From: Rubritalea profundi
Lineage (GTDB): Bacteria > Verrucomicrobiota > Verrucomicrobiia > Verrucomicrobiales > Akkermansiaceae
DNA length: 32,876 nucleotides
NCBI RefSeq assembly: GCF_002954445.1
Contig: NZ_MQWA01000001.1
Coordinates: 2,303,342 to 2,336,217 of the forward strand
Direction of reading: 5' to 3'
The notes below the pieces were generated by a model. It saw nothing but the letters and a program-made list of their open reading frames with translations, was not told the DNA's origin and made no database searches. A program made the translations under genes and the position numbers. Positions 1 through 32,876 of the stretch are shown piece by piece; position 1 is the stretch's first letter, and each line of letters starts with the position of its first letter.

Positions 1-789
1 ACGGACTACGCGTTGAGCAAGGGAGTCACCATCAGGGACGACAGCATCATCACGAGCCACAATAAAGACAGCAAGCCATGGCATCACTCTGAGATGGCAG
101 AACTCTTCTGGCCCAAATTCCCGGTGATCCTCGAGCATCAGCACTATGGGCCATGCAAGGCCAGGGGAACCTGGCGTCCAGACAAGATAGAGGAGTCCGT
201 GGAGGCCTATCACGCCAGCTTCATGTCGATCCATGGCTTTCCGAAAGAGTATCTCAAAGAGAATCGCAAGATGATCGATACTATCAACAAACGCATGGGC
301 TACCGTCTGATGCCGACCAGCGTCACATGGCCTCAGACCGTGACCATCGCCACCCCGCAGGACGCCTACACCGCGTACAAGGACGTGACGCCGCACGCAA
401 ATCTCAAAGCCGGGTTCAAGGTGACTTGGTCATGGACCAACAACGGCGTCGCCCCCTGTTACCCCGGTGGTTTTCCTGCGCTGACCCTCAAGGACAGCAA
501 GGGCGGCATCGTCTCGGTCCTGGTTGATGAGACCCTCAATCTCCGCGACCTGAAGGTCGGTCCCATTGGCAAGGCTCCGGTCAAGAAGCACGCCAGCGAG
601 TTCATCATCGGTCTCTATGCGCCGACCACCAAACCTGGGACCTACGATGTCTACATCTCCGTTGGTAAATCAGACGGAACTCCCACAATTGCCATGCCGC
701 TGAAGGATGGCGATGGCCAACGGCGCTACAAGATTGGCACCATCACGCTTGAGGCAGTCGAAGAAATATTGGCCACAAAAGGCACATAA
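1..789 (+). CDS. DUF4832-like protein, C-terminal part (5' truncated by window edge)
   Basis: The frame is open to the first base, so the gene begins outside the window and any start near base 13 is artificial. The visible ~260 residues contain 'MGYRLMPTSVTWP', followed by a beta-rich segment with 'WSWTNNGVAPCYPGGFPALTL'-type residues. This is typical of the DUF4832 domain, found behind glycoside-hydrolase-like barrels in secreted proteins of Verrucomicrobiota and Planctomycetota. The substrate is not visible; an extracellular carbohydrate role is inferred from the family. The last ~9 codons (EEILATKGT) lie inside a sequence repeated exactly at 3279-3308, so the natural C-terminus appears to have been overwritten by repeat DNA. 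GC content is higher than in the genes just downstream. Confidence 0.7.
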   Translation, partial: TDYALSKGVTIRDDSIITSHNKDSKPWHHSEMAELFWPKFPVILEHQHYGPCKARGTWRPDKIEESVEAYHASFMSIHGFPKEYLKENRKMIDTINKRMGYRLMPTSVTWPQTVTIATPQDAYTAYKDVTPHANLKAGFKVTWSWTNNGVAPCYPGGFPALTLKDSKGGIVSVLVDETLNLRDLKVGPIGKAPVKKHASEFIIGLYAPTTKPGTYDVYISVGKSDGTPTIAMPLKDGDGQRRYKIGTITLEAVEEILATKGT

Positions 790-793
790 TTCA
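764..793. repeat. 30-bp exact repeat, copy 1; also left arm of inverted repeat around GxxExxY gene
   Basis: These 30 bases recur identically at 3279-3308. The inner 25 bases (769-793, beginning ttggccacaaaaggcaca) are an imperfect inverted repeat (22 of 25) of 1249-1273, so they bracket the GxxExxY gene. The copy overlaps the last codons and stop of the upstream DUF4832-like gene. Confidence 0.8.
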
Positions 794-857
794 CATAAAT
801 AGACAAACTAACATTTTCAAATATCCTGCTGGGCATTCCGTATGATGAAATAGGATC

Positions 858-1229
858 ATGGAAGCAGACATAAAAATACTCACCGATACAATCAGACAAA
901 CCGCCTACGAGCTTCATCGTTACCTACGCCACGGACATCTTGAAAAAATCTATGAGAACGGGCTACGCAACAGACTCAGAAAACAGGGGCTGCAAGTAGA
1001 TCAACAAATACCCCTCAAGGTTTACGACGAGGATGGCAGCTTACTGGGTGATTTCATTTCAGATCTCACTGTAGAAAACAAAATCATCATCGAACTCAGG
1101 GCCTGTAAAACACTCGCCCCAGAACACACAGCCCAGATACTAGGCTATCTCCGGGCCAGCCGCACCCAGCATGGAATGCTTATCAACTTCGGAAGCTCCA
1201 AACTCGAAATTAGCAAATACATCCTCTAA
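858..1229 (+). CDS. GxxExxY family protein (PD-(D/E)XK nuclease-like)
   Basis: A 123-residue protein with the family signature GHLEKIY at residues 26-32 (G-x-x-E-x-x-Y). A nuclease-like core follows: D69 in 'ISDL', then 'IIIELRA' (E79-L80-R81), and the conserved 'HTAQILGYLRAS'. Length fits the family (~120-130). GxxExxY proteins are thought to be related to PD-(D/E)XK nucleases, but no cellular role is established. The usual E-x-K lysine is arginine here (R81), which may weaken or abolish catalysis. The ATG at 858 has no clear ribosome-binding site. The gene sits alone inside a ~505-bp unit bounded by imperfect 25-bp inverted repeats (769-793 and 1249-1273), suggesting that gene and flanks move together. 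Confidence 0.85.
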   Translation: MEADIKILTDTIRQTAYELHRYLRHGHLEKIYENGLRNRLRKQGLQVDQQIPLKVYDEDGSLLGDFISDLTVENKIIIELRACKTLAPEHTAQILGYLRASRTQHGMLINFGSSKLEISKYIL

Positions 1230-1248
1230 TCCGCCATCATCTCCTCTG

Positions 1249-1273
1249 TGAATTTTGTGCCCTCTGTGGCCAA
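1249..1273. repeat. Right arm of inverted repeat flanking the GxxExxY gene
   Basis: The reverse complement of these 25 bases matches 769-793 at 22 of 25 positions. The two arms enclose only the GxxExxY gene. C-rich repeat R1 starts 18 bases further on. Confidence 0.75.
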
Positions 1274-1290
1274 CTCTTCTTTATTCAATC

Positions 1291-1356
1291 ACCCCCCTTA
1301 TCACCCCAAGACAGCCCCTCCGTGCACCCCCCCAAAAAAGCAAATTCCTAGCAATC
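1291..1356. repeat. Dispersed C-rich repeat, copy R1
   Basis: The first of three related copies (also 3229-3280 and 3891-3965). Shared blocks are 'cccccttatcacccc' (with R3), 'gacagcccctccgtgcacc' (with R2) and 'aaaaagcaaattcctagca' (all three). The plus strand is C/A-rich and nearly free of G, so the copy cannot form an integron attC-like hairpin. Its right end abuts, in frame, a coding fragment that has lost its 5' part. Confidence 0.8.
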
Positions 1357-1476
1357 ACTGGTATTTTTGGCGGTATGAGTGATAAAAGAAAATTTGTAGA
1401 TTCATCGACAGATCAATCTAAAAAACTTTACATCAAGGGAATAGCCATTTTTGGTGGTAGTGAGATCATGAACTGA
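1357..1476 (+). pseudogene. 3' fragment of a LiaF/cell-wall-active-response-like gene
   Basis: The frame reads TGIFGGMSDKRK... and ends ...LYIKGIAIFGGSEIMN. The paired 'FGG' motifs about 30 residues apart resemble the C-terminal beta domain of LiaF-like (DUF1707/DUF2154-type) membrane-associated proteins, as seen in Bacteroidota. The N-terminal and transmembrane part is absent: upstream in this frame lies repeat R1. A Met within the fragment (codon at 1375) could start a ~33-residue peptide, but a decayed remnant is more likely. It is 15 bp from the next gene and shares its AT-rich composition, so the two probably arrived together. The family assignment is tentative. Confidence 0.5.
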
Positions 1477-1491
1477 TTTAATCAAAGAACT

Positions 1492-3176
1492 ATGAAAAGA
1501 CTATCAATTGTAATACTATGTTTGGCTTCTCTTCCACTGCTGGGACAAGACCGCATGACGGGCAAAAATTGGGCAACACGCTCTGAGGTGCTTGCTCAAA
1601 ATGGAATGGCTGCAACGAGCCATCCACTCGCTACTCAAGTGGCACTTGATATTCTTAAAAAAGGTGGCAATGCAATTGACGCTGCAATAGCTGCCAACGC
1701 AGTACTCGGTCTCGTAGAGCCAACTGGTAATGGCATTGGTGGAGATTTGTTTGCCATTATTTGGGACGCTAAAACAGAGAAACTTCATGGGTTAAATGCA
1801 AGCGGAAGATCACCTTATTCTCTTTCACTTGATTATTTTAAAAAGAACGGTTATGAAAAAATACCCTCTCATGGGCCACTTCCCGTTTCGGTGCCAGGGG
1901 CTGTTGATGGTTGGTTTGAAATGCATGACAAATTTGGAAGCCTAGCAATGCAGGAAGTTCTTCAACCTGCAATAGATTATGCAAATAATGGCTTTCCTGT
2001 TACTGAATACATAGGATGGTTGATGAAATCGGGCGGAGAGAACCTGCAACGATTTCCTGGATTCAAAGAAACATACATGCCCAATGGGAGGATGCCTCAA
2101 AAAGGAGAAATCTTTAAAAACCCGGGATTGGCGAATACATTAGACAAAATCGCCAAAGGTGGGCGTGATGCTTTTTATAAAGGAGAAATAGCCAAAACCA
2201 TTGCAGACTATATGCAGCAACTTGGTGGTTTCTTAACCGAGAGAGATTTGGCGGACCATACTTCTGACTGGATAGAACCAGTTTCCGTTAACTACCGCGG
2301 CTATGACGTTTGGGAGCTTCCCCCTAGCGGTCAAGGTATTGCCGCTTTACAAATACTCACCATTCTTGAAGGCTATGACCTAAAATCAATGGGCTTCGGC
2401 AGTACTGAATATGTGCACACATTTACGGAAGCTAAAAAATTGGCCTTTGAGGATCGAGCAAAGTATTACGCAGATATGGACTTTTACGAAACTCCCGTGG
2501 AAGAATTGATCTCAGATGAGTATGCTGCCGAAAGAAGGAAATTAATTGATCAAAAAAAGGCCGGACGCTCCTACCCAGCTGGAAAACTCAAAGACGGTGA
2601 TACTATTTACCTTACTGTAGCTGACAAGATGGCAATATGGTTTCCTTGATTCAAAGTAATTATAGAGGAATGGGAAGCGGTATGACACCTCCAGGCCTTG
2701 GGTTTATTTTACAGGATAGAGGCGAATTATTTTCACTTGAAGAAGGACATGCCAATGTGTTCGAACCTCATAAACGACCTTTCCATACTATCATCCCCGC
2801 CTTCATTACCAAAGACGGAATGCCATACATTAGTTTTGGACTCATGGGTGGCGCAACTCAACCTCAGGGACATGCTCAAATTGTGATCAATATGATCGAT
2901 TTTGGCATGAATTTGCAAGAAGCCGGTGATGCGCCTCGAATCTTACATAGTGGATCATCTCAACCAACCGGGGGAACAATGAGCGATGGGGGAATATTGC
3001 AATTAGAGTCAGGGTTTGACTATGAAACCATAAGGGAATTAATAAAAATGGGCCATCGCATCTCGTGGAATGTTGGCAGTTATGGCGGTTATCAAGCCAT
3101 CATGTGGGATGCCGTTAACAAAGTTTATTATGGCGCTTCAGAATCAAGAAAAGATGGTCAAGCCGCTGGCTATTAG
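1492..3176 (+). pseudogene. ggt: Gamma-glutamyltransferase, interrupted by a 1-nt frameshift
   Basis: An exported Ntn-hydrolase that would cleave gamma-glutamyl bonds such as in glutathione. It has a signal peptide (MKRLSIVILCLASLPLLGQ), the family segment 'KKGGNAIDAAIAANAVLGLVE' at ~55-75, 'TGNGIGGDLFAI', and the autoprocessing site 'DGDTIYLTVAD' with the predicted nucleophile Thr371. The small subunit continues from 2637 in another frame ('MVSLIQSNYRGMGSGM', 'PGLGFILQDRG'). At ~2628-2632 the sequence reads aagatggc where aaggatggc would give ADKDGNMVSL. One missing G therefore splits the gene, and restoring it gives 561 residues, the usual length. Codon use is AT-rich and Bacteroidota-like, unlike later core genes, suggesting transfer. 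Real decay and a homopolymer sequencing error are both possible. Confidence 0.88.
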
Positions 3177-3228
3177 TCCCATTCTTAAAAATTCACCCCC
3201 ATCTTTCCCTCGCAACCACCTATTTTTT

Positions 3229-3280
3229 CCATGACAGCCCCTCCGTGCACCTCACCCAAAAAGCAAATTCCTAGCAGTAA
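3229..3280. repeat. Dispersed C-rich repeat, copy R2
   Basis: It matches R1 from 'gacagcccctccgtgcacc' through 'aaaaagcaaattcctagca' but lacks the left 'cccccttatcacccc' block. Its right end runs directly into the 30-bp sequence shared with 764-793. Confidence 0.8.
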
Positions 3281-3308
3281 ATATTGGCCACAAAAGGCAC
3301 ATAATTCA
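3279..3308. repeat. 30-bp exact repeat, copy 2
   Basis: Identical to 764-793. Here it is a solo copy immediately after R2 and upstream of the thioesterase gene, with no GxxExxY gene beside it. Confidence 0.85.
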
Positions 3309-3384
3309 TCGTCAACAGAACACTTGCCATTTGTTCATATCTGGATAAAGGAAACGTTGTCGATAGACAGAATTAAGTTTGAAA

Positions 3385-3789
3385 ATGGCAGAGAATATTT
3401 ACCAGAAAACCATCGAAGTGGGTGCCGCAGTCATCGATCGCAATGGCCACGTCAATAATGTGGTCTACGTCGAGTGGATGCAGGAACTGGCCATTGGCCA
3501 TGCCTCCACCTGGAAAGTGGATGACCTGATGGCAGAGCAGGGGACAACGTGGTTTGCCCGCAAACACGTCATCGAATACCTCCGCCCGATTCATCTAGGC
3601 GACAAGATCGAAGCCCGCACCTGGATCGCATCCGCTGAACGGGTCAAAAGCCTACGCCGCTACGAGTTCCTACGCAACGGCCAACGCGTTGCCCAAGGTG
3701 AAACGGAATGGGTCTACGTCGATGCTGAAACTGGGCGCCCCAAGAGGATACCCGAGCAAATGCACTCGCTGATTAGAACGGACGATTAG
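3385..3789 (+). CDS. Acyl-CoA/acyl-ACP thioesterase, YbgC/FatA-like hot-dog fold
   Basis: A 134-residue single-domain 4HBT protein. The catalytic-type segment 'DRNGHVNNVVYVEWMQE' (residues ~19-35) has the Asp and the 'GHVNN' turn seen in YbgC-like thioesterases. The later 'YLRPIHLGDKIEARTWI' and 'GQRVAQGETEWVYVD' strands fit the hot-dog fold. It should hydrolyse acyl thioesters in the cytoplasm; chain specificity cannot be read. ATG at 3385 was chosen over an in-frame TTG six bases upstream because it matches the family N-terminus. The gene lies alone between repeats R2 and R3, with a GC-rich composition more like the core genes than its AT-rich neighbours. Confidence 0.85.
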   Translation: MAENIYQKTIEVGAAVIDRNGHVNNVVYVEWMQELAIGHASTWKVDDLMAEQGTTWFARKHVIEYLRPIHLGDKIEARTWIASAERVKSLRRYEFLRNGQRVAQGETEWVYVDAETGRPKRIPEQMHSLIRTDD

Positions 3790-3816
3790 ATATAAGGGAA
3801 TAAAAAAAGGCAGGGT

Positions 3817-3891
3817 CTACTTACGACGACGCAAGATCAAGGCGAGTCCACCGAGGCCTAGTAGGGCAGTGGAGGATGGCTCGGGAACAAC
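3817..3891 (-). pseudogene. Orphan PEP-CTERM sorting signal (C-terminal tail of a lost gene)
   Basis: Read on the minus strand, this frame gives 'VVPEPSSTALLGLGGLALIL', then RRRK and a stop. That is a complete PEP-CTERM signal: the PEP motif, a hydrophobic helix and an Arg/Lys cluster. In intact proteins it directs export and processing by an exosortase. The rest of the gene is missing. Upstream (higher coordinates) the frame enters repeat R3 and meets a stop within ~16 codons. It is therefore a remnant of a PEP-CTERM gene cut at the R3 boundary, and it implies that the genome has, or had, an exosortase system. Confidence 0.8.
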
Positions 3892-3965
3892 CCCCTTATC
3901 ACCCCATGAAAACCCCTCCGAACACCTCCGAACACCTCACCCAAAAAGCAAATTCCTAGCAGTAA
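3891..3965. repeat. Dispersed C-rich repeat, copy R3
   Basis: This copy has both shared blocks ('cccccttatcacccc' and 'aaaaagcaaattcctagca') and a local 10-bp tandem duplication of ccgaacacct (3918-3937). Its left end truncates the minus-strand PEP-CTERM gene and its right end truncates the TfoX gene. Confidence 0.8.
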
Positions 3966-4310
3966 TTTGTAGATTACATCATTGAGAACCTTGCTAAACT
4001 AGGAGCTGATACATTTTCAAAAAGAATGTTTGGTGGTTTCGGAATTTACTGCGATGAAAAGATGTTTGGTCTGGTTAGCGACAGTGAGTTATTCCTAAAA
4101 ACCGACAAACATAATATTTCGAAGTTCACTGAATTAGACCTTAAACCTTTTACCTATCAACGGAAAGGCAAGCACATCGCACTTTCATATTACCAAGCGC
4201 CAGCTCTTGCGATAGAAGATCCGGACATTCTTCTTGAATGGGCTGAACTTAGCATTGCAGCGGCGAATCGTGATTCAAACAAGGCAGTTGACGACAAGAA
4301 CATTAGCTAG
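3966..4310 (+). pseudogene. TfoX N-terminal-domain protein lacking its 5' end
   Basis: From 3966 the frame reads FVDYIIENLAKLGADTFSKR, then 'MFGGFGIYCDEKMFGLVSD', 'LFLKTD' and 'SYYQAPALAIEDPDILLEWAE'. This is the TfoX_N domain, small proteins related to the Haemophilus competence regulator TfoX/Sxy. The first ~6-10 residues and the start codon are missing, because the codon before 3966 is a stop at the end of repeat R3. The internal ATG at 4026 could still give a 94-residue product lacking the first helix. Composition is AT-rich. Probably a remnant; function, if any, is unknown. Confidence 0.75.
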
Positions 4311-4381
4311 ATTCAGGTTCGACAACTCGCTGGTACTATATAGTCTCACGTCCATTTCACACTTTTGACATTCGACTACAA

Positions 4382-5908
4382 ATGAAATTGATTATAAAAT
4401 CCTGTATTCTCCTTATTCTTCTGTCTGCGATAAGCATCAAAGCAATGGGCAGCAGAGCTCGACCAAACAAACATGCCAACAAGCAAATGAATGTGGTGTT
4501 TATTCTGGCCGATGACCTCGGTTGGAGCGACACCGAGCTTTATGGTACAACTAAGCTTTATAAAACGCCCAATATATTACGCCTAGCCGAACTCGGCTGC
4601 ACTTTCAGCAGAGCGTATTCTAATTCCCCGCTTTGTTCACCAACCAGAGCCAGTATTCTGACCGGCCAAACGCCTGCCCGCCATGGCAGCACTCAGCCGA
4701 AGCATCACTCAAAAAACGTCGTGATGAAGGCTGAAGTAGTGGCAGAAGTGCCGGCATCACAAAAAGCACTACCAGTCACAACGGTCACGCGTTTAGATAC
4801 ACAGTACCCGACACTCGGCAAAATGATGAAAACGGCAGGCTATACAACCGCTCATTTTGGCAAGTGGCATTTAGGGTCAGAACCCTTCAGTCCGCTCGAA
4901 CATGGTTTTGATGTTGATATACCACACCACCCCGGGCCCGGGCCTGCCGGAAGTTATGTCGCCCCCTGGAAATTCAACAATATCAAAGCAAATTATGCCG
5001 GGGAACAGATTGAAGATCGCATGGCTGAAGAAAGCGTCAAGTGGTTAAACAGTCTACCCAAGGATAAACCATTTTACATGAACTACTGGCAATTCTCTGT
5101 TCATGCACCCTTCGGTGCGAAAGAGAAACTCATCAATCAATACCGGAAAGTCATTGACCCCAGCAGTGAGCAGAAGTCAGCAACCTATGCGGCAATGGTA
5201 CATTCACTCGATGATGCTGTGGGGACTCTCTTAGACGCCATCGACAAAAAGGGAATAGCCGATAACACCGTGATCATTTTCATTTCCGACAACGGTGGAA
5301 ATATACACAGTAGAATCCCAGCAGATGGAGATGCCGCGCCAACCTCCAATGCGCCACTGCGTGGCGGCAAGGCTTCAATGTGCGAGGGAGGCATTCGCGT
5401 GCCTTGCATTGTGGTTTGGCCAGGTGTTACGCAGGCAGGGAGCCGTAGCGACGAGATCATTCAAACTTCTGATTTCTACCCGACATTACTCAACGGTCTG
5501 GGAATTGCCTTGCCCGAAAATCATGCCATTGACGGGATCGACATCAAGCCCGCCCTCAAAGGCAAGAAACTTAAACGTGATGCAATATTCACCTACTTCC
5601 CCTGCTTAATCCCTGTACCTGAGTGGTTACCACCCTCAGTCTCCGTACACTCGGGAAAGTGGAAATTGATCCGCGTGTTTTTTGGCGGTGACGCAGGCCA
5701 GCATGACTACAAACTCTACGACCTGTCTCAGGATGATGCAGAACTGAATAATCTGGCTACAGCCAAACCTGAGCAAGTGAGAGCACTGGACCTGCTGATT
5801 GAAGAACATCTAGCGGACACAAAGGCCATCACTCCAAAGCCGAACCCTGACTTTGATATAAAACTTTTCGAGCCCGAAAAATTGGAATACGCCCTGCGAG
5901 CAAAATGA
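4382..5908 (+). CDS. Secreted sulfatase (S1 type, formylglycine-dependent)
   Basis: A 508-residue sulfatase with an N-terminal signal peptide (hydrophobic residues 8-22), predicted to act in the periplasm or outside the cell. Metal-site residues D44-D45 are in 'ILADDLGWSD'. C85 in 'LCSPTRASILTGQ' is the C-x-P-x-R site converted to formylglycine. 'AHFGKWHLG' and 'IIFISDNGGN' complete the active site, and the family C-terminal subdomain ends 'YDLSQDDAELNNLA'. The substrate is probably a sulfated polysaccharide, an inference from how common such enzymes are in marine Verrucomicrobiota. It has no operon partner. A formylglycine-generating enzyme that could activate it lies ~2.1 kb downstream on the other strand (8033-9211). 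Confidence 0.93.
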   Translation: MKLIIKSCILLILLSAISIKAMGSRARPNKHANKQMNVVFILADDLGWSDTELYGTTKLYKTPNILRLAELGCTFSRAYSNSPLCSPTRASILTGQTPARHGSTQPKHHSKNVVMKAEVVAEVPASQKALPVTTVTRLDTQYPTLGKMMKTAGYTTAHFGKWHLGSEPFSPLEHGFDVDIPHHPGPGPAGSYVAPWKFNNIKANYAGEQIEDRMAEESVKWLNSLPKDKPFYMNYWQFSVHAPFGAKEKLINQYRKVIDPSSEQKSATYAAMVHSLDDAVGTLLDAIDKKGIADNTVIIFISDNGGNIHSRIPADGDAAPTSNAPLRGGKASMCEGGIRVPCIVVWPGVTQAGSRSDEIIQTSDFYPTLLNGLGIALPENHAIDGIDIKPALKGKKLKRDAIFTYFPCLIPVPEWLPPSVSVHSGKWKLIRVFFGGDAGQHDYKLYDLSQDDAELNNLATAKPEQVRALDLLIEEHLADTKAITPKPNPDFDIKLFEPEKLEYALRAK

Positions 5909-6337
5909 AGAAGAAAAAAAAAGTGGAGAACAAAAAAATCATGAAACAGATATCGACCCTCATGCACAGTTAGACACACAATATCCCCAGAAAAGACAAC
6001 TCTCCTCTAGCCCAAAGGGCTTATGTAACTTAGCCCAGTGTTGGGACGAAGTTCCTACGCTGGGATAATAGACATCTACCCAGACAACTCTGTAGGAGTT
6101 GCGGACACTCTAATAGAGAGAAGCATTTGACATATTGTCTGCGCCCTAAATAGGGCACCTAAACGAAGGCTGATGGCCAAAGCGTAGACCCAACAAGCCC
6201 AATGCTTCTAGGCGTGCAATATTGACTGGTCGTTGAGGGGGGGGGGATGTTGGGGTCGAGTTGTGGGAGTGTGGGGGACAAAAAAAGCGAAGCCGAAGCT
6301 CCGCTGTTTTTAAATAGTTGGAATGCGTAAGCTTAGC
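5909..6337. other. Intergenic region with a cluster of short hairpins
   Basis: No credible gene is seen in these 429 bases. Several short palindromes occur: agccc/gggct near 6010-6024, an imperfect 14-bp stem starting cccagtgttggg near 6036 and closing at cgctggg near 6064, caactc/gagttg near 6084-6101, and gccctaaatagggc near 6144-6157. A run of ten or more G follows at ~6236-6247. The pattern resembles the REP-like spacer repeats common in this phylum. The efp terminator occupies 6280-6305. Confidence 0.5.
6280..6305 (-). terminator. Rho-independent terminator of efp
   Basis: On the minus strand agcggagc-ttcg-gcttcgct forms an 8-bp stem (one G-U pair) with a UUCG tetraloop, followed by seven T. 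It starts 33 bases after the efp stop codon. A T-rich stretch on the plus side may make it partly bidirectional. Confidence 0.8.
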
Positions 6338-6901
6338 TTATGCGCGTCCGAGGTAGGAGCCGTCTTCAGTGCTTACTTTCAGCACGTCACCAGGTTTGAC
6401 GAAGAGTGGCACCTGTACGGTGATTCCAGTCTCAAGCACAGCTGGCTTGGTTGGGTTGTTCGCAGTGTCGCCTTTGATGCCATCTGAGGAATCGGTCACG
6501 ATTAGCTCGACTGTGAGAGGCATAGTCACTGTCACTGGGTTGCCTTCGATGAAAAGAACTTCTACACTGAGTCCTTCTTTGAGGTAGTCAGTGGCATCTC
6601 CAATGAGCTCTTTGCTGAGAGTGATGGTCTCATAGGTAGTGAGGTCCATGAAGTTGTAGCCATTTGGATCTGAGTAGGAGAACTCAAGCTTCTGCTTCTC
6701 AGTCTCGATCACGTCTGCTTTATCAGAAGAAGCAAAGCGGATTGTCTTTGTCTTACCGGACTTGAATGAACGGATGGTGGCAGCGATGAGAGCGTTGCCT
6801 TTTCCTGGTGTGCGGTGGTCGAGACCTAGAACGATGCCAGTTTCGCCTTGGTACTTGATGCACTGGCCTTTTTTGAGATTAGTTGCGACTACGGATGCCA
6901 T
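6338..6901 (-). CDS. efp: Translation elongation factor P
   Basis: A 187-residue EF-P with the usual KOW-like N-terminal domain, central OB domain and C-terminal OB domain. It relieves ribosome stalling at polyproline. The start at 6901 (MASVVATNLKKGQ) is chosen over an in-frame ATG 20 codons upstream because it gives the standard N-terminus and puts the modifiable lysine at position 34 ('TPGKGNALIAATIRSFKSGK'). The C-terminus 'VKPGDVLKVSTEDGSYLGRA' is typical. No Shine-Dalgarno sequence precedes the ATG. It is downstream of kdsD on the same strand, separated by 134 bp, and has its own strong terminator. Confidence 0.97.
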   Translation of the reverse strand: MASVVATNLKKGQCIKYQGETGIVLGLDHRTPGKGNALIAATIRSFKSGKTKTIRFASSDKADVIETEKQKLEFSYSDPNGYNFMDLTTYETITLSKELIGDATDYLKEGLSVEVLFIEGNPVTVTMPLTVELIVTDSSDGIKGDTANNPTKPAVLETGITVQVPLFVKPGDVLKVSTEDGSYLGRA

Positions 6902-7035
6902 GATTGTGAAAGTGTTAAGTTTTGAGTTGGAAGTGTTATGTGAGAGAGTGCTGCTGCGCAAATCATTTAGAAAGTGAGTTGCGCGAGTAATCCTCTGATG
7001 GATAGGGATTTGGTAAAGAATCGAGCGGGGTTTGG

Positions 7036-8049
7036 CTAGACAATTTTTAAGCGCGCGAGGTCCTGAGAGTCGACAAGTCCGACGACTTTATTCTGAGTGT
7101 CGACGACGATGAGGTCATCAATCCGCTTCTGCTCGAAGGTTTTGACAGCTTCAGCAGCGAGAGCGTCTTGGTGGATTGTGATGGGCGTGGCATTCATAAA
7201 GTCTACGACGAGGCGTTTGCCTATGTTGTTGTCAGCCTGGAATGTGCGGGCGAAATCTCCATGGGTGAAGACGCCGCGGAGAGTGTGGCCATCATTGTCA
7301 GTGATGATAGCGGAGCCTGTGCGTGCGGCGCTCATGGCTGCGATTGCGTCGGTGACGCTTGCTGTGGTGCTGACTATGGCTATCTGGTCACCAGAGCGCA
7401 TGATGTCTTTGACTGAGGTTAGAAGGGCTCTGCCGAGGGCACCACCTGGGTGGAATTTGGCGAAGTCGTTCTCAGTGAAGCCGCGCGCTTCTAGCAAGGC
7501 CATCGCTAGAGCATCGCCCATCACCAAAGCCGCGGTCGACGATGATGTCGGAGCTAAGTTGAGTGGGCAGGCTTCTTTGTGGATGGGGGTGATCAGCGCT
7601 ATATCGGAGTGCTTGGCGAGGCTTGAGCGAGCACTCTTTGTAATAGAAATTATTTTGACGTCGAAGCGCTTGATGTGCGGTAGGAGGTCTAGAAGTTCTG
7701 CTGTTTCACCCGAGAATGAAAGGGCGATGATAGTGTCACCATCTGAGATGATTCCGAGGTCGCCGTGGAGGGCGTTTTGCGAATTGAGCACCACTGCTGT
7801 GGAGCCTGTAGAGTTGAGAGTGGCGGCTATTTTGTGGCCGATGTTGCCAGATTTACCGACCCCGACAACCACGATCTTGCCGCTGTTCGCTACTGAGTCA
7901 GCGAGGGCGATGACTGCCAATGCGAAGTTGTCGTCGAGATGGTCGAGTAGAGATTGGATGGCTTCGATCTCGATTTCGACGACCCGTTTTCCGCTAGCTA
8001 TGAGTTCAGAGTGATTCACGATTTTTGAGGGATTATAGTTTAGGGGCAT
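7036..8049 (-). CDS. kdsD: D-arabinose 5-phosphate isomerase (KdsD/KpsF family)
   Basis: This cytoplasmic sugar-phosphate isomerase converts ribulose 5-phosphate to arabinose 5-phosphate, the first step towards Kdo for lipopolysaccharide. The 337 residues comprise a SIS domain at ~40-175 ('VVVGVGKSGNIGHKIAATL', 'ALSFSGETAELLDLLPHIKR', 'PTSSSTAALVMGDALAMALL'), the family segment 'FAKFHPGGALGRALL' and two CBS domains (~215-335). The length is standard. The first 17 bases overlap the 3' end of the FGE gene, so the two are probably translationally coupled. It implies an LPS-bearing outer membrane. Confidence 0.94.
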   Translation of the reverse strand: MPLNYNPSKIVNHSELIASGKRVVEIEIEAIQSLLDHLDDNFALAVIALADSVANSGKIVVVGVGKSGNIGHKIAATLNSTGSTAVVLNSQNALHGDLGIISDGDTIIALSFSGETAELLDLLPHIKRFDVKIISITKSARSSLAKHSDIALITPIHKEACPLNLAPTSSSTAALVMGDALAMALLEARGFTENDFAKFHPGGALGRALLTSVKDIMRSGDQIAIVSTTASVTDAIAAMSAARTGSAIITDNDGHTLRGVFTHGDFARTFQADNNIGKRLVVDFMNATPITIHQDALAAEAVKTFEQKRIDDLIVVDTQNKVVGLVDSQDLARLKIV

Positions 8050-9211
8050 CTTTGACGCAACGGAATCCAGTGTGGTGGGTCGGTGTCAGAGGCTCATGGT
8101 AATGTCTGGCTGCTGGGCGGAAACGTAGGCAGTAAGAAAAGTGGCAAAGAAAGGAGCCGCCACGCGCGACGCGGAGGTGGCTGAGTGGGTGCATGCCAGG
8201 GGTCGGTGGTGGGCAGGTGCCGGTGCGTAGGACTTGGGTTTGCTCAGTCTCAGTGAGAGGCTTAGTCGGACCTTGCGGATTCTTTACTGGGTTGAGAATG
8301 TAATCTTCGTAATAGCGTGGATTGTAGTAATCGCTACAGATTTCCCAAACATTGCCAGCCATGTCATAGAGACCGTAATCGTTAGCTGGATAGGATTTTA
8401 CCGGAGCTGATAGGTGGAAGCCATCTTCGGCGACTGAAGCATTTGGAAAGTCACCTTGGAAGCAATTAGCCATCCATTTGCCGTCGAGTTTGACATTGGG
8501 TCCCCAGTTGAACATGCGTTTTTCGTGGCCGCCACGAGAAGCTTTTTCCCACTCAGCCTCGGTGGGGAGACGCTTGCCAGCCCATTTAGCGTAAGCTGCA
8601 GCATCATGGTAGTTCACCGAGACTACAGGGTGGTCCATTTTGCCTTCTATGGTGGATCCTGGTCCTTCTGGGTGACGCCAGTTTGCTCCCTTAGTGTAGG
8701 CCCACCAGCGCCATGCGTCCTCGGTGAAACGGGGGTTGAGTGCTTCAGCTGGCTTAGTATAGACATTGGCCCCAGGCTCTAATGCTTCGGCTGGTGCTTT
8801 GGGGAAATCTTCTTGCTTGAGGCCTTCTTCGGCCATCGTGACAAAGCCTGTGGCATCTACGAATTCCGCAAACTGTTTGTTAGTGACCTCAGTGGCATCC
8901 ATGAAAAATCCATCGACGGCACATTTGTGGAGCGGACGTTCTTCTAGAAAATGGTTTTCGGCCACACGCTTACGGGTCATCCGATCATTGATTCCTTCGA
9001 GAAATACCGAAAGATTACCTGGATCTTCTTCATTTCCACGCCAATAAGTTCCTCCAGGAATCCAAACCATGCCTTCCGGTGCCGCCACCGGTCCTTGTGG
9101 TAACTCTGGCTTGTTGTCAGCTCCAGCCGTGGACTTTGTCGATGAGTTGTCGCAGGAGGATAGACTGAAGGCGGCGAGGCCTGCAAAAAAGGTGATTTTG
9201 AATGGATTCAT
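8033..9211 (-). CDS. Formylglycine-generating enzyme (SUMF1 family), predicted lipoprotein
   Basis: A 392-residue SUMF1/FGE-sulfatase domain protein. 'GMVWIPGGTYWRGN' opens the domain; 'DATEVTNKQFAEFV', 'HPVVSVNYHDAAAYAKWAGK', 'LPTEAEWEKASRGG' and 'GLYDMAGNVWE' follow. The C-terminal 'GGSFLCHFSYCLRFRPAAR' carries C356 and C361, the spacing of the copper-binding active-site cysteine pair in true FGE. It is therefore likely to oxidise sulfatase cysteine to formylglycine rather than being a non-catalytic relative. The N-terminus (FFAGLAAFSLSSC, C20) is a lipoprotein signal, placing the enzyme in the periplasm; that is unusual, since well-studied bacterial FGEs are cytosolic. Divergent from hisA (52 bp apart); overlaps kdsD by 17 bp. 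Confidence 0.88.
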   Translation of the reverse strand: MNPFKITFFAGLAAFSLSSCDNSSTKSTAGADNKPELPQGPVAAPEGMVWIPGGTYWRGNEEDPGNLSVFLEGINDRMTRKRVAENHFLEERPLHKCAVDGFFMDATEVTNKQFAEFVDATGFVTMAEEGLKQEDFPKAPAEALEPGANVYTKPAEALNPRFTEDAWRWWAYTKGANWRHPEGPGSTIEGKMDHPVVSVNYHDAAAYAKWAGKRLPTEAEWEKASRGGHEKRMFNWGPNVKLDGKWMANCFQGDFPNASVAEDGFHLSAPVKSYPANDYGLYDMAGNVWEICSDYYNPRYYEDYILNPVKNPQGPTKPLTETEQTQVLRTGTCPPPTPGMHPLSHLRVARGGSFLCHFSYCLRFRPAARHYHEPLTPTHHTGFRCVKDAPKL

Positions 9212-9263
9212 AGCTTGGTGCTTGCGCTTTGCTCGGGTCTAGACTCTGCTTTCGTTCAGAACG

Positions 9264-10034
9264 ATGACCAAATTTAGACCATGTATTGATCTTCACAATG
9301 GCCAAGTGAAGCAAATTGTTGGCGGCACCCTATCGGATGACGGTGCAGGCTTGAAGGAAAATTTTGTGGCGGATGCCTCAGCTGCGGAGTTTGCCGAGCA
9401 ATACCGTGACGATAGTCTCACCGGTGGGCATGTTATCCAGTTAGGCCCGGGCAATCGTGACGCAGCATTGGACTCGCTAGCAGCTTGGCCAAGTGGCTTA
9501 CAGTTAGGTGGTGGAGTTAGCATAGAAAATGCAGCGGAGTGGATCAGCGCTGGAGCCAGTCAGGTGATCGTGACATCGTGGTTGTTTGATCAAGATGGCA
9601 ATTTTAGTATCGATCGGCTTAAAGAACTTTCTCAGGAAATCGGAAAAGAGCGGCTCGTCGTTGATCTTAGTTGCCGCCGGACTGACAAAGGTTGGACGGT
9701 GGCGATGAATCGCTGGCAGACGCTGACCAATGTCGAAATCACTAAAGCCTCGCTTGATCGCATGGCGGAATATTGTTCGGAATACTTGATCCATGCAGCG
9801 GACGTCGAAGGACTCTGCGGTGGCGTGGATCTGGAATTAGTCAGCATGCTCGGTGACTGGGCTGGAATTCCGATGACTTATGCCGGTGGAGTCGGCAGCA
9901 TGCAGGACGTCCTAGCAGTCGATACGCATTCCTCCGGCAAGGTCGATATCACGGTGGGCTCAGCCCTGGATATTTTTGGCGGCAGTGGTGTCAACTACCA
10001 GGAATTGGTGGCTTGGAATCAAAGAGAAAGTTAA
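9264..10034 (+). CDS. hisA: HisA isomerase, eukaryotic type (histidine biosynthesis)
   Basis: It isomerises ProFAR to PRFAR, the fourth step of histidine synthesis. The 256 residues resemble yeast His6 far more than ordinary bacterial HisA. Diagnostic segments are 'FRPCIDLHNGQVKQIVGGTL' (D9 catalytic-type), 'GGHVIQLGPGNRDAA', 'GLQLGGGVSIENAAEWI', 'VIVTSWLFDQDGNF', 'RLVVDLSCRRT', 'LIHAADVEGLCGGVD', 'YAGGVGSMQDV' and 'VGSALDIFGGSGV'. The protein is a TIM barrel with two phosphate-binding halves. It stands alone, not in a his operon, and is transcribed divergently from the FGE gene. The ATG at 9264 gives the exact family N-terminus (MTKF). Confidence 0.94.
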   Translation: MTKFRPCIDLHNGQVKQIVGGTLSDDGAGLKENFVADASAAEFAEQYRDDSLTGGHVIQLGPGNRDAALDSLAAWPSGLQLGGGVSIENAAEWISAGASQVIVTSWLFDQDGNFSIDRLKELSQEIGKERLVVDLSCRRTDKGWTVAMNRWQTLTNVEITKASLDRMAEYCSEYLIHAADVEGLCGGVDLELVSMLGDWAGIPMTYAGGVGSMQDVLAVDTHSSGKVDITVGSALDIFGGSGVNYQELVAWNQRES

Positions 10035-10137
10035 CCAGTGATATTATCTGCGGCTGTTGTCAGAGCCCAAATGTGCGGCTATCTAATGGTATTACTATGG
10101 ATTTCTTAAGAAAAGAAATCTCCTCGCCAGAAAGCTA

Positions 10138-10165
10138 TTGCTAGATCTGAGATCGTCCCTATAGA
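10138..10165 (+). promoter_or_regulatory. Candidate sigma70-type promoter of the 2-oxo acid dehydrogenase operon
   Basis: TTGCTA (10138-10143), a 16-bp spacer and TATAGA (10160-10165) lie just upstream of the GTG start at 10174. Transcription would begin at about 10172-10174, giving a leaderless or nearly leaderless mRNA. That fits the absence of a Shine-Dalgarno sequence. Predicted by eye only. Confidence 0.35.
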
Positions 10166-10173
10166 CTACCCCT

Positions 10174-11208
10174 GTGACGGAGCAAACGATTAGCACGCCA
10201 AACAAAGATCTGAGCAAAGAACTGAGCAAAGAACACGCCCGTGATGTCTTTCGCGCAATGTTGCGAGCGCGTGTATTAGAAATCAAGCTGAGTAACCTTT
10301 ACAAAGCTGGGAAAATTGTTGGTGGGGTCTACATAGGTAAAGGGCAAGAGGCTGTCTCTGCGTCTCTAGGAGCTTGTCTCACATGGAACAAAGACGTGTT
10401 TGCTCCACTGATCCGAGATCAAGCCGGTCGTACAGCCTTTGGAGAAGACCCTCTCGATGCGACTCGGACATATTTAGGCTCAGCAAAAGGACCTATGCGT
10501 GGGCGTGATGGGAACCTTCATCGCGGGCGACCAGCTGAAGGCCTGCTAGCAATGATTAGTCACCTTGGAGCTGCTGTAGCGCAAGTCGGTGGGGTTTTGT
10601 TGGCAAAACGAATCAAGGGTGAACTCGACGGCTGTGTCGGTGCTACTTGCGTTGGTGACGGAGCGACTTCTACAGGAGCATTTCACGAAGGACTCAACTT
10701 TATAGCCGTAGAGCGATTGCCGATGGTGGTGATCATAGCCGATAATCAGTTTGCCTATTCGACACCGAATGACAGGCAATATGCCTGCGACGATTTGATT
10801 GACCGAGCTAAAGGCTACGGTTTGGAAGGACACAGCGTCGATGGCACTGACATGTTGGAGTGTGCGACGGTGATCGGCAATGCGGTCGCCAAAGCCCGTA
10901 GTGGCGGCGGACCGCAGCTGATTGTAGCGAAACTCCTTAGGCTTTCAGGTCATGGAGAGCATGACGATGGCTCTTATGTGGCCACTGAACTTCAAGAAGG
11001 CAGATATGGTCGTGACTGTAATGATGTTGGTAAGCAGCAACTCATAGAGAAAGGGTGGCTGACTGAGCTGGAATATTCAAAATGGATGCTTGAATTTAAT
11101 GCCGAAGCCCAAGAGGCTGTGGCTGTGGCTCAGCGAGAGGATGGACCTAACCCTTACAAGGAAGAGTGGTCGGCAATCGCCAGCCCTAGCCTCAAAGGGC
11201 TTCAATAA
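10174..11208 (+). CDS. pdhA: 2-oxo acid dehydrogenase E1 component, alpha subunit (pyruvate or branched-chain type)
   Basis: The thiamine-diphosphate-binding half of E1, 344 residues. The TPP motif runs from G161-D162-G163 ('CVGDGATSTGAFHEGLNF') to N191 ('MVVIIADN'). The N-terminal part has 'KIVGGVYIGKGQEAVSASLG' and 'HRGRPAEGLLAMISHLGAA', normal for the family. 'GDGATSTGAFHEGLNF' is close to branched-chain oxoacid dehydrogenases, but in this three-gene context pyruvate is the most general guess; substrate is not settled. It starts at GTG 10174, directly after a candidate promoter. E1 beta starts 15 bp after it and E2 follows, so it is the first gene of the operon. Confidence 0.85.
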   Translation: MTEQTISTPNKDLSKELSKEHARDVFRAMLRARVLEIKLSNLYKAGKIVGGVYIGKGQEAVSASLGACLTWNKDVFAPLIRDQAGRTAFGEDPLDATRTYLGSAKGPMRGRDGNLHRGRPAEGLLAMISHLGAAVAQVGGVLLAKRIKGELDGCVGATCVGDGATSTGAFHEGLNFIAVERLPMVVIIADNQFAYSTPNDRQYACDDLIDRAKGYGLEGHSVDGTDMLECATVIGNAVAKARSGGGPQLIVAKLLRLSGHGEHDDGSYVATELQEGRYGRDCNDVGKQQLIEKGWLTELEYSKWMLEFNAEAQEAVAVAQREDGPNPYKEEWSAIASPSLKGLQ

Positions 11209-11223
11209 TGATTTTTTTTAAGC

Positions 11224-12192
11224 ATGGCTGTTACATACATTGATGCAATTCGCGACGCCCAGGAGAGAGCTCTAGCCGAGAACCCTAAAGTGTTTCTCTA
11301 CGGCCAAGATATCGGTAAATTTGGTGGAGCGTTCAAGGCGACTAAAGGGCTGCAGGAACAATGGCCTGACAGGGTGATCGACGCACCTATTAGCGAAGAT
11401 GCGATGATTGGTATGGCTGTCGGTGCGGCGATTGAAGGCATGCGGCCGATTATTGAAATGCAGTTTGCTGACTTTTCCTCCGTTGCATTCAACCAGATTG
11501 TCAACCAGGCCGCGACTCACTACTATCGTACGGGGATTCCTGTGCCGATTGTTGTGCGTTTGCCATCTGGCGGAACTCCAGGTTCAGGCCCATTCCATAG
11601 TCAAAGCATGGAATCTATCTACGCGCATTACCCCGGTACTGTCGTCGTGACACCGGCAACCGTGGCGGATGCTCACTCGATGCTTCTTCAGGCTGTCGAT
11701 CTAGACGATCCAGTCATCTACTGTGAGCATAAATTCCTCTACCGTTGGTTGAAAAGCGATAATTTCGAAGGCGATAACCTGCCAATTGGTAAGGCCCGTA
11801 TTACCCGAAGCGGAAAACATGCGACAGTGGTCACCTATAGCGCCATGGTGCATGAGGCTGTGCGCGCCGCTGAGATACTTTATAAAGAAGGAGGCTGGGA
11901 GATTGAGGTCGTTGACTTGCGCTCAGTGAAACCTCTCGATATCGACACGGTCGTGGCATCCGTTGCCAGAACTGGGCGCATTCTAGCGCTAGGGGAGGCC
12001 TTTCCTTGGGGAGGTGTGACTTCTGAGGTCGTCTCGCGCGTCTGTGCTGAAGGATTCCATTTGCTCGATGCTCCACCAATGCGTCTCAACGCTAAGGACA
12101 CCCCCGTTCCTTATCACCCCAAATTGTGGGCGATGCACCGTCCTACACCTGAGTCGATCTGTGAGGCTCTGAGAAACCTCCTTGCTTACTAA
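11224..12192 (+). CDS. pdhB: 2-oxo acid dehydrogenase E1 component, beta subunit
   Basis: A 322-residue beta subunit that pairs with E1 alpha to decarboxylate the 2-oxo acid and transfer the acyl group to lipoyl-E2. Visible signatures: 'VFLYGQDIGKFGGAFKAT', 'RVIDAPISEDAMIGMAVGAA' with E58 as the likely TPP-activating glutamate, 'MQFADFSSVAFNQIVNQAA', 'RLPSGGTPGSGPFHSQSME' and the C-terminal transketolase domain 'IEVVDLRSVKPLDIDTVVAS'. Length is standard. It lies 15 bp after E1 alpha and 17 bp before E2. The leader before the ATG is T-rich with no Shine-Dalgarno sequence. Confidence 0.9.
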   Translation: MAVTYIDAIRDAQERALAENPKVFLYGQDIGKFGGAFKATKGLQEQWPDRVIDAPISEDAMIGMAVGAAIEGMRPIIEMQFADFSSVAFNQIVNQAATHYYRTGIPVPIVVRLPSGGTPGSGPFHSQSMESIYAHYPGTVVVTPATVADAHSMLLQAVDLDDPVIYCEHKFLYRWLKSDNFEGDNLPIGKARITRSGKHATVVTYSAMVHEAVRAAEILYKEGGWEIEVVDLRSVKPLDIDTVVASVARTGRILALGEAFPWGGVTSEVVSRVCAEGFHLLDAPPMRLNAKDTPVPYHPKLWAMHRPTPESICEALRNLLAY

Positions 12193-12209
12193 CCTTTTAT
12201 ATAAAAATC

Positions 12210-13457
12210 ATGCCTGAAGTACCTATTGTCATGCCTCAGCTCGGCGAATCGATCGCCGAAGCAACCATCGTCAAAATTAATGTAGCGATTGGTGACGTCA
12301 TAGAGGCGGAGCAAGACCTCATTGAGGTGGAGACCAACAAAGCCACCATGAGCGTTCCCACTCTTTGTGGAGGAATAATCAAAGATCTCTGTTTGGAAGA
12401 GGGAGTGAGTTATGCCGTGGGGAGTGTACTGGGCGTGATTGATGTTACTGATGAAGAAATTCAGCGAACTGGAGTGAGCACAGTCCAGCAAGATCAAGTC
12501 GAAGATCAATCACATGCGCCAGAATCCGATGGTGAGTCCGAAGATGATGAAGAAGCTAATCTCCATTTCAAAACTGAAGGAGGTGGGTACTTTGAGCCAA
12601 AGGCTGTTGAGCCCAATGTGCAGGGCTTACCTGTGCCAATGGGCAATAAGGGCGCGCATTATATTTCTCCGCGCATGCGAGCGCGCATGAATGAGCTTGG
12701 TTTGCAGGCCGCCGACATCTCCGCTGTCAACGGCAGTGGTGCAGGTGGTCGTGTGACTGTTGCTGATTTAGAGAAGTTTCTCGATTACATCAGCGCTTGG
12801 CCGTCATCGGCAGCTTCGCCAATGCGTTTGGCGGTAGCGGATGCGATGCGTCGTTCGTGGTCACGACCATTGGCTACGGTGGCGCGCCCGATCGTGATGG
12901 ATGCGCTCTTAGCTCATCGCTCTGCACAGGTCCCTAAACCTGGGTTAACTCTTTATGTGCTGAGAGCTTTTGCTCTCGCTCTAGCTGAGCACCCTGAGGC
13001 GGCAGGTTATTTAATTGGTGGACGAATCGTTCACCCTCGCGCCTTCGATATTGGACTTGCCGTACAGGTAGCTGACGGAGTGATGGTGCCTGTGGTTCGC
13101 AACGTTGATACGAAGTCGGTGAAGGAATTGTCTAACGATTACGCCGAACTCGTGGAGTTAGCTCGTGGTCGCCGCCTTACCGAGGAACACACCCGAGGGG
13201 GGATTGCAACGGTTACAAACTTTGGAACATTTGGCCTGACTTGGGGTACTCCCATCCCTCTACCTAACGAGACGCTGATCCTGGGCATTAGCGCTGGAGT
13301 TAAAAAGCCAGTTTGGTCTGATCAGGTGGGAGCTTTTATTCCTGTCATGGAAGCCGAGCTTAATTTGACATTCGACCATCGAGTTATCGATGGCGGCGAT
13401 GCAGGGAGAGTGCTGAACCGAGTTGCTGAATTACTTGAATCCCCTGAAAATCTTTAG
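12210..13457 (+). CDS. pdhC: 2-oxo acid dehydrogenase E2, dihydrolipoyl acyltransferase
   Basis: The 415-residue core of the complex. An N-terminal lipoyl domain (~2-80) carries K44 in 'ETNKATMSV'. An acidic linker (~95-120, 'SDGESEDDEEA') leads to the peripheral-subunit-binding domain at ~150-190 ('ISPRMRARMNELGL', 'GSGAGGRVTVADLEKFL'). The catalytic domain ends in 'FDHRVIDGGDAGRVL' with H390 and D394. One lipoyl domain only. It is the last gene of the operon; no dihydrolipoamide dehydrogenase (E3) follows, so E3 must come from elsewhere. The substrate (pyruvate or branched-chain 2-oxo acid) cannot be fixed from sequence alone. Confidence 0.92.
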   Translation: MPEVPIVMPQLGESIAEATIVKINVAIGDVIEAEQDLIEVETNKATMSVPTLCGGIIKDLCLEEGVSYAVGSVLGVIDVTDEEIQRTGVSTVQQDQVEDQSHAPESDGESEDDEEANLHFKTEGGGYFEPKAVEPNVQGLPVPMGNKGAHYISPRMRARMNELGLQAADISAVNGSGAGGRVTVADLEKFLDYISAWPSSAASPMRLAVADAMRRSWSRPLATVARPIVMDALLAHRSAQVPKPGLTLYVLRAFALALAEHPEAAGYLIGGRIVHPRAFDIGLAVQVADGVMVPVVRNVDTKSVKELSNDYAELVELARGRRLTEEHTRGGIATVTNFGTFGLTWGTPIPLPNETLILGISAGVKKPVWSDQVGAFIPVMEAELNLTFDHRVIDGGDAGRVLNRVAELLESPENL

Positions 13458-13616
13458 TGTAAGTGGGTTGCTTTGCTGCTGCGGTGAAATGAATCATACG
13501 ACTGTTACAAATTAGTTCTGTTCATTTCCTTGATTACTCTTTAACCTTCATCTAATCCAAATTTGGATGCTTCATAGTGAGCTGTGTTGTTTGGTGAAAC
13601 TACGGATTTAAATTGA

Positions 13617-13985
13617 ATGATGAAGGATGTGAAAAGCCCCAAGGGAAAAGAGCTCAGCAAACCATTGCTGAAGCGCTTGACCGATTATATGTGGGGTAAA
13701 CTTCATTCTCCAATCTATGTGGAAGACATGGCCTCAAAGTCCAATATGTCGACCTTTCATTTTGCCCGAAGCTTTAAGAAGACGACTGGGCACTCACCGC
13801 ATAAGTATCTTACAACGATGCGATTAGAGAAGGCAGTTTCCTTGATGGAAAACGATGACATATCATTGGCTGACGTCGCCTCAGAGAGTGGATTTTCTGA
13901 CCAAGCCCACTTTACCCGAGTTTTCAAAAAAAGGATGGGCACTACCCCTGCCGCCTATAGAAAAAAGCTTAAAAAGTCTGCCTAA
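13617..13985 (+). CDS. Stand-alone AraC/XylS-type DNA-binding domain
   Basis: A 122-residue protein that is almost entirely an AraC-type double helix-turn-helix. The first HTH is around 'VEDMASKSNMSTFHFARSFK'; the second is 'SLADVASESGFSDQAHFTRV' followed by 'FKKRMGTTPAAYRK', the classic family signature. There is no N-terminal ligand-binding or dimerisation domain, as in MarA/SoxS-sized regulators. Target and signal are unknown. It follows the dehydrogenase operon after 159 bp on the same strand and converges with a minus-strand gene 11 bp away. An alternative start is the second ATG at 13620. Confidence 0.9.
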   Translation: MMKDVKSPKGKELSKPLLKRLTDYMWGKLHSPIYVEDMASKSNMSTFHFARSFKKTTGHSPHKYLTTMRLEKAVSLMENDDISLADVASESGFSDQAHFTRVFKKRMGTTPAAYRKKLKKSA

Positions 13986-13996
13986 GCTCCTAGAGT

Positions 13997-14422
13997 TTAG
14001 AGCTCTTTGCTCATGGCTTCCAACCGCCTAGTCTGCTGATCGACTAAGAAAATTGAACGCTTAAAGTCGATCAATGCCCCTAGGTTTTTTGCTTCCTCGC
14101 GTGATCGAGCATCAATCTCTAAAGTCATTTTACCCATTTCGATACCGGGAATAGCCTCTACCGAAGCGGGGTTGGAGATGCGCAAGATGATTTGGCTCAG
14201 TTTCCACCAACGTTTTTTGAGTTCTACGTGTTCGATCTCTCCGTAGTCGAGGGTGATGGTTTCGACCTCTTGTTGGCCACCACGGAAGACATTACCTTTG
14301 AGTCTCCAGTCCAGCTCTACACTCTCCGCTAGAAAGCGGATTTTCCCCTCAACCTCATTTTTTCCTAAATGGTCGGTGGCGGGGATTCTAAATTGGATCG
14401 AGATGGGTTCGTTCGTAAGCAT
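13997..14422 (-). CDS. Hypothetical protein in the yqgE-dtd operon
   Basis: 141 residues, not confidently recognised. There is no signal peptide or membrane segment. The middle ('GKIRFLAESVELDWRLKGNV', 'ETITLDYGEIEHVELKKRWW') alternates charged and hydrophobic residues and looks like a PH-like or small beta-barrel fold. The C-terminal third is helical and charged ('IDARSREEAKNLGALIDFKR'). It is the last gene of a compact minus-strand operon, starting 3 bp after the dtd stop, which argues that it is real and co-expressed with dtd. Function unknown. Confidence 0.75.
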   Translation of the reverse strand: MLTNEPISIQFRIPATDHLGKNEVEGKIRFLAESVELDWRLKGNVFRGGQQEVETITLDYGEIEHVELKKRWWKLSQIILRISNPASVEAIPGIEMGKMTLEIDARSREEAKNLGALIDFKRSIFLVDQQTRRLEAMSKEL

Positions 14423-14425
14423 GGT

Positions 14426-14878
14426 TTATTCGCGATTCTTGCTATCGATGATAATGGTGACTGGGCCGTCATTGACGAGCGAAACCTGCATATCGGCACC
14501 AAATTCACCCGATTGGCAGGGGCTTCCAATGCGTTCTCCCAGTTGCTGTAGAAATGTCTGATACATTGGTTCAGCTTGTTCTGGGCGAGCGGCGCGAATG
14601 AAGGACGGTCGGTTACCTTTTTTTGTGTTGGCGTGGAGGGTGAACTGGGACACGACCAGCGCCGAGCCTTTGATGTCAGTTAACGACTTATTCATCAGTC
14701 CTTCAGAGTCTGCAAAAACACGCATTTTAGAGATTTTACCGGTAAGCCAATCGATGTCTTCAGCCGAGTCCGCAGCCTCAATCCCGAGAAGGATGAGAAA
14801 GCCATTTGTTATTTCAGCGCTGACCTTCCCCTCGATGGTCACTGATGCTGAGGAGACTCGTTGAATAACTACACGCAT
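14426..14878 (-). CDS. dtd: D-aminoacyl-tRNA deacylase
   Basis: It removes D-amino acids and glycine mischarged on tRNAs, in the cytoplasm. 150 residues, the standard size. It starts with 'MRVVIQRVSSASVTIEGKV' and has both catalytic motifs: 'SQFTLHA' in 'GSALVVSQFTLHANTKKGNR' and the Gly-cisPro-type 'VNDGPVTI' near the C-terminus. It is the middle gene of a minus-strand operon, 1 bp after the yqgE stop and 3 bp before the downstream hypothetical gene. Confidence 0.97.
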   Translation of the reverse strand: MRVVIQRVSSASVTIEGKVSAEITNGFLILLGIEAADSAEDIDWLTGKISKMRVFADSEGLMNKSLTDIKGSALVVSQFTLHANTKKGNRPSFIRAARPEQAEPMYQTFLQQLGERIGSPCQSGEFGADMQVSLVNDGPVTIIIDSKNRE

Positions 14879-14879
14879 G

Positions 14880-15440
14880 TTAGTTTAAAAAGGGGTTTTC
14901 AGGAGTGAGTGAGAGAACGTGATGGAATGGAGATATTTTTTGTAATGATTCAGCCCAGAAATTCTCGTCAAGTAGGTGACTGAGTGTGGCTTGCCTGCTG
15001 TAATCGGTGACCCAAGCGTGCTTTTCTAGTTCCTCATGCAGCTGGCCAGGTGTCCATCCTGAGTGTCCAGCAAAGGCGCGTACTAGCTTGCCAGGTTGTT
15101 GCATCGCTGCGGCCGCTTGCTCGGAGGAAATCCTAGTGTGGCAGTTGAGCGAGTTATTAGTCCATTCAAAAATGGCAAAATGGAGTTGGTCGCTCTCCAC
15201 TGGGCCACCGTAACTTACTGGGAGGTGAGCGAGCTTAGAGAAGGCGTCAGATGAGATCAATTGGCCAACGGATTTCCCCGTAGGATGGTTAAGGATGAGG
15301 CCAGTTGATCCTTGATCTGGAACGTGCTCGAGCATGAAAATAACGCTCCTGTTAAAGCAACCGTCGAGCAAGGATGGGTCAGCAATCAATAGATTGTTGC
15401 TGAGTTTGTGTTCGGGTACTTGGTTGTTGGGGACTTGCAT
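14880..15440 (-). CDS. YqgE/AlgH family protein
   Basis: A 186-residue member of the YqgE/AlgH family (DUF179). Typical segments: 'LSNNLLIADPSLLDGCFNRS', 'VIFMLEHVPDQGSTGLILNH', 'PVSYGGPVESDQLHF', 'VRAFAGHSGWTPGQLHEEL' and 'WVTDYS'. The biochemical role is not established; the name AlgH comes from an alginate-regulation phenotype in Pseudomonas. It is the first gene of the yqgE-dtd-hypothetical operon and is transcribed divergently from the MATE gene across a ~130-bp intergenic region that probably holds both promoters. Confidence 0.94.
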   Translation of the reverse strand: MQVPNNQVPEHKLSNNLLIADPSLLDGCFNRSVIFMLEHVPDQGSTGLILNHPTGKSVGQLISSDAFSKLAHLPVSYGGPVESDQLHFAIFEWTNNSLNCHTRISSEQAAAAMQQPGKLVRAFAGHSGWTPGQLHEELEKHAWVTDYSRQATLSHLLDENFWAESLQKISPFHHVLSLTPENPFLN

Positions 15441-15572
15441 CGATTACGGTGCTAAAGTAAGCGTGAAATGATGAGAGGGAAAGGGGGATTTATAGAATTA
15501 TTGTGCATTCCGTTTGAATTGTAAGCTAGCCTAGTTACTTTGAATTTACTCTCGTTTAGCGAGTGTGCGTTT

Positions 15573-17012
15573 ATGAGTAATACCGCCAACCAGATTGAAC
15601 CTCCCACTGGCAGAAGAGCTGAGGTAGAATTGGGTGGTATGCTCGCGGGGCTTTCGCTGAGGAAGCAAATTATATCGCTAGCACTCTGGCCATTCCTGCA
15701 GAACATCATGGGAACGATGGTGAGCTTTGTAGACCGTATAATCGCAGGGAACACCATGGGCGCAGAGGCTCAGAGTGCCGTCTTTGATGCGATGGGCTTA
15801 GCAATGTATGTCGCGTGGTTGATGATGATTTTACAGGGAGCTATTGCTACAGGCGCTCAAGCTTTGGTCTCCAGGGCATTTGGCGCTCGCGATCTTCCTT
15901 TGACGGAGAGAGCAACTGGCCAATCGATAATGTTAGGTACGATAGGAGGAGCGCTGTCAGGGGTCATGATTTGGAGTCTGGCTCCAATTCTCACGCATTT
16001 TTTTGGTCTAGAAGGGATGGCGGCTGAGTATGCTCTCCAATACCTTCGGATCATCGCCTACTCGGCTCCCTTGAGCGGCGTTTTATTTGTTTGTAATGCT
16101 TGCATGCGAGCTGGTGGCGATACCAAAACGCCTTTTGCTGCGATGACTGTTGTGAATATAGTCAATGTTTTGCTGAGCGTCTGGTTTATGAGCTCGGTGA
16201 TGCCACCAGAAAAAATGGGTATCACTGGACTGGCCTGGGGAACTTTTGGTGGTTGGGCAGTTGGTGTGATTATGATTCTGCGCGCTATGCGGCCGAGTAA
16301 AAGAAGCCAGCCAGTTGTCGAGTTGAAGCCAGCATTGCTCCGTTGGGATTGGAGTGTTGGAAGGCGAATTGTCCGCGTTGGGCTACCTCAGTTGATAGAG
16401 ATTATGGGAATGTGGTCGATTCATGCCTTTGGCGTGTGGATGGTGGCCAATAGACTGAAGACTGAAGGAGCCTTGGGTGCGCATGGAATGGTGGTTCAGA
16501 TAGAGTCAATAAGCTTTATGCCGGGTTTTGCGCTGGGAATGGCAGCTTCGACATTGGCGGGACAATATCTAGGAGCTCAGTCGAAGGTGGGAGCCGCGCA
16601 CGCTGTTCGAATGTGTTGGTACGTGGCGATGGTTGTCATGGGTGCAATAGGTCTTTGCCTCGTAGTATTTGCCCCAGATCTAGTGAGAGTGATGAGCCCA
16701 AATGGCGGGGAGCAAGCTGAGATGGCTGTGGAAGTTCTGCGCTATGTTGGCTGGGTACAGCCCTTCTTTGCGACGGCGATGGTGATGAAAATGTCCATGA
16801 GAGGAGCAGGAGCCACTGTGTCGGTTATGTTCTTCTCTTTTGGAATTATGCTCATATTCCGAGTTGGCTTGTTAGCTATGAGCTTCCAGTTTTTTGGCGA
16901 CCAGATGACGCTCACTAAGGTTTGGCTAGTGATGATGCTCGATCTTATCGTACAAGCCATAGTTTTTGCCGTACTCCATTTCCGAGGGAAGTGGTTGGAT
17001 GCCGAAGTGTAG
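15573..17012 (+). CDS. MATE family multidrug/Na+ efflux protein
   Basis: A 479-residue inner-membrane protein with about 12 hydrophobic segments, in the MATE (MatE) fold of two six-helix halves. First-half motifs include 'WPFLQNIMGTMVSFVDRII' and 'ILQGAIATGAQALVSRAFGA'; the second half has 'RVGLPQLIEIMGMWSIHAFG' and 'PGFALGMAASTLAGQYLGAQ'. MATE proteins export cationic drugs or metabolites using Na+ or H+. ATG at 15573 is preferred to a TTG 33 bases upstream. It ends 7 bp before the converging minus-strand gene with no obvious terminator between them. Confidence 0.92.
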   Translation: MSNTANQIEPPTGRRAEVELGGMLAGLSLRKQIISLALWPFLQNIMGTMVSFVDRIIAGNTMGAEAQSAVFDAMGLAMYVAWLMMILQGAIATGAQALVSRAFGARDLPLTERATGQSIMLGTIGGALSGVMIWSLAPILTHFFGLEGMAAEYALQYLRIIAYSAPLSGVLFVCNACMRAGGDTKTPFAAMTVVNIVNVLLSVWFMSSVMPPEKMGITGLAWGTFGGWAVGVIMILRAMRPSKRSQPVVELKPALLRWDWSVGRRIVRVGLPQLIEIMGMWSIHAFGVWMVANRLKTEGALGAHGMVVQIESISFMPGFALGMAASTLAGQYLGAQSKVGAAHAVRMCWYVAMVVMGAIGLCLVVFAPDLVRVMSPNGGEQAEMAVEVLRYVGWVQPFFATAMVMKMSMRGAGATVSVMFFSFGIMLIFRVGLLAMSFQFFGDQMTLTKVWLVMMLDLIVQAIVFAVLHFRGKWLDAEV

Positions 17013-17019
17013 CACAGAT

Positions 17020-17535
17020 CTACTCCACTTGCTTGGTGTAGCGAGCTCTATAAAGCATCTTTTGGCCGTCTTCTAGGTGACTGTAATTACTGAACCAGAC
17101 TCCACTGTCACTTCCGGCTTGGAGGAAAAAAGTGTGCGAACTTTTGTGTTGAGTACCAGGGTCGATCATCCGGAGCTCGACATTCACTCCATCGTTGTTG
17201 ATGATCTTTACTGAGATGGCCGAAATTTGGTCGGCAAACCAGATGGAGTTACCGTCGAAAGTGAATTGTGTCTGATTGATATGTAAGCTAGAAAAGTAGC
17301 CTTTTGATTCGTAGTCGAGATTTTCCTGGCTGTCGAGCCATGCTTTGGACGCCACGCGGTCGATCTTGAATGTTCCAATGATTTGGTCGGGGAGGCCGTT
17401 TGCGTGAAGCTTTGTGCCGGTTATTTGAGGCGTGGCAGACATTGTTTTCACGTCGGGATTCATATACTCAACCAACAATGTGATTCCGAAGTAGGAAAAT
17501 AAGACGAGAGAGAGAATGATGTAAACGCGTGTCAT
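17020..17535 (-). CDS. Hypothetical membrane-anchored protein
   Basis: 171 residues with one N-terminal hydrophobic segment (~4-23, 'VYIILSLVLFSYFGITLLVE') that could be a signal anchor. A ~145-residue extracytoplasmic beta-rich domain follows, including 'GTFKIDRVASKAWLD', 'FTFDGNSIWFADQ' and 'SDSGVWFSNYSHLEDGQ'. It is not confidently assigned to a family; the Verrucomicrobiota are rich in such short secreted lineage-specific proteins. It lies 12 bp downstream of the outer-membrane barrel gene on the same strand, so the two may be co-transcribed. Function unknown. Confidence 0.75.
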   Translation of the reverse strand: MTRVYIILSLVLFSYFGITLLVEYMNPDVKTMSATPQITGTKLHANGLPDQIIGTFKIDRVASKAWLDSQENLDYESKGYFSSLHINQTQFTFDGNSIWFADQISAISVKIINNDGVNVELRMIDPGTQHKSSHTFFLQAGSDSGVWFSNYSHLEDGQKMLYRARYTKQVE

Positions 17536-17547
17536 GATAGTCTGGTG

Positions 17548-18273
17548 CTAGAAGCTTACTGCAAAATAAATGCCACCATAGAGGCTGTCGCCTCCAGTGT
17601 CATCATTGTCGAGCAGTACCGAAGTTCCTACATAGGGACTGATCGATACGCTTTGGTTGATGTTGTACGTGTAGCTAAGCTTGGCGAAAACATCGTCGAG
17701 GCCATCTCTGGAGTAGTATTTGTCGACAGCACTGATGCCGGCAGAGAGATTCAAATACGAGTCGTCGTTGAGTCGGTGGTAGTAACTGCCTCCCAGATCT
17801 GCGTACCAGCCCTCAGCTCCAGTATCGTAGGCAATCCTTCCCGAGAAGTCGATAAGCTGATTGAGGTGGTAGATCGCGGCAGCCTCAATGTTGAGGCCAT
17901 CTTCAAAAAAGGTGTTGCTGTAGGATCGATAGGTTCCCGAAAAGGAATAAGTCATCGCGCCGATGTCCTTAAGTAGGTCGGCCCGTAAGCCTCCTTCTGT
18001 AAAGTCTCCATCACCAATTTCTGAGCCGAACCAAGCAGTTGAGTTGAGTGAGGTCGTGTCGTTAAATGCGTATTGAGCTCCGAGCTGGAGGTCAATGGTG
18101 TCTTTAGCTAGAATGAAACCTCGGTAGCTATATTCGCTGCGGTATTGAGCGACAGCTTCGATCCCATAGGGAATGTCATCAACTGCGCTCGCTGCACCTG
18201 GGTTCGCTGCAGAAAGAGGAAGGAGTCCCGCTAGACTGAGAGTGGTGAATGAAACTTTTAGTTTCGGTGGCAT
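17548..18273 (-). CDS. Outer-membrane beta-barrel protein (TorF-like putative porin)
   Basis: About 241 residues. The start at 18273 (MPPKLKVSFTTLSLAGLLP) is chosen because it gives a proper signal peptide with an 'ASA'-type cleavage site; an ATG 12 codons upstream would bury it. The mature part is a series of alternating aromatic strands: 'QYRSEYSYRGFILAKDTIDL', 'GMTYSFSGTYRSYSNTFFEDG'-like strands, and 'SISPYVGTSVLLD'. It ends in 'YGGIYFAVSF', a C-terminal Phe as recognised by the BAM complex. It resembles TorF-family putative porins; the transported substrate is unknown. It is probably co-transcribed with the small membrane protein downstream. Confidence 0.8.
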   Translation of the reverse strand: MPPKLKVSFTTLSLAGLLPLSAANPGAASAVDDIPYGIEAVAQYRSEYSYRGFILAKDTIDLQLGAQYAFNDTTSLNSTAWFGSEIGDGDFTEGGLRADLLKDIGAMTYSFSGTYRSYSNTFFEDGLNIEAAAIYHLNQLIDFSGRIAYDTGAEGWYADLGGSYYHRLNDDSYLNLSAGISAVDKYYSRDGLDDVFAKLSYTYNINQSVSISPYVGTSVLLDNDDTGGDSLYGGIYFAVSF

Positions 18274-18355
18274 GGGAATGTTGATAGTGGTGATTGAGTT
18301 AGAGGGCACGATAGAACTAACAAATTTCAGTGAGTCGTGTCAATTGGCATGTAGG

Positions 18356-19502
18356 CTATCGTTGGTAGCGGTCAAATGAAGCTTTGATTTTATCGAGACC
18401 TTCGAGAACGCGGGCGTGTGGGCAGCCGTAATTGAAACGGAAGTGATCTGGTGCTCCAAAGGCAGCTCCGTCATTGACCCAGACTTGAGCGTCTTTTTCA
18501 AGATATTGAGCAGGATTCTTCATGCCGGCACTACGCGTGTCGATGAGCGCCAAATAGGTGGCTTCAATGTCGGGGATGCTGCAGCCAGAGAGCTCACTTC
18601 GGACAAACTGAGTGATTGTGTCACGATTCTTGCTGAGGTAGCTGAGGAGCTCTTGGCGCCATGGTTCACCGTGTTTGTAGGCTGCTTCCGCTGCGTAAAA
18701 TGCGAGGCAATTGATCTCGCTGAGGGTGTGGCCACGTGTCGCGCAGAATGTCTTGCGGATGGAAGGGTTCTCAATGACCGCAAAAGCATACCCCATGCCC
18801 GCAATGTTATACGTCTTACTTGGTGCCTGGAGGACGATGAGCTTTTGGCGCAATTTTTCTGGCAGATTTAACGCAGAGAAAAAGGCTTGGTCGGACTCGT
18901 TGAAGACTAAGTCGCAGTGGATTTCATCTGAAACGAGCACCAGTTGGTGGCGGTCGCAAAATTCAGCCACTTTGATGACTTCTTCTTTTGTGAAGTTTCG
19001 CCCGAGCGGGTTCTGTGGGTTACAGAGAATGTAGATCTTGGTTTTCGTAGAAACTTGCTTTTCCATTTCTTCGAAGTCAAAAGTCCACCGACCTTCTTGA
19101 TAGATATGTGGAATGGCAAGGGTATCAATTCTCGCGTCTTTTCCAACATGCAGGAATGGGTAGTAGACCGGCGTGCAAGTCATCAAGTTGTCACCAGCCT
19201 CGGTGAATCCTCTCGCCGCGAGCGAGAGAGCCGGGACCAGCCCGCCTAGATGCACCAATGTTTTTTCTGAGACTGCTGGCGCCGTGGCGGTTTTGGAGAT
19301 AGTCTAGCACTGCTTCTGTTATTCCTTCATGAGCCTGAGCGTAGCCTAAGATACCATGGGATAGGCGTTGTTGGACTGCGTCTAAAATGCTGGGTGGTGA
19401 CATGAAATCCATATCGGCAACCCAAAATGGATCGAGCTCGGGGCGGCGGTCCCACTTGATAGAGCCAGTTCCGCGGCGGGTAATAATTGTGTCAAATTGC
19501 AT
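18356..19502 (-). pseudogene. patB: PatB/MalY-type PLP-dependent C-S beta-lyase, 1-nt frameshift
   Basis: A fold-type I PLP enzyme of the cystathionine beta-lyase (MalY/PatB) group. The N-terminal part (19502 downwards) reads MQFDTIITRRGTGSIKWD, then 'FWVADMDFMSPPSILDAV'. The rest, in another frame, has 'VHLGGLVPALSLAARGF', 'YILCNPQNPLGRNFTKEE', 'LVSDEIHCDLVF' and the PLP-lysine site 'APSKTYNIAGMGYAF'. Near 19276-19285 one extra base breaks the frame. Removing it restores HGAAVSEKTLVHL and a 381-residue protein, the family length. The lesion is a C-doublet change, so sequencing error is a real alternative to inactivation. It would release homocysteine or cysteine-derived thiols from cystathionine-like substrates. 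Confidence 0.88.
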
Positions 19503-19996
19503 GCTCGGATAGTGTGGCCGATTTGAAATTAGTCAACACTACGAAGATTGATCCCAGCTAGAGGCGTGAGGTGGTTTCTAACCGCTAAATACGTGAAAAA
19601 TCACGAAAGTTTTTTAAATGAAAGCACAGGCAAAGCCCGTGTGTGATTACGTTTCATAGCACTGGCAACCATACCTGAAATTAGTGTCATTCGTGGTAGA
19701 AATCGTTCCATCGTCCCCGCCTTTTAGCGTGTTTCGAGTTTTTCGCGGTAGAATTCCTGGTCAGAGGTGGGAGAAACGTAAAAGCCTCGACAAAAGTCGA
19801 GGCTGAAAGTGCCAAGGGACTGCGGCAATCACAGACAAGCTGCCTTTGCTTCGATTAAGATCTGGAGGATTCACCTGCTATGACTCCACAGCCCTTGACG
19901 AGGGAGGATGTACGGCTGGGCTTGTAGAATTGCAAGAACGATTTCTGTCCGCGGCTTTTTTCCCTTTCCTTCAACTGCCGACATCGCTTTAGTGAT
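19503..19996. other. 494-bp intergenic region with hairpins, no recognised gene
   Basis: No supported coding sequence lies between the beta-lyase and mlaF. It holds a solo copy of the arm ggtttctaaccgc (19572-19584, also at 25106-25119), a small hairpin cgtga/tcacg near 19590-19603 followed by a T-run, and a perfect 9-bp hairpin at 19783-19804. A structured leader or small RNA is possible but not demonstrated. Confidence 0.5.
19783..19804. other. Perfect 9-bp hairpin upstream of mlaF
   Basis: agcctcgac-aaaa-gtcgaggct is a perfect stem with an AAAA loop. On the minus strand it is followed by a TTTT tract, so it could terminate a minus-strand transcript. No minus-strand gene is seen just upstream of it on that strand, which makes its role unclear. 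Confidence 0.6.
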
Positions 19997-20761
19997 GTGG
20001 TGGCTGAGAAAGAAATATTTGTCGAAGTGCGTAATTTGCATAAAAGTTTTGGCACCCAAAAAGTACTCCAGGGTCTATCGGCTAAAGTCTATAAGGGTGA
20101 GACCCTAGTCCTTCTGGGTGGCTCAGGCGGTGGAAAGTCTGTGCTGATGAAGCATTTCATTGGTTTGCTCTCTCCAGATGAGGGCGAGGTTTTTGTCGAA
20201 GGTGAGGATATTACTGAGATGAATGAGAGAGAACTCAGTAAAGTGCGACGTATGATGGGTATGATGTTTCAGAATAGCGCCCTTTTTGACTCCATGACAG
20301 TGGGGCAGAACATTGCTTTCCCCCTACGAATGGGAGGGGAGAAGGATGAGAATAGAATCACCAAGCTAGTCAGAGAATCGCTCGAAATTGTTCGTTTGTC
20401 TGGGCAAGAGGAAAAGATGCCATCAGATCTCTCAGGCGGAATGCGCAAGCGCGTGGCTCTGGCCAGAGCGATTGTTGACCGCCCAGCCTGCGTTCTTTTT
20501 GACGAACCTCATGCTGGACTGGACCCTATCACAGCCGACTCTATCGACCATTTGGTGAAAGACCTCCAGCGCGACCATCAGATGACCAATGTCATTGTAA
20601 CGCACGAGATGCGCAGTGTGTTCCGCATTGCAGACCGTGTACTCTTTCTTAAGGAAGGAATAGTCTACTGGGAGGGAACTCCACTAGAACTCCAAGAATC
20701 AACAGATCCGGAGCTCAAAAACTTTATCGAGGGAAGCTCTGGAGAGAGCTGGGAAAACTAA
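19997..20761 (+). CDS. mlaF: ABC transporter ATPase, MlaF type (lipid transport)
   Basis: A 254-residue ATPase of the MCE/Mla lipid transporter group. Walker A is 'GGSGGGKS' (41-48), the signature is 'LSGGMRKRVALARA' (145-158) and Walker B is 'CVLFDEPHAGLDPI' with D169-E170. His replaces the usual Thr in 'DEPTAGLDP'. 'MGMMFQNSALFDSMTVGQNI' is characteristic of MlaF. It should power phospholipid movement between inner and outer membrane with an MlaE permease and MlaD. It starts at GTG (19997 or 20000); no ATG fits. Its TAA overlaps the next ATG by one base (TAATG), indicating coupling. No mlaE is in the window. Confidence 0.9.
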   Translation: MVAEKEIFVEVRNLHKSFGTQKVLQGLSAKVYKGETLVLLGGSGGGKSVLMKHFIGLLSPDEGEVFVEGEDITEMNERELSKVRRMMGMMFQNSALFDSMTVGQNIAFPLRMGGEKDENRITKLVRESLEIVRLSGQEEKMPSDLSGGMRKRVALARAIVDRPACVLFDEPHAGLDPITADSIDHLVKDLQRDHQMTNVIVTHEMRSVFRIADRVLFLKEGIVYWEGTPLELQESTDPELKNFIEGSSGESWEN

Positions 20762-22017
20762 TGTTAACGAAACTATCTATCATAGCTGTGCTGACTGGAG
20801 TTTTAGGCTCAGCCAGTAGCCTTTGGGCCACTCTTGACTACGAGCTTCAGCCTTTAGAGTACTCCAAATCCAAGGATGACAACGGCGTTACAGCCTTGCA
20901 AAAAACTCTGAACCTAAAATAGCAGCCCGCCACAGAGACTCTGCGGCAGATACTGCAGGCTTTGAAGGTGCCAGAGTCCTCTCAAATGCTGGTTTTTTCT
21001 AAAACCAGCGAGCAAAACAATCTGATTTCTCCCAATAATCAAAGGGCAGTCTATTTCTCAGAAAACTACTATGTCGGCTATGTGCCTGGCGGCCTTATCG
21101 AGCTAGTCGCGGCCGACGACCCATCTGGCGTGATGTTTTACACCTTTGACCCACGCGCTCCCGAAAAGCAAAAAGCATTCAAGCGCAACAACACCTGCCT
21201 GCGTTGCCATGCATCTGGCAATACGCGCGATATTCCTGGGCTGCTTGTGCGCTCAGTGCATGCCGATCAAGACGGTCAGCTGGCTTTGGCGTGGGGAACG
21301 CACCTAACAGTGCCGTCGAGCCCCATTCAAGAACGCTGGGGTGGTTGGTATGTTAGCGGAACCCACGGAGACCTCCCGCATATGGGAAATAAAATTACCA
21401 AGAAGTTAGAGGATGGTGAGTACCGCTACAATGCCAGCCATGGCCAAAACGTAGAAGACCTCTCGGATTACATAAATACTTCCGCTTATCTTGCCAACAC
21501 CAGCGACATCGTCGCTCTGATGGTGATGGAGCATCAGATTCACATGCATAATGCCTTCTACGCCGCACGTGTACAGTACCAGCGCTCGGAGTTTCTCCAT
21601 CAGGCATTGCATCCAGGGTCAGATTCAGAACACAGCACTCAAATGCAAAAGCTCATCACGAGGCGAAGTGACGAGATTTTAGCGGGCTTGCTCTTTAGTG
21701 ATCATGCTGCGTTGCCAGTCGATGGCGTCGATGGCTCTGCTGCTTTTCAGAAGGATTTCCTTGCCGCTGCTAAGTCGAGTAAAGAGGGATGGTCGTTACG
21801 CGACTTTAGGTTACAAAAACGGCTTTTTAAATACCGTTGCAGCTACACCATCCACAGTAAGGCGTTTAGTCTTTTTCCCGCTCCTATTAAGAGACGAGTT
21901 CTAGTGAACCTTCGGCGGCACCTTACCAGCGCTCCTATCCCAGGGGAGCCTGCATTGAGTGCTCGCGAGCGCACTCGTATCCATGCTATTCTCACTGAAA
22001 CTCTCAAAGGCTATTGA
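20761..22017 (+). pseudogene. Secreted CxxCH (haem c-type) protein with in-frame TAG at codon 54
   Basis: The reading frame starts at ATG 20761, overlapping the mlaF stop, and encodes a signal peptide (MLTKLSIIAVLTGVLGSASS). At 20920-20922 it meets TAG, then stays open in the same frame to 22017 (418 codons). The sequence continues smoothly across the stop, '...LNLK' then QPATETLRQILQALKVPESS. The second part has 'TCLRCHA' (C146, C149, H150), a single haem c-binding motif, and 'RWGGWYVSGTHGDLPHMGN', familiar from uncharacterised Planctomycetota/Verrucomicrobiota secreted proteins. Translation from a TTG at 20962 would lack the signal peptide. It may be a nonsense mutation (CAG to TAG), readthrough or a base error. 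It lies between mlaF and mlaD. Function unknown. Confidence 0.72.
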
Positions 22018-22070
22018 ATCTGTATAAATCAATCCTTGCATGTCCTAGGATGTGAGAGAAAATACGCATC

Positions 22071-23120
22071 ATGGCCTTTAAGGAAAAACGCGCAGAGACA
22101 CTCGTTGGCATCTTCGTGCTGTTAGGCTTCGTGGCTCTTGGCGCTTTGGTTGTGCAGTTTGGTCGAATAGGAGAAAATAAAGGTGAGACCTACCATGTGG
22201 AAGTGGAATTTAAGGACGCCTCAGGTCTCATCAAGGGAAGTGAAGTGCGTATGGGTGGAGCTAAAATTGGACGCGTGCTCTTCACCCCGAAATTGACGGA
22301 TAAGCTCACCGTCATGGTCGAGCTAAGTCTTGATGACCGAGTTAAAATTTATAGCGATTCTGAATTTTTGATTCAGTCAGTCTCGTTGTTAGGAGACAAA
22401 ATGATTGTGGTTGTCCCGCCAGAAGTGCGCGAGCTTGGAGCATTTCTTGAGGACGGCGCGAAGGTGACTGGCGGCGGCGCTAGTGGCCTAGATGCTCTCC
22501 AGTCGGATGCTGAGTCGGTGGCACGTGATGCTCGTAAATTGATGAAAAACGCACGGACTGTTTTGTTGAAGTTTGATGCTGCTCTCGATGATATTCGTGC
22601 CGTTTCTGGCCGATTAGGTGACACCCTTGAGAAGGTGAATAACGGTGTGTTAGGGGAAGATAATTTAGAGAACTTCAAAAAATCAATCGCCAACCTCGAG
22701 GCTGCAACCACCAGCTTTAAGGACATTGGTGAGGGGCTAGAGCCTACAATTGATGAGGTGCGCGAGGCGATTGTCAGCGTGAAAAATGCGGCTGATTCGG
22801 CTGAACAGACCTTTGATGTGGTGACGGAAGAAGTGAAGGAGTTCGGGCCTGCTATTAAAGAACTCCCCGCGACCATCGCGGAATTCCGAAATGCTGCTAC
22901 CAAGATCAGCAAATTCGTCGACTCTGCCGATACTATTCTCAACGGTCTCGGAGATGGTGACGGATTGTTAGGTACTTTGGTTGGCGACGAAGAAGTCAGT
23001 GATGACACCAAAATATTTATCAAAAACCTTAAGCGCCATGGCGTACTCGGTTATAAGGACGACTCGACTTACGACGAGCGAGATCCCAAGACTAGCCGCT
23101 ACCGCGGAATGCGGAGGTAG
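22071..23120 (+). CDS. mlaD: MlaD-type MCE domain protein
   Basis: A 349-residue periplasmic lipid-binding subunit anchored by one N-terminal helix (~13-30, 'VGIFVLLGFVALGALVVQFG'). The MCE domain (~38-115) includes 'VEFKDASGLIKGSEVRMGGA' and 'SVSLLGDKMIVVVPP'. A long alpha-helical region (~140-310) with coiled-coil-like heptads ('VARDARKLMKNARTVLLKF', 'DSAEQTFDVVTEEVKEFG') should form the tube or needle typical of longer MCE proteins. It follows the CxxCH gene by 53 bp on the same strand as mlaF, and probably partners with MlaF and an MlaE encoded elsewhere. Confidence 0.88.
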   Translation: MAFKEKRAETLVGIFVLLGFVALGALVVQFGRIGENKGETYHVEVEFKDASGLIKGSEVRMGGAKIGRVLFTPKLTDKLTVMVELSLDDRVKIYSDSEFLIQSVSLLGDKMIVVVPPEVRELGAFLEDGAKVTGGGASGLDALQSDAESVARDARKLMKNARTVLLKFDAALDDIRAVSGRLGDTLEKVNNGVLGEDNLENFKKSIANLEAATTSFKDIGEGLEPTIDEVREAIVSVKNAADSAEQTFDVVTEEVKEFGPAIKELPATIAEFRNAATKISKFVDSADTILNGLGDGDGLLGTLVGDEEVSDDTKIFIKNLKRHGVLGYKDDSTYDERDPKTSRYRGMRR

Positions 23121-23196
23121 TTGGTTTACAGGCAATGATTGAAAGATCTACGCGATGGCTTGCGTTTATTTTTCAGAATACTATTCTGCCATTCAT

Positions 23197-24237
23197 ATGG
23201 TCAAACCACTTCTTACTTCTAGCCTGCTGGGCCTAGCCATCTTTAGCTCAGTTCAAGCGCATGAAGGTCACGAGCACCCACCTAAAGCCAAAGGGATGAC
23301 TGAAGTCGTCCGCACTGGCAATGGAACCTTTACCTACGAGAACGTCCTCGATTGGGGGAAACTCCCTGAAGACGCAAAACTCGGCCCTACCCACGGAGGT
23401 GTAGCTGTCGACAAGCAAGGGCTCATCTATGTCAGTACCAACGGCGAAAAGTCGATCTGCGTGTTCAAACCAGATGGAACCTTCGTCAAAGCCCTTGCTC
23501 TAAAAGCGCGAGGCATCCACGGACTACAAATAGTATCTGAGGGAGATAAAGAATATCTCTACGGTGCTCAGCTCGGCGGTAAACGCGACAGTAAGGAGAA
23601 TCTGCGTGCTCTGAAAATCGATCTCGATGGCAATATCGTGATGGAAATCCCCAATAAAAATACAGGTGAAATCCCAGGTGGCGTCAAAGGCATCACTGGC
23701 ATCGCAGTCGCTGCCGATGGCTCGATCTTCGTCAGCATGGGCTACGGGTCTAACCTCATTCACAAATTTGATAAAGTGGGTAAATTGCTCAAAACTTTTG
23801 GTGGCCGCGGTGACGAGTTAAAAAAATTCAAAACCTGCCACGGACTGGGAATCGACACCCGCTTTGGTGAGCCACGCCTGCTCGTTTGCGATCGTGCGAA
23901 GCGCCGCCTTGTTCACCTCGACCTCGATGGAAACTGGATCGGCGTGCATGCCTCTAACCTCCGTCTCCCTTGTGCAGTTTCATTCCACGGTGACCACGTC
24001 GCTGTCGCCGAACTTCAAGCTCGAGTCGTTATTATCGACAAAACCGGCACACCCGTTTCCTTTGTTGGAGACAACCCGAACAAGAAGCAATGGGCTAACT
24101 TCAAAGTGGCGAATGAAGATCAAAACCCAGGCATCTTCTCTGCTCCTCACGGACTCAGCTTCGACGCTACGGGTAACCTCTACGTCCAAGACTGGAATGC
24201 CACCGGCCGTGTTTCAAAACTCACTCTAGTTAAGTAA
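23197..24237 (+). CDS. Secreted NHL-repeat beta-propeller protein
   Basis: A 346-residue exported protein. The start at 23197 gives a clean signal peptide (MVKPLLTSSLLGLAIFSSV then QA); an in-frame ATG 14 codons upstream does not. The mature N-terminus is His-rich ('HEGHEHPPK'), a possible metal site. NHL-like blades follow: 'GGVAVDKQGLIYVSTNGEKS', 'KGITGIAVAADGSIFVSMGY', 'LLVCDRAKRRLVHLDLDGNW' and 'APHGLSFDATGNLYVQDWN'. Such six-bladed propellers are abundant in Verrucomicrobiota and Planctomycetota, mostly without known ligand. Strong C-ending codon preference suggests good expression. A short hairpin follows the stop. Confidence 0.82.
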   Translation: MVKPLLTSSLLGLAIFSSVQAHEGHEHPPKAKGMTEVVRTGNGTFTYENVLDWGKLPEDAKLGPTHGGVAVDKQGLIYVSTNGEKSICVFKPDGTFVKALALKARGIHGLQIVSEGDKEYLYGAQLGGKRDSKENLRALKIDLDGNIVMEIPNKNTGEIPGGVKGITGIAVAADGSIFVSMGYGSNLIHKFDKVGKLLKTFGGRGDELKKFKTCHGLGIDTRFGEPRLLVCDRAKRRLVHLDLDGNWIGVHASNLRLPCAVSFHGDHVAVAELQARVVIIDKTGTPVSFVGDNPNKKQWANFKVANEDQNPGIFSAPHGLSFDATGNLYVQDWNATGRVSKLTLVK

Positions 24238-24242
24238 GTTAA

Positions 24243-24260
24243 TTCCAGCGAAGGCTGGAA
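24243..24260. terminator. Hairpin after the NHL-propeller gene
   Basis: ttccagc-gaag-gctggaa forms a 7-bp perfect stem six bases after the stop codon. It has no T-run behind it, so it may be a weak or factor-assisted terminator or an mRNA 3'-end stabiliser. Confidence 0.45.
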
Positions 24261-24282
24261 GATCGCTTATCTCTGTGGTAGC

Positions 24283-24870
24283 ATGGCAGCAATGCCTAGC
24301 TACCATCCAGATCTCCAAACATTTCTCATTCCCTTGGCGGAACGGGAAATGACCTTGCGCAATGCCTTAGCGCAGTTGGACGCTATCGGCAATAATGCCT
24401 CAGAAGTCCCTTGGATTGTCCAGATGATGGAGAATCCAGGGTTCTCCTTTCCTCCTTTTAGTATGTTTAAAGGGCGAGTGAGCCTCTTCCAACACGACTG
24501 CATCCACCTCTTGTTAGGGCGGGGTACCACTTTGATCGACGAAGCATTCACCATCGGTTTCACCATGGGCTCTTCTCACGCCATGAGCACGACCGCCTCC
24601 AAGCTCTTCGGCTACGTCGCCGGCCATTGGTATCCTAAAGCCTATCGTTTTCCACAGCACGCTCACAAGGTCTATGCCGATGCTGTCCATCTCGGGATGA
24701 TCTCTCAGTGCCTCCTATTAGAAGAACTCGACTACCGGCCGTACCTCGACTGCCCACTCGGTGAGTTGCGAGAGGAGCTGGGAATCGAGGTGAAATTGCT
24801 AGAAAGCTACTACCAGATCGAAGCTCGCCGTAACCCAAAGATCGAGGCTAGCCAGCGCCTCTGCGCGTAG
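24283..24870 (+). CDS. COQ4-like protein with HDxxHx11E motif
   Basis: 195 residues without signal peptide or membrane helix. 'FQHDCIHLLLGRGTTLIDEA' contains H71-D72-x-x-H75 and E87, the HDxxHx11E metal-ligand pattern described for COQ4, the ubiquinone-synthesis protein. The next segment, 'FTIGFTMGSSHAMSTTAS', is also typical of the wider family. COQ4 acts on the quinone head group. Whether this bacterium makes ubiquinone is unknown, and a role on another lipid or quinone is possible. A second ATG at 24292 is an equally plausible start. It stands alone on the plus strand behind the propeller gene. Confidence 0.62.
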   Translation: MAAMPSYHPDLQTFLIPLAEREMTLRNALAQLDAIGNNASEVPWIVQMMENPGFSFPPFSMFKGRVSLFQHDCIHLLLGRGTTLIDEAFTIGFTMGSSHAMSTTASKLFGYVAGHWYPKAYRFPQHAHKVYADAVHLGMISQCLLLEELDYRPYLDCPLGELREELGIEVKLLESYYQIEARRNPKIEASQRLCA

Positions 24871-24897
24871 AGATCTGCTCTTCGATCAATAAATTGT

Positions 24898-24956
24898 CTC
24901 GGAGCACTATTTTTCAAACCCCCAAGAAAACAACATTCGTTTTTTTGGGGGCTACC
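24898..24956. repeat. Palindromic spacer repeat, copy A
   Basis: It shares 'ctcggagc', 'ctatttttca' and 'agaaaacaacattc' with copy B at 25455-25516. An internal 13-bp stem (24919-24931 with 24939-24951; one G-T pair) gives a strong hairpin about 50 bases after the COQ4-like stop, so it may also act as a terminator. Confidence 0.7.
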
Positions 24957-25105
24957 TAGAAGCAAGTGCTTCTGGGACTTTTTCGTTTTTGGAGTGACTC
25001 GCTAGCCCCACGGGCTTACGGAACTCAGCCTCATGTTGCCTTCGCTGTAGGCTACCTGGGGGATATAGATTGATTCTTGAGTCCTACGCTTTGGAGTGTG
25101 ACGGC

Positions 25106-25160
25106 GGTTTCTAACCGCCTCGTCCGTATTTGATAGTCTTGGGCTTGGCGGTTGGAAACC
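25106..25160. repeat. Inverted repeat ggtttctaaccgcc ... ggcggttggaaacc
   Basis: The arms at 25106-25119 and 25147-25160 pair at 13 of 14 positions around a 27-base loop. A single arm occurs alone at 19572-19584, indicating a dispersed repeat family. Confidence 0.7.
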
Positions 25161-25272
25161 ACCGCCACGAACCTCAGAGCTTGAACGTGCAAATATAGAC
25201 ACTTCATATTTTAAGAATCAGCAGAGTCTACACTTCATGCCTGCGACTGGCTGAAGGCCATTTTCATACCAG

Positions 25273-25306
25273 CCTAGGGTGAGTGACGCAGGAGCGTAAC
25301 CCTAGG
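25273..25306. repeat. Palindromic element cctagggt ... accctagg
   Basis: A perfect 8-bp inverted repeat with an 18-base loop. Similar 'cctaggg' palindromes with purine-rich loops are common spacer repeats in this phylum (family knowledge, not checked here). Confidence 0.6.
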
Positions 25307-25454
25307 ATAGGGAAGAAGGTGTCTTCTCTGGCTGAAGGCCAGACTCATGCTGAGATAAAGCTCATGGGTACATGAAGTCATCCCTTCAGCCAATCACCAT
25401 TTTGACGCGAATGATCATTCTGAGTTAGGTAAGAGCTCAGTATTCCACGGCTTC

Positions 25455-25516
25455 CTCGGAGCGCTATTTTTCACCCCCCCCCAGAAAACAACATTCCGCT
25501 CTTTTGGAGCTCCGAG
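25455..25516. repeat. Palindromic spacer repeat, copy B
   Basis: Related to copy A (24898-24956). It is bounded by perfect 8-bp inverted ends, ctcggagc (25455-25462) and gctccgag (25509-25516), like a small REP-type element. Confidence 0.7.
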
Positions 25517-25817
25517 TGGTATTACTCGCGTTCATCTATTCAATGGGGAATCTGGATTTGTGGTTATTTTAAAAATAAATTAACTGATTTTAAGCGCTTT
25601 ACTCAGATTTCAGTGGGTCGGTTAGATGTTAGGTTTAGAAAGTTTTTAAAATTTCGCTAATTACCCAACTTAGCCTAACAGCTCGATTTTTTTTATAGCG
25701 CAAGGGGGGAGGAATGTCTCGACCCGTACACCTGTATCAAACCCTTGATAAGCCTAGAATTTTCAAGGATTAGCGTCATATCAAGCCTTTATTCACATTT
25801 TCTTTAAATTCCAAAAA

Positions 25818-25865
25818 ACACAACATATGGTATTGTTAATAATTTGTGAATACCACATGGTGCAA
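25818..25865 (+). promoter_or_regulatory. Candidate paired NrdR boxes upstream of nrdB1
   Basis: Box 1 (25818-25833, acacaacatatggtat) matches 13 of 16 positions of the NrdR consensus as I recall it (acaCwAtATaTwGtgt). Box 2 (25850-25865) is weaker against the consensus, but its reverse complement matches box 1 at 11 of 16. The centres are 32 bp apart, about three helical turns, close to the usual NrdR spacing. NrdR represses ribonucleotide reductase genes when dATP/ATP is high. The boxes lie ~155-200 bp upstream of the nrdB1 start. Confidence 0.45.
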
Positions 25866-26019
25866 AATGACGTTGACCGATGAGGGTAACATAAGCCATA
25901 TTCTCCATCGTGTCTGCAACAGCCACGAAAGTGTCCGACGCGGCTATCAGAGCCACGGTCATTCTCCAGTATCAACCTAGCCTTTTTCCTTTATCCTTAC
26001 ACCTTTTTTCTTCTAGCAC

Positions 26020-27072
26020 ATGTCCACCACCACAGTAACTCTCGGCGATCGCACTTTCGAAATCGATGAAGCAAAGGCGCAAGAAGCCTATGCCGCGAAG
26101 AAGGTCATCAATGGCCGCGACACCATGTTCTTCAATATTCTACCACTCAAATACCAGTGGGCGTATGAACTCTATAAGGAGATGAAGAACAACCACTGGG
26201 AGCCAGAAGATATTGCACTGCGTGGTGACGCTGCACAGTGGCCAAGCATTTCAGAAGACCAGCAGCAGGCAGTTCAGATGCTTCTTGGTTACCAAGCCAC
26301 CTCCGGCGAAATCACTGGTGCTGAGGAAATCTACGCCATCCGTGACATCGTCACAGCACCTGAACTTAAGCTAGTTTTCGGCCGCTACGTTCACGAGCAA
26401 AATACCCAGCAAGACGTCCTCGTCCACATCTTTAGCTCGCTCTCTCTCGACCCTGTAGCCTGCACCAAGCACTTCGCTGAAGCTGCCAGTAAGGTTAAGG
26501 CGCTCACTGACAAGCACCTCGTCGAGCTCGACCGCAGCGCCGACATGACCCAGCTCGCCAACAAGCAAGCCTTCGCCAAGAACACCTTCCTCTTTAGCCA
26601 GTGCATGGAGGGCCTCCAGTTCTACAGCCTCTACGCCGTCGTTCTTGAGATGGGTCGCACCGGCAAACTCACCGGCACAGCCGAAATTCTCGCTAGCCTC
26701 TTGTGCGACGCTGGATTCCGCTGCGAACTCTTCCGCAAGCTCTTCTCTGAGCTCAACCGCGAGAACAATGACATCCGCACCGACGCCTTCGACGCCGAGC
26801 TCGTAGCCCTCATGGACGAAGCAGTCGCCCTTGAGAAATCCTTCATCCGCGACTACCTTTCTGGAGCTGCCAGCGCCGGACTCGAGAACGACACCCTCGA
26901 CAGCTATATCGACCACGTCGCTGCCCGCCGACTAGCCGCCTGCGGCTTAGGCCCAGCAACAGATCCATCACCACTCCCATGGCTAGACGAAGTCTTCTTC
27001 CCAGCTGGTGCTAACCAAGCCAACGCAGCCGCCACCCAATCCCAAACCGAATTCCAAGACGACGACCTCTAG
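26020..27072 (+). CDS. NrdB paralogue lacking most metal ligands (NrdB1)
   Basis: A 350-residue protein that aligns end to end with the class I ribonucleotide reductase small subunit encoded next to it. Conserved NrdB landmarks remain: W60 in 'NNHWEPEDI', 'TAPELKLVFGRY', 'CMEGLQFYSLY' and the C-terminal docking tail 'DDDL'. Aligned with NrdB2, five of six metal ligands are changed: G96 for Glu, Q127 for Glu, Q130 for His, A231 for Glu and R234 for His. Only E197 is kept. The radical-tyrosine position is L134, and there is no Tyr in the last 40 residues, so the Tyr356-type radical relay is absent. The frame is intact, so this is not decay by stop codons. It is probably a structural or regulatory partner, as yeast Rnr4 is for Rnr2 (inference). 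First gene of the nrd operon. Confidence 0.88.
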   Translation: MSTTTVTLGDRTFEIDEAKAQEAYAAKKVINGRDTMFFNILPLKYQWAYELYKEMKNNHWEPEDIALRGDAAQWPSISEDQQQAVQMLLGYQATSGEITGAEEIYAIRDIVTAPELKLVFGRYVHEQNTQQDVLVHIFSSLSLDPVACTKHFAEAASKVKALTDKHLVELDRSADMTQLANKQAFAKNTFLFSQCMEGLQFYSLYAVVLEMGRTGKLTGTAEILASLLCDAGFRCELFRKLFSELNRENNDIRTDAFDAELVALMDEAVALEKSFIRDYLSGAASAGLENDTLDSYIDHVAARRLAACGLGPATDPSPLPWLDEVFFPAGANQANAAATQSQTEFQDDDL

Positions 27073-27084
27073 CGCAGCTAGAGG
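27066..27084 (+). promoter_or_regulatory. Stem-loop enclosing the nrdB1 stop codon
   Basis: cctctagc-gca-gctagagg is an 8-bp perfect stem whose 5' arm contains the last Leu codon (CTC) and the TAG stop. An equivalent stem sits at the nrdB2 stop with compensating base changes. No T-run follows, so mRNA processing or stability is likelier than full termination. Confidence 0.6.
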
Positions 27085-27170
27085 AGGAAAAAGGGTAAAT
27101 TCCATATTCCTTAGCATCAACCTAAGCCCTTTATCCTTTATCCTTTTCAACTTTTTCCTTCTTCACGACC

Positions 27171-28252
27171 ATGACCACTACATTATTAGGCGACGCCACC
27201 ATCACCATCGACTCCGCAGCTGCTGAGAACATTCTCTCTAGCAAGCGCGTTATCAACGGCACCACTCCATCAGGCTTTGGACTCGCTCCGCTCAAATACG
27301 AGTGGGCATACGAGATCTACAAGAATATGCGTGCCAACCACTGGGAGCCAGAAGACATCCCGATGCAGAAGGACGTCGAGCAATGGCGCAGCGATGAAAT
27401 CTCTGACGTCGAGCGGTGGATCATCAAGATGGGTATCGGCTACTTTTCTGCAGCAGAAGCATCGTCGGTGACAACATGATTCACGTCATCTGCGAGCTTA
27501 TCAGCGCACCTGAGCTTAATCTCGTTTTCCGTCGCCACGGCCACGAAGAAAACATCCACGCCGACTCGCTCGTCTACATGGTTTCATCACTCGGCATCAA
27601 CCCGCACGAGTGCGAGGCAATGCTCGAAGACATCCCAACCATCAAAGACAAGACCGACTTCGTAGTCTCCAACAGCCGGGGCCTCCGCCGCGACATGGAC
27701 ATGACCAAGATCGAGAACAAGCAGGCGCTCGGCCGCAATATGTTCATGTTTGGTCAGGTCATGGAAGGCACCCAGTTCTACGGCCTCTTCGGCATGATCC
27801 TCAGCCTTTACCGGCAGAATAAATTCCCAGGTATCGGCCAGATGTTCCGCTACACCCTGCGTGACGAGTCGAACCACATCGAACTCCTCCGCAACCTCCT
27901 GATGGATCTAGTCGACGAGAACCCAGAGATCTGGACAGAGGAATTCAAAGAAGACCTCCGCGCCACTATGGCCGAAGGCATCCGCCTCGAAAAAGCCTTC
28001 ATCCGCGACTGTCTCCCAGTAGCTGCCGTCGGACTCAACCTCGTTGAATTCGAGCAATACATCGACTTCATCGCCGACCGCCGCCTCACAGCCTGCGGCC
28101 TGGCCCCACTAGTAGAAGGCGGAACCTCCAACCCATTCCCATGGCTCGCCGAGATGATGGACATCAAGAAAGAACAAAACTTCTTCGAAGGCCGAGTCAC
28201 AGAATACCAAAAAGCCTCAGCTCTCGGAGAAATCGACGACGACGATCTTTAG
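27171..28252 (+). pseudogene. nrdB: Ribonucleotide reductase small subunit NrdB2, catalytic type, 1-nt frameshift
   Basis: The class I small subunit that generates the radical for NrdA. The N-terminal part ends in frame at 27479; the rest is in another frame from ~27460. The break is at ~27461, where gaagcatc stands for gaaggcatc. One missing G, when restored, gives 'FSAAEGIVGDNMIHVI' and 360 residues. All six metal ligands are present: E96, E127 and H130 ('HEENIHADSLVY'), E199 ('VMEGTQFYGLF'), E233 and H236 ('LRDESNHIELL'). The position of E. coli Tyr122 is L134, so the protein resembles tyrosine-less classes such as chlamydial class Ic. Y346 near the tail can serve the radical relay, and the tail ends 'DDDDL'. 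As the only catalytic NrdB seen, the frameshift is quite likely a sequencing error. Confidence 0.92.
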
Positions 28253-28264
28253 CGGAGCTAAAGG
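28246..28264 (+). promoter_or_regulatory. Stem-loop enclosing the nrdB2 stop codon
   Basis: tctttagc-gga-gctaaagg pairs over 7-8 bp (last pair T-G) and contains the final Leu codon (CTT) and TAG. Compared with the nrdB1 stem, C-G has become T-A in a compensating manner, which supports a selected structure. Confidence 0.6.
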
Positions 28265-28272
28265 AGACTTCC

Positions 28273-28419
28273 AGAGTTCAGTTTTCAGAGTTCAGACCAG
28301 GATAATGAAACAAACGCTCCCAAATCGCCAAAGAGTCTCCGAACCACAAGTTCCATCGACCAAGGTTCCATCAACCCCAGCAGTCTGAAAACTGAAAACT
28401 GAAAACTGAAACCTGAAAA
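28273..28419. repeat. Inverted 7-bp tandem repeat (ctgaaaa) between nrdB2 and nrdA
   Basis: Five units of ctgaaaa (one variant, ctgaaac) run from 28385 to 28419. At 28273-28295 the inverted version occurs (agagttcagttttcagag...). The two arms could pair over ~20 bases around a ~90-base loop in the 226-bp intergenic leader of nrdA. Confidence 0.7.
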
Positions 28420-28478
28420 CTCCCAGTCTTTCAACGCCACTCCCAAATAACCAAAAAACCACCCACCACTTTTATCCC

Positions 28479-31400
28479 ATGTATAGAAATATAACCCTAG
28501 AAGAAGACGTAGCGTTGAAAAACGTCGTCACCCGTCCACGCTCAGAAAAGCCTGACTTCGCTTGGCGCGATCAGTTGTCCACTCCCACCAAGAGCGTCCC
28601 CCAAGTCATCGTCGTTAACGGCTCCAAAGAATCTGAGCTGTCCCTCGAAGACGTAGCCGACACCATCGGTGGCGCACTCACTGACCTCCTTCTGGCACGT
28701 CAGTTGAAGGTAGACCTTATTTTCAACGATGAGAACCGCCACTTTGTATCCGGCGTGGCACACAATGTTGCCGAGTCACTCATCGAGCAAGTCATCGACG
28801 GTGGCCAGCTCAAGCTCACTCAGAACGACCTCTACCTTCTCATCGAGAAGGCACTCATCGAGAACGACGCGCACGACGTAGCGAAATCCCTCGTCTTCAA
28901 CCGTTCACTTGCGGACAAAGGGTCCATCGAAGTCTCAGTAATCTCTAGCGAGCCATTCACCGTCCGCCTCATCCGCCGCAACGGCAACGTCGTTCCATGG
29001 TCCGAGACCAAGATCGAGAACGCAGTCCGCCAGGCATTCCTCACCATGAAGCTCGATGCCTCGCCGGCATCAGCAGTGGCTCACGCCGTCACCAACCGCG
29101 TTCGCACTGAGGAAAAAGCATTCATCCACATCGAAGACGTCCAGGACATCGTCCAGGAAGAACTGATGCGCGCTGGTCACTTCAAGATCGCCGCTCACTA
29201 CGTCCTCTACCGCGCCGAGCGCACAGCATCCCGTACCGGCGACGATGCACTTCCAATCGAAGACCCACAACAGGACTCCATGGTTGTCGTCACCACAGCA
29301 GATGGCAATTCTATCTTCTGGGATGGCACCGAGCTCAAGAAGCGCATCCAGTTCGCCTCCATCGGCCTCGATCTTTGCCTCTCAGAAAGTGAGATCGAGC
29401 GCGAACTCCGCCGCTCCATCGGCACCGAGATCACAGCTGAAGGTCTCCAGACCACCATCACGCTCAACGCCAAGACTCTCATCGAGCAAGACGCAGACTT
29501 CTCCAAGTTCGCTGGCCGCATCCTCCTTTCCTACATTTATGAGGAAGTCCTCGACTGGAACATCCTCCGCGACGGAATTGAAGGCGTAAAGTCAGCCCAC
29601 GCCAAAGCATTCAAGGCATACCTCAAGCACGGTGTCGCCATCAAGCGTCTCAGCCCAGAGCTCATCGACGGCCGCTACGACCTCGATAAAATCGCTGAAG
29701 CACTCGACCCGACTGCCGACCTCGACTTCGACTTCCTCGGTATTCAGACCCTCTACGATCGCTACCTTGTGATCGACAAGACGGGCGACAAGCAACGCCG
29801 CCTCGAAGTTCCACAATTCTTCTGGATGCGTGTTTCCATGGGCCTCTTCAAAGAAGACGGACCTGACAAGCAAGACTGGTGTGTGCGTCTCTACAACCTC
29901 TACAAAGGTCGTCGATTCTGCTCATCCACTCCCACACTCTTCAACTCCGGCACACTCCACAGCCAGCTTTCCTCCTGCTACCTTTACAAGGTCGACGACT
30001 CCATCGAGTCCATCATGCAGCGTGGTATCGCAGACAATGCTTACCTCTCCAAATGGGCTGGCGGCCTCGGTGGTTCATGGACTGCTGTCCGCGGCACCGG
30101 TGGTTACATCCAGGGCACCAATGGTGAGTCCCAGGGCGTTATCCCATTCCTCAAGCTCCACAACGACCAGCTCGTTGCAGTCAACCAGGGCGGCAAGCGT
30201 CGCGGATCTGGTTGCGCCTACCTTGAGACATGGCACAACGACATGGAAGACTTCCTAGAGCTTCGCAAGAACACCGGTGACGAGCGTCGCCGCTGTCACG
30301 ACATGAACACAGCGAACTGGATTCCTGACCTCTTCATGAAGCGCATGGAAGCCCGCCAAGACTGGACACTGTTCCGTTCCAACGAGACACCAGACCTTCA
30401 CGACCTTTACGGCAAAGCATTCGAGCGTCGTTACGCCGAGTACGAAGTAATGGCAGCAGAAGGCAAGATCTGGTCACAGAAGCAGCCAGCTATCGAAATG
30501 TGGAAGAAGATGCTCAAAATGATCTTCGAAACTGGCCACCCATGGATCACATTCAAAGACCCGTGCAACGTCCGCTCACCGCAGGACCACGCTGGTGTCA
30601 TCCACTCGTCCAACCTTTGCACAGAGATCACTCTCAACACATCCGAAGACGAAACTGCAGTGTGTAACCTCGGCTCAGTAGTGCTCGACAACCACATCCG
30701 CGAAGACGGATCGCTCGACCACGACATGCTCAAGGAGACCATCACCGTCGGCATCCGTGCCCTCGACAACGTCATCGACATCAACTTCTACCCGACTCCG
30801 TCAGCCAAGACAGCAAACTCCCGCCACCGTCCTATCGGAATGGGTGTCATGGGTCTTCAAAATGCACTCTACAAGAAGAACCTAGCATTCGCATCTGATG
30901 CCGCTATCGAGTTCAACGACGAGTTCATGGAAGCCATCGCTTACTACGCCTACAGCGCATCTTCAGATGTTGCAGCAGAGCGCGGCAGCTACTCATCCTA
31001 CAAAGGCTCCAAGTGGGACCGCGGTCTCCTTCCACAGGACACTGTCGATCTCCTCGAAGACGAACGTGGCGTGAAAGTTGACGTCCCTCGTGGCAACAAG
31101 ATGGACTGGACCCCCGTGCGCGAAAAGATTGCCAAGCACGGCATGCGTAACTCCAACGTCCTCGCTATCGCACCGACAGCCACCATCTCCAACATCATGG
31201 GAACCACCCCGTGTATCGAGCCGAACTACAAGAACCTCTTCGTCAAGTCCAACCTCTCAGGAGACTTCCTCGTGCTCAACCGCCAGCTCGTCAGAGACCT
31301 CAAGAAAGAAGGCCTCTGGAACCGCGAAATGCTCGACCAGCTCAAGTACTTTGATGGTGAGCTCGATGAGATCAACGAGATCCCAGATGCTATCAAGCAG

Positions 31401-31760
31401 AAGCACCGCACAGTCTTCGGCGTCCCATACCAGGCCGTCATCGATGCCGCAGCGCGCCGTCAGAAGTGGATCGACCAATCCCAATCGGTCAACCTCTTCA
31501 TCGCCGTACCTGACATCAAGACACTCTCCCACATGTACCGCCGAGCCTGGTCCACTGGTCTCAAGACCACCTACTACCTCCGCTCACAAGGTGCATCAGG
31601 AATCGAGAAGTCCACCATCGACACCAAGAAAGCAACCCGCGGCGTAGCAGCCGGCGCAGCAACCACAGCCGCACCAAAGAAGCAATACTCCCCAGCTGAG
31701 GTTCAAGCCTGCTCCCTCGAAGCCATGATGAATGGTGAAGAGTGCGAAGCGTGTCAGTAA
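28479..31760 (+). CDS. nrdA: Class I ribonucleotide reductase large subunit with three N-terminal ATP-cone regions
   Basis: It reduces ribonucleotides to deoxyribonucleotides using a radical from NrdB. 1093 residues, longer than E. coli NrdA (761) because of the N-terminal extension. A degenerate ATP-cone is at ~41-140, a clear one at ~160-250 ('VRLIRRNGNVVPWSETKIE') and a third at ~267-362. Catalytic residues are all visible: C500 ('LSSCYLYKVDDS'), N712, C714 and E716 ('SNLCTEI'), C729 ('AVCNLGS'), the Tyr pair 1032-1033 ('KTTYYLR') and the C-terminal thiol pair C1089/C1092 ('EECEACQ'). Multiple cones recall chlamydial NrdA and imply dATP/ATP activity control. It lies 226 bp after nrdB2, has no Shine-Dalgarno sequence and strong C-ending codon bias. 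Third gene of the operon. Confidence 0.96.
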   Translation: MYRNITLEEDVALKNVVTRPRSEKPDFAWRDQLSTPTKSVPQVIVVNGSKESELSLEDVADTIGGALTDLLLARQLKVDLIFNDENRHFVSGVAHNVAESLIEQVIDGGQLKLTQNDLYLLIEKALIENDAHDVAKSLVFNRSLADKGSIEVSVISSEPFTVRLIRRNGNVVPWSETKIENAVRQAFLTMKLDASPASAVAHAVTNRVRTEEKAFIHIEDVQDIVQEELMRAGHFKIAAHYVLYRAERTASRTGDDALPIEDPQQDSMVVVTTADGNSIFWDGTELKKRIQFASIGLDLCLSESEIERELRRSIGTEITAEGLQTTITLNAKTLIEQDADFSKFAGRILLSYIYEEVLDWNILRDGIEGVKSAHAKAFKAYLKHGVAIKRLSPELIDGRYDLDKIAEALDPTADLDFDFLGIQTLYDRYLVIDKTGDKQRRLEVPQFFWMRVSMGLFKEDGPDKQDWCVRLYNLYKGRRFCSSTPTLFNSGTLHSQLSSCYLYKVDDSIESIMQRGIADNAYLSKWAGGLGGSWTAVRGTGGYIQGTNGESQGVIPFLKLHNDQLVAVNQGGKRRGSGCAYLETWHNDMEDFLELRKNTGDERRRCHDMNTANWIPDLFMKRMEARQDWTLFRSNETPDLHDLYGKAFERRYAEYEVMAAEGKIWSQKQPAIEMWKKMLKMIFETGHPWITFKDPCNVRSPQDHAGVIHSSNLCTEITLNTSEDETAVCNLGSVVLDNHIREDGSLDHDMLKETITVGIRALDNVIDINFYPTPSAKTANSRHRPIGMGVMGLQNALYKKNLAFASDAAIEFNDEFMEAIAYYAYSASSDVAAERGSYSSYKGSKWDRGLLPQDTVDLLEDERGVKVDVPRGNKMDWTPVREKIAKHGMRNSNVLAIAPTATISNIMGTTPCIEPNYKNLFVKSNLSGDFLVLNRQLVRDLKKEGLWNREMLDQLKYFDGELDEINEIPDAIKQKHRTVFGVPYQAVIDAAARRQKWIDQSQSVNLFIAVPDIKTLSHMYRRAWSTGLKTTYYLRSQGASGIEKSTIDTKKATRGVAAGAATTAAPKKQYSPAEVQACSLEAMMNGEECEACQ

Positions 31761-31776
31761 GCTCAATTATATTTAG

Positions 31777-31808
31777 CCCTCTGTGGGTAAACTACAGAGG
31801 GTGTTTCT
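31777..31808 (+). terminator. Terminator of the nrd operon
   Basis: ccctctgt (31777-31784) pairs perfectly with acagaggg (31794-31801) around a 9-base loop, followed by the T-rich tgtttct. It starts 16 bases after the nrdA stop. Confidence 0.7.
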
Positions 31809-31926
31809 ATCTAAGCTGTTCCAACATCGCGTATGGGATGGTGCCGAGTACGTACGTTATTGAATATTGTGGAGTACAAATGGGGAGATCACTTTATGAA
31901 GTGATCGTGTTTTAGTCGTAAATTAT

Positions 31927-32856
31927 ATGGATAAACTTTGGGTTCTGTTCGAGAGGTGGCATGAGAAAAGTACTGGCTGGCTTATAAGCTTATTGGTTTT
32001 TGGAATATTTTTAATTCCTCAGGTCAAGAATGGTTGGGCTGACCTTGGATGGATGAATTTAGTGATTGATATTGCCGTGTCTTTTACAGTTTATGCTATT
32101 TGGTGGTGTAGTACGCGAGTGAAGAAGCACCCTAAAAACGTAGTAGGGATTGATTTGGTTTTAGTGTGTGACACTAGAGAGCAAGAAAAACGTGTACGTG
32201 CTGACTTTGTAGAAACTCTCAAAGAAGTTTTAAGTAATGGGGAGGTGCCGTTTAGCTTTATTATGCATTCAAAATCTAAAGCTGGTGACATTGGAGATCT
32301 TAAGGGGGCCTCTAGGTTTATGGACATCTCAGGTGGAAGATTCCTTATAAAAGCAAAAGCGAAATTACGTAAGATTGATGATGAGGAAAGGAATGTTGTG
32401 GAGATGGTCTGCACGGTTAGCCACTCTAAAGTTCAAAGTCGAGTTAAAGAATTTCTAGCGGAAGAAATTGCTAACTCTATGAGGAAAGATGATATTATTT
32501 CTCATAATAATGACATATATCAATTTAGAAATGCAGCTGAGCGTGTTGATGTGTCAACGAGGTATATATTAGCGTTGGCATCTCTAGTGTCTGGTGATTA
32601 TGGTTTTTCAAGAAGTCTGTGTATTGATTTAAAAAATAGACTGAGTGGTCGAAATATTTCAGATCCAGAGTTGATTCATATTAAGGATTCGTTGCCAAAG
32701 TTTATTTGTGAATCTTATAAGTTTGAAACTCATTGCTTGTACAAGCGATATTATGAGAATGGGGAAGAATCAGTTTTGAAAGGCTTAAATGTAGCTGTAG
32801 AAGAAGCTTTAAAATTTGTAAATGGGGCCAGGCCTTCTATCAAGGAAACGACTTGA
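31927..32856 (+). CDS. Unrecognised AT-rich membrane-anchored protein
   Basis: 309 residues, no family recognised. Two hydrophobic helices near the N-terminus (~17-33 'GWLISLLVFGIFLIPQV' and ~43-62) would anchor it in the inner membrane. A basic 'RVKKHPK' follows, then ~240 cytoplasmic residues: an alpha/beta part ('VVGIDLVLVCDTREQEKRVR') and a helical C-terminal part ('RYILALASLVSGDYGFSRSL', 'KFICESYKFETHCLYKRYYE') that has a TPR-like look. Codon use is markedly AT-rich compared with the nrd genes next door, suggesting recent acquisition. The ATG at 31927 follows an AT-rich stretch. It could belong to an accessory or defence locus continuing beyond the window, but nothing in the sequence proves that. 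Confidence 0.72.
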   Translation: MDKLWVLFERWHEKSTGWLISLLVFGIFLIPQVKNGWADLGWMNLVIDIAVSFTVYAIWWCSTRVKKHPKNVVGIDLVLVCDTREQEKRVRADFVETLKEVLSNGEVPFSFIMHSKSKAGDIGDLKGASRFMDISGGRFLIKAKAKLRKIDDEERNVVEMVCTVSHSKVQSRVKEFLAEEIANSMRKDDIISHNNDIYQFRNAAERVDVSTRYILALASLVSGDYGFSRSLCIDLKNRLSGRNISDPELIHIKDSLPKFICESYKFETHCLYKRYYENGEESVLKGLNVAVEEALKFVNGARPSIKETT

Positions 32857-32876
32857 ATAGCTATGGTTGATTGTAT

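Follow-up and report, generated by a model that had tools for sequence, protein, structure and literature searches.

A candidate metal-free partner subunit, NrdB1, in the class Ic-like ribonucleotide reductase operon of Rubritalea profundi and related Akkermansiaceae

In class I ribonucleotide reductases (RNRs), one half of the beta dimer seems to be active at a time in several subclasses (PMC6754362), and such half-at-a-time behaviour has been described with class Ic included (PMC8463856). In budding yeast, Rnr4 is reported to lack three iron-coordinating residues and to be required for the activation of Rnr2, the Rnr2/Rnr4 heterodimer being the predominant form (PMC2704937), and Plasmodium falciparum R4 is reported to bind both R2 and R1 (PMC3824934). 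Among the matches listed in open-licence PMC literature, no bacterial beta-beta' RNR was found, which is no proof of absence. Here, we describe a tandem pair of nrdB genes carried by a group of marine Verrucomicrobiota that includes Rubritalea profundi. The first gene, nrdB1, probably encodes a metal-free beta-prime subunit, convergent with yeast Rnr4, that dimerises with the class Ic-like NrdB2, the beta-beta' dimer docking on NrdA. This reading is supported by ligand loss, conservation, fixed gene order, purifying selection, reciprocal divergence of the two copies and a preserved acidic end.

The window, that is, the whole stretch of DNA analysed, comprises 32,876 nucleotides of an assembly that is 95.8% complete (GCF_002954445.1). 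Of the named relatives found, Rubritalea marina DSM 17716 is the nearest, with 74% identity in NrdB1 and 91% in NrdA. In the list of open reading frames (ORFs), the genes nrdB1, nrdB2 (in two frames) and nrdA follow one another on the plus strand:

26020..27072, plus strand: nrdB1, candidate inert beta-prime, 350 aa (ORF, Pfam, alignments, AlphaFold2 model)
27171..27479, plus strand: 5' part of nrdB2, up to the frameshift (ORF list, Pfam, alignment with R. marina)
27416..28252, plus strand: 3' part of nrdB2, with ligands E, H, E, E, H and the tail Tyr (ORF list, Pfam, alignments)
28479..31760, plus strand: nrdA, 1093 aa, one ATP-cone by Pfam, the only PF02867 match of the genome

The first ligand Glu of nrdB2 falls in the 5' part. 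Profile searches of the window's genome found no PF00268 match outside the nrdB1-nrdB2 locus and no NRDD match; with the single PF02867 match, the operon is thus the only RNR found in this genome. The preliminary description of this DNA had overlooked a frameshift in the adjoining, otherwise canonical nrdB2: the window lacks one base between 27458 and 27459, the sole gap in a 1083-column alignment with R. marina. As this genome showed no other RNR, the break is likely to stem from indel errors of the assembly; the 13 nrdB2 genes that lie whole on a contig in other pair genomes are unbroken, at 358–361 aa. The frameshift is probably a sequencing error, and the species would carry an intact NrdB2. 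Elsewhere in the window, a gamma-glutamyltranspeptidase gene (1492–3176) is likewise split, matching its profile at 2–337 and 341–512 in two overlapping frames, and is probably another indel error of this assembly. The window also holds a sulfatase gene and a sulfatase-modifying-factor-like gene (4382–5908 and 8033–9211), and the ORFs that flank the operon region, 24283–24870 (195 aa) and 31927–32856 (309 aa), gave no Pfam match at E 0.001.

The nrdB1 ORF begins with ATG and encodes 350 residues uninterrupted by stops, and the protein scores 154 bits against PF00268, the class I small-subunit profile (cut-off 33.6). Ligand positions were read by alignment with NrdB relatives and with Chlamydia trachomatis R2c, the ligands of which are numbered E89, E120, H123, E193, E227 and H230. 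The corresponding positions in NrdB1, together with the radical-path Trp and the C-terminal end, are as follows, with their occurrence among the 15 NrdB1 sequences known to us:

26197..26199, plus strand: W60 codon, radical-path Trp position, kept in 15/15
26305..26307, plus strand: G96 codon, ligand Glu lost (Q in 13, G in 2)
26398..26400, plus strand: Q127 codon, ligand Glu lost in the window (E in 13, Q in 2)
26407..26409, plus strand: Q130 codon, ligand His lost (R in 13, Q in 2)
26608..26610, plus strand: E197 codon, ligand kept in 15/15
26710..26712, plus strand: A231 codon, ligand Glu lost (V in 8, I in 4, A in 2, T in 1)
26719..26721, plus strand: R234 codon, ligand His replaced by Arg in 15/15
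27058..27069, plus strand: C-terminal DDDL, presumed NrdA-docking end (acidic D[DE][DE]L in 15/15)

E197 is the sole survivor of the six ligands in the window and in R. marina, which alone share the full combination of G, Q, Q, A and R at the other five positions; the remaining 13 proteins keep two of the six and carry Q, E, R, V/I/T and R. The charge pattern follows two clades: where the first His has become Arg, the second Glu is kept, and where it has become Gln, that Glu is Gln as well. From this pattern we infer that Arg-Glu pairs fill the former metal site of NrdB1. D230 is conserved in 15/15, and the DDDL end is, from what is established for R2 tails, presumably the tail that docks on NrdA. 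The tail Tyr, which passes the radical in known R2 proteins, is present in none of the 15. An AlphaFold2 model of NrdB1 built from 30 aligned sequences has a pLDDT of 88.2 and a pTM of 0.86, falling below 50 only at residues 331–346 and 348–350, and its best match among solved structures is C. trachomatis R2c, with 27% identity, a Z of 35.3 and a deviation of 3.0 A over 318 residues. NrdB1 is 44–50% identical to the single-copy NrdBs of Akkermansiaceae.

The preliminary description had read the same five substitutions, G96, Q127, Q130, A231 and R234, with E197 kept in a full-length protein, and had reported the missing tail Tyr, the retained W60 and DDDL and a preserved R2 core; the alignments bear out the residues, and the PF00268 match and the predicted fold, close to that of C. 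trachomatis R2c, agree with the core. Its counting of Leu at the radical-Tyr position among the losses is not supported, as Leu stands there in 65/65 single-copy relatives and in 15 of 16 NrdB2 rows, namely those covering the site, and is thus a family-wide feature. By its residues (Glu as first ligand, no Tyr at the radical site), the NrdB family is class Ic-like, and NrdB2 has Leu at the radical site and Glu as first ligand in all rows that cover these sites in frame. Glu at the first-ligand position is described for R2c and R2lox, and Leu, Ile and Val are documented at the position of the R2c Phe (PMC3824934).

A profile made from five NrdB1 sequences was run over 386 Verrucomicrobiales genomes, 14 of which scored 585–672 bits, the next match reaching 440. 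Altogether NrdB1 occurs in 15/260 Akkermansiaceae genomes and in 3/16 genera: two genomes of genus g1 (the window and R. marina), 12 of g12 and one of g14 (Persicirhabdus sediminis). When 387 genomes sampled from the phylum were searched, NrdB1 was found only in G000 and G024, both Akkermansiaceae (E 1e-135), and a scan of named genomes, the reach of which was set by its peptide patterns, turned up 38 loci of which nine were NrdB1. As just three of 16 genera, and two genomes of g1, carry NrdB1, the RNR works without it in close relatives. A viral origin was considered and rejected, since a scan of viral contigs with the NrdB1 alignment returned ten loci with at best 28% identity.

In every NrdB1 locus (15 genomes), nrdB2 lies directly after nrdB1 on the same strand. 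The next gene is nrdA in the window and in 13 fetched pair loci, in two of which a contig end cuts nrdA; in the remaining locus (L070, identical to the contig of G409 and counted once), the contig stops inside nrdB2, before any nrdA. A single PF02867 match, taken as the nrdA of the operon, was found in 11/15 pair genomes; in one of these, G034, it lies on a different contig, the operon contig stopping inside nrdA. NRDD is present in 2/15 pair genomes (G024 and G239). A second PF02867 protein of about 404–414 bits, possibly of another RNR class, is encoded on another contig in G024, G201 and G239.

By the NG86 method, dN/dS of NrdB1 was 0.042, 0.063 and 0.075 in the three pairs with dS below 0.3, and 0.059 in the pair G034/G207 (dS 1.5). 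In the 40 pairs listed out of 105, values with defined dS were 0.04–0.13, with one of 0.24 (G022 with G409). All 14 window pairs were listed as well, and those with other genera gave, where defined, 0.19–0.32 at saturated dS; beyond the close pairs such ratios are unreliable, dS being saturated or undefined in many pairs. In most of the listed pairs, dN of NrdB1 was about two to three times that of NrdB2. The published values for yeast, set beside these figures, are 0.497 for RNR4 and 0.119 for RNR2 (PMC2704937). The preliminary description had supposed from the open frame that selection maintains nrdB1, and the homologues bear this out, with dN/dS of 0.04–0.08 in the three closest pairs, far below 1 and indicative of purifying selection, and with the metal site lost in all 15 of the 260 Akkermansiaceae genomes that carry the gene. 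The reading as a pseudogene was rejected in view of dN/dS and conservation.

In a quick tree of 95 rows, the NrdB1 sequences group together with support 100 at the end of a long stem, the NrdB2 sequences likewise form a single clade (99), and the branching within the two is compatible. The NrdAs of pair genomes fall in two places in a 34-row tree, following genus, the two from Rubritalea grouping with other Rubritalea; the trees carry SH-aLRT support only, and both are flagged for long branches. An AU test rejected the grouping of R. marina NrdB2 with the single Rubritalea NrdBs (p 0.0016), and the same comparison made without the N-terminal columns and eight pair-specific sites gave p 0.56, so that the rejection was gone. 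The trees compared left out 22 distant single rows, the NrdB1 rows and C. trachomatis R2c. As the AU result hangs on the N-terminal columns of NrdB2, the claim that an nrdB1-nrdB2 block was transferred between genera was dropped; the same outcome would be expected from co-adaptation, or from recombination close to where nrdB2 has its 5' end.

The main argument for a heterodimer lies in the way in which the two copies have diverged. The set of single-copy NrdBs was reduced from 68 to 65 by dropping S_L072 and S_L074, which are pair loci, and S_L071, which sits at a contig edge with its upstream gene invisible; NrdB2 was represented by 13 sequences, the incomplete one from G409 and the two pieces from the window being set aside. 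Conservation of at least 95% across the 65 single-copy NrdBs defines 209 columns; both copies retain 68 of these, NrdB2 alone retains 62 and NrdB1 alone nine, and site 120 has changed from Leu to Phe in both. Seven of the NrdB1-only sites (9, 13, 23, 31, 39, 51 and 56) belong to the N-terminal arm and helix A and two (117 and 121) to helix C, and the ratio of NrdB1-only to NrdB2-only sites is 7:0 within residues 1–57 and 2:62 elsewhere (Fisher p 2.7e-8). At sites at least 90% conserved in the singles, mean retention in NrdB1/NrdB2 is 0.91/0.57 in residues 1–45 and 1.00/0.63 in helix A, as against 0.18/1.00 in helix B, 0.44/0.97 in helix F and 0.10/0.92 in the tail. In the NrdB of L. blandensis, helices B and C are described as the dimer interface and an N-terminal segment as touching the partner (PMC6754362). 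Residues 109 and 113 of this contact segment correspond to about residues 32–36 of the NrdB1 model, an estimate from the ends of the aligned range (27..328 = 104..399). A heterodimer would place the NrdB1 arm on the unchanged core of NrdB2 and the NrdB2 arm on the changed core of NrdB1, which is the pattern seen, while two separate homodimers would not predict such a swap of arm and core. The swap could partly arise, too, if the 5' end of NrdB2 were of chimeric origin.

In the picture that we favour, NrdB1 and NrdB2 would associate as a beta-beta' heterodimer and bind NrdA by the acidic C-termini of both subunits, only the tail of NrdB2 having the Tyr. The dimetal cofactor and the radical would come from the NrdB2 half alone, giving one cofactor per dimer, and in the dead half the Arg-Glu pairs would occupy the former metal site. 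The N-terminal arm of NrdB1 would pack on the conserved core of NrdB2, and so stay conserved, and the arm and helix C face of NrdB2 would be adapted to the altered core of NrdB1. NrdB1 probably stabilises NrdB2 or primes it for cofactor loading, as has been proposed for Rnr4, and would fix genetically an asymmetry that other class I RNRs show in function alone.

A PF00268 search over 387 genomes of the phylum gave a match in 125 and revealed another tandem pair, in genus g71 of family f9 (G519 and G602), at two loci:

L148:3218-5532, plus strand: tandem nrdB pair of g71 (PF00268 search)
L149:6893-9417, minus strand: tandem nrdB pair of g71 (PF00268 search)

Among 252 genomes of the family, G519 and G602 stand apart at 661 and 830 bits, the next scoring 467. 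The order is nrdB, nrdB', nrdA. By eye, the second copy keeps all six ligands and the tail Tyr and has a diverged core and a changed tail, and the first copy has kept its core and changed its arm and helix C face. Between the two genomes, dN/dS is about 0.11 for the second copy (dN 0.106, dS 0.973) and about 0.08 for the first (0.059, 0.728). Of the 209 sites, 13 are changed in NrdB2 of Akkermansiaceae and 15 in the first copy of g71, with 39, 117, 120 and 121 in common (p 0.0085); in each lineage, nine sites have diverged in the cofactor-type copy where the partner retains the conserved residue, with 39, 117 and 121 in common (p 0.004) and six of the nine unshared in each. The split between arm and rest is weak in g71 (2:1 against 7:56, p 0.047), and this lineage consists of two related genomes. 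These parallels leave us evenly divided on a wider proposal, that Verrucomicrobiota evolved an obligate alpha2-beta-beta' RNR at least twice, once in Akkermansiaceae with a half-site erased and once in g71 in a ligand-complete and maybe earlier stage, and that the dimers were re-keyed by the same swap, in which the cofactor-type copy changes its arm and helix C face (39, 117, 121) and the partner keeps the old residues. On another contig of G519 (L152:1707-2924), there is an NrdB that by eye resembles the enterobacterial class Ia and could be contamination.

Upstream of nrdB1, two sites resemble NrdR boxes:

25818..25833, plus strand: NrdR-box-like site 1, about 200 bp upstream of nrdB1, 13/16 to an assumed NrdR-box consensus
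25850..25865, plus strand: NrdR-box-like site 2, weaker, found with a looser pattern, starting 32 bp after site 1

Site 1 is the only match in the window of at least 12/16 to this consensus, and the spacing of the two sites fits that of published NrdR boxes, which are 16 bp long and 15–16 bp apart (PMC12176259). With the assumed consensus, a box of at least 12/16 lies within 300 bp of nrdB1 at 10/15 loci. With the looser pattern and up to 450 bp, one is found at 15/15 nrdB1 loci, the window included, and at 18/24 single nrdB loci (at least 11/12); as this pattern was devised after the first matches had been seen, the 15/15 is descriptive, and in each pair of boxes the second is weak. Between nrdB1 and nrdB2, the gaps of 13 loci outside the window held no NrdR match above 10/12. 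With boxes before nrdB1 and none in the gaps, nrdB1 is probably the first gene of a single NrdR-controlled operon.

Its place as first gene downstream of these boxes would also suit a regulator or competitor, in which an inert R2, as a homodimer or in a non-productive heterodimer, occupies NrdA and tunes its activity or oligomer state. The presumed docking end and the radical-path Trp and Asp, kept in 15/15 despite the loss of the cofactor site and of the tail Tyr, are in keeping with such a role. We nevertheless think it unlikely, since a pure competitor needs no reciprocal change in the arm and helix C face of NrdB2, and the fixed tandem order points to a stoichiometric partnership. It is less probable still that NrdB1 is a free-standing chaperone or metal-delivery helper of NrdB2 that stays outside the final holoenzyme: such a role has been suggested for yeast Rnr4 (PMC3824934), but the retained acidic C-terminus and predicted R2 fold favour a presence in the holoenzyme. 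That NrdB1 is catalytic in its own right, as a new type of R2 with no metals or with other ligands, seems very improbable. Class Ie is reported to work without metals (PMC11846895), and W60, D230 and E197 are kept in NrdB1; however, it has Leu at the DOPA position, the tail Tyr is absent and neither ligand His is retained, and what remains of the site is not the same in the two NrdB1 clades (G, Q, Q versus Q, E, R). A decaying duplicate, which the faster dN and the many lost core residues might suggest, is hardly credible for a single clade spread over three genera, with an intact gene in 15/15, close-pair dN/dS far below 1 and specific residues invariant.

If the preferred reading, an inert beta-prime paired with NrdB2, is correct, a bacterial RNR with a genetically dead half would make the half-site question testable without mixed homodimers, and the yeast solution would have arisen independently in bacteria. 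Single-copy genes, a ligand-complete pair and a degenerate pair within one phylum would then form a rare staged series from homodimer to obligate heterodimer.

Among known systems, Rnr4/Rnr2 of Saccharomyces cerevisiae, already named as the closest parallel in the preliminary description, remains the best one, as in both cases an R2 paralogue without metal ligands evolves fast and yet is kept, with an active partner beside it. NrdB1 is likewise a conserved full-length R2 paralogue with a degenerate site and a canonical partner, but it differs in its separate origin, in being bacterial and encoded in one operon with nrdA, in being class Ic-like rather than class Ia, and in the loss of four to five ligands and of the tail Tyr. 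In sequence comparisons, common descent with Rnr4 finds no support: beside the 44–50% identity to single-copy Akkermansiaceae NrdBs, C. trachomatis R2c is matched at E 2.9e-32 and Rnr4 (1jk0_B) only at 6.1e-6. C. trachomatis class Ic R2c is the solved structure nearest to NrdB1, both by sequence and by model, and among the two nearest by sequence to NrdB2, with which it shares Glu as first ligand and a non-Tyr radical site, Phe standing there instead of Leu. Chlamydial R2c, a homodimer, is not known to have an inert paralogue beside it. Plasmodium R4 and the other apicomplexan R2_e2 proteins resemble NrdB1 as non-canonical R2s in which the C-terminal Tyr is reported absent and the C-terminus conserved, but they are eukaryotic and are described as keeping the metal ligands with few exceptions (PMC3824934). 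Class Ie likewise has ligand Glu replaced in a bacterial R2; unlike NrdB1, it is described as itself catalytic, with three Glu replaced (QSK or VPK) and with both His and the DOPA-forming Tyr kept (PMC11846895), whereas NrdB1 has R or Q, R and Leu at these positions in 15/15. Its exclusion from class Ie by the missing Tyr and His upholds the distinction drawn in the preliminary description. Candidatus Liberibacter asiaticus also has a second bacterial nrdB without a metal site, for which a heterodimer was speculated, but this short gene is described as encoding a 125-aa fragment that shares more than 99% identity with the 3' portion of the complete gene (PMC5154197), in contrast to a conserved paralogue of full length. 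The mode of an inert beta-prime is known from yeast and in part from apicomplexans, and the NrdB1 sequence is far nearer to the NrdBs of Verrucomicrobiota and chlamydiae than to Rnr4.
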